From: Gammaproteobacteria bacterium
GTDB lineage: Bacteria > Pseudomonadota > Gammaproteobacteria > Pseudomonadales > Azotimanducaceae
DNA: 64,000 nt
NCBI GenBank assembly: GCA_018666555.1
Contig: JABIZD010000172.1
Location: 1-64,000, forward strand
Direction: 5' to 3'
Shown: piece by piece, positions 1 through 64,000 of the stretch
Numbering within the stretch: position 1 is the first letter of the stretch
Layout of the letters: each line of letters begins with the position of its first letter
Made by a program: the position numbers and the translations under genes
Notes under the pieces: model-generated
Told to the model about the DNA's origin: nothing
The model's database searches: none
Seen by the model: only the letters and a program-made list of their open reading frames with translations

Positions 1-35
<35 letters not shown>

Positions 36-259
36 CTGCTTTGTCCAAAGTTTCATCTGTTCCCCCTGAGAATTCAGGGGCAACCGAATCATTGGATCAT
101 CTGATGGTCTCATCGAGGCAGGGGTGAGGATGGCAATGCCTGAATAAATGCTCTAGAGCATTCCTATTTTCAATTAACTTCTTTTTTATTACAATAGGTT
201 AGCTATCTGTAGACCATCACTGATGCTAACGGAATTAACCTAAACGGTTCAGTTCAATA

Positions 260-913
260 CTATCTACCCATTTTTGCCCTGGCCGTTTTCACTAATCCAT
301 CTAAAATGTTTCGTACGGCTGCCTTGCCTTTAACGTATGGTAAAGGTGAGCAGGCGAATGAATTACCTACCATCAAATCGTAATCGCCATCAAGGGACTC
401 GATACTTTTTATAAACTGAGGCAGGTTCTTGCTGGAAACCCAGTAACGCCAGGTACCATCAACTGGGCATATGGTGTCGCCCATAAAGAGCGCGCAATGG
501 CTTTCCTGGACAAATAGATAGGATAACGCGCCGGGTGTATGTCCCGGCGTAGGTAAGGCAATGAGGTCTTCAAATAGGCTGGTCTGCGCCATAGGCAAGG
601 CCTGTTCAACTGTGACCCCTTTACCGAGTTTTACGGATTCAATTTCACTGCAGGTTATACCGCGATTAACCTGTTTGCATAGTTGCCTTGCAGCTGATTT
701 GCCGTGGTGGCGATCGCCGATACACAAGATGCGGTAGGGCTGAAACTTCTCGATGAGGACGTTGTCGGTGAGGTCCCGGCTAACGCCTAATAGATAGTTT
801 CCCTCGAGTCCTTCCAGGATGTAGGCGTGTCCCGTTTCATTGAGGGCACCCTTAATCCAGTGAATACCGGGTGATATTTCTGTGCTGGAGTCCCTTGATG
901 GGAGCGCGGTCAT
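260..913 (-). CDS. Degenerate MBL-fold (metallo-beta-lactamase-like) protein
   Basis: The protein of about 217 residues has the MBL-fold layout: an N-terminal beta-rich part, then TPGHTPGALSYLF (the motif-3 histidine region) and LFMGDTI (the motif-4 aspartate). The usual HxHxDH zinc motif is replaced by GDRHHGKSA, and the expected C-terminal Gly-His is GNS, so several metal ligands are missing. It may be a non-hydrolytic family member or an enzyme with a reduced metal site; the substrate is unknown. ATG at 913 is preferred over an in-frame TTG at 937 because the N-terminal extension has no family resemblance. It is monocistronic, followed downstream only by the repeat-bearing left edge. Confidence 0.7.
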   Translation of the reverse strand: MTALPSRDSSTEISPGIHWIKGALNETGHAYILEGLEGNYLLGVSRDLTDNVLIEKFQPYRILCIGDRHHGKSAARQLCKQVNRGITCSEIESVKLGKGVTVEQALPMAQTSLFEDLIALPTPGHTPGALSYLFVQESHCALFMGDTICPVDGTWRYWVSSKNLPQFIKSIESLDGDYDLMVGNSFACSPLPYVKGKAAVRNILDGLVKTARAKMGR

Positions 914-1272
914 GGTTGTTCCATGAGACTTTTCCAATTATTGTAATCTAATCCGTTGCTTTGATGTCATTATCTTGGCTTGTTGTCAGCGTGGCCGATC
1001 GGGCTCGATAGTCTGGACCTGTTTTTCTGTTAATAGTAACGCTTACCCGACCAAACCCGGTTAGATTGAATTAATGACAATCTAGTAGTGTTCACTACTC
1101 AGCTGTCCACCACCGTCTATTTGCAAGGGCCTTTTTACACCAGCTTGTGTAGTCATTGCCAAGCGAGTTCAATCATTTTAAATATCTACCCAACGGGGCT
1201 ATTACCTACCGTTATCCCCCGCACACAGTGCCAAGGTTAGTTAACAGGTGTGCGAAGCCAGTTCGGCGAACA
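914..1272. other. Intergenic region between MBL-like and GST genes
   Basis: About 360 bases upstream of the MBL-like gene and downstream of the GST gene. It should hold the MBL-gene promoter. I see no convincing gene, terminator hairpin or repeat in it. Confidence 0.5.
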
Positions 1273-1884
1273 CTATTGCATGGTAATGGCCGTGTTAAAG
1301 GCAGGGCGGTCAGCGATTCGAGCGACATAGCTTTTCAGATGGGTCATGTCATCAGAAACACAGCCGAGTCGATTACTCATAAAACAGGCATGTCCAAGCA
1401 TAATGTCTGCACCAGAAAAGTCACCGATTAAGTAATCTTTACCTTCGAGCGCATCATCGACGGGTTGCAGGGCTTTGCCTAATAGTCGCTGAGCCTGGCT
1501 AAGAGCTGTTTCGTCACGTCTCTCGGGTGGCAACAAAACGGTTTGTACCACGATAGTGTTAACAGGTGGCATTACCATGCCTTCACAGTAGTGGAACCAC
1601 TGCAGATAGGCGGCATATTCCTGTGCCTCTAGATCAGGCTTTAAGCCTCCATTCTTATGCTTGGTCAGGATATATTCAACAATCGCCCCAGATTCAAATA
1701 GGGTCGTGTCATCATCATCCAACACGGGAACCCTGCCCAAAGGATGTCGGGCACGGTGTTCATCGGATTTAAGGTCTTTGGGGTGGAAGGCCATTTTGTT
1801 TATCTCATAAGGCAACTGTAATTCTTCAAGTAGCCAGACTATTCGCCCTGCTCGAGAATTAGGGGCAAAGTGCAGTTTTAACAT
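1273..1884 (-). CDS. Glutathione S-transferase family protein
   Basis: This 203-residue protein is a full-length cytosolic GST. The N-terminal thioredoxin-like domain (about residues 1-80) begins LKLHFAPNSRAGRIVWLLEE, with the active-site Ser/Arg region, a cis-proline in GRVPVL and the glutathione-contacting ESGAIVEYI. The helical C-terminal domain carries the conserved capping segment DYLIGDFSGADIMLG. It would conjugate or otherwise use glutathione on an electrophile in the cytoplasm; the substrate cannot be told. AAGGAGAG lies just upstream of the ATG. The same-strand neighbour upstream is a flavin monooxygenase-like gene about 160 bp away, so a shared catabolic or detoxification role is possible but only inferred. 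Confidence 0.9.
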   Translation of the reverse strand: MLKLHFAPNSRAGRIVWLLEELQLPYEINKMAFHPKDLKSDEHRARHPLGRVPVLDDDDTTLFESGAIVEYILTKHKNGGLKPDLEAQEYAAYLQWFHYCEGMVMPPVNTIVVQTVLLPPERRDETALSQAQRLLGKALQPVDDALEGKDYLIGDFSGADIMLGHACFMSNRLGCVSDDMTHLKSYVARIADRPAFNTAITMQ

Positions 1885-2042
1885 AGGTCTCTCCTTTTAC
1901 TGATCTATTCAGATTAGCGATGCTCGTCAGGAGGCAGTATGCCACAGGGTTGGATAGGCCTGTAGTCAGCGTATTTTTACCTGTCAAAGCTTTGATTTGA
2001 TTGGCTGTTAAGCGAGCATTGTAGCCGCAGATCTAACGAGTT

Positions 2043-3206
2043 TCAGAGCAATATACTCCCTGATTCCATGCCCAGCAGGACGCGACCTATGGCCGGGTTA
2101 TGCTGTGGAGAAACCATAATATGCTGTCTGACAACACCGATATCTCGCAGGCATCGTTCCAGAGGGTTTGATATGAAATTAGCGCTTGCGCCAGCTGCGG
2201 ATACCAATTTTTCAATGGCGGCTACTGTTTCATTTGCGGCGCCAGAACAGGCCAGCTGTAACAGTGCTTTTTGGCGGTCTGTAGGTAGATCACCGTTTTC
2301 AACGGTATCCCAGATATCTGTTACCTGCTCAAATACATAGCTTCTGGCAGAACCCAGAATTCTTTCAGCATCAGCAACGGCATTTTGAGCCTCAACTCGG
2401 TCTTTCAGTAAATTAGCCGATCCCCTCGGTTTCTTCTGGGTGGCAAGCTCGACGAAACTCTTGATCGCTTTCATGGTAATGCCAGTTGCGACGCCAACCT
2501 TGTTGTAGGCGAGTCGACTGTAGATCGGCATTTGATAGAGTGGCCCGGGTGCTGTCGGCGTTTGAGTCTGCATTCTGCAAACAAACTTGTCCTCTACAAA
2601 TACCTCCTTTACTAGCGCATCATGGCTTCCTGAGGCCCGCATTCCGGACACCTGCCAGGTATCGATGATTTCCAGTTCGCGAACCGGTATGAGTGATTCA
2701 CAAAAGACATAACCGCGCGCGTCTTTCAATGGTTTGCCACTTTCTTGGACGATGCTCTGGCACCAGAAATACGCTGCATTATGTATTCCACTGACGAACG
2801 GCCACTGTCCAGAGACCTTATAACCGCCGGGTACTTTTGTCGCCTTGCCAACAGGGTTAACGCTACCACTGATGATTAGATTTGGATCCGAATAGAGTGC
2901 TTGCAAGCTGGCAGGCTCATAGAATGCACAGAGAATGCCCATGGTTTCAATGCCGATCATCAGGTTCCAGCCGGTGGATCCATGGATTGCTGATATGGCT
3001 TCAATGGTTTTGATCTGATTGATTGGGTGTGCTTCCAGGCCGCCCAGGCTGCGGGGTACAGCGACTCGATACAGGCCAGCCATTGCCATGGCATTAGCTA
3101 CTTCCGTGGTTAGGTGGCGCTGTGCTTCTGCCTGATCGATATCCTTCTCGATTACAGCCTTTAGATCATTGATACTATGACTTAACGGATCAGATTCGCT
3201 CAACAT
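2043..3206 (-). CDS. Acyl-CoA dehydrogenase-fold flavin monooxygenase (HsaA/DszC-like)
   Basis: About 387 residues with the three-part acyl-CoA dehydrogenase fold: helical N-terminus, a beta domain (GGYKVSGQWPFVSG, then IDTWQVSGMRASGSHD) and a C-terminal helical domain ending in a conserved R-D...H region (LERCLRDIGVVRQH). The motif set and the lack of a typical acyl-CoA dehydrogenase catalytic Glu context point to the group containing HsaA, 4-hydroxyphenylacetate hydroxylase C2 and DszC, which use reduced flavin and O2 to hydroxylate or S-oxidise. Such enzymes need a separate flavin reductase; none is in the window. ATG at 3206 follows AGGAAG with good spacing; a TTG at 3314 would add 36 unsupported residues. 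A paralogue lies at 8806-9963. Confidence 0.8.
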   Translation of the reverse strand: MLSESDPLSHSINDLKAVIEKDIDQAEAQRHLTTEVANAMAMAGLYRVAVPRSLGGLEAHPINQIKTIEAISAIHGSTGWNLMIGIETMGILCAFYEPASLQALYSDPNLIISGSVNPVGKATKVPGGYKVSGQWPFVSGIHNAAYFWCQSIVQESGKPLKDARGYVFCESLIPVRELEIIDTWQVSGMRASGSHDALVKEVFVEDKFVCRMQTQTPTAPGPLYQMPIYSRLAYNKVGVATGITMKAIKSFVELATQKKPRGSANLLKDRVEAQNAVADAERILGSARSYVFEQVTDIWDTVENGDLPTDRQKALLQLACSGAANETVAAIEKLVSAAGASANFISNPLERCLRDIGVVRQHIMVSPQHNPAIGRVLLGMESGSILL

Positions 3207-3356
3207 AGGTGCTTCCTGTGTGAATACAGTCTCTTGGAACTGCTGGGTGGTAAGTGGCGTACCATGTCCCTGGTTGATTGGTTCATAAGGATTCAGTTTG
3301 TTGAGTTCAGGCAAGCGCCTTTTTTGGGTAGTGGAGAGTGAATTAAGGATTCGTTT

Positions 3357-5678
3357 TTAGCCCGTTGAAGGGCCTGGATATAGGGCTACTTCAACTAAAC
3401 AGGTGTTGGCGCTGGGTCCTTGGGCCAGTTTTGATGTGCCGATATCAGCAGTCAGGACATTGGGGTTGCCATTGGCATCTGTGAAGTCATCAAGGCGAGA
3501 AAACCATGAACCAGTAGGTAGCGAGACAACCTCTCTGAGGCGGTTGCTGTCGAGTTGCAGTGCCGCCAGGCAGGCGCCTCGATCATTAAATACTCGGACG
3601 ATATCGCCTGCTGATAAATTACGACTGGCGGCTGCTTCCGGATGCATGGATATTATTTCCTTGCCCTGAATTTTACCGGCTTGACTGTGGGCGCTATGGT
3701 CTAGTTGGCTATGCAATCGGCGTTCAGGCTGAGGGGTCAGAAGATGCAAGGGATAGTGTTGGCTTCCGGCACCACCGAGGCGTTCAAAAGGTTCAAGCCA
3801 GGCAGCATGCCCTGGACAGTCACTGTAATTGAAGTCGGCAATTGTCTTGGAAAATAATTCTATTTTCCCTGAGGGTGTCTTGAGTGGATAGCGCATGGGA
3901 TCAGAACGAAAATCCGCCAGCCAGATCGGTCGTTGCCCTGATTCTGGAAGCCGAAAAATCCCCGCTGACCAGAATTCCTCAAAACTCGGCAGTGTAAAGT
4001 GTTCCCGTGCCGCAAGCTCACTTGATCGGTGCCACATATTCTGCAACCATTCGCGCTCACTACGTCCCTCAGAGAATTTTTCTCCTATGCCCATTCGGCT
4101 GGCGAGACCCGCGAATATCTCATGATCGGAACGGGCCTGATGCTGTGGTGGTAGAGCCGCCTGCATAACGTGAGCATAGGGGTCGTGGGAGGATGCGCAG
4201 ATGTCTTCTCGTTCAAGCGCAGTGGTAGCCGGAAATACGATATCTGCCCATTGCGCTGTTGGGGTCCACCAGGGTTCATTGACGATAACAGTGCTGGGTC
4301 GACGCCAGCCCTTGATCAATCGATTTAGATCCTGGTGGTGGTGAAACGGGTTACCCCCTGCCCAGTAGATCAGGTCGATCTCAGGGAAGGTAATGTCGCG
4401 ACCATCGTAGCTGATCGTCGTATTTGGATTGAGGAGCATGTCGGTGATACGAGCTACCGGGATAGCAAACCGAGTTGGGTTCATGCCCTTACTGAGTGTT
4501 GCCCAGTTAAATCTACGTGAGTCGCTGCCAATAAACCCTTCGGCTCCATAGCCGAACCCGAAACCACCTCCGGGCAGTCCTATTTGGCCTAGCATGGCAG
4601 CTAGCGTGACCAGCATCCAATAAGGCTGCTCGCCGTGATGAGCACGCTGCAGCGACCAGGCTGCGGTCAGGAAGGTACGTTGTTTAACCAGCCGCCGAGC
4701 CAGCAGGGTAATATCAGATACGGAGACCGCGCATATTTTTTCCGCCCATTGGGGGGTTTTTGCCAGCCCGTCATCGAGACCCAGCAGGTAATGACGAAAC
4801 CGATCATAACCGGTGCAATGACGGTCCAGGAAGTCTCTCGAGACCCGGTTTTCAGTTTCAAGAACGTAGGCCAGTGCCAGCATCAGTGCAACGTCAGTGC
4901 CAGGTCGGCAAGCAAGCCACTGGGACGAAGAAAAGTCAGGCATATCTGATTTAATCGGTGAAACGCTGACAAACTGTACCCCCGAAGAGATCGCTTTTGT
5001 TAGCCCATCCTTGCTCTGATGTTCGGTAATCCCCCCATAGGCGACTTGCGTATTTCTGAGTGGGATACCGCCAAAAGCGACTACGAGCCCGGTGTTGGCT
5101 GAAATATCCTGCCAGCAGGTTTGTTCTACCTCGATCTGATGCCAGGGCGCAACCACGTGAGGAAGAATGACCTGCGCTGCTGCAGTGCTGTAGGAGTTCA
5201 TGGCACGAGTTGAACCACCCAGCAGATTGATAAATCGATGCAGTTGCGACTGGGCGTGATGGAATCGGCCTGCACTTGCCCAGCCGTAAGAACCCGCGAA
5301 AATGGAGGTATTGCCACACTCTTTAATGACTCGGGCAAGTTCTTCTGCTGCTATCGCAAGTGCTTCATCCCAGGGTACCTCTATGAACTCGTCATTGCCT
5401 CGTTTATCCCTGGCACGATTCGGCCCGTGCAGCCATCCTGACCGTATAGCAGGACGTCTTATGCGCTCGTCATGCTGAATGCCATCTAAGATGTTCTGGC
5501 CCATTGGTGCGGGAGCGGGGTCTGCGGAGATTCCCTGGACGGCAGTGATTTTGCCGTCCAACACTTCTACGTCATATACACCCCATTGCGTCGCTGTTTT
5601 GTAGCGCATCATTTTCACATTTGGGTCAAAGAGTAATATAGAGTAATCAATCCGCTCCGTTTTGGCTATGCTACTCAC
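3357..5678 (-). CDS. Molybdopterin S-/N-oxide reductase, BisC/TorA family
   Basis: The protein of up to 773 residues belongs to the DMSO reductase family of bis-MGD molybdenum enzymes, close in length to E. coli BisC. It lacks an N-terminal 4Fe-4S cysteine motif and starts with the short YKTATQWGVYDVEV segment typical of BisC/TorZ. The motif MNSYSTAAAQVILPHVV (about residue 160) holds the expected Mo-ligating serine. Later hallmarks are GGGFGFGYG, IDLIYWAGGNPFHHHQDLN and VNEPWWTPTAQWADIVFPATT. No Tat signal is visible, so it is probably cytoplasmic, reducing a sulfoxide or N-oxide such as methionine or biotin sulfoxide. The reading frame opens with GTG at 5678; a methionine pair about 23 residues in is an alternative start. 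The substrate is not determinable. Confidence 0.88.
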   Translation of the reverse strand: MSSIAKTERIDYSILLFDPNVKMMRYKTATQWGVYDVEVLDGKITAVQGISADPAPAPMGQNILDGIQHDERIRRPAIRSGWLHGPNRARDKRGNDEFIEVPWDEALAIAAEELARVIKECGNTSIFAGSYGWASAGRFHHAQSQLHRFINLLGGSTRAMNSYSTAAAQVILPHVVAPWHQIEVEQTCWQDISANTGLVVAFGGIPLRNTQVAYGGITEHQSKDGLTKAISSGVQFVSVSPIKSDMPDFSSSQWLACRPGTDVALMLALAYVLETENRVSRDFLDRHCTGYDRFRHYLLGLDDGLAKTPQWAEKICAVSVSDITLLARRLVKQRTFLTAAWSLQRAHHGEQPYWMLVTLAAMLGQIGLPGGGFGFGYGAEGFIGSDSRRFNWATLSKGMNPTRFAIPVARITDMLLNPNTTISYDGRDITFPEIDLIYWAGGNPFHHHQDLNRLIKGWRRPSTVIVNEPWWTPTAQWADIVFPATTALEREDICASSHDPYAHVMQAALPPQHQARSDHEIFAGLASRMGIGEKFSEGRSEREWLQNMWHRSSELAAREHFTLPSFEEFWSAGIFRLPESGQRPIWLADFRSDPMRYPLKTPSGKIELFSKTIADFNYSDCPGHAAWLEPFERLGGAGSQHYPLHLLTPQPERRLHSQLDHSAHSQAGKIQGKEIISMHPEAAASRNLSAGDIVRVFNDRGACLAALQLDSNRLREVVSLPTGSWFSRLDDFTDANGNPNVLTADIGTSKLAQGPSANTCLVEVALYPGPSTG

Positions 5679-6066
5679 GCATATCTAAGGGCTTGATTCG
5701 ATTAACTCCACTGGCCTGTCAGTAGTCTCTGTATCAGTTTGGATCTAAAATGGGATCATGGCTAAGCGCGTAGTTTTTGGATTAAGAATATAACGATGTC
5801 TGTGTTCCATACGCTTGCACCAGCAAACAAATGGCTGGCGTATTGAATTTAACTCATTGATTTGACGGTTATGGTTAATTCAGGGGCCTGGTTTTGCTTA
5901 GCTTGCTAAGCCAATGGGTCCTGTGCCGCCTAGGTAATTATTAACCTTTGTCTGCAGGAAGCAGGATCAGCTAATAAGTCGTTTGAAAGGTTTTTATTCT
6001 GCAGTCTGTAGGCTATTTCAAGTAACCGGTCAGCAAAATGTAAAGGTCCATGAAGGGAAGAATGCG
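5679..6066. other. Divergent intergenic region
   Basis: About 390 bases between the divergent molybdoenzyme and class II aldolase genes. It should hold both promoters. I found no clear operator palindrome. An aldolase ribosome-binding site (GAAGGGAAGA) ends it. Confidence 0.5.
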
Positions 6067-6724
6067 ATGACGGGTGTAGTAGATGAACATAAATTAAGAC
6101 AGCAACTGGTTGAGCAATATAAATATGCTGAAAAGCTCGGCCTCAATGAATTGGCATCGGGAAATCTCAGCGTCCGTTTCGAGGATGGCAGGTTAATTTC
6201 GGCGTCTGGAGCGACTGCCGATAATATCTCAGTGGACAGTCTAGTGCAGGTTTCACTCAATGGTGATTGGCAGGGCAGTCGGTAAGCCGTCGTCAGAATG
6301 GCGTCTGCACGCAGGTATTTATCAACGTCATGAACAGGCTGATGCGGTAGTACACACCCATTCAGATAATTGTGTTGCGGTTTCCTGTCACCTCAAACCT
6401 TTGCCTGGTTTTCATTACCTGGCGGGGGAGTTTGGAGGTAATGATGTGCCTTGTGTGCCTTATTCAACATTTGGAACCCAGCAACTGGCTGACGATGCGG
6501 CTGCAGCACTGACAGATCGCAGCGCCTGCCTGCTGGGCAAGCACGGCATGATTTCTCGCGGCAAAGATATAAGCGCTGCATTAGACCTTGCCCACCGGCT
6601 TGAAATCATGTGTTGGCAATTTATCCTCACCCGTCATTTGGGTGAGCCAGAATTGCTCAGTGAAGAAGAGTGGGTTGAATTCCATGAGCGAATGGAGAAG
6701 GTCAGTTACGGTCAGTTCATCTGA
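6067..6724 (+). pseudogene. Class II aldolase/adducin family protein, frameshifted
   Basis: Two overlapping frames together make one class II aldolase (FucA/AraD-like) of normal length, about 219 residues. The first half, from ATG 6067, holds LASGNLSVRFEDGRLISASG and stops at TAA about 6285. The second half, one frame on, starts inside KPSSEWRLHAGIYQ and contains the zinc-binding VVHTHSDN and LLGKHGMIS. The join lies near 6270-6290, where one extra base shifts the frame; removing it would give ...GSGKPSSEW, the family consensus. It is either a recent pseudogene, a sequencing error, or (less likely) a recoding site; no slippery heptamer was seen. If intact it would cleave or epimerise a sugar phosphate or hydroxyacid. 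The ribosome-binding site is GAAGGGAAGA. Confidence 0.8.
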
Positions 6725-6772
6725 TTGGAAATTATCAGTGCCAGGTTAAGGCATCTCTTAGCAGGTTCAGGC

Positions 6773-8485
6773 TTAGGGTAGGTACCAGATCGGTGAAGTC
6801 CAGGCGCGTTCCTGAATGGTTTTTTCAGCATCGGCGAATTCATCGCATCGGTTTTCTTGCTTGCACTGCACGGCGGTCCATCTAGGGGTCGCCGCTTCAA
6901 TGACTCTGGCATACCAGAATGATGGGGCACTGTCATCAAAATCTGGATCCTGCCAGGTTGCACAGATGGTCAACCCTCCTTTGGCATTTTCCCATATTGT
7001 TGTCCTTGATTCCTCTAAGGTGCCGTTACGCAGTTCTCCCTTAATTATTTCGATGGACTGGATGGGAGTCTTGTCATAAAGCGCCTGGACTTGGAAGCTG
7101 GGGGTCTGTCTGGTTTTGGGGAGTTCAGCTCCCATGGCGATGATTTCAGCCGGGATATCTGACTGGCAAGAAAGCGCTTCAGTTGATGCCAGCAATTTTA
7201 CCTGGATACGCGGTCCACTGGTGCCATAGACTTCGCGGCGCTGTAACGCGTCAAAAAGGCTGTCCCTGGTATTTTCTTCAGCCCAGACGCCAACCAGCCC
7301 ACCCGGATTCCATGATGCCCGGACCATGGCTCGGTCGAGACTGCCAATGCCAAACACAGAACCTTTCCATTGTGCCTCATCAACCAAACCGCCTGTACCG
7401 GCATGGGTATCAGTCGAGCCTATTATGCCCATCTGTAGTGGGTTCAACTTTTTGTCAGCCGATTTCCTGTAGGCTACCAAGCCCTTTTTTAATAGTCCTC
7501 GTACATATCCGCTGCGCATTTTTTCCCATTCCTCACGGGTGTATCCGTCAGCTGTCATTGGTTTCGAATTTAGGGTCAGATACCGCTCAAAATCGCAGTC
7601 TTCATCGGTTTGCCCAAATGCCGGAAGACATTCACTGTTGCCTTTCTCCTGGTGGATTTCGATCAATTTTTCGTATTTTGCTCTGAGTGAGAGTAACTCG
7701 TCAGATGCGGTTTCAACCTCGAAGCTTTTCCCATCGCCCATGTTGGTGTTGTGAGGGATAACCAGTGCTTCGCATCCGTCTTCAGGATGGCAGTTTTGAT
7801 CTAACTGTTGCCATAATTGTCCAGGACTGGGGAAATTCATATAGTCTATGGCTTGTTTGGGAACGATCTCATTGCGGAAAATTACATTTCTATGATTGTG
7901 GCTGAAATCTGGAGTTGCCGACCACTCAAAACCAACGAACGTAGTAAATTGGCAAGGATCGTTAGCCGAGTTGGTCTGGTTCTGGATGCGTTGCCACTGT
8001 GATTTCATGGTTTTATCACAGTGAGCCGGGTCACCAGTACAGATTGGGGTAGGTTCAGGTTGCGCCTTGGTTATAGTGGGAAGGACATATTCTGCGAACA
8101 CCTCACCGCCGTCTTCTCGGGTGTTCTTTTCAGTCATGATGTTGCAATAAGGATCGTTACTCCATTCAGGGTCAGTGCAGATGTACAGAAGATTGAACCA
8201 TTCAGCATGGTCAGTCACAGCCATGAAATCCAGTGGTCGTTCGAGCTGGGCAGTTAATGTGTCTGTTAACTTGAGGCTACCTCCTCGTGCAAAAGCGTAA
8301 GCCTCGGCTGGTGTTGCGGCGGTGCCATAGCCCCAGGCGTCTAACGAATAAGCTGAATGTACATGCAGGTCTCCCCAGTAAACTTGTTTTACGTCCGCTT
8401 GAAATTGTGGGCAATGCTGGCTGTCTGAGGCTAGCGCCTGGAGGGGAACGAGCATTGCCAATATGAAAGTCGCTACCTGTTTCAA
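6773..8485 (-). CDS. Secreted DUF3604 domain protein
   Basis: A 570-residue protein with a clear signal peptide (KQVATFILAMLVPLQALA, cleaved near residue 19), so it acts in the periplasm or outside. The mature start reads VYWGDLHVHSAYSLDAWGYG, and later TDHAEWFN and GSTDTHAGTGG: a PHP-like pattern of metal-binding His/Asp residues typical of DUF3604. Cysteine pairs (YICTDPEW...DPYC, HCDKTMK, CHPEDGC) suggest disulfides in the periplasm. The function of DUF3604 is not established; a metal-dependent hydrolase is the natural guess. The best start is TTG at 8485, five bases after GGGAGAG. It converges on the broken aldolase gene with 48 bp between stops. Confidence 0.85.
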   Translation of the reverse strand: MKQVATFILAMLVPLQALASDSQHCPQFQADVKQVYWGDLHVHSAYSLDAWGYGTAATPAEAYAFARGGSLKLTDTLTAQLERPLDFMAVTDHAEWFNLLYICTDPEWSNDPYCNIMTEKNTREDGGEVFAEYVLPTITKAQPEPTPICTGDPAHCDKTMKSQWQRIQNQTNSANDPCQFTTFVGFEWSATPDFSHNHRNVIFRNEIVPKQAIDYMNFPSPGQLWQQLDQNCHPEDGCEALVIPHNTNMGDGKSFEVETASDELLSLRAKYEKLIEIHQEKGNSECLPAFGQTDEDCDFERYLTLNSKPMTADGYTREEWEKMRSGYVRGLLKKGLVAYRKSADKKLNPLQMGIIGSTDTHAGTGGLVDEAQWKGSVFGIGSLDRAMVRASWNPGGLVGVWAEENTRDSLFDALQRREVYGTSGPRIQVKLLASTEALSCQSDIPAEIIAMGAELPKTRQTPSFQVQALYDKTPIQSIEIIKGELRNGTLEESRTTIWENAKGGLTICATWQDPDFDDSAPSFWYARVIEAATPRWTAVQCKQENRCDEFADAEKTIQERAWTSPIWYLP

Positions 8486-8805
8486 TTCATCTCTCCCTAA
8501 GGCGTTAACTGTTCTTCATTATACATCGTGCCCGAATAAGCCAGGCATCGGTATGACTCTGGCTCCCGTAGCAAGGGTCGAAGAGCTCGACCTTAACTGA
8601 AAATGCGATTTATTGACGCTCCGGTTGACTGAGATTGCATGCTTTCTATAGTGATTGGTGCGTCGATAGTCAGCTCTGATATTAAGTGTGTGTCAATTAT
8701 CCTCAAATACATAAGCGATGTGAAATCAAGGCCTGACGGTTTAATTTTCGTTCCTGCAGGGTTGATTGGAGGTTTACTTTTTGAGCCCTGCATGCCTTTA
8801 AAGTA
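8486..8805. other. Intergenic region with a small inverted repeat
   Basis: 320 bases downstream of the 8806-9963 monooxygenase-like gene and upstream of the DUF3604 gene. A short hairpin (GTCGA...TCGAC, with flanking AAG/CTT) lies at about 8574-8594, but no T-run follows. No convincing gene is seen. Confidence 0.45.
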
Positions 8806-9963
8806 CTACAGGGGTGTATTCGACGGAAGACCGAGCAACAATCTACCGTAGGATTCGCTGGAGACATCCAGATCAAAAACGGTGTGACCGGAAAGTGTTT
8901 CAAGATCTCTCATTGCTCGCTGCAACGGATTATCCAGGCTGTGGGCTGATGCCCCGCTTGCTTCGATAATATCCCGTACAATGTTTCTTGCATCCCGGAC
9001 GACATGGCCTATACGCACTCGAAATGAAGCTCTTTCGATATCGGGGCAGGTCTGCCCACTCTCGCCCCAGGCGGTCACTTCACGTGCGATCTGCAGTAGG
9101 GCCTGTTCGGTATTGTTAATTCGCACAGTGAGATGGGCTAACTTGGATTGGGCCAGGGCACGGCCAGAGAGCTTATCCTGGGTGCCATACACTGTTCGTT
9201 GAAGCAGGTTCTGCTTGAAAAGCTCGACCACTTTTTTAGCACACCCTACCGCTGGTGATGCGGCAGTTAATCCCAGTACGGGCAACATTGGCATTCGGTA
9301 GGTCGACGTCTTATGGATATTGGCCCCTGGTGAATCGCCGGCTCGCATCGAGGATAAATTCTGGCGCCTACAGGCGGGTACAAATACATCCGTGATGGCG
9401 ATATCGTTGCTTCCTGTCCCTGCCATACCCGACATTTGCCAGCTATCGATAACTTCTACCTGTTCTATTGGCAGAATATACATGCATAATTCAGGCGGGT
9501 CTTGTCCTTCGGTCATGGCGCCGATCATTACCCAGTTTGCATGCATTACCCCGGTTCCCCATTGCCAGCGACCAGTAAGGCGGTAGCCACCTTCTACGGG
9601 GGTTGCAATACCTTTCGGGGCGAGTGCACCTGGTGCGATGATGTAAGGATATTGGCCAAAGATATCTTCCTGGGCTTCCTGGTTATACAGGCTTAATAAC
9701 CAGTTGTGTTCCATACAGAAAGTAATAACCCAGGCAGTTGAAATATCCGCTGCTCCGAGGGACATGCCAATTTCCATAAAGCCTAACAGGCTGAATTCGA
9801 AACCGCCGTACTTTTTAGGCACGAAATAGCGATAAGCCTGGGTTTCTTCGACCGCCTTCATAACCTCATCAACCGGCTTACGGAGGCGCTCGGCTTCATC
9901 GGCGTTTGCTTCTAACATTGGTACGAGGGCATGAATAGCTTCAATCAGGTTTTTTTCATTCAT
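8806..9963 (-). CDS. Acyl-CoA dehydrogenase-fold flavin monooxygenase, second copy
   Basis: A 385-residue paralogue of the 2043-3206 product with the same architecture: FVPKKYGGFEFSLLGFMEIG near residue 50, the beta-domain motifs GGYRLTGRWQWGTGVMHANW and IDSWQMSGMAGTGSNDIAITDV, and the C-terminal LQRAMRDLETLSGH. It is best placed with reduced-flavin-dependent monooxygenases or hydroxylases (HsaA/DszC/HpaB-C2 type) rather than beta-oxidation dehydrogenases. The two copies differ enough that they are not a recent duplication. It diverges from the alpha/beta hydrolase gene at 10205, with which it shares a region carrying a palindromic TGTCAAT/ATTGACA element. No flavin reductase is encoded nearby. 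Confidence 0.8.
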   Translation of the reverse strand: MNEKNLIEAIHALVPMLEANADEAERLRKPVDEVMKAVEETQAYRYFVPKKYGGFEFSLLGFMEIGMSLGAADISTAWVITFCMEHNWLLSLYNQEAQEDIFGQYPYIIAPGALAPKGIATPVEGGYRLTGRWQWGTGVMHANWVMIGAMTEGQDPPELCMYILPIEQVEVIDSWQMSGMAGTGSNDIAITDVFVPACRRQNLSSMRAGDSPGANIHKTSTYRMPMLPVLGLTAASPAVGCAKKVVELFKQNLLQRTVYGTQDKLSGRALAQSKLAHLTVRINNTEQALLQIAREVTAWGESGQTCPDIERASFRVRIGHVVRDARNIVRDIIEASGASAHSLDNPLQRAMRDLETLSGHTVFDLDVSSESYGRLLLGLPSNTPL

Positions 9964-10035
9964 CGAAATCCGGCACCCCTTCAGCGTTACGGGTTACAAT
10001 TTTACATATCACAGTTTTATCATTAAAGTTAGAAA

Positions 10036-10075
10036 TGTCAATTTTATTGACAATATGGCAAGGCGTGAATCTAAT
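10036..10075 (+). promoter_or_regulatory. Palindromic operator over a sigma70-type promoter
   Basis: TGTCAATTTTATTGACA at 10036-10052 is a perfect inverted repeat with 7-bp arms and a 3-bp spacer. Its right arm contains TTGACA (10047-10052). Seventeen bases later comes TCTAAT (10070-10075), a good -35/-10 pair driving the alpha/beta hydrolase gene at 10205. The left arm gives an outward -35 toward the minus-strand monooxygenase gene, though its -10 is weak. A repressor site overlapping divergent promoters is the natural reading; no regulator gene is nearby. Confidence 0.5.
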
Positions 10076-10204
10076 GCAAAGACAGTATTTGGCAACAGGA
10101 CTAAGCTGGTTAGGGATGGCTCTAATCGCTAGAAACTGTGACTGGATTTACAAGTAACATTGACAATTATTGTGTTTCGGCATCATTCGGCCAGGAGTAA
10201 TTCA

Positions 10205-11329
10205 ATGGGAGAACCGGGTTATAAAAGGACCTTTGTGTCATTATCGTCGGCAACTGCCGGACGTAATGGTGCCGGCTTTCTGCCTTGCCAGGGGCTTTAT
10301 TACCAGCCTGCTTCAGGCAAGGTAAAAACCGCACTGATAGCGTCCCACTACAATGTTGACTTCAGTGAACATTATCTAGGCGAGTATATGGCACGGCGTG
10401 GTTATGGCTTTTTGGGATGGAATACCCGATTCAGAGGTAACGAAGGTTTTTTCCTGTTAGAGCATGCCCTGGTTGATATTGGTGAAGGCGTAAAATGGCT
10501 GCGTGAAGAAGCCGGTGTGGAAAAAGTCGTGTTGCTTGGTAACTCAGGTGGAGGCTCTCTAATGGGGGCCTACCAGTCTCAGGCTAAAGGCGTCACTATG
10601 AAGGCAACACCGGGACTGAAATTACCCGCCGCTCTTGATAATATTGAACCTGCAGATCTCTATATTTCCCTGTGTGCTCATGCCGGTAGGCCAGAAGTTT
10701 TAACAGACTGGTTTGACCCTTCCATTATTGATGAAAAGGACCCAACCAGTATTGATCCGTCCTTGAATATGTTTGATGAGCGAAACGGACCACCGTATTC
10801 ACAGGACTTTATTGACAAATATCGTGCCGCCCAGCGGGCCAGGAACGACAGGTTAACGCGCTGGTGCCATGAGGAATTAGAGCGAGTTCAGAGCCTGGGT
10901 TTGACTGATCGCTCTTTTAACATGTATCGGACATGGGCGGATTTGCGCTTAATGGATCCCAGTATTGATCCTTCAGAACGCAGGCAGCGGTGGTGCTATG
11001 CAGGTGACCCAGAAACGGCAAATTTTTCTCCCAGAGGCATTGGTCTGACTAATACGCTGCGGACCTGGTTATCGATGTGGAGCCTTAAAGAATCCCATTG
11101 TAAGGGGGCTCCTCATCTGGCCAGGATCAATGAGCCCGCTTTGGTCATCCAGAGCCTGGCAGATACGGGTGTATTCCCTGCCGATGCCAATGCAATATAT
11201 GACTTGCTGGCTTCGATGGATAAAGAACTATACATGGTGAAAGGGGATCACTATCTGCAGACACCTGATACCGCAAGGGACGATGTGTCTGATTTGATTG
11301 TTGACTGGCTGGCCCGTCAAGATGCCTGA
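10205..11329 (+). CDS. Alpha/beta hydrolase family protein
   Basis: The protein is about 374 residues from ATG 10205, which is preceded by AGGAG. It has an alpha/beta hydrolase core: ALIASHYNVDFSEHYLGEYMARRGYGFLGWNTRFRGNEGFF, a nucleophile elbow GNSGGG with Ser near residue 114, an acid region after ALVIQSLADTGVFPADA and a C-terminal histidine in VKGDHYLQTPD. A roughly 100-residue insertion between strands 6 and 7 forms a large lid. It probably cleaves an ester, amide or thioester in the cytoplasm (no signal peptide). Its substrate is unknown; divergence from a flavin monooxygenase suggests the two act on the same compound. Confidence 0.8.
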   Translation: MGEPGYKRTFVSLSSATAGRNGAGFLPCQGLYYQPASGKVKTALIASHYNVDFSEHYLGEYMARRGYGFLGWNTRFRGNEGFFLLEHALVDIGEGVKWLREEAGVEKVVLLGNSGGGSLMGAYQSQAKGVTMKATPGLKLPAALDNIEPADLYISLCAHAGRPEVLTDWFDPSIIDEKDPTSIDPSLNMFDERNGPPYSQDFIDKYRAAQRARNDRLTRWCHEELERVQSLGLTDRSFNMYRTWADLRLMDPSIDPSERRQRWCYAGDPETANFSPRGIGLTNTLRTWLSMWSLKESHCKGAPHLARINEPALVIQSLADTGVFPADANAIYDLLASMDKELYMVKGDHYLQTPDTARDDVSDLIVDWLARQDA

Positions 11330-11502
11330 TTGACTCCATTGGTCAAGCGTTGGATTAGCCGCAAGCAGGGGGCCAGTCGGGTTAAGGGATTAGACCAGTT
11401 CGGCTCAGGGACCAGGCACTTTTGGGCTGTTAACGATGTCCGCGCAAAGGAATTTTTTTAATATATTTGTATTCATTTAGTTTATGTTGAGGAGCAGTGG
11501 AA

Positions 11503-12534
11503 ATGGTCGAATCGACACTCCAGACAAGTCTGGTAGGTAGTTATGCTCAGCCCAATTGGTTGATAGACAAACAGCGGCTGGGTCAACGGTTGCCGCCTCG
11601 AGTGGTACTCGACGAATTATGGAAGGTGAATTCTGACGCCTTGGAGGAGGCCCAGAATGATGCAACCATCCTCGCCCTTGATGACCAGCACCGAGCCGGT
11701 GTTGATATTGTCACGGATGGAGAAATGCGGCGAGAGAGTTACTCTAATCGTTTTGCAAATGCCCTTGATGGCATCGATATAGATAACCCGGGCGAGGCGA
11801 TAGACCGAACCGGTAAAGCGGTGCCGGTGCCCAGAGTGGTAGGAGAAGTCAGCCGTCGTCAGCCGGTAGAGGTGCCGTATATAAAATTTTTAAAAGCACA
11901 TACCAATAAACCCATAAAAATAACCCTGCCAGGACCTTTCACAATGAGTCAGCAGGCCCAGAATGATTACTATGCAGACCAAGCTGGTTTGGCCATGGCC
12001 TATGCCGAGGCTGTTAATGCAGAGATGACTGCTTTATTCGCTGCCGGAGTTGATATTGTGCAGCTAGATGAGCCTTATGTGCAGGCTCGTCCAGAGGCAG
12101 CAGAGGACTATGCCCTGGAAGCGATTGATAAAGCCCTCGCGGGTGCATCAGGTAGCACAGTATTACATGTCTGTTTTGGCTACGGTAAACATGTCGCCGA
12201 TAAGCCCAGCGGTTATGCTTTTCTGGACGCGCTGGATGCCTGTCGAGCTGACGAGATTTCTATTGAATGTGCTCAGCCCAGGTTAAAGATGGACCTGGTA
12301 TTGGGCTTGCCTTCGAAGAGAATTCATGTCGGCGTCATCGACTTGCGCGACACCGAGGTCGAGTCGGCAGACACCGTGGCACGGCGTATCGAGGCAGCGT
12401 TGGAATTCCTGCCGCCAACACGCCTTGTTGTTGCTCCGGATTGTGGTATGAAGTATCTGACTCGGGATGTTGCCTTTGCCAAACTGTGTAATATGGTCAC
12501 CGGTCGGGACTTGGTTTTAGGCCAGGTTCAGTAA
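11503..12534 (+). CDS. Stand-alone MetE C-terminal-type zinc methyltransferase
   Basis: The 343-residue protein matches only the C-terminal catalytic barrel of cobalamin-independent methionine synthase. The zinc ligand set is complete: His222 and Cys224 (LHVCFG), Glu255 (SIECAQPR) and Cys314 (APDCGMK). The TDGEMRR and QLDEPYVQ motifs are also present. Short proteins like this include core MetE enzymes and related thiol transferases such as epoxyalkane:coenzyme M transferase, so the thiol acceptor is uncertain. ATG 11503 sits eight bases after GAGGAG; a GTG at 11497 is too close to that site. It follows the alpha/beta hydrolase gene by about 170 bp on the same strand and converges on the CMD gene. 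Confidence 0.82.
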   Translation: MVESTLQTSLVGSYAQPNWLIDKQRLGQRLPPRVVLDELWKVNSDALEEAQNDATILALDDQHRAGVDIVTDGEMRRESYSNRFANALDGIDIDNPGEAIDRTGKAVPVPRVVGEVSRRQPVEVPYIKFLKAHTNKPIKITLPGPFTMSQQAQNDYYADQAGLAMAYAEAVNAEMTALFAAGVDIVQLDEPYVQARPEAAEDYALEAIDKALAGASGSTVLHVCFGYGKHVADKPSGYAFLDALDACRADEISIECAQPRLKMDLVLGLPSKRIHVGVIDLRDTEVESADTVARRIEAALEFLPPTRLVVAPDCGMKYLTRDVAFAKLCNMVTGRDLVLGQVQ

Positions 12535-12567
12535 TACCAGTTTGGCTGTAGCGTAAACCTGGCCTAA
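12517..12567. terminator. Long inverted repeat around the stop codon, possible terminator
   Basis: TTAGGCCAGGTT (12517-12528) and AACCTGGCCTAA (12556-12567) are perfect 12-bp complementary arms around a 27-base loop that contains the TAA of the MetE-like gene. A GGTTTTT run follows at about 12579-12585. It sits between convergent genes, where a shared transcription stop is expected. The loop is long for an intrinsic terminator and the T-run is not adjacent to the stem. Confidence 0.4.
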
Positions 12568-12573
12568 TCAGGG

Positions 12574-13227
12574 TTATTGGTTTTTCCACGCCCCACCTGC
12601 CCAGTCAGCGGCTTCACCTTCGGCTGGTACCGGCACTTCTTTAATTCTTTCCGGGACATCGTCAAATTCCAGACGTAAAGCCTTGCAGCAGACCGCGTGA
12701 AGGTTGTAACCCATGATGTGATAAGTCAGTTCGAGGATATCTTCATCAGAAAGATGTGAGTGCAAGGCCGCGAAAAGCTCATCGGAAGCTCGGCCACCGT
12801 TGAGAATAAGGGCATCTGCCCAGGCGAGGATCGCTCTTTCCTTGGCATCGAATACGTCTGAGACCTGCCAGTGGGGAATCGCCTGAATTTGCTCATCAGG
12901 TATGCCAAAGCGCCTTGCCGCCTTGCAGTGCTGGGAAAAAACGAACTGGCTGGCCTGGGCATAACCGGCGCGCATAATACCCAATTCTCTGACCTTGCCA
13001 TCGAGTTGGCTGATGCTTTTATCAGCAAACATACCAAACATGCCAAAGTGCCCGGTGGCATGATCAAAGATGTAAGGTACCAGGGCAAAGACTGACCACC
13101 AGTTACCCGGAGTTCCTGTTGCTGTGCCGGGTTCTTCCACTGGGTCTCTACCACCGAAAAGTGCCTGGTAGTATTTTTTTACGTTGTCGGTTGCATCCTT
13201 CAAAGATACTTGTTTGAGTCTTGGCAT
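12574..13227 (-). CDS. Carboxymuconolactone decarboxylase (CMD/AhpD-like) family protein
   Basis: A 217-residue all-helical protein of the CMD/AhpD superfamily. The characteristic segment is KVRELGIMRAGYAQASQFVFSQHCKAARRFGIPDEQI (about residues 77-113). It keeps the SQHCK form of the usual E-x(n)-C/H-x-x-H site, with only one cysteine, so AhpD-type CxxC redox chemistry is unlikely. The second helical half, LTYHIMGYNLHAVCCKALRLEFD, completes the fold. Members act as decarboxylases, hydroperoxidases or unassigned catabolic enzymes. AAGGAGAA precedes the ATG. It diverges from the VOC-family gene at 13433, with shared promoter DNA. Confidence 0.82.
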   Translation of the reverse strand: MPRLKQVSLKDATDNVKKYYQALFGGRDPVEEPGTATGTPGNWWSVFALVPYIFDHATGHFGMFGMFADKSISQLDGKVRELGIMRAGYAQASQFVFSQHCKAARRFGIPDEQIQAIPHWQVSDVFDAKERAILAWADALILNGGRASDELFAALHSHLSDEDILELTYHIMGYNLHAVCCKALRLEFDDVPERIKEVPVPAEGEAADWAGGAWKNQ

Positions 13228-13278
13228 GAAATTTCTCCTTATCTATGTTCAGACTGGAATACTAGCAAAAATGCCGTG

Positions 13279-13324
13279 CTGTCAAAGTAAAAGATTGACA
13301 GTAGGTTTTATAGATTTCTATCAT
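13279..13324. promoter_or_regulatory. Divergent promoters with -35 boxes forming an inverted repeat
   Basis: CTGTCAA (13279-13285) and TTGACAG (13295-13301) are perfect inverted arms with a 9-bp spacer. Each contains a consensus TTGACA -35 reading outward. On the plus strand TATCAT follows at 13319-13324 (18-bp spacing), serving the VOC gene. On the minus strand TAGTAT follows at about 15 bp, serving the CMD gene. The design resembles that at 10036-10075. Confidence 0.45.
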
Positions 13325-13432
13325 GGGTAGATTATTTTAATGAAATTGCGCGGGTGAATATAGGATTCGCCTATAGATGGGCTAGTATCGAGACTGCGTT
13401 ATAACTGCGGTATAAAAGAGTAAGGAGCAAAA

Positions 13433-13972
13433 ATGAATACGAATGAAAAGTATGAAATCAGAGGTATTAACCATCTTGCACTGGTCTGCAAGGATATGCA
13501 GAAAACGGTTGATTTTTATTCTGGGGTACTCGGTATGAAGCTGACCAAAACCATTGCCTTACCCGAGGGCATGGGTCAGCACTTTTTCTTCGATATTGGT
13601 AAAGGCGACATGCTGGCTTTTTTCTGGTTCCCGGATGCTCCTGGGTCACAACCTGGGGTCACGCACTCGGAAAACCTGGTGGGCGGCGGCTCTATTACAT
13701 CGGCTCATGCATCAATGAACCATGTCGCCTTTGACGTTCCGGGAGACAAGATCGACGAATACCAGAAGAGCCTGATTGCGGCCGGGGTTGAAGTAACTGC
13801 AGTGGTTAACCATGATGATTCTGAATATGGTGCCAGCGCCGACATAACTGATTCCACCTTTGTAAGGTCGCTCTACTTTAAGGATCCAGATGGAGTTCTT
13901 TTGGAATTCGCCTCATGGACACGTGAACTGGACGAGCGAGATGTTAATTTAGCGCCGCAAAGTGCCAGCTGA
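13433..13972 (+). CDS. VOC family (glyoxalase/extradiol-type) metalloprotein
   Basis: A 179-residue protein with two beta-alpha-beta-beta-beta modules. The first opens INHLALVCKDMQKTVDFYSGVLGMKL, where the His in NHLALV is the usual metal ligand. The second has MNHVAFDVPGDKIDEYQKSL and ends with YFKDPDGVLLEFASW, whose Glu is another ligand. The family includes lyases, isomerases and ring-cleaving dioxygenases; which applies cannot be read from the sequence. AAGGAGC lies just upstream of the ATG. The gene is followed after 47 bp by an MFS transporter on the same strand, suggesting an uptake-plus-catabolism operon. Confidence 0.85.
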   Translation: MNTNEKYEIRGINHLALVCKDMQKTVDFYSGVLGMKLTKTIALPEGMGQHFFFDIGKGDMLAFFWFPDAPGSQPGVTHSENLVGGGSITSAHASMNHVAFDVPGDKIDEYQKSLIAAGVEVTAVVNHDDSEYGASADITDSTFVRSLYFKDPDGVLLEFASWTRELDERDVNLAPQSAS

Positions 13973-14019
13973 GAATTAGTTCACTGTAATATTTAGCTTC
14001 TGGGACTGAGGTGTCTGCT

Positions 14020-15339
14020 ATGTCAACACAGGATGAATCTAGATCATCAACTTCGCTGGTCTATGCCTGGTACGTTGTGACGGTATTGCTGGTCGCCCAG
14101 TTGTTCTCGTTTCTGGACCGGATGATCATGGGGCTTCTAGTTGGCCCTATTCGAGCTAGTTTCCAGATAACTGATACGCAATTCAGCTTACTTGCGGGTC
14201 TGGCATTCTCGCTTTTCTACGCGGTTATGGGCCTGCCTTTGGCACGCATAGCGGATAGAAGCAGCCGCCGGAATCTGATTGCAGCAGGTATTGCTGTATG
14301 GAGCGTTATGACCGCACTGTGTGGTTTTGCACGCAGTTATTGGATGTTGTTTTTTGCCAGAATGGGTGTTGGCGTAGGTGAGGCAACTCTGGCTCCTGCG
14401 GCTTATTCAATGATTGCAGATTATTTTCCAAAAAATATTCTAGCCAGAGCATTATCAATTTATATGATTGGCGTAACCCTTGGGTCAGGGTTTGCTTATA
14501 TGCTCGGTGGGGCTGTAGTCGGCTATGTTGAAAATATCAGCGCGATTCAGGTACCCATTGTTGGCGAAATGGAAGGCTGGCAGCTAACGTTTTTCATAGT
14601 AGGAATACCAGGCTTGCTGGTGTCCCTGTTGATGATGGTCAGTGTTCGTGAACCACCCCGCAAGGGCGTGGTAGCCAGTACTGAGATTCCCTTGCGAGAG
14701 GTAATGGATTATATCTGGGCTCGTCGTAAGGCCTATTTTGGGCATATCCTCGGCCTGTCCATTTTTATTATGGTGGTTTATGCCCTGAATCTATGGGGTC
14801 CTACTTACTTTATAAGGACCTTCGGTTACAGTCGGCCGGAAGCAGGCTGGATCTTCGGCCTGGTTATGATCGGCGCTGGTACTGCCGGCTTGCTTATTGC
14901 CGGTACGATATCGGATAAGTTGTTAGCCAGTGGCGTTGAAGATGCCTACGTGAGAATGATCTTATTCAGCATGCTGGCGATATTACCCTGTGCTGGTTCG
15001 CTAGGGTATATCTCGGATGACAGAGTCGCCATTGTATTCATGTCGCTGGCGGTGTTTTTCTCGGCTTTCCAGGGAGGATTGTCTGCAGGAACGCTGCAGT
15101 TGATGACCCCAAATCGTATGCGAGGTCAGGTGACGGCGCTTTATATGCTAGCAACCAATTTGATTGGTTTAGGCCTGGGTCCAACCGTAATAGCGCTGAC
15201 AACAGATTATGTGTTTGGTTATGATGCAGCGATTGGGAAATCTATATCCCTTTGCTCAGTCATAGTCTGCCCGATTGGGGCAATCATACTCTGGCGCAGC
15301 ATGCCGGCTATCAGGAAGCAGTTAGCGGAACAGAAGTAG
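14020..15339 (+). CDS. Spinster-like MFS transporter
   Basis: A 12-TM major facilitator of about 439 residues. The first half contains SFLDRMIMGLLVGPIRASFQITDTQFSLLAGLAFSLFYAVMGLPLARIADRSSRR, the spinster-like/ACS-type signature with the MFS motif A between TM2 and TM3. GVGVGEATLAPAAYSMIADYF follows in TM4-5. The second half has typical MFS helices and ends in a basic tail. ATG 14020 is chosen because GAGG sits eight bases upstream; a GTG at 14011 overlaps that site. It probably imports an organic anion or aromatic acid used by the upstream VOC enzyme; the substrate is inferred only from context. Confidence 0.88.
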   Translation: MSTQDESRSSTSLVYAWYVVTVLLVAQLFSFLDRMIMGLLVGPIRASFQITDTQFSLLAGLAFSLFYAVMGLPLARIADRSSRRNLIAAGIAVWSVMTALCGFARSYWMLFFARMGVGVGEATLAPAAYSMIADYFPKNILARALSIYMIGVTLGSGFAYMLGGAVVGYVENISAIQVPIVGEMEGWQLTFFIVGIPGLLVSLLMMVSVREPPRKGVVASTEIPLREVMDYIWARRKAYFGHILGLSIFIMVVYALNLWGPTYFIRTFGYSRPEAGWIFGLVMIGAGTAGLLIAGTISDKLLASGVEDAYVRMILFSMLAILPCAGSLGYISDDRVAIVFMSLAVFFSAFQGGLSAGTLQLMTPNRMRGQVTALYMLATNLIGLGLGPTVIALTTDYVFGYDAAIGKSISLCSVIVCPIGAIILWRSMPAIRKQLAEQK

Positions 15340-15343
15340 CCGC

Positions 15344-15709
15344 CTAAAATCCCGTGGACTGCCAGGCTAGCATCACGGCTTTTGTATCATCTAAGTACCA
15401 CACACTGAGAAATTTATTGCGTAGCTTTTTCTCAGCGCCGTTTTTAATAACATCACCGCTGATAATTCCCGAATAGATGAATAATTTATCGTGTTGGCTG
15501 ATATGGGGTTCCGCTACCTCAAGTGACCGATACAGGACGCTGCCAGAGCGTATAGAATCAAGTAGCGCTGCTTTGCCTTCGGTTTTTCCTGATGAGTGAG
15601 TCCAGTGTATATCCTCATCCAGATAGGATGCCAGATCGTTTAGGTTCGCGTTGACCATGGCTGCTCGCCGAGCGGCGTCAGCGTTCTCAAGTGCCTTGAA
15701 TCGAGTCAT
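15344..15709 (-). CDS. NTF2-like (SnoaL/DUF4440-type) protein
   Basis: A 121-residue cone-shaped NTF2-like protein: an N-terminal helix (MTRFKALENADAARRAAMVNANLNDLASYL), then LDEDIHWTHSSGKTEGKAALLDSI and curved strands ending KFLSVWYLDDTKAVMLAWQSTGF. The HWTHSSG segment matches DUF4440/SnoaL-like proteins; some are isomerases or dehydratases, many have no known role. It lies 15 bp downstream of the ketopantoate-reductase-like gene, so the two are probably co-transcribed. Its stop is 4 bp from that of the convergent MFS gene. Confidence 0.75.
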   Translation of the reverse strand: MTRFKALENADAARRAAMVNANLNDLASYLDEDIHWTHSSGKTEGKAALLDSIRSGSVLYRSLEVAEPHISQHDKLFIYSGIISGDVIKNGAEKKLRNKFLSVWYLDDTKAVMLAWQSTGF

Positions 15710-15724
15710 ATTAATTTCTCTTAG

Positions 15725-16648
15725 TTATGCTTTGATGGTGCGCTTTTCTAAAGCCTCAACCAGTGCCGTCAAGGTGGCATTGATTGGCGCTGATCTGCCG
15801 GTTTTTTCAGCAGCCCGGGGGATTGCGCCATTAATCATGCCTATTTCACTGAATCGACCTGCTTCAATATCCAGCAGCACCGACGGCTTGGCATTTGGCA
15901 TGCGCTGGGCAAATTCCTGGACCAGTCGTACGGGGTCAGTAACATCGATGGCAACCTTACTTGCTAGTGCTATTTGCCAGGCCTCAGTCGCGGCATTTCG
16001 ACTGACCGGACCAATGATAGGGTCGTTCATTACCTCTCCAATGGTTTGTCCCGTCAGAGCGCACAGGGCGCTGTAGGCGACATTACAGATCAGTTTTTCC
16101 CATTGCATGGCAAGGATATCTGCTGTGCTGCTGGCATCAAAACCGGCCTTCTGAAATATCTCCGTCACCGGCGACACCCATCGTTTGCCGGCCTCACTAT
16201 AGGCCCCCATTTTGATGGCCTTCATCGCCTTGTGGTGGGCATGACCAGGCGCTTGCAGTGAGGCTCCAAAGCCTTGGGCAACGCCGACGATTAACCGGTC
16301 GTGGCCGACCAGATCAGCAACCTGTTCAGCACTGCCTAAGCCGTTCTGTATGGTCAAAATCACCGTTTCCGGGTTTAACAGAGGTTTTGCCAGTGTGCAG
16401 GCAGGTTTAATTTGCCTGCCTTTCACTGCAATTATAAGCAGTTCTGTGGGTTGATCGGGAGGCTGCGTATAAGCGGGTATTTTTACGCTGCGGTCGCCGC
16501 TAGCGCCGGTAACTCTTAACCCGAAGGCATTGATCGCTCTAACCTGCTCAGCATTGTTGTCAATTGCACTGACATCATGGCCACAAGAGGCTAGCAGAGC
16601 AGCATAGATGGAACCCATGGCGCCACAGCCGAGCACAGCTATGCGCAT
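15725..16648 (-). CDS. 2-dehydropantoate 2-reductase family (ketopantoate reductase-like)
   Basis: About 307 residues, full length for the PanE/ApbA family. The N-terminus MRIAVLGCGAMGSIYAALLASCGHDV is a GxGxxG NADP-binding fold. TILTIQNGLGSAEQ is the conserved hinge motif, and QWEKLICNVAYSALCALTG carries the catalytic Lys and the substrate-binding Asn. PSVLLDIEAGRFSEIGMINGAIPRAAEKTG is the C-terminal signature. It reduces a 2-oxo acid with NADPH; pantothenate synthesis is possible, but panB/panC are not nearby and many paralogues act on other ketoacids. ATG 16648 is the start that begins the Rossmann strand; an upstream in-frame ATG at 16687 adds unrelated residues. Confidence 0.85.
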   Translation of the reverse strand: MRIAVLGCGAMGSIYAALLASCGHDVSAIDNNAEQVRAINAFGLRVTGASGDRSVKIPAYTQPPDQPTELLIIAVKGRQIKPACTLAKPLLNPETVILTIQNGLGSAEQVADLVGHDRLIVGVAQGFGASLQAPGHAHHKAMKAIKMGAYSEAGKRWVSPVTEIFQKAGFDASSTADILAMQWEKLICNVAYSALCALTGQTIGEVMNDPIIGPVSRNAATEAWQIALASKVAIDVTDPVRLVQEFAQRMPNAKPSVLLDIEAGRFSEIGMINGAIPRAAEKTGRSAPINATLTALVEALEKRTIKA

Positions 16649-17194
16649 GTTAGTTCTGGGCCTGTAATTGCTGGCCGCAGCAAGCATTATTGTAATTGTG
16701 GCTCATGCGTTTCCTTGTTGAGGATCTGTTTACAAAATCAAAATAGTGACCAGGGCCGGCCATCAGCAGTGCTTGAAAACATGGGTTATGCAAATCCTGG
16801 CGTCATGTTTATAGCAGTTCATCGGTATCATAGGCTGAATGGGTAACTGAGGTTTAAGTAGTTTATCAATTTTTTTTGACCAATTTACAGGACTGTTCGG
16901 ACTGGCCGTTAATGTTGTAAAAAAAAGCGCGTAACGGGTGCTTCCTTGGTGTGGCTGCGGCCTGGAAATAATTGCTAATCTTGGAATGCCTAGTGCTATT
17001 AAGCATCGTTTGTTAAGCCTTAGCTTAAGATTCAGCCGGGCTTATCTGCGACATGAATATAATCAAGATCAAGGAGAATAAAGGCCAGTCCAGAACAGAT
17101 TCATCAGCACACCCAGGTGTTTGTATTCCTGGAGCTGGGTGCTAGTGGCTAGTGGCTAGTGGCTAGTCGGATTATGCATCAGCAGTCGCTGTAC
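16649..17194. other. Intergenic region downstream of nuoN
   Basis: About 545 bases between the end of the nuo operon and the ketopantoate-reductase-like gene. It holds a T-rich patch near 16868, an A-run near 16919, an imperfect hairpin at about 17109-17141 (CACCCAG/CTGGGTG) that could help end nuo transcription, and a 7-bp tandem repeat. No gene is supported. Confidence 0.45.
17141..17167. repeat. 7-bp tandem repeat (GCTAGTG)
   Basis: Nearly four contiguous copies of GCTAGTG lie just past the nuoN stop codon, next to the CACCCAG/CTGGGTG hairpin. Each copy contains CTAG. No coding role is seen. Confidence 0.8.
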
Positions 17195-18643
17195 TTAGAT
17201 CAATTGCAGGGCCATGTTACTAACCCATTCAATCACCGGGGCAGGATAGACACCAAGAATCAGCAGCAGCAGCGTAACTGCTGCCATAGTCCAACTACTG
17301 GTCACAGGTATGCTGACCTCGGAGCTCGCCAGGCCTTTTTTAGTCATAGCGTAGATTACTCTCAGGTAGTAGAAAAGTCCGATGCCACTGCCAATAACAA
17401 CGACTGCCAGGAGATACCATAGTTGGCTTTCAACACCTGAGGCGACAATATAAAACTTACCTATGAAACCGGCCGTGAGAGGAATACCTGCGAGCGACAG
17501 CAACATGATGCTCATAAACGCAGCCAGTAAAGGTCGTTGCCAGAATAACCCTTCATAGGCATCCAGGTTATCAAGGTCATGGTCTTCGGCTTTATCGGAC
17601 ATAATAGTGACCACACCGAAAGCACCAATCGTGGTGATGAAATAGGCAATAAGGAAAAACACCGCGCCCTCGATTGCAAGATGTTTCCCGGCAAGTTCAC
17701 TAACGGCAATAAAGGCAACCATTAAATAACCGAATTGGGCAATGGACGAATACGCCAGCAAGCGCTTAATACTGGACTGAAGTAAGGCCAGGATATTGCC
17801 AAGTATCATTGATAAGCCGGCAATCCAGTAAAGACCCGTCATGATGGACTCGTATTGATAACCATCGGCGGCCAGGAAAAACCGCATCAGGGCTGCAAAG
17901 ACAGCGCCTTTTGATATGGTTGCGAGAAAACCGGCAACGGGTGCAGGAGCACCTTCATAAACATCCGGTGTCCACATGTGGAAAGGCACGAGGGATAATT
18001 TAAACCCGATGCCCGCCAGCATCATTGCACTGCCAATCAGCATAAACAGCTTACTGGAGTCTGTTGAGCCTATACCGGAAGCAGCAAAATCGGCAAATGA
18101 AAGGGTACCGGAGACGGCATATAGCAGGCCGGCACCAAATAAGATAAAGGCTGATGATACCCCGGATAGAATCAGGTATTTCAAGCCTGATTCAAGACTG
18201 AACTGACCCTGGTTCGGGTAAGAGATTAACGCATAGATTGAGATACCGAGTAGTTCCAGGCCAAGAACGAAAGAGGCAAAGTGAACGCTGAGGCAGAGAG
18301 TGACGGCCCCGAGGGTCGCCAGCAGCAGCAACAGGAAGAATTCATCCTGTTGCTCGCCACGCTGTTTATGGTAACTATAGGCGAGCAGGCTGATGAACAG
18401 GGCGGAGATAACCATGATGCCGGAAAATAGCAGTCCAAAGTCATCTACCTTAAGTAAAGGTGTGACATAGGCAGGCTCTAGATTGAGATTTACCCAGATA
18501 ATAGAGCCTAGAGTCAAAGCAAGCCCAATGACTGATACACCGCAGGACAGCGCTAGATTGCGCATAAAGGCAATGGCCATCATGAGCGTCAGAATGACAC
18601 CGGTGAGCACCATCAGCGGTAAAAGCGGCAGGAAGTTTATCAT
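17195..18643 (-). CDS. nuoN: NADH-quinone oxidoreductase subunit N
   Basis: Last gene of the complex I operon. The 482-residue protein is an antiporter-like membrane subunit with about 14 TM helices. Recognisable segments are GLELLGISIYALISY, GIGFKLSLVPFHMWTPDVYEGAPAPVAGFLATISKGA (with the conserved Lys residues of the proton channel), LLAYSSIAQFGYLMVAF and LAGIPLTAGFIGKFY. It forms one of the three proton-pumping modules in the inner membrane. Its start overlaps the nuoM stop by four bases (ATGA), typical of translational coupling. Confidence 0.96.
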   Translation of the reverse strand: MINFLPLLPLMVLTGVILTLMMAIAFMRNLALSCGVSVIGLALTLGSIIWVNLNLEPAYVTPLLKVDDFGLLFSGIMVISALFISLLAYSYHKQRGEQQDEFFLLLLLATLGAVTLCLSVHFASFVLGLELLGISIYALISYPNQGQFSLESGLKYLILSGVSSAFILFGAGLLYAVSGTLSFADFAASGIGSTDSSKLFMLIGSAMMLAGIGFKLSLVPFHMWTPDVYEGAPAPVAGFLATISKGAVFAALMRFFLAADGYQYESIMTGLYWIAGLSMILGNILALLQSSIKRLLAYSSIAQFGYLMVAFIAVSELAGKHLAIEGAVFFLIAYFITTIGAFGVVTIMSDKAEDHDLDNLDAYEGLFWQRPLLAAFMSIMLLSLAGIPLTAGFIGKFYIVASGVESQLWYLLAVVVIGSGIGLFYYLRVIYAMTKKGLASSEVSIPVTSSWTMAAVTLLLLILGVYPAPVIEWVSNMALQLI

Positions 18644-20157
18644 GGCATGCTCCCTATTAGCTGACTGCCTGCACCGGCCAGTACCTGCTGGATACTTGCT
18701 AATACTGGATTGACCAGATCAAAAACCGGTTGTGGATATACACCCAGCCATAAAAGGCCAAGCATAAGGGGTATCAGCGCGGTAAATTCACGGCCGTCCA
18801 GGTCTGATAGTTCCCGTTGATGATCATCGCTGCCCTGAAAAACGCGTTGCATGGCAATAAGTGAGTAAATGGCGCCAGTAATTAACCCCAGTGCAGCTAT
18901 AGCGGTGATGGTCATATTGACTTTGAAAGCGCCTAATAGAACCAGGAACTCACCAATAAAATTACCCAGGCCCGGCATGCCGAGTGAAGCAACGATAAAG
19001 AATAAGGCAACGGCACCCATTTTTGGCATAGCCTGCCAGAGGCCACCCATCTGGGTCATATCCCGGGTATGGATACGATGTTGAATAGCACCGGCCATCA
19101 TGAACAGGGCCGCAGTTGAAAAGCCGTGCGCAACCATCTGCATTACAGCTCCCTGCATGGCTATGGCGTCAAAGGCGTAAACGCCGACCAGCACAAAGCC
19201 CATGTGGCTGACGCTGCTATAAGCGACCAGTCGTTTGAAGTCGGTTTGGGCGAAGGCCAAAACAGCGCCGTATAGGATACTGATGGCACCCAGAAGCATG
19301 GCCAGCTCAGCTATCTCTATAGAGGCCTCGGGAAACAATGGCACCGTGAATCGAATCAAGCCATAAGCACCGGTTTTAAGGAGTATGCCTGCCAGCAGCA
19401 CACTGGCGGCGGTAGGCGCCTGGGTATGTGCATCGGGTAGCCAGGGATGTACCGGGAATGCTGGCAATTTGACCACGAAGGCTATAAAGAAACCCAGCAT
19501 TACAATGAGGCTTAAACCTGAACCAAGGTCATGCCCAGCCAGTTCGAAATAGTTGAATGTTATTTGTCCGGTTTGATTTGCGTTGACCAGCACCAGTGTC
19601 AGGATTGCCACCAGCATCAGCAGTCCACTGAACTGGGTGAAAATAAAAAATTTCATTGCGGCATAAGCACGCTTTTCATGACCCCAGATGGCAATAAGGA
19701 AATACATGGGAATCAGCATGACCTCCCAGAAGAAGAAAAACAGGAATAGGTCCAGGCTGGTGAAGACTCCAACCACGCCTGCCAGTGTCCATAACAGGTT
19801 AAATTGAAAGAAGCCGGGTTGATCACTGATTTCTGTCCAGGAAGAAAGTATGGCAACAAAACCTAGAAATACGGTGAGGCTGACCATCATCAGGCTTAAA
19901 CCATCCAGGGCGAATATAAAACTGATGCCAAATCTGGGAATCCAGGAGGTCTGACTATATTCGATCCAGTTTGACGGTGCTCCTGCCAGCGATATTACGA
20001 TGGCGGGTTCCTGCGAATACAGAGGCAGTAGGAGAACCCCAGATAACAGGCAGGTAATGAGCGCTATCCATTTTGGCCAGTTTGAGTGCCAGCGTTCTGA
20101 TAGCCACGCCAGCACACCGCCGACAAACAATAGCAGCATTACTTGAATTACAGTCAT
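18640..20157 (-). CDS. nuoM: NADH-quinone oxidoreductase subunit M
   Basis: 505 residues, the usual NuoM length. Diagnostic segments are FFFWEVMLIPMYFLIAIWGHEKRAYAAMKFFIFTQ (with the conserved channel Glu), KLPAFPVHPWLPDAHTQAPTAASVLLAGILLKTGAYGLIRF, LVAYSSVSHMGFVLVGVYAF and MPGLGNFIGEFLVLLGAF. It is an antiporter-like proton-pumping membrane subunit of complex I. Start and stop overlap nuoL and nuoN by four bases each, so the three large membrane subunits form a tightly coupled block. Confidence 0.97.
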   Translation of the reverse strand: MTVIQVMLLLFVGGVLAWLSERWHSNWPKWIALITCLLSGVLLLPLYSQEPAIVISLAGAPSNWIEYSQTSWIPRFGISFIFALDGLSLMMVSLTVFLGFVAILSSWTEISDQPGFFQFNLLWTLAGVVGVFTSLDLFLFFFFWEVMLIPMYFLIAIWGHEKRAYAAMKFFIFTQFSGLLMLVAILTLVLVNANQTGQITFNYFELAGHDLGSGLSLIVMLGFFIAFVVKLPAFPVHPWLPDAHTQAPTAASVLLAGILLKTGAYGLIRFTVPLFPEASIEIAELAMLLGAISILYGAVLAFAQTDFKRLVAYSSVSHMGFVLVGVYAFDAIAMQGAVMQMVAHGFSTAALFMMAGAIQHRIHTRDMTQMGGLWQAMPKMGAVALFFIVASLGMPGLGNFIGEFLVLLGAFKVNMTITAIAALGLITGAIYSLIAMQRVFQGSDDHQRELSDLDGREFTALIPLMLGLLWLGVYPQPVFDLVNPVLASIQQVLAGAGSQLIGSMP

Positions 20158-22001
20158 GGTATTAAAATCCCGAGGAAAACAGCAATGGTCAGCACCAGTC
20201 CTGCAGCAACCACAGCGACGTAAGTTCTGAGTTGTCCGGACTGGCTGATAATCGAAACCTGGTGAGCCTGTCTGAGAACGCTAGCAATGCCATTGTAAAA
20301 CCAATCGATGATATCTTTTTGATTTAAATCGGCGATGGCGCAGTAGGGCTTAACCACCAGTTGATCAAAGATCCAGTCCATTGCCCAGTGACTGTACCAG
20401 AAAGCAATGAGTTGTTTACCCAGTGCAGACTCGGTAAACAAACTGATGGGAATCACTGGTTTCAAATACATGAAGTAGGCAAGCAGGACCCCTAAAATGG
20501 GTACGCCGGCAATGATAATCGGCATCCAGCCGCTATGGTCAGCTTCTACAGCTGCAGGGAAAACGGCTTCGACCGGTACAGCGATTGTGCCACCCACTAA
20601 AGCAAGAATGCTTAGAATGATTAATGGCAAGGCCATCAGCCTTCCAGCGGGTGCTTCCGGTTCAGTCTTGGTTTCGCCAAAGAAAACGATAAATACCAGA
20701 CGGAAACTATAGATAGCAGTGAGCAGTGCACCGAGCATCCCGGCGGCGAGAAGCCAGCCTCCGAAAGGAGCCTGATCATAGGTAGCCAGAAGGATTAAAT
20801 CTTTCGAATAAAAACCCGAGGTCAGGGGTAAGGCCGCCAGGGCCGCACTACCGATCATGAAGCTCCAGAAGGCCACTGGCAGTTTGCTCCGCAGCCCACC
20901 CATACGAAATATATTGTGCTCATGATGGAGGCTATAGATGACAGCACCTGCGCCCAGGAACAGCAGTGCCTTGAAAAAGGCATGTGTCATGAGGTGGAAG
21001 ATAGCCGCTGACCAGGCGCCGACGCCGAGCGCAAGGAACATGTAGCCAATTTGGCTAATGGTTGAATAAGCCAGGATGCGCTTGATATCAGTTTGCGTCA
21101 TTGCTGCGAAGGCAGCCATGAGCAGAGTGACAGCACCAATTACTGCAACTGTCAGCAGGGCTGTCGGTGCAAGTAAGAATAGTTCGTGGTTACGAGCGAT
21201 GAGGTAAACGCCAGCCGTCACCATAGTCGCAGCATGAATCAGCGCACTAACGGGTGTAGGTCCAGCCATCGCATCCGGAAGCCAGGTCTGTAGCGGTAAT
21301 TGAGCGGATTTTCCGACTGCACCACCCACCAGAAGCAGGCAGGCGATGGTGACTACCATATCGCCGGGTAGCCAGATTTCAGTGGCCTGTCTCGCCATGG
21401 CTTGCATATCCAGGGTGCCCAGGTGTATGAACAATAAAAACATTCCAAGGGCCATAGCGGTATCACCGATTCGGGTGACAACAAAGGCCTTCCGGGCAGC
21501 CGCGCCATTAGCGCGCTCTTCGTGCCAGAAGCCGACTAGTAGATAGCTGCATAAGCCAACCCCTTCCCAGCCTACGAACAGGACCAGCAGATTATCTGCC
21601 AGAACCAGCAATAGCATGGCGGCAACGAATAGGTTCATATAGCTGAAGAAACGGCTGTAGTCCTTATCCTCCCACATGAACAGGGCTGAATAGACATGAA
21701 TGAGGAAACCCACACCGGTGATAACTGACAGCATGGTGAGTGATAAACCGTCTATCAGGAAACTGATGTTGGTAGTGAATCCTTCCAGTTGCATCCAGGT
21801 GTAGACATTCACTGTATAGGGTAATGGTTCAGGCTGGCTGAGATATTCCAGGCCGGTCAACACCACCAGTATAAAAGCAATCGCAATTGAACCAGCGCCA
21901 ACCAGTCCGACCCATAATCTGGGCAATTTACCCAGTGTGCAGACCAGCACAAGGAAGCCAATCAATGGCATTAAGGGTATAAGGGATACAAATTCAGCCA
22001 T
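20154..22001 (-). CDS. nuoL: NADH-quinone oxidoreductase subunit L
   Basis: 615 residues, with the NuoL hallmarks LFVGWEGVGLCSYLLVGFWHEERANGAAARKAFVVTRIGD, GKSAQLPLQTWLPDAMAGPTPVSALIHAATMVTAGVYL and LAYSTISQIGYMFLALGVGAW. The C-terminus has the extra sequence expected for the lateral amphipathic helix (HL) that runs along the membrane arm, followed by a last TM helix (VAVVAAGLVLTIAVFLGILI). It is the distal proton-pumping subunit. It starts 2 bp after nuoK and overlaps nuoM by four bases. Confidence 0.97.
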   Translation of the reverse strand: MAEFVSLIPLMPLIGFLVLVCTLGKLPRLWVGLVGAGSIAIAFILVVLTGLEYLSQPEPLPYTVNVYTWMQLEGFTTNISFLIDGLSLTMLSVITGVGFLIHVYSALFMWEDKDYSRFFSYMNLFVAAMLLLVLADNLLVLFVGWEGVGLCSYLLVGFWHEERANGAAARKAFVVTRIGDTAMALGMFLLFIHLGTLDMQAMARQATEIWLPGDMVVTIACLLLVGGAVGKSAQLPLQTWLPDAMAGPTPVSALIHAATMVTAGVYLIARNHELFLLAPTALLTVAVIGAVTLLMAAFAAMTQTDIKRILAYSTISQIGYMFLALGVGAWSAAIFHLMTHAFFKALLFLGAGAVIYSLHHEHNIFRMGGLRSKLPVAFWSFMIGSAALAALPLTSGFYSKDLILLATYDQAPFGGWLLAAGMLGALLTAIYSFRLVFIVFFGETKTEPEAPAGRLMALPLIILSILALVGGTIAVPVEAVFPAAVEADHSGWMPIIIAGVPILGVLLAYFMYLKPVIPISLFTESALGKQLIAFWYSHWAMDWIFDQLVVKPYCAIADLNQKDIIDWFYNGIASVLRQAHQVSIISQSGQLRTYVAVVAAGLVLTIAVFLGILIP

Positions 22002-22003
22002 GA

Positions 22004-22321
22004 TCAGCCCCTCATCCTGTTTGCTTTGTCTATATCCAGCGAGTCAAATCGACGGAATACCTGCAATAACAAGCCAAGTCCGACAGCAACTTCCGCGGCT
22101 GCGACGCTGAGGATCAGCATGAACATAATCTGACCATCTGGCTGTCCCCAGTGAGCACCGGCAATGATAAATACCATGGCACAGGCATTTAACATGATCT
22201 CAAGGGACATGAGAATGAAGATAATGTTTCTTCGAACCATTACCCCTAGCAAACCGATACTGAACAATATGGCTGCGAGAAGCAGGCCATGTTCCATTGG
22301 AATGGTGAGTGCAGCACTCAT
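22004..22321 (-). CDS. nuoK: NADH-quinone oxidoreductase subunit K
   Basis: 105 residues with three TM helices. [38 protein letters not shown] contains the membrane-buried glutamate of TM2 that is essential in complex I, and a second acidic position lies in [14 protein letters not shown]. It links the quinone module to the antiporter-like subunits. It overlaps the nuoJ stop by four bases. Confidence 0.96.
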
Positions 22322-22836
22322 ATTGACTCCCCTCTCATATCTATCAGATACCGGCGGCCCAGATGGTAGGCACCGACGAGACCGGCTAGCAGTAGCATTG
22401 AGGCGATTTCCACAGCGAGCACATAAGGCCCGAATAATTCGATACCGACGGCTTTTGGGCCTATGACCACACCGGATAGCGCCTGATTGGAGCTACTCAG
22501 GAGGTAGATTATTTCCGCTAGTAGAGCCAGGCATAATAGAGATGGGATAACCCAGGTTCGAGGTTTTAACCATTGCTGCTCGTTTTTGACGCCTGCGGCG
22601 CCCAGGTTGAGCATCATAATTACGAAAACAAACAGAACCATGATGGCGCCAGCATAAATAAGCACTTCAAGAACCGCTGCAAAGGGAGCGCCCAGGACGT
22701 AGAACACAATCGCCGACCCAAGCAGAGATACGATAAGGTAAATCAAAGCATGGCTGGCATTGTGTCTTGTTATTGCAAGCAGTGACGAGGCGATAGTGAT
22801 CGTCGCTGCTATATAAAATAGTCCTAACTGGATCAT
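22318..22836 (-). CDS. nuoJ: NADH-quinone oxidoreductase subunit J
   Basis: 172 residues and five TM helices. The conserved segment is [42 protein letters not shown], the TM3 region that rearranges during turnover, and [18 protein letters not shown] closes the last helix. It is a core membrane subunit between NuoK and NuoN. The gap to nuoI is 8 bp; the stop overlaps nuoK. Confidence 0.95.
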
Positions 22837-22844
22837 AAAATCTC

Positions 22845-23372
22845 CTAAGGTAGCAGGCTCTTCATATCGATAGGCTGCGCTTCATTGAGTCCTTCGCCCT
22901 TATCCTTATCCTTGATGGCTTTGCCAGCTACATTATAAAAACTGTAGCCCGGATATTTGCCCTGTCCACTGATCAACAGATGTTCTTTTTCATAGACCAT
23001 GTTCTGCCGGTCGTATTCGCACATCTCAAAGTCTGGGGTCAGTTGGATCGAGTAAGTAGGACAGGCTTCTTCGCACATGCCGCACATAATGCAGCGAGAA
23101 AAGTTAATACGAAAGAATTCTGGGTACCAGCGGCCATGTTCATCTTCTGTTTTTTGAAGGGCGATACAGTCGACCGGACAGGCAACTGCACACAGATTAC
23201 AGGCAACACAGCGCTCGTTTCCGTCAGGGTCCCGTGTTAGCACAATCCGACCACGGTAACGTGGTGCAAGATAGGGCATCTCCTCGGGATACTGTACCGT
23301 ATCGGCTTTAGCAAAAATGTGCAGGAAAATTCGATACAGGGATACGATCTGGCTCCAGATGGCTTTTATCAT
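22845..23372 (-). CDS. nuoI: NADH-quinone oxidoreductase subunit I
   Basis: A 175-residue ferredoxin-like subunit holding clusters N6a and N6b. The two ligand sets are [16 protein letters not shown] (about residues 56-71) and [16 protein letters not shown] (about residues 95-110). The N-terminal amphipathic helix [22 protein letters not shown] sits it on the membrane face. It passes electrons from NuoG toward NuoB. The gap to nuoH is 43 bp. Confidence 0.96.
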
Positions 23373-23415
23373 GGCAGCCTCGTTAGTAGCGGCAGGGTGA
23401 ATAGCGGAGTACTGA

Positions 23416-24393
23416 CTATAGCCATAAGAGTACCGCTCCGGTAATGAGTAGGTTAACTAGGGTCAAAGGCAGCAAAATTTTCCAGCCAAACGACATCAGT
23501 TGGTCGTAGCGTGGTCTTGGTATAGCTGCCCGTAATAAAATGAAGAAACAAATACAGGTGCCTGTTTTAGCAAAGAACCAGAAAATGTGCGGTACGAAGT
23601 CGAGTACAGCATCAGGCAGGAAACTAGGCCCAAGCCAACCGCCAAAAAATATGGTGGTAATCATCGAAGAGATGAGAATCAGGCTGAGGTATTCTCCTAA
23701 CATGAACAGACCGAACTTCATGCCTGAATATTCAGTATGGAAGCCCGCTATTAATTCGTGTTCTGCTTCAGGTAGGTCAAAGGGCAAGCGATGGCTTTCA
23801 GCTATGCCGGCGACTAGAAAGACGATGAACCCAAAGAATTGCGAAATCACGAACCAACCGTTTTCTGCTTGGGTATTAACGATATCAACCAGGCTGAATG
23901 AACCGGTGATCATCACCACTCCCATCAGTGATAGACCCATGAAAACTTCATAGCTGACCATTTGCGCTGCTGCTCGCAAACCGCCCAGTAAGGCATATTT
24001 GTTGTGAGAACCCAGACCACCAAGCAGGACACTGTAAACCGCGAGAGAGGTCATCCCCAGGAAAAACAGCAAGCCGATATTAAGGTCCGCGATGAACAAG
24101 TGTTCTGTATAGGGAACGACAGCGAAACCGAGCAGCATGGTGATGACGACAGCAGTTGGCGCTAAAATAAACACCAGCCGGTCAGCAAATGGCGGGATCC
24201 AGTCTTCCTTGGCCAGCAGCTTGATAACATCTGCCAGGGCTAGACCTATACCAAACGGACCAACCCGGTTGGGCCCTAATCGGTCTTGCCAGAATCCCAG
24301 CAATCGCCTTTCGAACCAGACCAGGACTGCCGCGACTGCGAATGCTCCCAGCAAGGTGCCATAAATAACCAGGAAAATAGTAAGCTCTTCCAT
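23416..24393 (-). CDS. nuoH: NADH-quinone oxidoreductase subunit H
   Basis: 325 residues, the membrane subunit that forms the quinone-binding chamber with NuoB and NuoD. Landmarks are [40 protein letters not shown] near the N-terminus, the loop [24 protein letters not shown] and the charged segment [30 protein letters not shown]. Its ATG overlaps the nuoG stop by one base (TGATG). Confidence 0.97.
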
Positions 24394-27104
24394 CAGTTCG
24401 CTCTGTCTGAAGTGATCAGTTGTGCCTTTCCTGCTGGTCCGGGAGGCGTCCAGTCATCTATGCGGGTCAGAGAAACCTCGTCCAACCCTGTCAGACAGTC
24501 AGTGTCTGGGACCAGTGGATATACCAGGCAATTGTCTGGAATTGCATTATCGATGATAACTCGGAACTCGAGGCTTTGACCGTCCGCCTGATAGCTGAGG
24601 CCATCATCGCTGCTAACGCCGAGCTCGCCAGCTGCCTGGTCGTTCATCTTGATATAGAGTTGTGGAGCCAGGCTAGCCAGCTCTTCAGCGTGATTACTCA
24701 GGGGATCACTGCCAAAAATGTGGTGTTGAGGAACCAATTGACCGATCTGCTTGACTGTTGCGTCATAAACTACCGGCGGTTGCGTTTTTTCGACTAACAG
24801 GGCGCCGGATATACCGAAGCGATCAGAGCCGGCAACCGATTCCTGAAATTTCATAATCGATTGATTGGAGTTCCATTCCGGTGACCAGGTAAACGCCCTT
24901 AGACTGGCTGGCGCCTGCTGTTGAACGCCTTCCATGCTGAACGTCATGGCAGAATCTGCATCCGCTGGCTGTTGCGGCTCGTGTACCGAGACATCCGCCA
25001 GCATAGCAGTACGTCCGCTCGCTCGATGGGACATACGCGCAATTTTACTGCCACGGACCGTAAAGTCTTCGCTAGGTGCTGCGTCGATAACCTTCTGCAG
25101 CTGCGGGCTATGGGAAACCATTTCAGCCCTGACTTCAGATGAAGTACGGCTTCGATCGGCCAGGTTATCAAGCAGATGGTAACTGGCCTTTATATCGCTG
25201 GCAGCGCCATGATGCCCGGGTACAAATACGGCCATAGACCGCTGCGCTCTACCTTCGTTGTTGACATAAGTTCCCTCTGCCTCTGCAAAAGTAGCTGCTG
25301 GTAGAACCAGGTCAGACATGGATGCGGTGGCGTTATCGAGGTGGTCTATGACGACCAGATTTTTAATGGAAGAGGCAATTTGTTTGAAATCTGCACCAAG
25401 GGTGGTGGCAAGGTCGTTTTCGAGAACCACAACCGTGTCTGGCGATGAGCCGAGCAAAGCTGTTAGTGAATGCTCGTTATCCATTAACGCAACACCGACA
25501 CTGTTACACTCGCTGGCACATAGGCATAACCCTGTATTTGGGTTGATTTCTTTTAGTGCTGCAGCAACATTGGCAGCAGAGCGCATTACATCAGCATTTC
25601 GGCTGCTGGTACCACTGATAACCAATGGTCGCTTCGCTGCTGATAAGGTCTCAGTTATGGCTGATACTGTGGCTTCAAGGGCGTCATCTTCGGCAATCTT
25701 AATATCGTGTAGCTGATCGGCAATCGCGAAACCCAGTCGGGCAATGCCGGCCGAGTCGAGTCGAGTACTTAAAGTAGCCACATCGTCGAGTCTGTCCTGG
25801 GTAGGGGTTGCTATCATTAGCGGGCTAAGACTATTTTGTGCTAATTCGCGTACAGCAGCATCCTGCCAAAGTGCCAGTTTTGTCTCTACGGCCATTTCAC
25901 CGGCTTTGTTACGCGTTGCCTGGCGCACAGACAAAGCCAGGCGAGGAGCGTGATTGGTAATATCTTCACCCAGGATAAGGATGGCGTCGTATTGCTCTAC
26001 TTCCCGCATGCTGGGAGTGGCGATATCGCTTTTTAGTGCTTCTATGATAATAGCGTGCATTTCTCGTTCGATATCAGCCATACCATTGCAGTAGTTATCT
26101 GCACCTACCAGGGTTCGTAGAGCCTGGTTCGATTCCAGACTGGCCCTGGCTGAACCTATGCCGACTACGCGTTGGCTGGCATTGATCATATCGCTTGCCT
26201 GGGATACTGCCTCGGCCAGGCTAACAGCCTCATACAACCCATCGTCTCTGCGGATACCGGCTTGCTTGATACGGTCATCAGAATTAACGAAACCTGCCCC
26301 GAATCGACCACGATCACACAGGAAGTAACCGTTGACGTCCTGGTGGAAGCGGTTATGTACTCGACGAACTTCACCGTAACGCTCTGATGTATAGGTATTA
26401 CAACCTTGTGCACAACCCATACAGATGGTGGCTGCAGATTGTAAATCCCACTTACGGGTGTAGTGTTTAGACAACGTTTTGTCTGTAAATACACCAGTAG
26501 GGCAGACGTCGACTAGATTGCCGGCAAATTCATTTTCCAAGACGCCATCTTCTGCTCTGCCAAAATAGACCTTGTCTCGAGAAGAGAAGGCGGCAAGATC
26601 AGAACCACCGGCATAGTCCTGGTAAAAACGGACGCACCGGTAGCAAGTAATGCAGCGATTCATTTCATGGCCTACAAGCGGGCCGAGATATTGATTTTTG
26701 TGGGTTCTTTTCTTACCCGTGTACTGGCGATCACGATGTCCGACCATGACAGTCATGTCCTGAAGGTGGCACTCGCCTCCTTCTTCGCAGACAGGGCAGT
26801 CGTGGGGGTGGTTTAGCATGAGGTTTTCTATGACCGATTCGCGAAACCCAGATGCGCTCTCGGTTGCAACTGAAAAGCGCGCATTATCAGTCACTGGAGT
26901 CATGCAGCTCATGATGATTCGACCTTGAGTGTCATCATCATTGGCATATTGTACAACTGCGCATTGTCGGCAAGCGCCAACACTACCCATCGCAGGGTGC
27001 CAGCAGAAGTAAGGCACATCAAGGCCCGCCGATAATAGTGCTTCCAGAAGATTAGAACCGGGTTCTACTTCATATTCTTTTCCGTCGACGTGTATCACTG
27101 TCAT
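24393..27104 (-). CDS. nuoG: NADH-quinone oxidoreductase subunit G
   Basis: About 903 residues. The N-terminal 2Fe-2S domain has CWHPAMGSVGACRQC plus a later Cys (N1b). HPHDCPVCEEGGEC supplies the His-ligated N5 cluster. CITCYRC with CPTG forms the third site, and CMGCAQGC with a Cys in YFLCDRGRF marks the extra N7 cluster found in E. coli-type NuoG. The long C-terminal part is the molybdopterin-like domain without cofactor. ATG 27104 follows AGGAGG and overlaps the nuoF stop (ATGA); an upstream in-frame start at 27131 is unlikely. Confidence 0.96.
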   Translation of the reverse strand: MTVIHVDGKEYEVEPGSNLLEALLSAGLDVPYFCWHPAMGSVGACRQCAVVQYANDDDTQGRIIMSCMTPVTDNARFSVATESASGFRESVIENLMLNHPHDCPVCEEGGECHLQDMTVMVGHRDRQYTGKKRTHKNQYLGPLVGHEMNRCITCYRCVRFYQDYAGGSDLAAFSSRDKVYFGRAEDGVLENEFAGNLVDVCPTGVFTDKTLSKHYTRKWDLQSAATICMGCAQGCNTYTSERYGEVRRVHNRFHQDVNGYFLCDRGRFGAGFVNSDDRIKQAGIRRDDGLYEAVSLAEAVSQASDMINASQRVVGIGSARASLESNQALRTLVGADNYCNGMADIEREMHAIIIEALKSDIATPSMREVEQYDAILILGEDITNHAPRLALSVRQATRNKAGEMAVETKLALWQDAAVRELAQNSLSPLMIATPTQDRLDDVATLSTRLDSAGIARLGFAIADQLHDIKIAEDDALEATVSAITETLSAAKRPLVISGTSSRNADVMRSAANVAAALKEINPNTGLCLCASECNSVGVALMDNEHSLTALLGSSPDTVVVLENDLATTLGADFKQIASSIKNLVVIDHLDNATASMSDLVLPAATFAEAEGTYVNNEGRAQRSMAVFVPGHHGAASDIKASYHLLDNLADRSRTSSEVRAEMVSHSPQLQKVIDAAPSEDFTVRGSKIARMSHRASGRTAMLADVSVHEPQQPADADSAMTFSMEGVQQQAPASLRAFTWSPEWNSNQSIMKFQESVAGSDRFGISGALLVEKTQPPVVYDATVKQIGQLVPQHHIFGSDPLSNHAEELASLAPQLYIKMNDQAAGELGVSSDDGLSYQADGQSLEFRVIIDNAIPDNCLVYPLVPDTDCLTGLDEVSLTRIDDWTPPGPAGKAQLITSDRAN

Positions 27105-28393
27105 CGAACCGCCTCCTGGCTGTAACGGCATTTCTGGTCTTTTATGTGGGCTTCAAAATCATCTCTGAAATACTTCAGGCCACTGGTAAGGGGTTCAATA
27201 GCACCGGGCGCGTGGGCACAATGGGTATTACCGAGACCGCCAATAAATTTCGCCTGTCTTTCCAGGGTCTCGATGTCACCTGGCTGGCCATCGCCAGCTT
27301 CGATGGTATCGAGAATTTCCTTGACCCAGGGCAGGCCCTCTCGGCACGGCGTACAGAATCCACAGGATTCTCTAGCAAAGAATTTTTCAAGGTTCGCGAC
27401 CATGCCAACAGGACAGGTTTTATCGTCCAGGATGATCATGGTGCCGGTTCCCATCCTGCTGCCGGCCTGTTGAATCGATTCATAATCCATGGGCAGGTCA
27501 AGGTGTTCATCAATAAGGAAATCGGTGGAGGCACCACCCGGCAGGAAGCCTCTTAGACTGTAGCCTTTCTTCATGCCTGCAGCGTGCTGTTCGACGATTT
27601 CTCTACCCGTTGTACCGATGGGTAGCTCCCAACAGCCCGGGTTATTGACTCTGCCAGATACGCCATAGAGTTTTGTACCGGCATCTTTACCTATGCCAAG
27701 TGATTTGAACCAGTCAGCGCCATTGGCAATGATGTGAGGGATATTGCACAGCGTTTCAACGTTGTTGACGATCGTTGGACGTCCCCACAAACCGCTTACC
27801 TGCGGGAAAGGGGGTTTCGCTCTGGGAATGGCTCGTTTGCCTTCAAGCGAGTTTAGCAGCGCTGTTTCTTCACCACAGATATAGCGGCCAGCGCTAACGT
27901 GAACATGTAGTTTGAAGCTGAACTGGCTGCCTTGGATGTTATTGCCCAGGTAGTTGCGGTCTTCTGCTTGCTGGATAGCCTCTCGAAGTCGCTGGATAGC
28001 GGTATGATATTCATGACGAATGAAAATGTATCCGATATCTGCCGATATGGTGTAAGCAGATAGGATCATACCCTCAACTAACTGGTGAGGATCAAACTCC
28101 ATCAACAGTCGGTCCTTGAATGTTCCTGGTTCCATCTCATCGGCATTGGCAACTAGATAGCGGTGACCTGTGTCACTCGGCGCTGGCACAAAACTCCATT
28201 TCATCCCAGTGGGGAAACCCGCTCCGCCCCGGCCGCGCAGATTCGCATCGCTTATCGTTTCCAGAACACTTTTAGGATCGGCCTGACCGATAGTGTCGCG
28301 AACGGCCTGGTAGCCTCCGTTAGCTTCATAGGCTGTCAGGTCGGTGGGTCCCTTTTCGGGGTTGATATTACGCGTCAACGGTGTTTCGGTCAT
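27101..28393 (-). CDS. nuoF: NADH-quinone oxidoreductase subunit F
   Basis: 430 residues, the NADH- and FMN-binding subunit. LRGRGGAGFPTGMKWSF is the glycine-rich NADH site and YLVANADEMEPGTFKDR the FMN site. GRYICGEETALLNSLEGKR follows, and ESCGFCTPCREGLPW with a later Cys in GNTHCAHAPGA binds cluster N3. It takes electrons from NADH at the tip of the peripheral arm. It overlaps nuoE by four bases and nuoG by four bases. Confidence 0.97.
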   Translation of the reverse strand: MTETPLTRNINPEKGPTDLTAYEANGGYQAVRDTIGQADPKSVLETISDANLRGRGGAGFPTGMKWSFVPAPSDTGHRYLVANADEMEPGTFKDRLLMEFDPHQLVEGMILSAYTISADIGYIFIRHEYHTAIQRLREAIQQAEDRNYLGNNIQGSQFSFKLHVHVSAGRYICGEETALLNSLEGKRAIPRAKPPFPQVSGLWGRPTIVNNVETLCNIPHIIANGADWFKSLGIGKDAGTKLYGVSGRVNNPGCWELPIGTTGREIVEQHAAGMKKGYSLRGFLPGGASTDFLIDEHLDLPMDYESIQQAGSRMGTGTMIILDDKTCPVGMVANLEKFFARESCGFCTPCREGLPWVKEILDTIEAGDGQPGDIETLERQAKFIGGLGNTHCAHAPGAIEPLTSGLKYFRDDFEAHIKDQKCRYSQEAVR

Positions 28394-28875
28394 TTGAAAA
28401 TCTCGTCGACTTTGTCGGTAGTAAGGTCTGAATGCAGGGTGTCGCCAACCATCAAGACCGGTGCATGATCACAGGCGCCTAAACAGGTGACGGGTAGCAA
28501 TGTATATTTGTTATCGGCGGTGGTTTCGCCATAGTCTATATTCAGCCGGGATTTAACCGCGTCGCACATTTTATCACCGTCCATAATCCAGCAGGAGACG
28601 CTGTCGCAGAACAATATTACTTGTTCGCCGACGGGCTGGCGGTAAATCAGGTTGTAAAATGTAGCAATCGCATCAAGTTCAGCATTGGCTACACCGAGCA
28701 GCTGCGCGATAGAAGAAAGACTTTCGTCTGAGATCCAGCCTCGATGGTGCTGCACAATTTTTAAAGCATCAATGGCAGCCGATTTTCTGTCTGGCAGATG
28801 AGTGATCTCCGCCTCAATCTCTGCAATCTCGCCTGCCGACAATGCATTGATCAAATTATTATTAGCGACATTCAT
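28390..28875 (-). CDS. nuoE: NADH-quinone oxidoreductase subunit E
   Basis: 161 residues with the thioredoxin-like 2Fe-2S fold. The N1a ligands are the two Cys in FCDSVSCWIMDGDKMC and the two in CLGACDHAPV. The N-terminal helical part, IDALKIVQHHRGWISDESLSSIAQLLGV, is typical. It pairs with NuoF. A 55-bp gap separates it from nuoCD, the longest spacing in the hydrophilic half of the operon. Confidence 0.96.
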   Translation of the reverse strand: MNVANNNLINALSAGEIAEIEAEITHLPDRKSAAIDALKIVQHHRGWISDESLSSIAQLLGVANAELDAIATFYNLIYRQPVGEQVILFCDSVSCWIMDGDKMCDAVKSRLNIDYGETTADNKYTLLPVTCLGACDHAPVLMVGDTLHSDLTTDKVDEIFK

Positions 28876-28930
28876 GTCAGTCCCTTTAAATAGTTTTTAC
28901 CTATTAATTCAGTTCTATTCATTGCAACCC

Positions 28931-30685
28931 CTAACGATCCACGTCAGCCATGACAAAGTCGATACTGGCGATGATGGCTATAAGGTCAGCAATCATCAGC
29001 CCATTGCTGATTAATGGTATCTGTTGTAGATGCGGGAAAGATGGCGTGCGAATTCGAGTCCGGTAGGAATTGGTACCACCATCGCTTACCAGGGAATAAG
29101 CATTTAAGCCCTTGGTGGCTTCTATGGTCATGGTGCACTCCCCGGCCGGAATAACCGGACCCCAGCTGACATTGAGGAAGTGATGAATCATCGTCTCAAT
29201 ATCGTACATGGTGCGTTCTTTGGGTGGAGGCGTTGTCAGCGGATGATCGGCTTTATAAGGTCCCGCTGGCATGTTGTGCAGGCACTGTTCGATGATCCTG
29301 AGACTTTCCCTGATTTCAGCGACTCGAACTTGAGCCCGGTCATAGCAGTCTCCGTTCTGGAACACGGGAACTTCAAAATCAAACTGATCATAACCGCCGT
29401 AAGGACGATCGCGACGCATATCATAGTCGAAACCCGTGGCTCTAAGATTTGGGCCAGTGACACCCCAGTCCAGCGCCTCTGCACTATTATAGGCACCAAT
29501 CCCCTGGGTTCGCTGTTTTAGGATGCTGTTTTGCATCGACATTTTTTCATAGTCGTCGAGGCGGGCCGGCATCCAGTCGATGAAGTCCTTGATCATGGCT
29601 TCCCAGCCATTCGGTAAATCCTGGGCAACGCCACCGATTCGGAACCAGGCTGGATGCATCCGGCCACCGGTGATTGCTTCAACGATTCTGAACAATCTTT
29701 CTCTATCAGAAAACATATAAAACACGGGCGACATCTGGCCAACGTCCTGGGCAAAGGTACCGTAAAAAACGAGATGGCTGGAAATGCGAAACAATTCTGC
29801 CATCATGATTCTAATCACTTTGGCTCTATCCGGAACGGTAATTCCAGCCATTTTTTCCACGCCCATTACATAGGGCAGGTTATTCATGACACCGCCTACG
29901 TAATCGATGCGGTCAGTATAAGGGATATAGGAATGCCAGGTCTGCCGTTCAGCCATCTTTTCAGCACCGCGATGGTGATAACCTATCTCTGGGACTGCAT
30001 CTACAATTAACTCTCCATCCAATTGCAGAACAATTCTGAATACGCCGTGGACGGAAGGGTGGTTTGGGCCAAGGTTGAGGAACATGAACTCCGTTTTGCC
30101 GTGTTTGCGCTTCATGCCCCACTGTTCGGGTTTAAATCGCAGCGCTTCCTGCTCTGTATCCTGACGAGCATCGTCCATTCTAAATGGCGGCATTTCTGTG
30201 GCTCTCGCTGGATGATCCTTGCGCAGCGCATGGCCTTCCCAGGTCGGGGGTAATAGGATTCGGAAAAGATTTGGGTGACCGGTGAAGGTGACACCAAACA
30301 TATCCCAGACCTCACGTTCATACCAGTTTGCGTTGGGGTAAACCTGATGGATGCTGGCGACATTAAGGTCCGCTTCAGCCAGCGCAATTTTGAGCCGAAT
30401 ATCGCGACGGTGAGTTAACGACATTAAGTGATATATAACAGTGAAATCACTCGCAGGCTGGCCCTCTCGATGGGTTCGCATGCGTTCATCTATGGCTGAT
30501 AAATCGAATAGCATCTCGTATTTATTTTTCAGGAAAGCCAGTATTTCTTTGCTATCAGACCGCGAAATCCAGTAGGTTGGAATTTGATCGATGGTTGCTT
30601 GAAAGACAAACGACGACCCTGGAAATGCTTCCAGCAGCGCTGTTTCAATATCTGCATCTACAGTTGGTACCGCGGCAGCGGACAT
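28931..30685 (-). CDS. nuoCD: NADH-quinone oxidoreductase fused subunit CD
   Basis: 584 residues. The first about 180 are NuoC ([44 protein letters not shown]) and the rest is NuoD ([47 protein letters not shown]). The NuoD His and Tyr that touch quinone are in GPNHPSVHG and the YTDRIDY loop. The C-terminus ends [13 protein letters not shown], the expected nickel-site-derived tail without the Ni cysteines. The fusion is usual in Gammaproteobacteria and supports the taxonomic placement. Confidence 0.97.
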
Positions 30686-30702
30686 TTAATTCCCCTTAAA
30701 GC

Positions 30703-31341
30703 TTAAACACTATCAGGCTCTCTCAGATCGGTCGCCTGCATGCGCGACTCCATCAATCTATCCCGTTGGCTGTTTTTATCTGGTTTGATTACGGTTTGCT
30801 CACCTATCGTCCAACTCAGAGGTCGTCTTTCTTTGCCGACCTGGTCCTGCAACATCATTAAGCCTTGCAGGAAAGCGTCTGGTCGAGGTGGGCAGCCAGG
30901 TACATATACGTCCACAGGCAGGAATTTATCCACACCCTGAACGACGCTGTAGATGTCATACATGCCACCGGAATTGGCACAGGAGCCCATTGAGATGACC
31001 CATTTAGGTTCCAGAAGCTGTTCATAGAGACGCTGTACTACCGGCGCCATCTTCAGAAAACAAGTGCCAGATATAACAATCATGTCTGCCTGCCGGGGCG
31101 TACCCCGGATGACCTCGGCACCAAATCGAGAGGCGTCATAGCGGCTGGTCAGGGCCGTGGCCATCTCTACATAGCAACATGAAAGGCCAAAATTAAAAGG
31201 CCAGATTGAATGTTTTCTTCCCCAGGCTAGCATGTCCTCGAGGTTAGTCATTACCAGGTTTCGCTTCAGATGTTCATCAACTGCACTGTCCACATCGGTT
31301 AGCGGTATGGTTTCGTCGGCTTTGCTGAGACTCCATTCCAT
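30703..31341 (-). CDS. nuoB: NADH-quinone oxidoreductase subunit B
   Basis: 212 residues. The N2 cluster ligands are the adjacent pair in [11 protein letters not shown], the Cys in [13 protein letters not shown] and that in [12 protein letters not shown]2 donates to quinone at the interface with NuoD and NuoH. The protein begins 2 bp after nuoA and ends 17 bp before nuoCD. The C-terminal tail after DQVGKERR is variable. Confidence 0.97.
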
Positions 31342-31343
31342 AA

Positions 31344-31760
31344 TCAGTCCTGTAGGCGTTCAAGTTTGTAGCTGGGAGGGGGATTTGTCCGGGTTTTTCT
31401 GCCCCAATCAAGAGCGCCGGATTTCCATTCATAAATCAGTGCCACTACCAGGATGAAAATAAAAAACGAAATGGCCAGATAGCCATACACGCCAAGTTCG
31501 TAGAAGGCGACAGCCCAGGCAAAGATAAAAACTGTTTCCAGGTCAAAGATAACGAAGAATATAGCGACCAGGAAAAACTCCACCGAGACCGGGTTCTGCG
31601 CCGAGCCAATGTGGACCACGCCTGATTCGAAGGGTTCACCTGTGGCTCTGCGCATCGGAGATTTCTCGCCAATGACCGAGGATAAACCCAGAATAATCAC
31701 CACCAGTGCTACGACTGAGGCGAAATAAAGAACGAGCGGCCAGAGTGAGGGTTCAGTCAC
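31344..31760 (-). CDS. nuoA: NADH-quinone oxidoreductase subunit A
   Basis: First gene of the operon. The 138-residue protein has three TM helices. The conserved segment is [45 protein letters not shown], which includes the long loop between TM1 and TM2. It starts with GTG at 31760, with AGGTGA a few bases upstream. The operon promoter should lie in 31761-32053, where I see no tRNA or other gene. Confidence 0.95.
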
Positions 31761-32053
31761 AAGTCACCTGTGTCTTTGAGTTGTCAATTGAGTACTCCTG
31801 AATGCCCTTAATATGCAGGTCTTGCAGAAGAATGCGGTTGTCTAGAGCTCGGTTTATGGCCACGCTACCTCTTCACGAAGGGTACATACAATCGGCTAAG
31901 CAAATCTCTCGCACAGTGCAAAATAACGAGGCCGAATTTCAGATACGCAATCTACACTAAATGGCGTCTGAGGCGCAAGCATAACAGTGCCTAAAATGAG
32001 CTTTTAAGCTAAACATTCTGATGCTGGCCAGGGCAATTATAGGGACTTTCGAG
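31761..32053. other. Region upstream of nuoA
   Basis: About 290 bases holding the presumed nuo promoter and the 3' side of the homogentisate dioxygenase gene. No RNA gene, recognisable operator or strong terminator is seen. Confidence 0.4.
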
Positions 32054-33379
32054 CTATTCAGGGTTGAAATGTTTTTTGAAGCCTTTCCAGCAATCGATAT
32101 AGTTGATTTGACGCAAGGGGGTGTCCATTGCCCATTGGGTCGGTTGGATGATGTAACGGGATTCCAGCATAAAAGCGATGCTACCCTGGTTATGATTCGG
32201 CACCAGTTCGGCCTGGCTTGCTTTCTCGAATACGGCTGCTTCAGGACCATGCGGGCTCATGGAATTATGTAGACTGGAACCTCCGGGTACGAAACCATCT
32301 GGTTTGGCATCATACTGACCTTTGATTAGGCCCATATATTCGGACATGACGTTGCGGTGATACCAGGGCGGCCGGAAGGTGTTTTCTGCAACCATCCAAC
32401 GAGGCGGGAAGATGACGAAATCAATATTGGCGACGCCCTCGGTCGCCGATGGAGAAGACAGTACCGTATAGATGCTGGGGTCTGGATGGTCGAAACTGAC
32501 ACTGCCCATGACATTAAAACGGGCAAGGTCATATTTGTAGGGGGCTGAATTACCGGTCCAGGCGACTACGTCGAGGGGTGAGTGATCTAAACTTGCTCGA
32601 TAAAAATGGCCGGCGAATTTACATAACAGCTCCATTTCCTGGTCGATATCCTCATAGCTGGCACAGGGGTAGATAAAGTCACGATCATTGGCATAACCAT
32701 TGGCGCCGACCGGGCCACGTTCAGGTAATACAAAAGGTGTGCCGTAGTTTTCACAAACATAGCCGCGAGCGGTTTGGTGGAGCAAGTCGACAGCAAACTT
32801 GATTCCTCTGGGTATAACAGCGATTTCCCCAACCTTCAGATGCAGCGGGCCACATTCGGTGCGCAAGAGCAGCTCGCCCTGTTCAGGGATGAACAGTAAC
32901 TCCCCATCGGCACAATAAAAATAACGGTTTTGCATGGACCGGTTAATCGCATAGAGATGAATGCCCATGCCATATTGGCCCATGGCATTGCCATTAGCGG
33001 CAATGGTAATCAGGCCGTCGATGAAATCGACGGGTTTGCCCGGGACCGCTATGGGGTCCCAGCGCAGCATATTAGGTGGGGTGGTAATCTCGGTGACAGG
33101 GCCGGTGGTGACCGATGTCTGAGCGTAGGGGGTGTAATCACCCTGCACTACTGAAGGGCGAATCCGGTAGAACCAACAGCGCCTGTTAAGTGCTCTCGGA
33201 ACAGTAAACGCTGTGCTGCTGAGTTGTTCGGCGTATAGGCCTAGAGGTGCTTTTTGGGGGCTGAACTGTCCGACGGGCAGAGCGCCTGCAATGGCTTCGC
33301 TTTCATGCTCATTGTCGAAGCCGTGCTGGTATTTGATATCTTTGACGGATTGTTGTGTTGAAGATCTGGTAGTTTCCAT
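32054..33379 (-). CDS. hmgA: Homogentisate 1,2-dioxygenase
   Basis: 441 residues, full length for HGD. It opens the ring of homogentisate to maleylacetoacetate in tyrosine and phenylalanine breakdown. Family landmarks are YQHGFDNEHESEAIAGALPVGQ at the N-terminus, GTPFVLPERGPVGANGYANDRDF in the middle, and the iron ligands in PPWYHRNVMSEYMGLIKG (His and Glu) and SLHNSMSPHGPE (His). The later pathway genes (maleylacetoacetate isomerase, fumarylacetoacetase) are not in the window. It diverges from a sodium-coupled amino acid transporter across 487 bp that carries an operator-like inverted repeat. Confidence 0.97.
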   Translation of the reverse strand: METTRSSTQQSVKDIKYQHGFDNEHESEAIAGALPVGQFSPQKAPLGLYAEQLSSTAFTVPRALNRRCWFYRIRPSVVQGDYTPYAQTSVTTGPVTEITTPPNMLRWDPIAVPGKPVDFIDGLITIAANGNAMGQYGMGIHLYAINRSMQNRYFYCADGELLFIPEQGELLLRTECGPLHLKVGEIAVIPRGIKFAVDLLHQTARGYVCENYGTPFVLPERGPVGANGYANDRDFIYPCASYEDIDQEMELLCKFAGHFYRASLDHSPLDVVAWTGNSAPYKYDLARFNVMGSVSFDHPDPSIYTVLSSPSATEGVANIDFVIFPPRWMVAENTFRPPWYHRNVMSEYMGLIKGQYDAKPDGFVPGGSSLHNSMSPHGPEAAVFEKASQAELVPNHNQGSIAFMLESRYIIQPTQWAMDTPLRQINYIDCWKGFKKHFNPE

Positions 33380-33866
33380 ACTGAAATCTTTTGTGGGTTA
33401 GCAAAATATTCGCTTATTTGCCCATGGGTTAGCAAATAAATAATGTTTATGGCATTTGCTCGTCAGAATTGGCCGTTGATGATTTGGCTTGTAAACAGTG
33501 ATATCGAGTACTCGGTAAGCGAGCTTGGCCGATAGCAAAATCACTCTGTGCGATGGCCTATACAAGCCAGCGATGTAGTTGGTTGAAGATGATTTTCTGG
33601 ATACGCTGAGCAAGACAGGGTGCGATAAGAAAGTTTTGTAATGAATCTTCCTGCGTTGGAATGGCTGTAATGGCCAGCCGCAGTCAGGCGCCGAATTTAG
33701 TTCAAATGCTTTTATCTCAAAAGCGCTTAATTCAATCACGCTTAATTTGAATAGCTGTTACATACAAGGATTCAATAAAGGAATAGCTGCTAATGATAGG
33801 TCTAGTGTGGCTGATGGGTTACATTAGCCTGAATGTCCTCGTCCCTGATTTGCTAAGGCGGAAAAT
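33380..33866. other. Divergent intergenic region, hmgA and symporter
   Basis: 487 bases without a supportable gene. Near hmgA there are two copies of GGGTTAGCAAA (33395-33405 and 33426-33436, 31 bp apart) and an 8-bp-arm inverted repeat. Near the symporter, CGCTTAATT is repeated at 33724 and 33739 and GAATAGCTG at 33749 and 33781. The layout suggests regulated divergent promoters. Confidence 0.5.
33414..33439. promoter_or_regulatory. Candidate operator upstream of hmgA
   Basis: TTATTTGC (33414-33421) and GCAAATAA (33432-33439) are perfect inverted arms with a 10-bp spacer, centred about 47 bp before the hmgA start. The GGGTTAGCAAA direct repeats overlap it. It does not match the TyrR box. 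A dedicated repressor is inferred; no regulator gene is nearby. Confidence 0.45.
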
Positions 33867-35228
33867 GTGAAAACCGAATATTGGTCGTCCCAAACTACCT
33901 TTCTTCTTGCTACAGCCAGTTGTTCTGTGGGTCTCGGGAATCTATGGCGCTTTCCTTATATTGCCGGTGAAAACGGCGGCGGCGCATTTGTGCTGGTGTA
34001 TCTGGCTTTTGTGTTATTTATCGGTGTGCCCCTGGTGATGGCGGAACTCGCCATCGCGCGTCGCGGACGTAGTAGTCCAGTCAAGGCTATTGTCATTGTT
34101 GCCCGCGAAGAATCTCGATCTTCGGTTTGGCATTCCATAGGCTGGATGAGTGTGCTTGGGCCTTTGCTGGCTTTAAGCTTCTACGCTGTTGTGGGCGGCT
34201 GGTCCTTGGATTATTTGCTTCAAGCAACTATGGGGGGATTTAGCAACGTTGGTGCAGAACAGGCCCAGCAACTGTTTGCCGGCTTGCTGGACTCTCCCAT
34301 GCGCATGATAGTCTCGTTTTCGCTGATGCTTGTCGGCGTTGCAGTTGTGGTCGGCACGGGGCTGCGTAAAGGCATAGAGAAGGTTTCGATGTTTATGATG
34401 CCAGCACTGGCTGTTCTTCTTGTGTTGCTTGCTGGCTACGCCGCAGTGGTTGGTGCCTCAGCCCAGGCCTGGCAGTTCATGTTTGATGCGGATTTTTCAA
34501 AACTGAACCCTGAAGTTATTCTAATGGCCTTGGGGCAGTCGTTGTTCTCAATCGCGATTGGAACAGGCGCATTGCTCGCTTATGGAGCCTACCTGCCCAA
34601 AGACGTTTCGATTCCCAGGGCAGCCTGGGTGATAGCACTGGCTGATACAACGGCGGCTGTTCTGGCAGGGTTACTTATTTTCCCGATTGTTTTCGCTTCG
34701 GGCCTTGATGTCAGCGAAGGCCCCGGTCTGATCTTTGTGACCATGCCGGTCGCTTTTGCTAACATGCCTGGAGCACAAGTGGTTGGCCCGTTATTCTTTT
34801 TACTGGTGTTTTTTGCTGCCTTTACATCTGGAATTGGTATGTTGGAACCCTTCGTTTCCTGGGCCGAGGAGCAGCCGGGCCTGAATCGTCCCAAGGCCGC
34901 TGCAGGCACTGTGGTTATCGTTTGGTTGCTGGGCCTGGCAGCGGTATTTTCATTTAATATCTGGAAAGATTTCACACCCCTGGACATGATCCCGCAGTTA
35001 GAGGGCCGAACCGTATTCTCGATTCTTGACTATGGCATCTCCAATATCGTTTTACCGATTAATGCGCTCTTGATAGCGCTGTTTGCTGGTTGGGCTATTA
35101 AAGGTAGCAATATGCGTCGTGAGCTTGGCTTGGAGTCGAGCTATGGCTGGTGGGCTTGGCAGTTCTCTGTTCGGGTGTTGGCGCCGGTCGCTGTATTGTG
35201 TGTGTTCCTGTTTAATATTGCCGACTGA
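33867..35228 (+). CDS. Neurotransmitter:sodium symporter (NSS) family transporter
   Basis: 453 residues with about 11-12 TM helices. The NSS signature at the N-terminus is SCSVGLGNLWRFPYIAGENGGGAFVLVYLAFVLFIGVPLVMAELAIARRGR, whose unwound TM1 region binds Na+ and substrate. LMALGQSLFSIAIGTGALLAYGAYL is the TM6 counterpart. Bacterial members of this type (LeuT, MhsT, Tyt1) import amino acids with sodium. Placement beside hmgA suggests tyrosine or phenylalanine as substrate, by inference. Translation starts at GTG 33867, five bases after AAGGCGG. Just after the stop is a 13-bp tandem repeat. Confidence 0.93.
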   Translation: MKTEYWSSQTTFLLATASCSVGLGNLWRFPYIAGENGGGAFVLVYLAFVLFIGVPLVMAELAIARRGRSSPVKAIVIVAREESRSSVWHSIGWMSVLGPLLALSFYAVVGGWSLDYLLQATMGGFSNVGAEQAQQLFAGLLDSPMRMIVSFSLMLVGVAVVVGTGLRKGIEKVSMFMMPALAVLLVLLAGYAAVVGASAQAWQFMFDADFSKLNPEVILMALGQSLFSIAIGTGALLAYGAYLPKDVSIPRAAWVIALADTTAAVLAGLLIFPIVFASGLDVSEGPGLIFVTMPVAFANMPGAQVVGPLFFLLVFFAAFTSGIGMLEPFVSWAEEQPGLNRPKAAAGTVVIVWLLGLAAVFSFNIWKDFTPLDMIPQLEGRTVFSILDYGISNIVLPINALLIALFAGWAIKGSNMRRELGLESSYGWWAWQFSVRVLAPVAVLCVFLFNIAD

Positions 35229-35310
35229 GATGAAGCCAGCAGTTCGATGTTACCGGCTGCGACCATTGGGCCCTTGGGTCCTGATCAGTGAGGGGGTTTG
35301 CTCAGCCGCA

Positions 35311-35375
35311 TAGTGGTAATAAATAGTGGTAATACATAGTGGTAATACATAGTGGTAATACATAGTGGTAATAAT
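35311..35375. repeat. 13-bp tandem repeat, five copies
   Basis: Five contiguous copies of TAGTGGTAATACA (the first and last with one or two changes) lie about 80 bp after the symporter stop. The middle three copies are identical, which indicates recent expansion. No hairpin or coding function is apparent. Confidence 0.9.
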
Positions 35376-35476
35376 AGTAGCCCCATGGCCCATTGTTTGT
35401 CGCTAGCGGGTTTGTTGCTACCTGAATTATGACCGGACTAACCCGAGTATAACATTATATTGCTACAGCGCCTCAC

Positions 35477-36382
35477 TCACTGAACTTGTCTTAGATCTGT
35501 TTGGCCGGCATCAAAGTTGTTGAGTATTTCGGGGCAAGCGGTTCCTTGCGGCGCACTTCCCAGGGTCAGTATGTCCAGGAAGGTGGTGGTGGCGAAGGTA
35601 GCAAACCCGGGTACACCGTTGGCAATAGTGGTATCCACAATGGCATGTTCTACGGATACCTGGTAGGCATTTTCTGGTATCAGGTGTTCAGCCGGGATAA
35701 CGAATTGTGTTGCAGAGTAATCCAGGTAAGGCTTGTTCTCGAAAGGGCGTCCGCTATGTGAACGACGTTCACCGTGGCAGTTGCCCATAATGACGAATAC
35801 CAGGTCGTTAACGATTCCCAACGGGTCCTCGTCGCCTTGTTTGAATTCGCTCCAACTTACCTGAAGCGCCATATCCGCTCGAATCATGCGTGGTAAAACT
35901 GGTTTACCTCCCTGCGATAAAATGATTTGTGGCGCATCCGGTATGCGCGAACGATTTGAGTGAGAGTTGCTTAGTGCGATCGTTTGTTCTACCGGACCCG
36001 TAGAGGGCGTGTCGTAACGAAATATATAGTTACCATCCGGATAGTGGTTTTCAAGTTCGGTTTCAGCGGCATATCTGCCACCATGCATTTCAAGAGCATA
36101 GCCGCTGTCTGAAAAGGCAATTGCGTCAGTTGGTTTGCCAGGCGTTAACAATCCAGACTGATTTATGACGCCGTTGGGCTGAACAAATATTTCTGCGAAA
36201 AAATGATAATTGAGGGCTTCGACCCGACTATTATCGAATTGCCTGAAGTTAGCTGTTTTACCGGCGACGATAAAAGTAATGTCTGTCTGTAGCTGGGGTG
36301 CTTGATTTGCCGCAGCGCCAGCGAGACTGGAACAGGACATAGCCAGTGCGGATAATAAGACTGCAAGGTGCTTGAATATCAT
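35477..36382 (-). CDS. Secreted protein of unknown family
   Basis: I do not recognise a family. About 301 residues from ATG 36382, beginning with a signal peptide (basic FKH, hydrophobic LAVLLSALAM, then SCSSLAGAAA), so it is exported. A lipoprotein is possible but the sequence before the Cys is not a good lipobox. The mature part is rich in predicted beta structure and polar residues, with segments such as YPDGNYIFRYDTPS and GIVNDLVFVIMGNCHG, and has two Cys far apart. Its ATG overlaps the stop of the upstream reductive-dehalogenase-like gene (ATGA), so the two are translationally coupled and probably work together. Confidence 0.6.
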   Translation of the reverse strand: MIFKHLAVLLSALAMSCSSLAGAAANQAPQLQTDITFIVAGKTANFRQFDNSRVEALNYHFFAEIFVQPNGVINQSGLLTPGKPTDAIAFSDSGYALEMHGGRYAAETELENHYPDGNYIFRYDTPSTGPVEQTIALSNSHSNRSRIPDAPQIILSQGGKPVLPRMIRADMALQVSWSEFKQGDEDPLGIVNDLVFVIMGNCHGERRSHSGRPFENKPYLDYSATQFVIPAEHLIPENAYQVSVEHAIVDTTIANGVPGFATFATTTFLDILTLGSAPQGTACPEILNNFDAGQTDLRQVQ

Positions 36383-37560
36383 GGTTTTCCGCTCCACCAC
36401 CAGGTTGATTTATGACGACGTCTGTTTACCAGCTTATCATCGAGCCAGAGGGCCAGTCGACGCAAGCAAGAATTAGCAATGTTGCGCCAGACCCGGTTGT
36501 ACCATCGGCGATAGTCTCGGTTAAAGGGACAGACGCGAATACAGATGGAGCAGTCGGTATTCTGATTGACCCAGAATTTGAAACATTTTTCCGCGTCGAC
36601 AGTCCATTTTGTTACCCCGATAAGATTGGAGCGATTGTGAGTTTTTTGACTTGGTGGTTCAAAGGGAATAGCTGCAGGGGGGCACCCCTTGGCGCATCGA
36701 TCGCAGATCTGGCAGAAGCTCTGGACGCCTATTTTTTTTGGTGTGTCGTACGTTAGCGGTATATCAGTAAAAATCCTGCCTAATCTAAGTCGCGGTCCGA
36801 ATTCAGGTGTAATAAGCAGGCTATGACGACCAACCTCTCCAAACCCGGCCTGTACAGCCAGTGGTATTGCCAGGGAGGAATCGTTCATGGTGGCATAGGC
36901 GCGATAGCCAAGATTACGTATATATTGGGCTAAAGTAAGTAAGGTGAGTGCATCAAAGGAATAACCCATGCCAGTGGCGCTTCCAGATAATGCTGAAGGT
37001 ACCGTTTTGGTAAGGTCCTCATCCATGGATTCGCCAAGGACGATAACATTAGGGAGGTCGCCTGGAACCTCATTGGCCCTACTATCCAGGGTTTGTTCAT
37101 TGAATGTACCGCTATACATCCAGCGTTCATCAAAGGCACAGAAACCGACCAGGTCTGCACCACATAATTTTGCGACCTTTCTTACATCGGCACTGGCTTG
37201 TTCGGGGCTTTCGAAGGCATAGGGCTCTGGCCAGCCGGCTTCATGTGAGGAGAAATAGTCGAAGAAGCCTTCTTTTCGACCTGTATCTTGCCTGCGTATA
37301 TCGCGCAGGACATTGGTTATATGCCAGGTGGCATTGCGAAGCGCATAATCTCTCTGGCTGAAGCCATCAGTCCGGCGAGACCGTGCTTCCGGCATGAAGT
37401 AACCGTTAAAAAAAGCCTCGGCTTTATCTGATTGCACGGCGGGGTCCCAGAGTGACCGACAATAGATATCGTTTTTCTGGTTAAATTGCTGGAAGTCTTC
37501 TGATACGTCAAAACCCGTTAAATCATCTATTGGTTTGTTAAAGGGCATGTCAGGGGTCAT
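36379..37560 (-). CDS. Reductive dehalogenase-family corrinoid/Fe-S protein
   Basis: 393 residues. Two 4Fe-4S sites lie at the C-terminal end: Cys283, 286, 289 and 293 (CQICDRCAKGCP), and Cys326, 337, 340 and 344 (C-x10-CSICIRVCP). Before them, GYRAYATMNDSSLAIPLAVQAGFGEVGR and LLITPEFGPRLRLGRIFTDIPL match the corrinoid-binding region of reductive dehalogenases (PceA, NpRdhA) better than epoxyqueuosine reductase, which lacks the TPEFGPR segment. There is no Tat signal or RdhB anchor, so it appears cytoplasmic. The basic, Trp-rich C-terminus (RRRHKSTWWW) is unusual. Substrate, electron donor and even dehalogenase activity are unproven. The gene is the first of a two-gene operon. Confidence 0.75.
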   Translation of the reverse strand: MTPDMPFNKPIDDLTGFDVSEDFQQFNQKNDIYCRSLWDPAVQSDKAEAFFNGYFMPEARSRRTDGFSQRDYALRNATWHITNVLRDIRRQDTGRKEGFFDYFSSHEAGWPEPYAFESPEQASADVRKVAKLCGADLVGFCAFDERWMYSGTFNEQTLDSRANEVPGDLPNVIVLGESMDEDLTKTVPSALSGSATGMGYSFDALTLLTLAQYIRNLGYRAYATMNDSSLAIPLAVQAGFGEVGRHSLLITPEFGPRLRLGRIFTDIPLTYDTPKKIGVQSFCQICDRCAKGCPPAAIPFEPPSQKTHNRSNLIGVTKWTVDAEKCFKFWVNQNTDCSICIRVCPFNRDYRRWYNRVWRNIANSCLRRLALWLDDKLVNRRRHKSTWWWSGKP

Positions 37561-37851
37561 CCATATGGGCAGTAATGAGTATTACCCAATGTTATAGGGG
37601 CATCAAGCCGGGGTCGGTTAAATTAATGACTCGATTGCATGATGGTTAATGGACTATAGCAAGGGTTGGTTTTAAGACAGTCAGGATGGTGCTGGTCTGA
37701 TCATCAAGCTATGCATTTTTTCCCTTAAGCTAACCTGGTGTATCTGAACCGTGACCTGATATGCCTCAACTGGGAGCAAGCAATGATTACGTGTGGCGGT
37801 CATCGCTACTGTCTTGTACCATCACTTCAGGAAAATAATGGAGAACTCAAG
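37561..37851. other. Divergent intergenic region
   Basis: About 290 bases between the dehalogenase-like gene and the acyl-CoA synthetase. An imperfect inverted repeat (GGG..TAAT/ATTA..CCC) lies at about 37567-37587. An in-frame upstream extension of the synthetase from 37738 has no ribosome-binding site and is not accepted as coding. Confidence 0.4.
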
Positions 37852-39660
37852 ATGGGACTGATTGATATAGCATCGACGCTGGCCGAGGTTCCTACGTTAC
37901 TGAAGCTGAAAAAGGGCATGATTCCGAAAGGCCTGGATGTCACAGACTGTTTTGGTGCGAGGGTTCAGGGTAATGCAGAGCGTTACCCAGATCGTCCGGC
38001 TGTCTTATTTGAGAATCAGTCAGTTACCTGGTCGGAGTTTAACGCGCTGGCTAATAGATATGCTCATTATATGATCCAGCAGGGCGTGGAGCGCGGTGAT
38101 ACGGTTAGTGTCATCATGGAAAACCGAATCGAATTTCTGGCACTGTTGGTGGGACTCAATAAAATTGGTGTCACTGCGGGACTGATTAATACGAATCTCA
38201 CGGGCAAGCCGTTAACTCACTGTATTAAGGTGACGGATTCCCGGAAGTGTATATTCGGCAGTGAAATCGCCGCGGCTCTGAATGAGGTAAAAAGTGAGCT
38301 GGACCTTGAAGAAGGTGAAGATTACTTTGTTATGCCAGATGGTGGACAAGAAAATGCGCTTAACTGGGCTAAAGATTTTGTCGAAGGCGCAGCGGATGCC
38401 GATAGCCTAAACCCGGCAGAAACGGCGCATACCAGTTTGGGAGAAATCGCGCTGTATATATTCACGTCAGGCACAACAGGCTTACCGAAAGCGGCGGTGC
38501 TGTCCAACCGGCGTTACCTTATGAGTGCTGATATGTCAGCCATGGCAGGTTATAAATGTACGGAAAAAGATCGACTGTATATCTGTTTGCCACTTTACCA
38601 TGGCACTGGGTTAATGGTCGGAGCGGGCGCTGCATTTACATCCGGTGCCAGCATGTTTGTTCGAAGGAAATTTTCGGCTTCTAATTTTCTCAAAGAAGTT
38701 CGCGAAAATAGTTGTACCTGCCTGGTTTATATTGGTGAGTTGTGTCGGTATCTGTCAAATACTGAGGCTAAGCCTGATGATCACAAAAACCCGCTTCGAG
38801 CGATGATGGGTAATGGTCTGAGACCCGATGTCTGGAAGGGTTTTAAGCAACGTTTTGGTATTAAGCGGGTGGCCGAATTCTATGGTGCTTCAGAAGGTAA
38901 TGTCGCATTTGCAAACTTGATGAATAAAGACTGCACGGTTGGTATGACTTCTGCCGAAGTGGCTTTAGTTGAATACGACGTTGACAACGATGAGATAGTC
39001 AGAGACGCCCAGAAACGGTGTGTCCAGGTTGTTCCCGGAGAACCAGGTTTGTTGTTAGGGAAAATTACCGAAGATACTGTTTTTGAGGGCTATACGGATA
39101 AGCAGGCAACTGAAAAGAAGATCATACGAGACGTATTTTTAGAAGGTGATGCCTGGTTTAATTCTGGTGATCTGATGTCAACGGTGGATGTCGGTTTCAG
39201 CTTAGGCTATCCCCATTATCAATTCGTCGACCGCGTCGGCGACACGTTTCGCTGGAAGTCAGAAAATGTGTCGACTAATGAAGTCGGTGAAATTCTCAAT
39301 GGCTTTGAACAGATTAAATTCTGTAATGTTTATGGAGTTGAAATCGCTGGGGCGGATGGTCGAGCTGGAATGGCAGCAATCACGCTGGTGGATGGCCTTG
39401 AGGCTTTCGACCTGGCAGCATTTTCCCAGTACATACGGGCGCAGTTACCAGCCTATGCGATTCCTGTTTTCCTGAGAGTGCAGACAGAAATCGATGTTAC
39501 CGGGACCTTCAAGATGGTTAAGGGTGAGTTGCGAAAGCAGGCTTATAAGCTATCTTTATTCAGTGACCCAGTTTATGTTTTGCTGCCAGGTGAGCCAGAC
39601 TATCAATGGCTGAATGAAGATATTCTGGCAACCATCGAAGCCGCTCAGGCTGGGTTTTAG
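37852..39660 (+). CDS. FATP-type long-chain acyl-CoA synthetase
   Basis: About 602 residues of the ANL superfamily. Motifs in order: the AMP-binding P-loop YIFTSGTTGLPKAAVLSN (about residues 200-217), EFYGASEGNVAFAN, WFNSGDLM, and VDRVGDTFRWKSENVSTNEVGEIL with the FATP/VLACS form of the hinge motif. FKMVKGELRKQAY near the C-terminus holds the catalytic Lys. It converts a long-chain, branched or steroid-side-chain acid to its CoA thioester using ATP. ATG 37852 follows GGAGAA and begins the usual FATP N-terminus. It diverges from the dehalogenase-like operon; the acid it serves is unknown. Confidence 0.92.
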   Translation: MGLIDIASTLAEVPTLLKLKKGMIPKGLDVTDCFGARVQGNAERYPDRPAVLFENQSVTWSEFNALANRYAHYMIQQGVERGDTVSVIMENRIEFLALLVGLNKIGVTAGLINTNLTGKPLTHCIKVTDSRKCIFGSEIAAALNEVKSELDLEEGEDYFVMPDGGQENALNWAKDFVEGAADADSLNPAETAHTSLGEIALYIFTSGTTGLPKAAVLSNRRYLMSADMSAMAGYKCTEKDRLYICLPLYHGTGLMVGAGAAFTSGASMFVRRKFSASNFLKEVRENSCTCLVYIGELCRYLSNTEAKPDDHKNPLRAMMGNGLRPDVWKGFKQRFGIKRVAEFYGASEGNVAFANLMNKDCTVGMTSAEVALVEYDVDNDEIVRDAQKRCVQVVPGEPGLLLGKITEDTVFEGYTDKQATEKKIIRDVFLEGDAWFNSGDLMSTVDVGFSLGYPHYQFVDRVGDTFRWKSENVSTNEVGEILNGFEQIKFCNVYGVEIAGADGRAGMAAITLVDGLEAFDLAAFSQYIRAQLPAYAIPVFLRVQTEIDVTGTFKMVKGELRKQAYKLSLFSDPVYVLLPGEPDYQWLNEDILATIEAAQAGF

Positions 39661-39798
39661 ACGCTGTCACCGAGGAATATGCAGGCGAGCCAGGATACTT
39701 GTAAGTAAGATTGCTTTAGCTACCTGCGGCAATGAATTGCTGTTGACATACGTTGCCGGTCCAAGCATGTTGTCAGGGTATTGGAAGGAATAACCTGA

Positions 39799-40647
39799 AT
39801 GAGTGTGAGTACCAGTGAATTAAGTATTGGGCGTTATACCTTTGATGTGCGGCGCGCAGGCGATCAGGGTGAAGCAGTCATTTTGTTGCATGGTTTCCCG
39901 GAAACCTCGCATATGTGGGTCCCTCTGATGGCGGCCCTGGAGACGGCGGGTTATCAATCAGCTGCTGCTGATCAGAGAGGCTATAGTCAGGGTGCCAGGC
40001 CTGCTGATGTCAGCGATTATGCGTACTCGGAATTAGCCGCAGATGTCATTGGTCTGGCAGATGCCCTCGGCTATCAAAGGTTTCACCTTATTGGTCATGA
40101 TCATGGAGCAGGGCTTGGCTGGTTGGTCACCCGTCTTTATTCAGATCGAGTCATCAGTTGGACTGCGATGTCCGTTCCCCACATAGATGCTTTCGGCCAA
40201 GCCATTGCCAGTGACTCCGAGCAATCCGAAAAGAGCCAATATATCCAGTTTTTTCAGCAGCAAGGAGCCGCTGAAGCAGCCTTTGCGGAAGATGACTATG
40301 CCCTGTTGAAATCGGTATGGGATAAATCAGGCGAGGCACAGGTGCAGGAATATATGAGAGTGTTCCAGCAAGACGGTGCTTTAACCGGCGCACTTAACTG
40401 GTATAGGGGGTCAATGTCTGCAGATTCTCCCAGGCAGCCGATTGGAATGATAACCAACCCCACACTGATGATCTGGGGGAACCAGGATCAAGCCATCGGC
40501 AGGACCGGAATTGATGCAACGCCAGCATTGATATCGGGCTACTACAGGCTCGTCGAACTGGATGTTGGCCATTGGTTGATCCAAGAGGCTGAGGGTCCGG
40601 TAGTAGATGCTGTATTGACCCACTTGAAAACCTTCTCTGGGCCATGA
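39799..40647 (+). CDS. Alpha/beta hydrolase with Asp nucleophile (epoxide hydrolase/dehalogenase type)
   Basis: 282 residues. HGFPETSHMWVPLM carries the oxyanion HG-F-P motif of epoxide hydrolases and haloacid or haloalkane dehalogenases. The nucleophile elbow is GHDHG with Asp101, not Ser. The acid lies in LMIWGNQDQAIG and the catalytic His in LDVGHWLIQEAE. Asp-nucleophile members open epoxides or remove halide from aliphatic carbons; the GHDHG variant fits either. It is 138 bp after the acyl-CoA synthetase on the same strand and close to the reductive-dehalogenase-like gene, so a role in halogenated compounds is conceivable but unproven. Confidence 0.85.
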   Translation: MSVSTSELSIGRYTFDVRRAGDQGEAVILLHGFPETSHMWVPLMAALETAGYQSAAADQRGYSQGARPADVSDYAYSELAADVIGLADALGYQRFHLIGHDHGAGLGWLVTRLYSDRVISWTAMSVPHIDAFGQAIASDSEQSEKSQYIQFFQQQGAAEAAFAEDDYALLKSVWDKSGEAQVQEYMRVFQQDGALTGALNWYRGSMSADSPRQPIGMITNPTLMIWGNQDQAIGRTGIDATPALISGYYRLVELDVGHWLIQEAEGPVVDAVLTHLKTFSGP

Positions 40648-41006
40648 GCTGGCTTGCGATTAGGCGGGTGCCCGCTGAGTTGTTGGGTTTGGGTCTGCCT
40701 TTTTGCAGGAGGTTATAGGCTGCCTGGATAGCTGGGCAGCTAATTGGGATGAGATTCAGGCAGTGGTGAAGAAGCGCTATGACAATCTGGTTGGTTGCTG
40801 CATCAGAGGGCACATCATTTGCTGGTGTATGGCTGCCCAAAAAGGATGCAAGGGGTCGCGCCTCTCTGCAGCAGGCAATTTAAATCAGTCGGCAGTTTCT
40901 GGCTGGTGAAGGTTTAGCTGGGTATAACTTCGAATTGAAAGGGCCGAATTGAAAGGGCCGGATTGAAAGGTTCGGATTGAAAGGGTCGGATTGAAAGGGT
41001 AACGAT
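40648..41006. other. Intergenic region with SD-containing tandem repeat
   Basis: About 360 bases upstream of the GPH transporter. No gene is supported. Its last 70 bases are the 14-bp repeat array described separately. Confidence 0.5.
40932..41000 (+). repeat. 14-bp tandem repeat ending in the ribosome-binding site
   Basis: Nearly five contiguous copies of G(A/G)ATTGAAAGGG(C/T)C. Each contains AAAGG(G), a Shine-Dalgarno-like core. The last copy places AAGGG seven bases before the ATG at 41007, so it supplies the real ribosome-binding site and the others are in-line duplicates. The first two copies share GAATTGAAAGGGCC exactly. Copy-number change would alter the leader length and the number of decoy SD sites. 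Confidence 0.85.
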
Positions 41007-42449
41007 ATGATCGACGGCAAGGTCTCTTTTAACGTAAAGCTTGCATATGGAATTGGCCAGGCTGGCGAGGGCATGTTTGGTACTGGGCTGAGTTTCTTCC
41101 TGCTCTTTTACTACAGCCAGATCCTGGGGCTGAGCCCGGGCCTGGCGGCTTCAGCCATCGGTCTCGCTGTCATTGTTGACGCCTTCTCGGATATTTTCGC
41201 GGGTTCTCTATCAGATCACTGGCAATCCAAGCAGGGCAGAAGGCATCCTTTTATGTACGCCTCTTTTCTGCCTTTATCGGCCTGTTTCTTTTTGTTGTTC
41301 TTTCCATTGGTGACCACTGAATGGGCTTTGTTTGTCTGGTTGGCAGTCTTTACTAACTTGGCAAGAACCATGATGTCCCTTTATCACGTACCGCATATTG
41401 CTCTGGGTGCTGAGATTACAGAAGATATTGAAGACCGCACCGCACTGGTAGCCTACCGGCAGTTTTTCGGTAATATTGGTGCTCTTTTTGCTTTGATACT
41501 ATTCTTCCTGGTTTTTTCGCCTTTTTTTAGAAGCGAAACTGCCGAGGGTCGTTTCGTACCGGAGGCCTATGTTCCGTGGGCTCTGTGTGTCGCGGCAGCA
41601 ATGGCCATTACAATATTTTGGAGTGCCTGGGGTACGCGAGGGGTTATCCCCTTTCTTCTTAAAGTTAAACCACAGCCGAGGGTCTCTTTAGCCACTATTT
41701 TTTACCGGCTGTTCAGTGACTTCAAAGATGTAACAAAGAGCAAGAACTTTCGATTCTTATTTACCGGGGTGCTGGTCGTCTACGTTATGGTAGGGGTCAC
41801 CGGAACCCTGGACATCTATATGTTCACTTATTTCTGGGAATTAGACGAAAAGATTATTATCCCTGTCCTGGTTGCTTATGCTGTTGGTAATGCCCTGGGT
41901 ACTTTTGCCTCGGTAAGGCTGTTCTCCAGATTTGGCAAGAAAGCCTGCCTCATCTTCGGTGGCCTCTGCTGGGCTTTTTTCCAGACTTTGCCGGTGGTGC
42001 TCAGGTTACTTGACTGGTTTCCCGAAAATGGTGACGCTTTGTTAATGCCACTTCTGGTTGCTCTTAAAGTGATTCAGGGTTTTTCCACCGCTCAGGCAAA
42101 TGTGGGTTATGGTTCTATGATGGCGGATGTCTGTGATGAGCATGAATATCAAACCGGCCGTCGTCAAGAAGGCGCTTTTTTTGCAGCGGTTGCATTTTCA
42201 GCGAAAGCAACCAGTGGTTTTGGTGCCGTTATAGCGGGTTGGGCGCTGGAGTTCATCGACTGGCCGGTAGGGCCGGACATAAGAACCGCCGCTGATGTAG
42301 CTCCGGATACGCTGCTAAATATGGGTATTTTCTATGGTCCTATTATTGCTGGCTTGGGTTTCCTTTCAGTGTTGTTTTATACCGGCTATAAATTGACGCC
42401 GGCACGACATGCCGAAATGCTTGTTGAGCTAGCTGCTAGAAGGCAGTAG
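41007..42449 (+). CDS. GPH-type (MelB-like) MFS symporter
   Basis: 480 residues with 12 TM helices of the glycoside-pentoside-hexuronide:cation symporter family. It starts VKLAYGIGQAGEGMFGTGLSFFLLFYYSQILGLSP, then has DAFSDIFAGSLSDHWQSKQGRRHPFMYAS with the conserved cytoplasmic loop, VPHIALGAEITEDIEDRTALVAYRQFFGNIG, and near the end ADVCDEHEYQTGRRQEGAFFAAVAFSAKATSG. Family members move sugars or other solutes with Na+ or H+, but in catabolic islands of marine bacteria the substrate is often unrelated to sugars. A second copy of the family is at 44237, with the P450 gene between them. Confidence 0.92.
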   Translation: MIDGKVSFNVKLAYGIGQAGEGMFGTGLSFFLLFYYSQILGLSPGLAASAIGLAVIVDAFSDIFAGSLSDHWQSKQGRRHPFMYASFLPLSACFFLLFFPLVTTEWALFVWLAVFTNLARTMMSLYHVPHIALGAEITEDIEDRTALVAYRQFFGNIGALFALILFFLVFSPFFRSETAEGRFVPEAYVPWALCVAAAMAITIFWSAWGTRGVIPFLLKVKPQPRVSLATIFYRLFSDFKDVTKSKNFRFLFTGVLVVYVMVGVTGTLDIYMFTYFWELDEKIIIPVLVAYAVGNALGTFASVRLFSRFGKKACLIFGGLCWAFFQTLPVVLRLLDWFPENGDALLMPLLVALKVIQGFSTAQANVGYGSMMADVCDEHEYQTGRRQEGAFFAAVAFSAKATSGFGAVIAGWALEFIDWPVGPDIRTAADVAPDTLLNMGIFYGPIIAGLGFLSVLFYTGYKLTPARHAEMLVELAARRQ

Positions 42450-42855
42450 GTCATAGGTAGAACAGGCACCAACTTCATGTTTGCTGTGCCGGACTCGGTT
42501 GTCTGCGGCAGCAGTGATAGCCCTGCCTGTGTTGGGCGTTCGGATAGTGAGGGTTGTTTAAGCTTAAACGTGGACTTGTGTTTAAGCTGCAATATCGTGT
42601 TTGTTTAAGCTGCAATATCGTGTTTGTTTAAGCTTAAAGGTGGACTTGTGTTTAAGCTGCAATATCGTGTTTGTTTAAGCTTAAAGGTGGACTTGTGTTT
42701 AAGCTGCAATATCGTGTTTTTTTAAGCTTAAACGTGGACTTGTGTTTAAGCTGAAATATCGTGTTTTTTTAAGCTTAAATTTAGATTTATGGTCAGGGTA
42801 GGAAGATTTGTTGTTCTCATCGGGCTAATCAATAGACCTAAAAAAGGGAGTTATC
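42450..42855. other. Intergenic region upstream of the P450
   Basis: About 400 bases. The first 100 have no clear feature. The rest is the 47-bp repeat array, followed by a short leader with AGGGAG before the P450 ATG. Confidence 0.5.
42555..42785. repeat. 47-bp tandem repeat with palindromic HindIII-type cores
   Basis: Five TTTAAGCTTAAA cores start near 42557, 42627, 42674, 42721 and 42768; the spacings are 70, 47, 47 and 47 bp. Each 47-bp unit has two related halves: GTTTAAGCTTAAA(G/C)GTGGACTTGT and GTTTAAGCTGCAATATCGTGTTT. The 70-bp interval contains one extra 23-bp half. The core GTTTAAGCTTAAAC is a perfect 14-bp palindrome in the first and fourth copies and 12-13 bp elsewhere. Units are contiguous, without spacers, so this is not CRISPR. 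It ends about 70 bp before the P450 start. Confidence 0.9.
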
Positions 42856-44100
42856 ATGTCGATACAGCTTAGCGTTACCGATCCTTATTTGATTCCGCTT
42901 GATGATGTAGACGTTTCTGATCCCCAGTTGTACGAAAACGACTCGCATTGGCCTTATTTTGAGCGACTCAGAAGCGAAGCCCCCATCCATTATTGTAGAG
43001 ATAGCCTGTTCGGCCCCTACTGGTCGATCACTTTATACGAAGACATCATGGCTATTGAAAAAGATACCCGGAATTTTTCTTCGTTTCCTTCTATTGTTAT
43101 GGGTGACCAGGATCCTGAGTTCACTGTTAAACAGTTTATTGCAGCAGATCCGCCCAAGCACGATATACAGCGCAAGGCAGTGACTGCTGCCGTGAGTCCC
43201 AGGAGCTTGAGCCAACTTGAGCCGGTTATACGCGAACGGGTGGTGGCAATCATGAATGATCTGCCCTTGGGTGAACGGTTTGACTGGGTTGAGCGAGTTT
43301 CCATTGAGCTCACGACCCAGATGCTGGCAATCCTTTTTGATTTTCCGTTCGAAAGGCGCCATAAACTGACTTATTGGTCTGATATGGCGACATCAACTGA
43401 GGAGATCGCCGGAAATGATGCGGTCAGTGCAACCGATCGCCAGGCAGCCCTGGAGGAATGCCTGGCTGAGTTCACTGCGATCTGGCAGGAAAGGGCTCAG
43501 CAATCAGCCGTTGGCAAAATTGATTTTATTACCCTGATGGCACACTCGCCCGCGTTTGCTGATATGGATCCCATGGAGTTTCTTGGAAATTTACTGTTGC
43601 TGATTGTGGGTGGTAATGATACCACCCGAAATTCCCTTTCCGGCGGCGTGGTGATGTTAAACGAGAACCCGACAGAGTATGAAAAGGTTTGCTCGGATAA
43701 ATCACTTATCCCAGGTATGGTCTCTGAAATTATCCGTTTTCAAACACCACTGATGCATATGCGTCGAACTGCAACAGCAGATACAGAATTTAAAGGCCAT
43801 CACATTAAAGCCGGGGATAAAGTTGTTTTATGGTATGTGTCTGCTAACAGAGATGATACTAAGATCATACGGCCGGATGAATTCATTATTGACCGAAAGG
43901 ACGTGCGTAATCATATCTCCTTTGGCTTTGGTGTGCATCGCTGCATGGGTAATCGTCTTGCGGAAATGCAGCTGCGAATTGTCTGGGAGGAAATTTTGAA
44001 ACGGTTTCGAAAAGTAGAGGTTGTAGCGACACCAACGCGGTTGAAGTCTAATTTCGTGCGGGGGATTACAGAGTTGCCCGTGGTGCTGGTGCCGCATTAA
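42856..44100 (+). CDS. Cytochrome P450, CYP153-like
   Basis: 414 residues. The I-helix motif is VGGNDTTRNSLSGGV (residues 251-265), with GGNDTTRN in place of the usual AGxDTT, as in CYP153 alkane and terminal hydroxylases. HMRRTATADTEFKGHHIKAGDKVVLWYVSANRDD and the heme loop FGFGVHRCMGNRLAEMQL (ligand Cys363) also follow the CYP153 pattern. The N-terminus, SHWPYFERLRSEAPIHYC...FGPYWSIT, matches too. It should be a soluble hydroxylase of an alkyl or terpenoid-like chain. CYP153 enzymes need a ferredoxin and reductase, often adjacent; neither is here. AGGGAG precedes the ATG. The 47-bp repeat array lies just upstream. Confidence 0.9.
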   Translation: MSIQLSVTDPYLIPLDDVDVSDPQLYENDSHWPYFERLRSEAPIHYCRDSLFGPYWSITLYEDIMAIEKDTRNFSSFPSIVMGDQDPEFTVKQFIAADPPKHDIQRKAVTAAVSPRSLSQLEPVIRERVVAIMNDLPLGERFDWVERVSIELTTQMLAILFDFPFERRHKLTYWSDMATSTEEIAGNDAVSATDRQAALEECLAEFTAIWQERAQQSAVGKIDFITLMAHSPAFADMDPMEFLGNLLLLIVGGNDTTRNSLSGGVVMLNENPTEYEKVCSDKSLIPGMVSEIIRFQTPLMHMRRTATADTEFKGHHIKAGDKVVLWYVSANRDDTKIIRPDEFIIDRKDVRNHISFGFGVHRCMGNRLAEMQLRIVWEEILKRFRKVEVVATPTRLKSNFVRGITELPVVLVPH

Positions 44101-44236
44101 CTGGATTTTTTGGGCGAGCAGCCAGTTCTTGGATTGATCTTCTTAATCCCGTAAGCAATTCAGATTCAGTAGGAATAACTTGTGTCGAGGTTTCGGGTTC
44201 TCTACTCTGATGCTCTCTTGGAATAAAGGCTAAGCC

Positions 44237-45706
44237 GTGTCTGCAACTGATCCTGTGTCCCTGCAAGGGGGAAGTAGTGCCTATCCGGCCGCGGTGCCCT
44301 CTAAGGTGAAGTTTGTCTATGGTATTGGCGCGGCTGCAGAAGCGATTATCGGTGTCGCGTTTAATGCTTTTAATTTCTTTTTTTACACTAATATTATGGG
44401 GGTTCCTGGAACCCTTGCAGGGCTTGCCATCACCATTGCCCTGGTAGTCGATGCAATCACTGATCCACTGGTTGGTACGCTCTCGGATCGTTGGCGCTCC
44501 AGGCTCGGCCGCCGCCATCCCTTCATGTTCGCAGCCCCCATACCGGTGATGTTATGTCTGTTTTTAATTTATACCCCGCCGGCTGATTTCAGTAGTTTTG
44601 GCCTTTTCCTGTGGTTGACTGGGTTAACCGTCGTCATGCGGTCAGCCATGACCCTGTTTCATGTGCCACACCTTGCTCTGGGTGCAGAATTATCGGCTGA
44701 TTTTACTGAGCGTACCCGGGTCATGAGTATCAATACCTTGCTGGGTTCACTGGGTGGTTTTGGTACCGCTTTTATAGCCTATTCTTTTGTGTTTTCAGCC
44801 ACTCCAGAGTACGCCAATGGCTTGATGAATCGCGATGCCTACCCGGCCTTTGCGATTTGGGCCTCCTGCGCAGGTGGGTTGGTTATGGTTGTTTCCACAG
44901 TGCTGACACTTGATCTTGTTCCGAAGTTACCCCAGGTGCCAGTTGATTTTCCGCGACTCACTACGCGCGAGTTTATTCGGGATGTTCAGTCAGCCATGTC
45001 GAATCGTAACTATCTAATGTTGCTGATTGGTTATTTATTACTGTCCGCATCATTGGGTACTCGAGATACCATCGGCTTGCATATGAATACCTACTACTGG
45101 GAGTTGTTACCCGAGCAGATACGTTATTTCATGGTTTTTGGGTTGATAGCACCCATTATTGGTTTTATTGTAGTGGCGCCGTTACATAATAGATTCGAAA
45201 AAAAACCGGTGTTGATTACCGGCCTGGTTTTGCTGCTGGTTTTTGCCACCTCGCCAGTAATGTTAAGGATTTCAGGCTATTTTCCGGAAAATAGCAGTGA
45301 ACTGCTAATACCCCTATTGATGGTTTTTTATCTGTTGACCCTCACGTTTGGCGTCATATTATTGATTAGCGCCATGTCTGCACTAGCTGATATTGCTGAC
45401 GAGCACGAACTCAATACGTATCGTCGCCAGGAAGGAATATTTTATGCTGCTCGTTCATTTTTCGCTAAGGCCTCTTCTGGGCTGGGCCATCTTCTTGCTG
45501 GCATTGCAATCGATGTCATTGATTTTCCGGTCGGAGCTGAGCCAGGTACGGTAGATCCGGACACCATTTTCAGGCTTGGTCTTATTGATGGACCTATTGC
45601 CCTGGTTCCGGGTGTTATTGCCGTATTCTTCTATTTGAGATACAACCTGACCAGGGAGCGTCATGCGGATATCCAAGCCCAACTTCAAGCCAGGAATGGC
45701 AGGTAA
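44237..45706 (+). CDS. GPH-type (MelB-like) MFS symporter, second copy
   Basis: 489 residues of the same family as the 41007 product: KVKFVYGIGAAAEAIIGVAFNAFNFFFYTNIMG at the start, DAITDPLVGTLSDRWRSRLGRRHPFMFAAP, VPHLALGAELSADFTERTRVMSINTLLGS and ADIADEHELNTYRRQEGIFYAARSFFAKASSG. Sequence divergence from the other copy is substantial, so substrates may differ. GTG 44237 is the start, with AAAGG seven bases upstream. The stop codon lies inside a 20-bp perfect palindrome. It sits 136 bp after the P450 and is probably the uptake partner of the P450 cluster. Confidence 0.9.
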   Translation: MSATDPVSLQGGSSAYPAAVPSKVKFVYGIGAAAEAIIGVAFNAFNFFFYTNIMGVPGTLAGLAITIALVVDAITDPLVGTLSDRWRSRLGRRHPFMFAAPIPVMLCLFLIYTPPADFSSFGLFLWLTGLTVVMRSAMTLFHVPHLALGAELSADFTERTRVMSINTLLGSLGGFGTAFIAYSFVFSATPEYANGLMNRDAYPAFAIWASCAGGLVMVVSTVLTLDLVPKLPQVPVDFPRLTTREFIRDVQSAMSNRNYLMLLIGYLLLSASLGTRDTIGLHMNTYYWELLPEQIRYFMVFGLIAPIIGFIVVAPLHNRFEKKPVLITGLVLLLVFATSPVMLRISGYFPENSSELLIPLLMVFYLLTLTFGVILLISAMSALADIADEHELNTYRRQEGIFYAARSFFAKASSGLGHLLAGIAIDVIDFPVGAEPGTVDPDTIFRLGLIDGPIALVPGVIAVFFYLRYNLTRERHADIQAQLQARNGR

Positions 45707-45719
45707 ACCGGTTTACCTG
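45700..45719. promoter_or_regulatory. 20-bp perfect palindrome over the transporter stop codon
   Basis: CAGGTAAACC followed directly by its complement GGTTTACCTG, with no spacer. TAA of the transporter (45704-45706) is inside it. As RNA it would fold into an 8-bp stem with a CCGG loop; as DNA it could bind a dimeric regulator of the downstream EthD gene. No T-run follows, so an intrinsic terminator is less likely. A further 6-bp hairpin (AGCACC/GGTGCT, 45791-45809) lies downstream. Confidence 0.5.
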
Positions 45720-45877
45720 TGGCTTCTGTGTGGGGGAGAACTATTCCTGGCGATGTAAGCATCGCGCCCATTTATGATGTCGGCGGTGTTAGCACCTTAA
45801 ATGGGTGCTTCAATACTTGCGTCCGGGCGTGCGGCACTTTACATTCTAGGGATAACCCTGGGTCAGTGGAGTAGACC

Positions 45878-46237
45878 ATGATAAAGCTTGTCAGTCCTAT
45901 GAAGCGCAAGCCAGGCATGTCGGTTGAAGCCTTTCGTCAATACTATGAAAGTCGGCATAGATTGATCGGTGAAAAGTATCTGCAGGGATTTGTAACTCGG
46001 TATTCCCGCCAGTTTTTGAATCCGTTGCCCGATCGGTCAGGTGTGATCCATGAGCCTGAATACGATGTTATCCTGCATATTTGGTATCCTGATAAGGCGA
46101 GCTTTGCTGCCTGTGCTAAACGCTTAGCCGAGCCGGCTGTAGCCGCAGAGATACGAGAGGATGAAAAAGAGTTGTTTGACACTCGATACATGCGTTCCTA
46201 CCTGGTCGAAGAGCATGAATCTGATATGGCGAGCTGA
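45878..46237 (+). CDS. EthD-like dimeric alpha-beta barrel protein
   Basis: A 119-residue protein with the EthD/dimeric alpha-beta barrel pattern: MIKLVSPMKRKPGMSVEAFRQYYESRHRLIGEKYL at the N-terminus and a second strand-helix set around YDVILHIWYPDKASFAACAKRL. EthD-type proteins were first seen beside the P450 EthB, where EthD is required for ether degradation; others are heme-degrading or cyclase-like enzymes. GTGGAG lies upstream of the ATG. It sits between the transporter and the amidohydrolase pair. Confidence 0.8.
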   Translation: MIKLVSPMKRKPGMSVEAFRQYYESRHRLIGEKYLQGFVTRYSRQFLNPLPDRSGVIHEPEYDVILHIWYPDKASFAACAKRLAEPAVAAEIREDEKELFDTRYMRSYLVEEHESDMAS

Positions 46238-46268
46238 AGCCTGTTGTTAGCGGAGATTGGTTTTGGGG

Positions 46269-46294
46269 AGGCCCAGAGAGAAGGCCCAGAGAGA
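46269..46294. repeat. 13-bp direct duplication
   Basis: AGGCCCAGAGAGA occurs twice back to back, just before the ribosome-binding region (GAGGGAAG) of the first amidohydrolase. It is a purine-rich leader duplication, similar in kind to the 40932 array. Confidence 0.8.
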
Positions 46295-46316
46295 AGAGCG
46301 AGAGGGAAGATAAGAT

Positions 46317-47534
46317 ATGAATAATGATCCATACCTGCTTATAACCGCAGATACCCATGCAGGCGGTAGTCATGAGCAGTACCGCGAGTATCTTGAGCCG
46401 AAATATCGAGACCGTTTTGATCAGTGGCGAGGAGGTTATAAGAACCCGTCCCAGGCGCATTATGGCAATAAAAAGATGCGCAACTGGGATCTTACGATTC
46501 GTAGCCGGGACCAGAACAGTCAGGGCGTGGTTGGCGAGGTTATTTTCCCTAATACGGTGCCGCCTTTTTATCAGAAGAGTATTGTAACGGCCAGGCCGCC
46601 CGCACCGGCAGACTACGAGTTAACCTTGGCTGGTATTCGAGCACATAACCGCTGGCTGAAAGACTTTTGTGCTGAAGACCCTGATCGGCGTGCCGGAATT
46701 GGCTTGATCTTGCCCAACGACTTTGATGAGGCGATTCGGGATATTGAGTTTATAGCTGAGGCAGGATTACGGGGTGGTGTACTGTTGCCTCTGATTCCAC
46801 CTGATTGTACCTGGCTCAAGCCGCTTTTTGACCCTGCCTGGGATCGGGTTTTTGCCGCTATTCAGGATCATGACCTGGTGATGAATCAGCACTCCGGGCA
46901 GGGTTCACCTGATTATGGTACTAGCATGGTCGGTCAGGCGCTGTGGGTTACCGAAGTGACCTATTATTGCCAGGCCGGATTTCGTCATTTGATTATGAGC
47001 GGGGTTTTTGAAAAATTTCCAAAGCTAAAGTATGTTTTGACCGAATCTGGTTGTGCCTGGGCTCCCGCATTACTGGCCCAGATGGATCGAATTCACGCAG
47101 GAATGGCCGCGGGTGCGATAGGAGAATTGAATTACGGTGATCAGGAATGGGTATTAACTGAATCGCCGAGCTTTTATGCGAGCCGGAACTGCTGGTACGG
47201 AGCAAGCTTTCCAAGTAAAACGGATCTCGCCGGTATCGAGCAGATTGGTGTTGATCGGGTCATGTGGGGTAACGATTACCCCCATTATGAGGGCACCTTT
47301 CCTTATAATCTTGAATCGCTTCGACTCACCTTTGATGATGTTCCGGAAGCACACCGAAGGAAACTTCTGGGGCTGAATGCCGCTGGTGTCTATAAATTTG
47401 ATCTTGAAAAGCTACTTCCGCTGGCCAAAAAGTTCGGGCCGACACCAGAGCAAGTAAGCCAACCTTTGCCCCGAGAGGAAATTCCCAGGGATTCAATGTG
47501 TTATCTTTTTCAAGGAGCTCGAGCAGGCGGTTGA
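46317..47534 (+). CDS. Amidohydrolase-2 family protein
   Basis: 405 residues of the amidohydrolase_2 (ACMSD-like TIM barrel) family. Landmarks: LLITADTHAGGSHEQYREYLEP at the start (in place of a strict HxH), ADPDRR-like FCAEDPDRRAGIGLI, VMNQHSGQG with a metal-type His, KFPKLKYVLTESGCAWAPALLAQMD and VMWGNDYPHYEGTFP, whose Asp-Tyr-Pro is the usual last metal ligand region. Members hydrolyse or decarboxylate aromatic or cyclic substrates. It is followed after 50 bp by a second family member. GAGGGAAG precedes the ATG. Substrate unknown. Confidence 0.85.
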   Translation: MNNDPYLLITADTHAGGSHEQYREYLEPKYRDRFDQWRGGYKNPSQAHYGNKKMRNWDLTIRSRDQNSQGVVGEVIFPNTVPPFYQKSIVTARPPAPADYELTLAGIRAHNRWLKDFCAEDPDRRAGIGLILPNDFDEAIRDIEFIAEAGLRGGVLLPLIPPDCTWLKPLFDPAWDRVFAAIQDHDLVMNQHSGQGSPDYGTSMVGQALWVTEVTYYCQAGFRHLIMSGVFEKFPKLKYVLTESGCAWAPALLAQMDRIHAGMAAGAIGELNYGDQEWVLTESPSFYASRNCWYGASFPSKTDLAGIEQIGVDRVMWGNDYPHYEGTFPYNLESLRLTFDDVPEAHRRKLLGLNAAGVYKFDLEKLLPLAKKFGPTPEQVSQPLPREEIPRDSMCYLFQGARAGG

Positions 47535-47584
47535 GCCTAGCAGGCAGCTTCATCAGTGATCGAGGATTTTAAGGAGAAAGTGAT

Positions 47585-48445
47585 ATGCCCATCCCGACTG
47601 GTATAGGTATTATTGATACAATGATTGGCTTCCCGGCAGAAGATTTCGCCATGTACGATTTTATTCGTAAGCAGTTGAAAGATCCTTCTGCGAAATTTGA
47701 CTTCCCGGTCGAGTATATGTTCAAGCAGGTTCCAAAGGAAGTCTACGGTAGGAGCCAGGACCCAATTGCTGTCACGCTTGGCGAGATGGACAAGTACGGT
47801 ATCGAGCAAGGTCTCATAGGCGTCGGTGGTGAGGTATCACGAAAGGCGCTGCAGCGTTATCCGGACCGATTTGTCGGCCAGGGTTCTGTTGATCCGAATA
47901 AAGGCATGCAGGGCGTGCGCGATATGGTGCGTCAGTTTGAAGAGTTTGGAGTGACTTCTTTTGGCGCATTTAATGCGGGTTATGACCCGCAAGTGGGTAT
48001 CAATGACGCGAGAATGTATCCTATTTATGCCAAATGCGTTGAGCTGGATGTGCCTATTTTTTCCTGTGTTGGGGTGCCCGGGCCAAGGTTTCCCATGTGG
48101 CCCCAGAAAGTCGAACTCATAGACCAGGTTATGTATGATTTTCCCGAGCTTGTCTTTGTTACCCGGCATGGTTGTGAGCCCTGGGAGGATCTGGCGGTGA
48201 AGCTTATGTTGAAGTGGCCTAATCTGTATTACTCAACCACCGCTTTTGCGCCAAAGCACTATCCTGAGGCGATTATTAAGTACGCTAATAGCAGAGGTGC
48301 AGACAAAATAATCTATGGCGGGTATTTTCCGATGGGATTGAGCGTGGAACGCATCATGACTGATATGCAGGGTTTGGAACTTAAAGAGGAAGTCTGGCCA
48401 AAGTTTCTTCGGGAAAATGCCAGGAAGGTGCTTAAGTTAGCTTAA
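47585..48445 (+). CDS. Amidohydrolase-2 family protein, metal site altered
   Basis: 286 residues of the same superfamily as its upstream neighbour. It starts IPTGIGIIDTMIGFPAED, where catalytic members normally have a His-x-His after the Asp. The C-terminal region reads DKIIYGGYFPMGLSVERI, where the expected metal-binding Asp of the S/N-DYP motif is replaced by Gly-Tyr. LVFVTRHGCEPWEDLAVKLMLKWPNLYYSTTAF keeps a His. Metal-dependent catalysis as usually drawn may therefore be lost or altered. AAGGAG precedes the ATG. It may partner the 46317 protein as a hetero-oligomer or act on a later intermediate. Confidence 0.8.
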   Translation: MPIPTGIGIIDTMIGFPAEDFAMYDFIRKQLKDPSAKFDFPVEYMFKQVPKEVYGRSQDPIAVTLGEMDKYGIEQGLIGVGGEVSRKALQRYPDRFVGQGSVDPNKGMQGVRDMVRQFEEFGVTSFGAFNAGYDPQVGINDARMYPIYAKCVELDVPIFSCVGVPGPRFPMWPQKVELIDQVMYDFPELVFVTRHGCEPWEDLAVKLMLKWPNLYYSTTAFAPKHYPEAIIKYANSRGADKIIYGGYFPMGLSVERIMTDMQGLELKEEVWPKFLRENARKVLKLA

Positions 48446-48557
48446 TGCCGGGCGCGGTTAAATCACCAAGACTGCTATCAGAAACCAAGGGCTGAGAGCC
48501 CAGATAAAGAGCCGTACAACAGCTCCTGAAAACACAAATATTAGCCAGGAATACGCT

Positions 48558-49541
48558 ATGCCCGACAAGGATTTTTATAGTAAACGCCATCCGGTTACCG
48601 GCAAGTTCTACGACCCTCGCATGCAGCCTCGGTTTACTGAGTTAGCTACATTCATGCGAGCCCCGAGTGCTGATGATTTATCACAAGTTGATATTGGTTT
48701 GATAGGGGTTCCTACTGATTTGGGCGTGACTAATAGAGCCGGAGCAAGACATGGACCCAGGGAGATTAGAAATGCTTCCAGTCTGATGCGAACCTTTAAT
48801 ATTGAACGTAATATTAATCCCTTTGATCTGTGTCGTATTGCCGATTTGGGAGATGTCCAGTTTGACGATTGGTATAACCTTGAAAGCCAGGTCGACACGA
48901 TTGAGGATTTCTACCGGCAAGTCCATGCTGCCAATGTTATACCCCTGTCTGCAGGCGGGGATCATTCCATTACCTTTCCAATTCTAAAGGCGATTGCCAG
49001 TGAACCGTTGGCGCTGGTTCACATAGATGCACATACGGATACCTGGGATGAGATATGGGGGTCAAAGTTTCATCATGGTGCACCATTTCGCCGTGCAGTT
49101 GAAGCCAACTTAATTGACCCGACCAAGACCGTACAGATTGGTATTCGGGGTGGCCAGAACTTTGCTGAAGGCCTGGAGTTTTCAAAAAACAGTGGTATGC
49201 GAGTCATTTTTATAGAGGAATTTGCGGACCTTGGTGTTCCTGAGGTTATAAAAGAGGTGCGACATATTATAGGTGATCATCCGGTTTACCTGAGCTTTGA
49301 TGTGGATGGTCTTGATCCTGTTTATGCTCCTGGCACGGGTACGCCCGAAGTCGGAGGGCTTACCACTTTAGAAGCGCAGCGCTTGCTGAGAGGCTTGCAT
49401 GAATTGTCGTTTGTTGGTGGTGATGTAGTTGAGGTCGCTCCACCGTTTGACCCGTCTGGTAATACCGCATTAGTGGGGGCGACCCTGATGTTTGAAATTC
49501 TGTGCCTGCTGGCGGTTGCGCGCAGCCAACCAGGTGTCTGA
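48558..49541 (+). CDS. Ureohydrolase (agmatinase/arginase family)
   Basis: 327 residues with all Mn-binding motifs of ureohydrolases: SAGGDHSI, HIDAHTDTWD and SFDVDGLDPVYAPGTGTPEVGG. The family releases urea from guanidino compounds such as agmatine, arginine, guanidinobutyrate or guanidinopropionate; which is not decided by the sequence. Lack of neighbouring arginine or putrescine genes and the position inside a P450-amidohydrolase block suggest a specialised guanidino substrate. AGGAA precedes the ATG. The following MFS gene begins 4 bp after its stop. Confidence 0.9.
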   Translation: MPDKDFYSKRHPVTGKFYDPRMQPRFTELATFMRAPSADDLSQVDIGLIGVPTDLGVTNRAGARHGPREIRNASSLMRTFNIERNINPFDLCRIADLGDVQFDDWYNLESQVDTIEDFYRQVHAANVIPLSAGGDHSITFPILKAIASEPLALVHIDAHTDTWDEIWGSKFHHGAPFRRAVEANLIDPTKTVQIGIRGGQNFAEGLEFSKNSGMRVIFIEEFADLGVPEVIKEVRHIIGDHPVYLSFDVDGLDPVYAPGTGTPEVGGLTTLEAQRLLRGLHELSFVGGDVVEVAPPFDPSGNTALVGATLMFEILCLLAVARSQPGV

Positions 49542-49545
49542 AGGG

Positions 49546-50694
49546 ATGGCTCATTCGGCTTCATCCATGCCTCTCAGATCGATGCTGGCAGCCTGTTGTC
49601 TGCCCGTTATAGGTGCGGCCTGTTTCTTTGCTACGCCAGTTATTCTCGGCGCTGCAGTAGTTGATCTTGCCTTGTCGGAAGTACAGGTTGGTATTCTGGG
49701 GTCTTCGTTACTCTCTGGCTCGGCAATTTCGGCTGTGGTAACGGCTTTTCTGGTACGTAGGCTGCAATGGCATTTGTTAGCCTATGTGGCGCTCCTGGCC
49801 GAGGCAATTGGTTTTTTTGCTGCTGCTCATGTGGATACTTTCGCAGCGATACTGGTGCCGTTTTGGCTGGCAAGCCTAGGTGGTGGCGCCCTCTATTCTC
49901 TGGCGTTGACGGTACTTTCAGACCACCCCCAGTCGGTTCGGTTATTTGGCCTGTCGATATCCGTTCAGGTGTTTTTTCAGGTTTTAGTATTATTGAGCAT
50001 GCCCTGGTTTATGGTCCCTGGCGGATTAGCTGATTGCCTTTATGGTCTGCTTGGTCTATGTCTTATTGGTGGTTTGTTAGTTCATCTGTTACCTAAGCAG
50101 AGCAGTATCCCGGCCGACCAGGAAACCATGTCGGTTGCCGAGGTGCTCAATCAACCAAAGGCTCTACTGGCCCTTTTAGGATGCCTGGTGTTTTTTGTTA
50201 ATATTGGTGCGGTGTGGGCATATATAGAACGTATCGGGAGCCTTTCGGGTTTTACGCCGGTTGACCTGAGCCAGGCTCTGGCTGCTGCAGTTGCCGTTTC
50301 CATACTGGGTTCGCTGGCAACGGTATGGCAGGGCAAGCGATACGGTGAGGTTTGGCCTCTGGGATGTGCTTCAGCTGGCATGCTCGTTGCTGTTGTAATG
50401 ATGCAGATACCGCTGACCCTGGGTCAGTTTTTTCTGGCTTTTGCCATCTATAATTTTTTCTGGAATTATTCCCTGGCTTATCAGTATGCGGTAGTTGCTC
50501 GTATTGACTCGAGCGGAAGGTATGTTGCGGCGACGCCAGCGTTTCATTCTATTGGCGGAGCAGTCGGTCCACTGATTGCAGCAGCCTTTGTAACCTCTGG
50601 ACAGTTAATTGCTGTGAACGTGGTTGCTGGCATTGCTTTGCTGTTCAGTTTCTGGCTTTTTGTTCTAGGTTTGAGAACGCATTCTGAGGCTTGA
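49546..50694 (+). CDS. MFS transporter
   Basis: About 382 residues, 12 hydrophobic segments, e.g. MLAACCLPVIGAACFFATPVILGAAVVDLALSEVQVGILGSSLLSG at the start, LGGGALYSLALTVLS in the middle and FNFFWNYSLAYQYAVVARIDSSGRYVAATPAFHSIGGAVGPL near the end. It is a divergent MFS member; a sugar or drug-efflux-like carrier is possible. The start at 49546 is 4 bp after the ureohydrolase stop with GAAGGG abutting it; ATG 49567 is an alternative. Translational coupling to the ureohydrolase suggests it moves that enzyme's substrate or product. Confidence 0.82.
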   Translation: MAHSASSMPLRSMLAACCLPVIGAACFFATPVILGAAVVDLALSEVQVGILGSSLLSGSAISAVVTAFLVRRLQWHLLAYVALLAEAIGFFAAAHVDTFAAILVPFWLASLGGGALYSLALTVLSDHPQSVRLFGLSISVQVFFQVLVLLSMPWFMVPGGLADCLYGLLGLCLIGGLLVHLLPKQSSIPADQETMSVAEVLNQPKALLALLGCLVFFVNIGAVWAYIERIGSLSGFTPVDLSQALAAAVAVSILGSLATVWQGKRYGEVWPLGCASAGMLVAVVMMQIPLTLGQFFLAFAIYNFFWNYSLAYQYAVVARIDSSGRYVAATPAFHSIGGAVGPLIAAAFVTSGQLIAVNVVAGIALLFSFWLFVLGLRTHSEA

Positions 50695-50995
50695 TCGTTA
50701 ACCTGGTTTGAGGGATGTATCAGATAAAACGGCTACTAATTAACAGCCTGAGCCGACTCTTGCTGCAGGAAGTTAACCTTGATTGATTTTCTACAGTGTT
50801 ACTATGCAGGCTGTCTTAGGAGCGGGAGGAATTATTATCGCCTTCTACGGATAAATAATGATCGCTTAATTGAAGCGCTGGCAGTTTCCTGAGATAGTTA
50901 GGATGGTTTCACCGAGAACCTTTAACGTAGGAAGCGGTGAAGTCTTTAGAGTTCCAACGAGTCCATTTCATTAGTTCAGGTCAGGAAAGTAACCT
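50695..50995. other. Intergenic region upstream of the ThDP enzyme
   Basis: 301 bases with no supportable gene and no clear hairpin. It probably holds a separate promoter for the ThDP-dependent enzyme gene, whose ribosome-binding site (AGGAAAG) ends it. Confidence 0.4.
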
Positions 50996-52654
50996 ATGAG
51001 TAATGCCGACGTCATCATCGAAATTCTTGAGCAGGAAGGGGTCGAGTACCTGCTGGGATTTCCCAACAATCGACTATTTAATTCTGCGGCTTCACATTCT
51101 ATTCGGCCGATTATCGCCAGGACGGAACGAGTCGCTATCAATATGGCTGACGCCTATACCCGTATGAATAATGGCAGAAAAATCGGCGTAGTTGCAGTTC
51201 AGGATGGGCCTGGAATCGAGGCCAGTTTCCCTGCTGTCGCTCAAGCCTATGGCGATAATACGCCCATTTTGATGTTGCCAGGTGCGCATGCTCCTCTGAT
51301 GCAGGATTATGACCCTCAGTTTATTGCTTCCAGGTCCTTTAGAGATATCACTAAAATGGCAGGGCTGATTAATGATGGGCGTAGTATTCCTCGAAAATTC
51401 GAAATGGCTTTTGCTGCTCTTAAAAATGGCAAATCGGGCCCGGTCCTGCTCGAAACGGCTGCGAACCTGCTCTGGGGCCAGTCCGAAGGTGAATCAGGGT
51501 CTTTGTATAAATCACCAGGGCGATATCGGTCGATGGCGGAGGAGAGCGATGTAGCCCAAGTTCTGGAAGCGCTTCTACAGGCAAAACGGCCTGTGCTGAT
51601 TGCTGGCCATGGTGTGTTGTATGCGCAGGCCTGGCAGGAGCTCAGGGAACTCGCCGAGCTACTGCAGATTCCTGTGACAACGACCTTGCTGGGTAAGAGT
51701 GCTTTCCCTGAAACTCACGAGCTGTCTCTTGGCACTGCCGGTCGTACGATTACCAAAGCTGCAGCCCATTTTGCTAATGAGTCAGATTTTATCCTTGGCA
51801 TTGGCACCAGTTTTACCATCAATGATTTTACTGCGCGGATGCCGAAAGATGCTGTCTTGGGTCAGATTACAAATGCACCGGCTGATATTGCAAAGTGTCG
51901 CCCTGTTACCTGTGCGGCGATAGGAGATGCTGGGCTGGTATTGAAACAGCTTATCAGCCTGGCCAAGCAGAAGCTGGGGGAGTCTGGTCGAGCTCGATCC
52001 GACGACATGATTGCAGAAATAGACCAGTTAAAAACAGATTTTTTTAATGATTGGTCGGAGCGTCTCTTGTGTGATGACGCAGGAGCCATTTCTCCTTATC
52101 GGGTGATTCACGAAATGAACACCTTATTTGATAAAACCAAATCGGTCGTGACGCATGATGCCGGCAACCCTCGAGATCAGATAGTGCCTTTTTATCAAGC
52201 GGTCACGCCGAGAGGTTACCTGGGCTGGGGTAAATCAACTCACCTGGGCTCCTCGCTTGGCATGGCAATGGGCAGTAAGCTGGCTCGACCTGATTGGCTG
52301 TCTGTTAACTTTATTGGCGATGCTGGTTTCGGCCAGACAGCCAATGATTTTGAAACAGCGGTACGGTCCAAACTGCCGATAATGACCGTGTTGGTGAATA
52401 ATGGCGTTATGGGCGGTTATGGTGCTTATATGCCTGATGCGGTTGAGCGCTTCCAGTCAAGTTCACTGGGAGGAGATTATACAGCTATGGCTATTGCCAT
52501 GGGCGGCTATGCTGAGCGTATCGAGCAGGCATCTGACGTCTCGGCGGCACTGCGTCGAGGTATTGATCAGACCCAGGCAGGCCGGCCCGTATTATTGGAA
52601 TTTATAACGAAAGAAGAGCCGGTTCTGGCCATGGCCAATCAATGGGGAATGTAA
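50996..52654 (+). CDS. Thiamine diphosphate-dependent decarboxylase/lyase
   Basis: 552 residues, with the three-domain architecture of the acetolactate synthase/benzoylformate decarboxylase group. The N-terminal ThDP-activating Glu44 is in ARTERVAINMADAYTR. The middle FAD-like domain has RPVLIAGHGVLYAQAWQELRELA. The C-terminal ThDP/Mg motif is GDAGFGQTANDFETAVRSKLPIMTVLVNN (residues 441-469), with GDA for GDG. Such enzymes decarboxylate 2-oxo acids or join or cleave C-C bonds next to a carbonyl. Its position at the end of the P450-amidohydrolase-ureohydrolase block makes it a candidate for a late step. It converges on pgl with a 33-bp gap. Confidence 0.88.
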   Translation: MSNADVIIEILEQEGVEYLLGFPNNRLFNSAASHSIRPIIARTERVAINMADAYTRMNNGRKIGVVAVQDGPGIEASFPAVAQAYGDNTPILMLPGAHAPLMQDYDPQFIASRSFRDITKMAGLINDGRSIPRKFEMAFAALKNGKSGPVLLETAANLLWGQSEGESGSLYKSPGRYRSMAEESDVAQVLEALLQAKRPVLIAGHGVLYAQAWQELRELAELLQIPVTTTLLGKSAFPETHELSLGTAGRTITKAAAHFANESDFILGIGTSFTINDFTARMPKDAVLGQITNAPADIAKCRPVTCAAIGDAGLVLKQLISLAKQKLGESGRARSDDMIAEIDQLKTDFFNDWSERLLCDDAGAISPYRVIHEMNTLFDKTKSVVTHDAGNPRDQIVPFYQAVTPRGYLGWGKSTHLGSSLGMAMGSKLARPDWLSVNFIGDAGFGQTANDFETAVRSKLPIMTVLVNNGVMGGYGAYMPDAVERFQSSSLGGDYTAMAIAMGGYAERIEQASDVSAALRRGIDQTQAGRPVLLEFITKEEPVLAMANQWGM

Positions 52655-52687
52655 AATTTTCAGGATTGTCTGGTCTTTTGATCTCGG

Positions 52688-53377
52688 TCAGGGTGCCCAG
52701 TAGGCAGTCAGCGGGGTCCGGTCTTGTTTGATGATGGCGGCGATGGGTAGGCGATAGATATCATCCGTCTGCTTCGCCTCTAAAAATACTTCGTGCTTTG
52801 CTTGGCCTCTGAAAAACAGGATTAACTGGTGGCTGTCCAGCAGTCGCGGCAGGGTCAGGCTGATTCGAGGATGATTCGAATTGGCTGGTGTGATGGCAAT
52901 ACTCGAGTTTGAGTTGTTCAGATCCAGGCCCGATTTTAGCGCCTGCGAACCCGGGAATAGTGAGGCAGTATGACCATCGCTTCCCATGCCTAGCAAGGTA
53001 ATATCGAAAGTGGGCTGGCTGGAAAGTTGCTTGTTCGCGGCTATGGCTGCCTCGCTGACACTAGATTTGCTGTGGTTTAATGGCAGAAAGTGGGCCTTGC
53101 TGGCTAGGTTAATGAGGAGCTGGCTTTTGACCAGTTTCGCATTGCTGTCTGGGTGGTTATCATCGACCCAACGTTCGTCGCTCAGGGTAACCAGGACTTT
53201 TGACCAGGGTAATGGCACGGTGGATAACTGATTAAACAAGGTTATAGGCGTGGAGCCCCCAGGTACCACCAGGCTGGCCCGGCCAGACCGGTCTATTGCC
53301 TGGTTAAGCAGGTCTGTTATGTGGTCGCTCAGTGCGGTATGCAGGGTTGATGGATTCGTAAACGTTTTCAAGTGCAT
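52688..53377 (-). CDS. pgl: 6-phosphogluconolactonase
   Basis: 229 residues of the DevB/Pgl type. SLVVPGGSTPITLFNQLS (about residues 36-53) is the sugar-phosphate loop; LVTLSDERWVDDNHPDSNAKLV and DITLLGMGSDGHTASLFPGS hold catalytic residues, the His in DGHTASLFP among them. It opens the lactone made by Zwf to 6-phosphogluconate. It is the last gene of the edd-glk-eda-zwf-pgl operon, starting 2 bp after the zwf stop. Confidence 0.95.
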   Translation of the reverse strand: MHLKTFTNPSTLHTALSDHITDLLNQAIDRSGRASLVVPGGSTPITLFNQLSTVPLPWSKVLVTLSDERWVDDNHPDSNAKLVKSQLLINLASKAHFLPLNHSKSSVSEAAIAANKQLSSQPTFDITLLGMGSDGHTASLFPGSQALKSGLDLNNSNSSIAITPANSNHPRISLTLPRLLDSHQLILFFRGQAKHEVFLEAKQTDDIYRLPIAAIIKQDRTPLTAYWAP

Positions 53378-53379
53378 GG

Positions 53380-54837
53380 TTAGTTTTCGTACCAGCTGCG
53401 TTGGTCCTTCTCAATGAGTATCTCGGCTCTGGAAGGGCCTGAAGAACCGGCTGGATAAGCATTAGTTCGGACTGTTTTATCCTCCCAGGCATCGATAAGG
53501 TCATCGCACCATTTCCAGGAGGCGTCAATTTCCTCTCGGCTGACAAACAACCATTGATCACCCTTTATCACTTCCAGGAACAGGCGCTCATAGGCATCGG
53601 GAATTCGGGTATCTCCAGTTGAATCAAAGAAATCAAGATTAAGCGTACGCCTTTCCAGGCTGAGCCGATCATTAAGGCTTTGCTTCTTGGAGACCATTTC
53701 AAGTTGGATGCCTTCATTGGGTTGGAGTCTGATCACGAGTCGATTGTTCGCCTCATCCAGATGCCCTGGAAATATAGCGTGTGGGTGGTTTTTGTAGGTA
53801 ATAATGACTTGGGTTACTTTCTCTTTGAGGCGTTTGCCTGTCCTGAGATAGAAAGGCACGCCAGCCCAGCGCCAGTTGTCGATAAAGGCCTTCAACGCCA
53901 CATAGGTTTCGGTGTCGCTGGTGGTATTGCTACAATCTTCTTCCTCGGTATAACCGACCACGGGGGTACCGGCTATCCAGCCAGCAGAATACTGTCCCCG
54001 AACTGCCTGTTCGGTTATGTTCGATGAGTTTATTGGGCTAAGGGCGCGTAGAATTTTTACTTTTTCTGCTCTGATTTCATCCGCTTGCAGGGAGTTAGGG
54101 GGTTCCATTGCAACCATACACAATAGTTGTAAGAGATGATTCTGGACCATGTCTCTGAGCTGGCCGACCTGGTCGTAATATCCCCATCGCCCCTCAATGC
54201 CGATAGTCTCAGCAGCCGTGATTTGGATGTGGTCAATGCAAGTGTTGTCCCACTGAGAGTTAATCATGCGATTCGCAAACCGTAATGCCAGCAGGTTCTG
54301 TACCGTCTCTTTACCGAGGTAGTGATCAATGCGGTAGATGTTACGCTCTGAAAAGAACTGTGCGACGGTGTCATTCACTGATGTCGAGCTCTGCTGATTG
54401 TGACCGATGGGTTTTTCGAGAACGATTCTTGAGGATTCATTAAGGCAATCTGCTCTATGCAAGTACTGGCTGATCGAGCCAAACAAGGTTGGAGGGGTGG
54501 CGAGGTAATAGATCATAGTTCGATCAGGGTTTCGCCATTCAGCCAGCGTGGCATACTGTTTAGCTTCTGCAAAATCGATTTTTATATAGTCGAATCGTTG
54601 GCTGAACCGGTCCCAGGTAATCTCACTTGAGGATGCGTTAGCTAGGATCGGTTCCAGGGTTTTTGCGGTCTGTTTTATAAATTCGCTGGTATCAATGTCG
54701 TCTCTGGCTACGGCAGCAATTCTAACACTGTCCGCTAAAAGCCGGGCATGGTCTAGCCAGAATAGGGCGGGAAACAGTTTGCGGTTGGCCAGGTCTCCCC
54801 TGGCGCCAAAAATGACAAGATCAATCTGTGTGTCCAT
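53380..54837 (-). CDS. zwf: Glucose-6-phosphate 1-dehydrogenase
   Basis: 485 residues. The N-terminal nucleotide fold is DLVIFGARGDLANRKLFPALF. SRIVLEKPIGH and YRIDHYLGKETVQNLLALRFAN are the signature substrate and catalytic segments with the base His. The enzyme oxidises glucose-6-phosphate with NADP(+) or NAD(+). It starts within the eda stop (TAATG) and is followed 2 bp later by pgl, so it is co-translated with both. Confidence 0.97.
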   Translation of the reverse strand: MDTQIDLVIFGARGDLANRKLFPALFWLDHARLLADSVRIAAVARDDIDTSEFIKQTAKTLEPILANASSSEITWDRFSQRFDYIKIDFAEAKQYATLAEWRNPDRTMIYYLATPPTLFGSISQYLHRADCLNESSRIVLEKPIGHNQQSSTSVNDTVAQFFSERNIYRIDHYLGKETVQNLLALRFANRMINSQWDNTCIDHIQITAAETIGIEGRWGYYDQVGQLRDMVQNHLLQLLCMVAMEPPNSLQADEIRAEKVKILRALSPINSSNITEQAVRGQYSAGWIAGTPVVGYTEEEDCSNTTSDTETYVALKAFIDNWRWAGVPFYLRTGKRLKEKVTQVIITYKNHPHAIFPGHLDEANNRLVIRLQPNEGIQLEMVSKKQSLNDRLSLERRTLNLDFFDSTGDTRIPDAYERLFLEVIKGDQWLFVSREEIDASWKWCDDLIDAWEDKTVRTNAYPAGSSGPSRAEILIEKDQRSWYEN

Positions 54838-55487
54838 TAAGAAGTACTCGCAGGTCGGTGTTTGGTCAGGGTATAAGCCGTGGCAAGGGCGGTTTTGGAC
54901 AATGCGTGAATCTCAGGCCAATTTTGTTGCGCTATCAGTGATGGATGCACCATCCATGATCCGCCGACTGAATGCACATTGGGTTGCTTGAGGTATTGGC
55001 CCATGTTCGCCAGGCTGATGCCACCTGTGGCACAGAACTGCACCTCCCTGAACGGCCCGAAAATAGCCTTGAGCGTTGCAACTCCACCGAGAGACTCTGC
55101 TGGAAAGAACTTGAAGTCCTGGTATCCCAGTTCTAATCCGATCATGATCTCACTGACCGTTGATATGCCAGGAATGAGCGGTAAGGGTGATTTTTTGGCG
55201 CCTTCCAATAACGCTGGGGTCGCGCCGGGGGACACCATGAAATCGCATCCCAATATCTCTGCCTGAGTGATTTGCTTGCTCGAGCAAATAGTGCCCGCGC
55301 CGATGGTTAGATCCGGGAACTGCGTGCGGATACGCTCAATTGCGGATAGTGCTGCATCCGTCCTGAGGGTGACCTCAATGATTTTAAAACCCGCAGAAAC
55401 CAGACTTTCAACCAATGGGACAGCGTCCCCCTCTCTGTCCAGGGTAATTACCGGTATAATGGGGTTTTGGGTCAGTAAGTGTTGCAT
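54837..55487 (-). CDS. eda: KDPG/KHG aldolase
   Basis: 216 residues. Motifs are PVITLDREGDAVPLVESLVSAGFKIIEVTLRTDAA, TIGAGTICSSKQ, CDFMVSPG and FKFFPAE, where the Lys forms the Schiff base. It splits 2-keto-3-deoxy-6-phosphogluconate into pyruvate and glyceraldehyde-3-phosphate, the last Entner-Doudoroff step. It starts 7 bp after the glk stop and overlaps zwf by one base. Confidence 0.96.
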   Translation of the reverse strand: MQHLLTQNPIIPVITLDREGDAVPLVESLVSAGFKIIEVTLRTDAALSAIERIRTQFPDLTIGAGTICSSKQITQAEILGCDFMVSPGATPALLEGAKKSPLPLIPGISTVSEIMIGLELGYQDFKFFPAESLGGVATLKAIFGPFREVQFCATGGISLANMGQYLKQPNVHSVGGSWMVHPSLIAQQNWPEIHALSKTALATAYTLTKHRPASTS

Positions 55488-55494
55488 TATTTGT

Positions 55495-56469
55495 CTACTC
55501 TGTTGTGTTAAGGCTCATTGCTGCACCGAATAGGCCCAGGTTATCTCTAGTCACGAGAAAGGTCGGGATATTACTCAGGTAAGGCCTGAATCGGCCTTTG
55601 TCTTCGAATTTTTGCCTGAAACGGCTGGCGATAAACAGCTGCTCAAATCGGGGAATGACACCGCCTGTAATATAAACGCCCCCCCTGGCACCATAGGTGA
55701 GGGCCAGATTTCCAGCGGCTGCACCCATGACCTCAGAAAACAGTTCCAGTACCTGTAGTGCGGTCTCATCCCTACCATGCAAAGCAGCTTCAACCAATTG
55801 CCGGGGCTGCTGGAATCGCTGCTTGTCAGAGCTGTTGCCAGCTAACGCCTTATAAATGTTAAGCAGACCCGGGCCAGACAGCAGTCGTTCTAGACTGACG
55901 TGACCGTATTCCTTTTTAAGAGTTTCGTTTATGTGGATCTGCAGATCATTGAGCGGTGCAAAATCGGCATGGCCACCTTCGGTCTCAATGACCTGATAGC
56001 GACTGGAACCCGGGATAAGCGCGGCCATCCCGAGCCCCGTACCGGCACCTAAGATCGCTATAGGCTTGTTGACGATGGCTCTGCCGATGCCAATTTGCGT
56101 AACGTCTGCATCGGAGATTGCCTGAACACCATAAGCCATGGCGGCAAAGTCATTGATAATGAGGATATTGTCGCAATCGAGCGTTTGCTGCAGGTCATGG
56201 CGGGAAAATTGCCAGGGACAATTAGTTATCACTAAAGGATCCATGTCGACAGGGCAGGCTACAGCAAAACAGACCTTGCTGGGCGGATGCGACCAGCCGG
56301 TTGTGCCGGCTATTTGCTGCATTAAGGATTCAATTAATAACTGGAACTGGGGTTGCTGCTCGACCGAGTAATGGAACTCGCAGAGATGGTTAGCTTCTCC
56401 GGTTAGCAATACCGCAAAGCGTGCGTTAGTGCCGCCGATGTCAGCGACCAGATTCCAGGAAGGTTTCAT
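55495..56469 (-). CDS. glk: Glucokinase
   Basis: About 324 residues of the bacterial Glk family. LVADIGGTNARFAVL is the ATP site; ILGAGTGLGMAAL and ETEGGHADFAP are the glucose-binding region; GGVYITGGVIPRF is near the C-terminus. It phosphorylates glucose to feed Zwf. The start is ambiguous: ATG 56469 gives the family-typical N-terminus, while ATG 56478 adds three residues. Either way it overlaps or abuts the edd stop, so the genes are coupled. Confidence 0.95.
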   Translation of the reverse strand: MKPSWNLVADIGGTNARFAVLLTGEANHLCEFHYSVEQQPQFQLLIESLMQQIAGTTGWSHPPSKVCFAVACPVDMDPLVITNCPWQFSRHDLQQTLDCDNILIINDFAAMAYGVQAISDADVTQIGIGRAIVNKPIAILGAGTGLGMAALIPGSSRYQVIETEGGHADFAPLNDLQIHINETLKKEYGHVSLERLLSGPGLLNIYKALAGNSSDKQRFQQPRQLVEAALHGRDETALQVLELFSEVMGAAAGNLALTYGARGGVYITGGVIPRFEQLFIASRFRQKFEDKGRFRPYLSNIPTFLVTRDNLGLFGAAMSLNTTE

Positions 56470-56470
56470 T

Positions 56471-58297
56471 TCAATCATTACTCGCAAACAGGTAGGAAGC
56501 GCCCTGATCGGCAGAACTGATATTTGCCCGATTCAGAGAAAATAACTCCCGCCCGCAACCCAATGGGTCAGGATTTGATTGAGAACAGGCAGGGCGGTTA
56601 TTGAGCTCACTCATGTCTCCCAGATATTCTAGGTTTCCTTGCAGGGCATCGACCCTTAACCTGTCACCGTTTCGCAGTTTAGCCAGACTTCCACCTTGGG
56701 CAGCTTCGGGTACCAGATGTACCACCGCTGGAACCTTGCCGGAAGCGCCCGACATTCTGCCGTCCGTCACTAGTGCAACTCGGTAGCCCTTGTCTTGCAG
56801 GCTACTGAGTAAAGGAGTGAGCTTATGCAGCTCTGGCATGCCGTTTGCCCTGGGTCCCTGGAAGCGGACAACGATAATGCTGTCCCTGTCCAGCGCGCCG
56901 GATTCGAACAGTGGTTTGAGTTCATCCTGGCTATCGATAATCACGGCAGGGGCCTCAACGATGCGATGTTGCTCGGCAACTGCCGATACTTTGATGATGC
57001 CTTTACCCAGGTTTCCTTTTAAAAGTCGTAAGCCACCTTCGCTTGCAAAGGGCGCGTCGGCACTGGCTAATACTTCAGGGTCATGCGAGCTTGCAGGAGC
57101 GTCGTGCCAAACCAGTTTATTGTCCTTGAGTCCGGCTTGTTGATTAAAACTGCTAAAATTCTTGCCCCACACGGTCATTGCTTCAGCATGCATAAAACCG
57201 GCGCTGAGTAACTCATTGAAAAGGGTGCCGGTTCCCCCAGCAGCATGGAAGTGGTTAATGTCGGCTTGTCCATTTGGATATACCCGGCATAACAGCGGTA
57301 CAGCTTGTGATAAGTCTGCAATATCATCCCAGGTAATCAATATTCCAGCAGCTCGGGCGATGGCGATGAGGTGAATGCTATGATTGGTAGACCCTCCAGA
57401 AGCGAGTAAAGCGACGATGGCATTAACAATAGCCCGCTCGTCGATGATCTGGCCTATGGGTCGATAATTGTTGCTCCGGGTGGAAATTCTAGCCAGTTGG
57501 CGGCCAGCTTCAGCTGTGAGCTCCCCGCGCAGGGGATTATCAGGGTTGATAAAGGAACTGCCGGGTAGTTGCATCCCAAGAGCCTCCAGGATCACCTGGT
57601 TGCTGTTGGCAGTGCCGTAGAAGGTGCAGGTGCCTGGGCTGTGGTATGAAGCCAGTTCGGCTTCGAGTAGGGCATCCCGGTCTATTTCTCCTCTGGCAAA
57701 GCGTTCCCGGGTTCGTTGTTTCTCTTTATTACTGAGTCCTGATTCCATTGGCCCAGCAGGGACAAAGATAGTTGGCAGGTAACCAAAGGCCAGGCATCCT
57801 ATGAGTAGCCCAGGAACAATCTTGTCGCAGATGCCGAGCGCAAGAACACCATCAAACATCTGGTGCGACAATGAAATAGCAGCGCATTGGGCAATCAGGT
57901 CGCGACTCAGCAGGCTTAGTTCCATGCCAGTTTGCCCTTGGGTAACGCCGTCGCACATGGCAGGGACACTACCCGCTACCTGGCCTGTACAGCCCATCTG
58001 GCGGAGAGCCAGTTTCAATTGTTCCGGATAATCACGATACGGTTGATGGGCTGACAACATATCGTTATAGGCTGTGATAATGGCCATGTTCCCTGAATCC
58101 ATGATCTTTAGCTGTTGCTTGTCGGTAGCGTCGCAAGCGGCCATGCCATGCGCCAGATTGCCGCAGCTTAGTTGTTCGCGTTTGGGTAGATTGTTCCTGT
58201 CTTGCTCCAGCTGATTGAGATAAGCAGCTCTCAAGGATTTGCTGCGCCTGATAATGTTTTCGGTTACTGCAATGATCTGGGAATTAGTTTGGGTCAC
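56471..58297 (-). CDS. edd: Phosphogluconate dehydratase
   Basis: About 608 residues, near the 603 of E. coli Edd. Conserved parts are LSCGNLAHGMAACDATDKQQL, NMAIITAYNDMLSAHQPYRDYP, PAMCDGVTQGQTGMELSLLSRDLI and SGASGKVPAVVHLVPEA, with the Cys residues of the 4Fe-4S dehydratase site. It removes water from 6-phosphogluconate to give KDPG. GTG 58297 is preferred because AGAGAG lies five bases upstream and the N-terminus then matches the family; an in-frame TTG is at 58312. It heads the operon, right behind two HexR-like sites. Confidence 0.95.
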   Translation of the reverse strand: MTQTNSQIIAVTENIIRRSKSLRAAYLNQLEQDRNNLPKREQLSCGNLAHGMAACDATDKQQLKIMDSGNMAIITAYNDMLSAHQPYRDYPEQLKLALRQMGCTGQVAGSVPAMCDGVTQGQTGMELSLLSRDLIAQCAAISLSHQMFDGVLALGICDKIVPGLLIGCLAFGYLPTIFVPAGPMESGLSNKEKQRTRERFARGEIDRDALLEAELASYHSPGTCTFYGTANSNQVILEALGMQLPGSSFINPDNPLRGELTAEAGRQLARISTRSNNYRPIGQIIDERAIVNAIVALLASGGSTNHSIHLIAIARAAGILITWDDIADLSQAVPLLCRVYPNGQADINHFHAAGGTGTLFNELLSAGFMHAEAMTVWGKNFSSFNQQAGLKDNKLVWHDAPASSHDPEVLASADAPFASEGGLRLLKGNLGKGIIKVSAVAEQHRIVEAPAVIIDSQDELKPLFESGALDRDSIIVVRFQGPRANGMPELHKLTPLLSSLQDKGYRVALVTDGRMSGASGKVPAVVHLVPEAAQGGSLAKLRNGDRLRVDALQGNLEYLGDMSELNNRPACSQSNPDPLGCGRELFSLNRANISSADQGASYLFASND

Positions 58298-58324
58298 GAG
58301 AGCTCTCTGCAAACAAAAGTGAAT

Positions 58325-58339
58325 TGTAACAAAATTACA
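58325..58339. promoter_or_regulatory. HexR-like operator, proximal
   Basis: TGTAACAAAATTACA: an inverted repeat TGTAA/TTACA with a 5-bp spacer, matching the known HexR box of Gammaproteobacteria. It is 28 bp before the preferred edd GTG. HexR is an RpiR-family repressor released by KDPG. No hexR gene is in the window. Confidence 0.7.
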
Positions 58340-58376
58340 TAAATATGGAAATTAAAGCCAACAATGACTCATAATA

Positions 58377-58391
58377 TGTAATTTTACTACA
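58377..58391. promoter_or_regulatory. HexR-like operator, distal
   Basis: TGTAATTTTACTACA (reverse complement TGTAGTAAAATTACA) is a second HexR-like box, 52 bp centre to centre from the first, about five helical turns. The two together suggest cooperative repression of the edd-glk-eda-zwf-pgl operon. Confidence 0.68.
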
Positions 58392-58672
58392 TATTTATTG
58401 TTAATGGATATCGTCGGATAATGCTTCGCAGGATGAAATAAATGGCCTGACCACAGTAGCGAAATGTACCTGCGGTAGCTGGGAAATCTCAGTAACAACC
58501 AAGTGACGCAGTATTCCCCATCTGACCCAGGTTGTTCGGTAGCCGAGCAGTTAATTCTTAACGGCGCTTTAGCTGCGAGTCAGCGAAATCGCTGTTGCTT
58601 CACTTAACTGAGCATGTGGTCAAGGTACTTTGGCCTTGGAGCCTGCCTTAAGTGGCTCGATTGTAATATGGG

Positions 58673-59206
58673 TTAACCTGGGCCGATGGTACTTTCCGTT
58701 GCCAGTTCAATATCAATATCTAATTGAATTGACAGTTTTTCAAGTGTTTCGGTCAGTCCCTCACTCTGATCGAGATTCGTGTCTTCTATCAGAAACTGGC
58801 CATTGAACATGGGGTCGCCGGTCATTGCCGCTTTGGTTATTTCTGTTTTCAGGTCAAGAATATTGAACTTTTTTGCAGCTAGAGCGCTGGAAATTTCCTG
58901 GATGATTCCTGGCCTGTCGAGGCCAAACAGAGAAATCAACTGGGTTTCCGGATGATGTTCTGTCGAAGAAACCGCCTTTTCTATGACCAGGGTTAGTCCG
59001 ATACGGTTAAGTTCCTCTAAGCTGTCTCTGAGCTGGGATAATTGCTCTACTTCTCCCGCTACCTCGATCATGCCGGCAAATTTGCCGCCCAATTGAGCCA
59101 TGCTGCTACCCAGCCAGTTAGCCGAATGACGATTGACGATGGTTGATATCTTTTCAATGAGACCGGGGCGGTCATTTCCTATTATTGTGAAAACTAGGCT
59201 TTCCAT
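58673..59206 (-). CDS. gcvR: GcvR-like ACT-domain regulator
   Basis: 177 residues comprising two ACT domains in tandem: SLVFTIIGNDRPGLIEKISTIVNRHSANW (about residues 3-31) and LISLFGLDRPGIIQEISSALAAKKFNILDLKTEIT (about residues 91-125). This is the size and arrangement of the glycine cleavage system repressor GcvR, which in E. coli acts through contact with GcvA rather than by binding DNA. Glycine-cleavage genes are not nearby, so the target is inferred. AGGA precedes the ATG. It lies upstream of the edd operon on the same strand, 360 bp away, and is likely a separate unit. Confidence 0.8.
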   Translation of the reverse strand: MESLVFTIIGNDRPGLIEKISTIVNRHSANWLGSSMAQLGGKFAGMIEVAGEVEQLSQLRDSLEELNRIGLTLVIEKAVSSTEHHPETQLISLFGLDRPGIIQEISSALAAKKFNILDLKTEITKAAMTGDPMFNGQFLIEDTNLDQSEGLTETLEKLSIQLDIDIELATESTIGPG

Positions 59207-59607
59207 GGGTTCGATCCTAAAGCTTAAGAATGTGGTCCTGTATGAGGACGTTTAAAAAACCATTCTAGGAAGAAAATGAATCAAGTTGCAATTGTGTTCC
59301 TGCGACTGGCAAGACAGCTTGCCTGTCCAAGACCTTGGGTCTTTCCCTTAAGAAAAGGTTTCCCTTAAGCAAAAAATGTGCAACTGGGATAAGTCAGGTT
59401 TTAACGTCCGAAACAACTTTGACCAGGGTTTGCCTTAGCCATGCCCCTATCCTGTCTGCTTCGGTGCAGTGAATGTTTAAAATCACATTGTTGCAGTGAG
59501 GCATCACAGGGTTAGGAGTCGGCACGGATGATCACTTGGATTTTCACTGCGGTTGCTTTCAGGTAACATCCATCACTGATTCAGGTAAAACTCCAGAGAG
59601 ACCGATT
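59207..59607. other. Intergenic region between gcvR-like and thiolase genes
   Basis: About 400 bases. TTTCCCTTAAG occurs twice at about 59342-59370, 17 bp apart, in an A/T-rich setting. An in-frame extension of the thiolase frame from 59536 lacks a ribosome-binding site and is not accepted. No other gene or RNA is recognised. Confidence 0.45.
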
Positions 59608-60846
59608 ATGGCAGATGCCTACATTATTGACGCAGCAAGGACACCCAGAGGCATAGGTAAAGCAGGTCGGGGTGCTTTAGCTGGTTTTCATAGCGGTCGG
59701 TTACTGGCCAAAGTTTTTGAGGCCATCGCTGATCGAAATCAGTTAAATACAGCAGATATAGATGATGTTGTCGTGGGCTGCAGCTCGCAGGTCGGCAACC
59801 AGGGATCCTGTGTCGGCAGAATGGCTGCACTCGATGCGGGCTGGAGTACGCGCGCGAGTGCGGTCACTTTGGATCGATTCTGTGGTTCGGGAATTACGTC
59901 TGTTAATCTGGCAGCGGCTAATATCATGAGTGGCATGGATGACCTGTGTGTTGCCGGCGGCGTTGAGATGATGTCGTATACAGCAACGCTGGGGAACGCA
60001 ACTAATAACCGTACCGTTGATGGCGGTAATCTGCATTTACGGGAACTTCATCCCCAGCCCCACCAGGGTATCTGTGCGGATATGATAGCAACGCTGGAGG
60101 GATTTAGCCGGCAGGACCTGGATGCACTGGCCGTGGAAAGTCAGAATCGCGCCAAACATGCCATGGACCAGGGTTTTTTTGATAAGAGTCTGATTCCGGT
60201 TTTCAATGATGATGGTTCCTTAGCCCTGGACCGGGAAGAATTCCCCAGGCCAGGCACGACCATGGAATCACTGGCAGAATTAAAAACCGTTTTTAATATG
60301 TTTATGGATGCTCCTATTGATAATGGCGGCGAAACGTTTGATCAGTTGGTCAAGCGGGCCTATCCAGATTTGCAAATCAACCATGTTCATCATGCCGGTA
60401 ATAGTTCTGGGGTTGTTGATGGGGCTGCTGCATTGATTTTGTCGAGTAAGGATTATATGGGCAGGGTAGGCTGGACGCCCAGAGCCAGGATCAGCGCCAT
60501 GGCAACGGTCGGTGGTGACCCGACCCTGATGTTAAATGAGCCTGTGCCGGCTGCGCGAAAGGTCCTAGATAGAGCTGGCATGACGGTGGACGATATCGAT
60601 CTGTTTGAGGTTAATGAGGCATTTTCTGTGGTTGCTGCGAAATTCATTCGCGATCTCAAACTGGACCCTGAAAAAGTTAACGTTAATGGGGGTGCTATGG
60701 CCCTGGGTCATCCTATCGCTGCGACGGGTTCAATCCTGATCGGCACTGTGCTGGATGAACTGGAAAGACGAGACCTGAATACTGGCCTGGTAACCATGTG
60801 TACAGGCGGTGGTATGGCGCCTGCAATCATTATTGAAAGAGTCTAA
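59608..60846 (+). CDS. Thiolase (acetyl-CoA acetyltransferase family)
   Basis: About 412 residues. The catalytic Cys92 is in LDRFCGSGITSVNLAA, the base His368 in NGGAMALGHPIAATG, and the second Cys398 in MCTGGGMAPA. NEAFSVVAAKFIRDL is the usual Asn-Glu-Ala-Phe motif. The family cleaves 3-ketoacyl-CoA or condenses acetyl-CoA; here a catabolic role on a CoA-bound chain is likely, but no other beta-oxidation gene is adjacent. ATG 59608 gives the standard N-terminus ADAYIIDAARTPRGIGK. It stands alone, followed by a TonB receptor 335 bp away. Confidence 0.93.
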   Translation: MADAYIIDAARTPRGIGKAGRGALAGFHSGRLLAKVFEAIADRNQLNTADIDDVVVGCSSQVGNQGSCVGRMAALDAGWSTRASAVTLDRFCGSGITSVNLAAANIMSGMDDLCVAGGVEMMSYTATLGNATNNRTVDGGNLHLRELHPQPHQGICADMIATLEGFSRQDLDALAVESQNRAKHAMDQGFFDKSLIPVFNDDGSLALDREEFPRPGTTMESLAELKTVFNMFMDAPIDNGGETFDQLVKRAYPDLQINHVHHAGNSSGVVDGAAALILSSKDYMGRVGWTPRARISAMATVGGDPTLMLNEPVPAARKVLDRAGMTVDDIDLFEVNEAFSVVAAKFIRDLKLDPEKVNVNGGAMALGHPIAATGSILIGTVLDELERRDLNTGLVTMCTGGGMAPAIIIERV

Positions 60847-61181
60847 TAAATTGTTAGTTAATTCTAAGCCGTCGCTAGAATAAGTAAAATGAGGCGTTGG
60901 CCAGGGGTCAAAGGAAGCGGTGAAAACAACCTAGGCGCGTTGTTTCCATTGATTTGAGTGAATTAACCCTTACAATGAGGCAAAACGTAGGGTGTGGTCA
61001 GATGGGATTAGTCCACTCAGCGGTCTAAAACACGGATGAAAACTAAGTTATTTTATTTACTTTGTTTGAAATCAGGGATATAAAGAAGCCTGTAAGGGTC
61101 CAGCTTAAAAAAATAAGAGCAATTTTAATAAACGCGAACACTTTTTTCTGAATCTAATCAGATAAATCAAAGGGGAAATCA
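60847..61181. other. Intergenic region upstream of the TonB receptor
   Basis: 335 bases. It should hold the receptor promoter. The last bases contain AGGGGAA, a good ribosome-binding site for the ATG at 61182. No other feature is recognised. Confidence 0.4.
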
Positions 61182-64000
61182 ATGCTGAATAATAATTTAG
61201 GGGAACTACTATGGAAAGTGTCCGTCGGGTTTCTCATAACCTGGACGGGAACGTTGTTAGCTGCTGAAGGAGGGCGCCGTATTGAAGAGGTCATCGTGAC
61301 GGCAGAGCGGCAGGAAGCATCAATCCAGGATACCTCTATATCAATCACAGCATTTACCGGAGAGATGCTGGACGATTTTGGTATTAGAAACCAGGAAGAC
61401 CTGCAGAACTTTATCCCGGCAACCACTATCCAGCCCTATGACGCAACCATTCGTGGTGTAGGCAGGAACTTCCGCGCATTAGGCGGTGACCCCGGTGTTG
61501 CAACCTATATGAATGGTGTTTACTCAGAAGATTTGCTGACGGCGACTGCCGCGACTTTCTGGGATGTTAAGAGAATTGAGGTGCTTCGCGGACCTCAGGG
61601 CACCCTGTATGGTCGAAATGCGGTCGGTGGGGCAATTAATATTCTATACAATCAGCCTTCGCATGAATATGATTTTGCTGTTAAGGGCATTATAGGTGAT
61701 TTTGGTACCCAGGAAGCCTACGGTATGATCAACGGTTCCCTGGTAGATGGTTTTCTCTCAGCCCGTTTTAACTTCAGCCTGCGTGACCGCGATGGCGTCG
61801 TTGAAGAAATCGGACCGGGTCCTGATCTTGACGGGCTAGGCACTGAAAACTATGCTATCCAGTTACAGTGGACACCGACTGAATATTTAACCGGTGATCT
61901 GCGGTACAATGAAATGACCATCGATCGTCCGTTTGGTGGCGCTAATGGTGGTGGGCTCGTCATTCTAAATGAAGAAGGCCACGGCTATAGAAACACAACG
62001 GATATCGTCCCCGGTTACAGGGCAATTGATACTACCAATACCAATCTTGCTAACTATGGGCAAAGCACTTGGTACGACGCCTCTCAGCCAATATTGGTTT
62101 ATACGGATCCGATAACAGGGGCTTCTGTCAACGCTCAACACAATCGTTTAGGTGTTGATTTGGCTGAGTTTGCCGGATTTCGAAATGCTGCAGCATCGCT
62201 TGATGGTTTCGGCGTAACCAGCCCGGAAAGTGCTGCTCGCTATAATGCCTGTGTATTTGAGGGAGATATTTCAGGTGATGACGTCTGTGGCGCAACTAAT
62301 GGTCACAACTGGGAAAGATTTGTCCAGGAAGGCACCCAGCTCACGCTGTCCTGGGAAGTCAACGAAGATGTCGAGCTGAAGTACATTTATGGCAAGAACT
62401 CAATGTCTTATCAGAGAATTACCGATGATGATAATACCGCTAGCATGTACCAGGATCGTCAGTTCTATGTTAACCATGAGGCGGAGTATTCTTCTCACGA
62501 ACTTCAGGCATTTACAACCTTAAGCGATAATCTGTCTTTCACTACCGGAGTCTTCTTCTACGATGCAGAGATAGACCAGCGCGGTGATTTTTATTCATCA
62601 GTTGGTGAAGATCGTTTCATTAATCCCTATAACGATCAGGTTATGATTGCACCGGGATTATCAATGACTCAGTTAGTGGTTAATCTGCTACCGGGCGTTA
62701 TCAGCGGGGGTAACCCAGCAGGGGTTCCAGCAGCCACTGCAAATGGTCAGCAGGCGACGCTCCATTCTGCACGGGATTTGTGTATGAACCCGGCCACGCG
62801 AATGGCTCAATGTGAGGTCAACTATGCCACCAATAACCCGGCACCAGCCGAGAATAACAACCTCCACCTGAGTGTATGGGGCGGCGATAACGGCACTAAC
62901 CCCGATCTGGATGTCTACCATGGCCCCAATACCAAGGGTAGTGATCTGCTCTATCACACCAATAGTAAAAGACGGGCATTTGCCGCTTATACTCAAGGGG
63001 TGTGGGATATTAATGAAGACTTTACATTAACCTTTGGTATTCGATATGCCTATGACAAGTTCGATGCCGAGGAAAACCTGTTCCGCTACAATGAAATTGC
63101 TGCGGGCTTCCTGCCAGCATTTGGGCTTTTCAATGCTCTGGGAGAGGCAGATCTGTTTACCTTCAATTTAGTCAATGGCGGTATCGTCCCGGATGCGACA
63201 GCGGCAGGCGGCTGGAGAGGCACAAGTCGGGCTGTGAATGGTGGTTTCCCGGTAGCGGTCAGTGTGTACCGGCCATTCTCGCGTAAAGATACCAAGACTA
63301 CTGGGCGGATTAATCTAGACTACAATGTCACCGAAGATATCTTGGTGTATTTGTCAGCCACATCTGGATACCGGTCAGGTGGTAATAACCTGGTTTTCTT
63401 CAGTGCGACACCGGCATATGATCCAGAAGAACTGGTAGCCTATGAGCTGGGCTATAAAATGCAATTTGCAGATGGCAAAGTGCAGTTGAACGGTTCGTTC
63501 TATCTTTACGACTATGATTCCATTCATACTGTAGCAACCGAAGTAACCCCTCCTTTAGTACCAGGCGGTGCTCCAGGTACGACGACATCGGTACTTCCTG
63601 CACCGGGTGCAGAGATCAGTGGTATCGAGGCTGAGCTGACCTGGTTGGCGACTGATAGTTTGACTGTAGGAGGTAACTTCAGTTATACGCCAAGCGAATA
63701 TACTAAAGATATGTTTATTAAGGACCCCGCAGGAATTGACGCTCCAGAATCACTGTTTCCTAATTTTGAAGCTCAGATCGTCAACATCAAGGGTAATCGG
63801 TTACTTCAGGTTCCAGAGCTAAAATATACTGCCTGGGCTAGCTACATGTGGCCGAACAGTGACGGCTCGAACGTGGTAGCTTTTGCTGTGTATAACTGGA
63901 TTGACGAGGTTTACTACTCTCCTTTCCAGAGTCAAGCAGAGAAAGCCGATGATTATGATAGATTCGACCTTCGTGCCACGTGGACATCTGCAGGCGGTAA
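61182..64000 (+). CDS. TonB-dependent outer-membrane receptor, 3' end outside the window
   Basis: The frame stays open from ATG 61182 to the window edge, about 939 codons, so the gene is cut at its 3' end. A signal peptide (KVSVGFLITWTGTLLAAEG) is followed by EEVIVTAERQEASIQDTSISITAFTGEMLDDFG, a TonB box leading into the plug, then RIEVLRGPQGTLYGRNAVGGAINILYNQPS and beta-barrel sequence such as LSWEVNEDVELKYIYGKN and YLSATSGYRSGGNN. This iron-or-nutrient receptor type is common in marine Gammaproteobacteria. The ligand cannot be told; a long insertion around residues 490-590, with Cys pairs (LCMNPATRMAQC), may be an extracellular loop. Promoter and regulator are not evident. Confidence 0.92.
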   Translation, partial: MLNNNLGELLWKVSVGFLITWTGTLLAAEGGRRIEEVIVTAERQEASIQDTSISITAFTGEMLDDFGIRNQEDLQNFIPATTIQPYDATIRGVGRNFRALGGDPGVATYMNGVYSEDLLTATAATFWDVKRIEVLRGPQGTLYGRNAVGGAINILYNQPSHEYDFAVKGIIGDFGTQEAYGMINGSLVDGFLSARFNFSLRDRDGVVEEIGPGPDLDGLGTENYAIQLQWTPTEYLTGDLRYNEMTIDRPFGGANGGGLVILNEEGHGYRNTTDIVPGYRAIDTTNTNLANYGQSTWYDASQPILVYTDPITGASVNAQHNRLGVDLAEFAGFRNAAASLDGFGVTSPESAARYNACVFEGDISGDDVCGATNGHNWERFVQEGTQLTLSWEVNEDVELKYIYGKNSMSYQRITDDDNTASMYQDRQFYVNHEAEYSSHELQAFTTLSDNLSFTTGVFFYDAEIDQRGDFYSSVGEDRFINPYNDQVMIAPGLSMTQLVVNLLPGVISGGNPAGVPAATANGQQATLHSARDLCMNPATRMAQCEVNYATNNPAPAENNNLHLSVWGGDNGTNPDLDVYHGPNTKGSDLLYHTNSKRRAFAAYTQGVWDINEDFTLTFGIRYAYDKFDAEENLFRYNEIAAGFLPAFGLFNALGEADLFTFNLVNGGIVPDATAAGGWRGTSRAVNGGFPVAVSVYRPFSRKDTKTTGRINLDYNVTEDILVYLSATSGYRSGGNNLVFFSATPAYDPEELVAYELGYKMQFADGKVQLNGSFYLYDYDSIHTVATEVTPPLVPGGAPGTTTSVLPAPGAEISGIEAELTWLATDSLTVGGNFSYTPSEYTKDMFIKDPAGIDAPESLFPNFEAQIVNIKGNRLLQVPELKYTAWASYMWPNSDGSNVVAFAVYNWIDEVYYSPFQSQAEKADDYDRFDLRATWTSAGG

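Follow-up and report, generated by a model that had tools for sequence, protein, structure and literature searches.

A Tat-less reductive dehalogenase family protein with a predicted cytosolic role, and the gene neighbourhood of its relatives, in an Azotimanducaceae genome

What does a reductive dehalogenase (RDase) family protein do in a genome of aerobic appearance when it lacks an export leader, a membrane anchor and a fused reductase? We addressed this question for the gene rdhA in the window, i.e., the 64,000-nucleotide stretch of contig JABIZD010000172.1 (Azotimanducaceae, Gammaproteobacteria) that was analyzed. The first-pass annotation had described a soluble, Tat-less RDase-family protein that was neither of the respiratory nor of the self-sufficient catabolic type, and this description was borne out by profiles, tree, fold, leader and RdhB searches and the C-terminus. 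Its coordinates were exact; the strand, which it had not given, is minus. The gene and its motifs are as follows.

36379..37560, minus: rdhA, Tat-less cytoplasmic reductive dehalogenase, 393 amino acids (TIGR02486 and PF13486 above cut-off, PceA fold, tree)
36784..36963, minus: catalytic region with Tyr200, Asn226 and Arg259 (alignment to 4uqu and 4ras; kept in 46/46)
36679..36714, minus: first 4Fe-4S motif, residues 283–294, CQICDRCAKGCP (four cysteines invariant in 46/46 clade members)
36526..36552, minus: second 4Fe-4S motif, residues 337–345, CSICIRVCP, with C326 upstream (invariant; published positions of Ros_A3X954)

The rdhA product is a full member of the RDase family. It scored 176.5 bits against the NCBIfam RDH model TIGR02486 (cut-off 160.35), exceeded the Pfam cut-offs for PF13486 and Fer4_16 and reached only 57.8 bits with the QueG model TIGR00276 (cut-off 200). 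Sequence matches in the PDB were PceA-type RDases (2e-50 and 1.7e-43), NpRdhA (1.6e-27) and QueG (4.4e-8). Identity to solved RDases is about 20–29%, and specificity can hence not be read from them. An AlphaFold2 model was built on a 39-sequence alignment (pLDDT 88, pTM 0.90) and compared using Foldseek and VIA-align, where RDases ranked first at nearly full length. Z values were 39.8 for the RDH 8q4h and 37.1 for Sulfurospirillum multivorans PceA, spanning 331–375 residues, 31.6 for NpRdhA and 14.7 for QueG, with a match of about 210 residues. The predicted structure is thus a PceA-like fold end to end (Z 35–40), in contrast to the low value for QueG.

Phylogenetic analysis against PceA, NpRdhA, BhbA and QueG placed the protein in a clade of 46 to 52 rows, whose members have about 390 residues, separate from all four references. 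Support for this clade was moderate (90/90, and 91/74 with more rows in the 52-row tree), and the deeper order of the tree is unsure because some reference rows are fragments or long branches. The protein's own subclade of 22 rows had a support of 100/99; H106, N83, Y54 and M56 are residues specific to this subclade. A placement within QueG, one outcome that the first-pass annotation had named as speaking against its proposal, appeared neither in profile nor in tree nor in fold. NpRdhA and BhbA formed a clade of their own with the rdhA product outside. The genome of the window encodes a second RDase (L076 on G000:C111, 3075–5036), by tree of the NpRdhA/BhbA kind, which is cut at the contig end and has only about 113 residues beyond the RDase core. 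Six further RDH relatives of about 320–350 residues (L080, L082, L084, L085, L086 and L077) formed a separate group apart from all named RDases and have an N-terminal SGN.(V/I)NGLGE-like motif in common.

As had been noted before, the rdhA product had no Tat motif; a hydrophobic N-terminal stretch was likewise absent. A missed leader or a frameshift was considered and rejected: the frame opens seven codons upstream, and the relatives' starts lie at about the same place. In the leader search among relatives nearly all were without a Tat signal; an RR-type string or hydrophobic stretch occurred in the upstream frame of L038, L047, L050, L051 and L054, and of L057 and L067. The missing RdhB anchor was confirmed between 33.5 and 40.5 kb, where the sole small open reading frame with at least two membrane segments was a 43-codon frame within another gene. 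There is also no extra ferredoxin or flavin domain, i.e., the 393-residue protein ends where PceA ends, at the end of the RDase core. In L043, L044 and L048, open frames of 549–667 amino acids gave the appearance of a fused N-terminal domain, but the added residues were judged by eye to resemble read-through of a GC-rich non-coding frame; the conserved part begins at the usual position in all three.

Tyr246, Asn272 and Arg305 are the residues that act in PceA catalysis, and Tyr200, Asn226 and Arg259 of the rdhA product align with them. Both C-terminal 4Fe-4S motifs noted earlier are present, and the cluster cysteines were invariant among the 46 sequences. The C-terminus RRRHKSTWWW, on the other hand, had been called odd and turned out to be an ordinary RDase end: W389 does not vary within the clade and is also found in PceA, NpRdhA and BhbA. 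The full C-terminal stretch reads RRRHKSTWWWSGKP.

A Tat-less RDase from Roseobacter sp. MED193, Ros_A3X954, debrominates 2,6-dibromophenol; its Fe-S motifs are CDICTKCADACP at 283–294 and CAICMRVCP at 337–345, its 72%-identical homologue from Pararhodobacter aggregans (A0A2T7UTL8) deiodinates 2,4,6-triiodophenol, and oxygen abolished Ros_A3X954 activity (2026 paper, PMC13101508). A role in an aerobic cell hence needs protection or micro-oxic conditions. Like the rdhA product, both proteins are Tat-less, have PF13486 at about 170–269 and Fe-S motifs at 283–294 and 337–345, and lack a reductase domain. In contrast to the rdhA product, the bearers of the Ros_A3X954 motif strings belong to another subclade, the gene context is a different one, and a substrate, 2,6-dibromophenol, is known. 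The exact Ros_A3X954 motif strings were found in L087 and L089, members of a different family in the same phylum, which are 46–47% identical to the rdhA product and fall into the 52-row clade with it at moderate support (91/74). T7RdhA/A6RdhA from Acidimicrobiaceae is PceA-like, and binding of corrinoid and of two clusters has been shown for it; its proposed PFAS substrate rests on docking and on the reported activity of a homologue (PMC10008544). Mapped by residue numbers, the set of its eight listed pocket residues F47, F64, Y65, Y68, R89, W93, F340 and W343 corresponds to Y33, F50, F51, Y54, R75, W79, F327 and W330 of the rdhA product, all aromatic or Arg, at a nearly constant offset of 13–14. 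We infer kinship with Ros_A3X954 and T7RdhA from their layout, motif strings and residue numbering; judged by sequence, the rdhA product is of this already described kind of about 390 residues with no Tat signal and no fused domain. New here is the gene context of its subclade.

S. multivorans PceA matches the rdhA product in fold end to end, in the Tyr/Asn/Arg set and in both clusters at about 25% identity; unlike the rdhA product, it is Tat-exported and membrane-associated. The catabolic enzymes NpRdhA and BhbA are cytosolic, use B12 and two clusters and occur in aerobic hosts, as would the rdhA product, but carry an RDH-like module at the N-terminus and a reductase at the C-terminus; NpRdhA Lys488 occupies the position of Arg259. 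QueG, the epoxyqueuosine reductase, has B12, two 4Fe-4S clusters and the core fold in common with RDases.

CobS is required for cobalamin synthesis. The first-pass annotation had asked for genes of cobalamin synthesis or uptake: CobS was not found in the host genome (97.6% complete), and for uptake we found a cobalamin riboswitch (105.9 bits) upstream of a TonB receptor that is BtuB-like by eye. From these observations taken together, the host probably imports B12.

The gene is widely but thinly distributed. The genome collection contained 44 relatives at 45–92% identity from several phyla, among them Halieaceae-type Gammaproteobacteria, one being the cultured Luminiphilus syltensis NOR5-1B (locus L036), as well as Emcibacter, Rhodospirillaceae, Burkholderiales, Acidobacteriota, Gemmatimonadota, Marinimicrobia, a Lewinellaceae bacterium and Chloroflexota. 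Occurrence was patchy: rdhA was present in 10 of the 206 host-family genomes and in 3 of the 15 searched genomes of the host genus; a wider sample of 390 genomes of the order had no additional member besides the window genome. A same-family relative has a decayed remnant (G030:C163:16134-16499, residues 8–129, in-frame TAG), which fits patchy loss.

In the window, rdhA overlaps the gene of a secreted protein, followed by a symporter gene and hmgA, with an acyl-CoA synthetase gene on the other side.

35477..36382, minus: secreted protein of about 300 amino acids without Pfam or NCBIfam match; its start overlaps the rdhA stop (ATGA), read directly
33867..35228, plus: SNF-family sodium:amino-acid-type symporter (PF00209; same position in L027–L029)
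32054..33379, minus: hmgA, homogentisate 1,2-dioxygenase of tyrosine catabolism (TIGR01015, 633 bits, cut-off 510.75)
37738..39660, plus: long-chain-acyl-CoA synthetase, divergent neighbour (NF006134, 728.6 bits, cut-off 625)

A homologue of the secreted protein lies 3' of rdhA in eight loci. Fumarylacetoacetase and maleylacetoacetate isomerase genes adjoin hmgA in L027–L029. The adjacency of the SNF symporter alone carries little weight because SNF genes are multicopy, and a functional tie of the acyl-CoA synthetase to rdhA is uncertain. Acyl-CoA ligase as a universal partner was likewise given little weight: ligase genes neighbour rdhA in 15 loci, but this count lumps different subfamilies of a ubiquitous superfamily.

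Ten subclade genomes have a strong copy of a Trp/Tyr permease gene (PF03222), and in 8 of them it was located no more than about 6 kb from rdhA; the remaining two are interrupted by contig breaks, with fragments compatible with the same layout. Five arrangements occurred among the subclade loci, some of them operon-like.

L038: permease upstream of rdhA, same strand, gap below 30 bp
L044: permease downstream of rdhA, overlapping
L037/L070: permease divergent from rdhA, adjacent
L032/L033: permease a few genes from rdhA, past MarR, PrnB and class-V aminotransferase genes
L036: permease about 5.5 kb from rdhA, past sulfatase genes

The L032 permease exceeds the cut-off of the equivalog model for tryptophan permease. 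Such proximity would have a negligible chance if genes were placed at random; allowing for shared ancestry, the count reduces to about five events, not eight, and inherited synteny weakens it further. The closest relatives of the window locus, L027 and L029, have no PF03222 permease, and the link was not present outside the subclade. PrnB-family genes adjoin rdhA in five loci (L030, L032–L035), lie about 16 kb away in Luminiphilus and were absent from 14 control genomes. The named member of this family acts on 7-chlorotryptophan. Loci outside the subclade have acyl-CoA ligase, CoA-transferase or polyamine-type ABC transporter genes beside rdhA. In Chloroflexota MAGs (L046–L055), the homologue lies 3' of apparent putrescine/spermidine-type ABC transporter genes in a strongly conserved gene order. 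In L062 (10751–12525), and also in L056, L064 and L065, tandem Fe-S proteins of about 300–360 residues with weak RDH and QueG similarity adjoin rdhA and an acyl-CoA ligase gene; these pairs are possibly electron-transfer partners or further reductases.

We propose, at a probability of roughly 0.8, that the rdhA product acts on an aromatic halide as a cytosolic corrinoid RDase. By analogy with PceA and NpRdhA, a soluble carrier of low potential, either ferredoxin or flavodoxin, would reduce both 4Fe-4S clusters, which would pass electrons to the imported cobalamin, and the reduced cobalt would attack the carbon-halogen bond, or activate it electronically, in an aromatic substrate that is probably of the ortho-halogenated phenol type. 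The proton would come from Tyr200, which Arg259 would polarise, and the halogen would depart as bromide (or chloride or iodide). The role would be assimilation or detoxification, not respiration, with the dehalogenated product passing into aerobic catabolism.

A respiratory-type RDase that has lost its former leader and still conserves energy would agree with the PceA-type catalytic set, which has Asn226 and Arg259 and not the lysine of NpRdhA, and with the first rank of the PceA-type fold. We regard it as very improbable, since neither the protein nor nearly all of its relatives have a Tat signal, no RdhB gene was found in the region searched, and the host has genes for complex I, homogentisate dioxygenase and P450. 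Somewhat less remote, though still unlikely, is a B12/Fe-S reductase of another bond, e.g., with a QueG-like epoxide or other reduction. QueG has the same core fold and is B12-dependent, and some QueG/RDH-like proteins occur near relatives; against this, the protein stays far below the QueG profile cut-off, tree and fold side with RDases, the RDase Tyr/Asn/Arg set is kept and the characterised kin dehalogenate.

Within dehalogenation of an aromatic halide, two kinds of natural substrate were weighed. Drawing entirely on gene neighbourhood, we tentatively suggest, as the leading candidate, that members of the 22-row subclade act on a halogenated aromatic amino acid or a close derivative, because Trp/Tyr permease, PrnB-family, SNF symporter and homogentisate-pathway genes lie near rdhA. 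Conceivable substrates, with the same reserve, are 3-bromotyrosine, 3,5-dibromotyrosine, bromotryptophan and closely related derivatives. The amino acid would be imported by an aromatic-amino-acid carrier and dehalogenated in the cytoplasm, and the freed tyrosine or tryptophan would be catabolised. Our literature search found no relevant paper tying RDases to halotyrosine, halotryptophan or Halieaceae. It is also possible, if short of likely, that the enzyme dehalogenates simple halophenols or other marine organohalides, such as algal or sponge bromophenols, and that the amino-acid gene context is incidental. Turnover of 2,6-dibromophenol by Ros_A3X954 and of 2,4,6-triiodophenol by the P. aggregans homologue, the acyl-CoA ligase and CoA-transferase genes next to rdhA in other subclades and the lack of a PF03222 permease in L027 and L029 point in this direction. 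However, simple halophenols as substrates would leave the permease in five arrangements and the PrnB-family and homogentisate genes unexplained.

The sea is rich in natural organobromines, among them brominated derivatives of tyrosine and tryptophan that come from sponges and ascidians. To our knowledge, debromination by soluble RDases of ordinary aerobic marine bacteria was shown only recently. The occurrence of the clade in several phyla, together with its patchiness from one close relative to the next, suggests that debromination is a widespread trait with frequent gain or loss. A subclade linked by neighbourhood to uptake and breakdown of aromatic amino acids would give such RDases a natural substrate. 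If the amino-acid reading is true, the enzyme would be a counterpart of iodotyrosine deiodinase that depends on B12 where the latter uses flavin. The neighbour genes of the relatives hint, without proof, that halogenated aromatic amino acids may be dehalogenated so as to serve as food.
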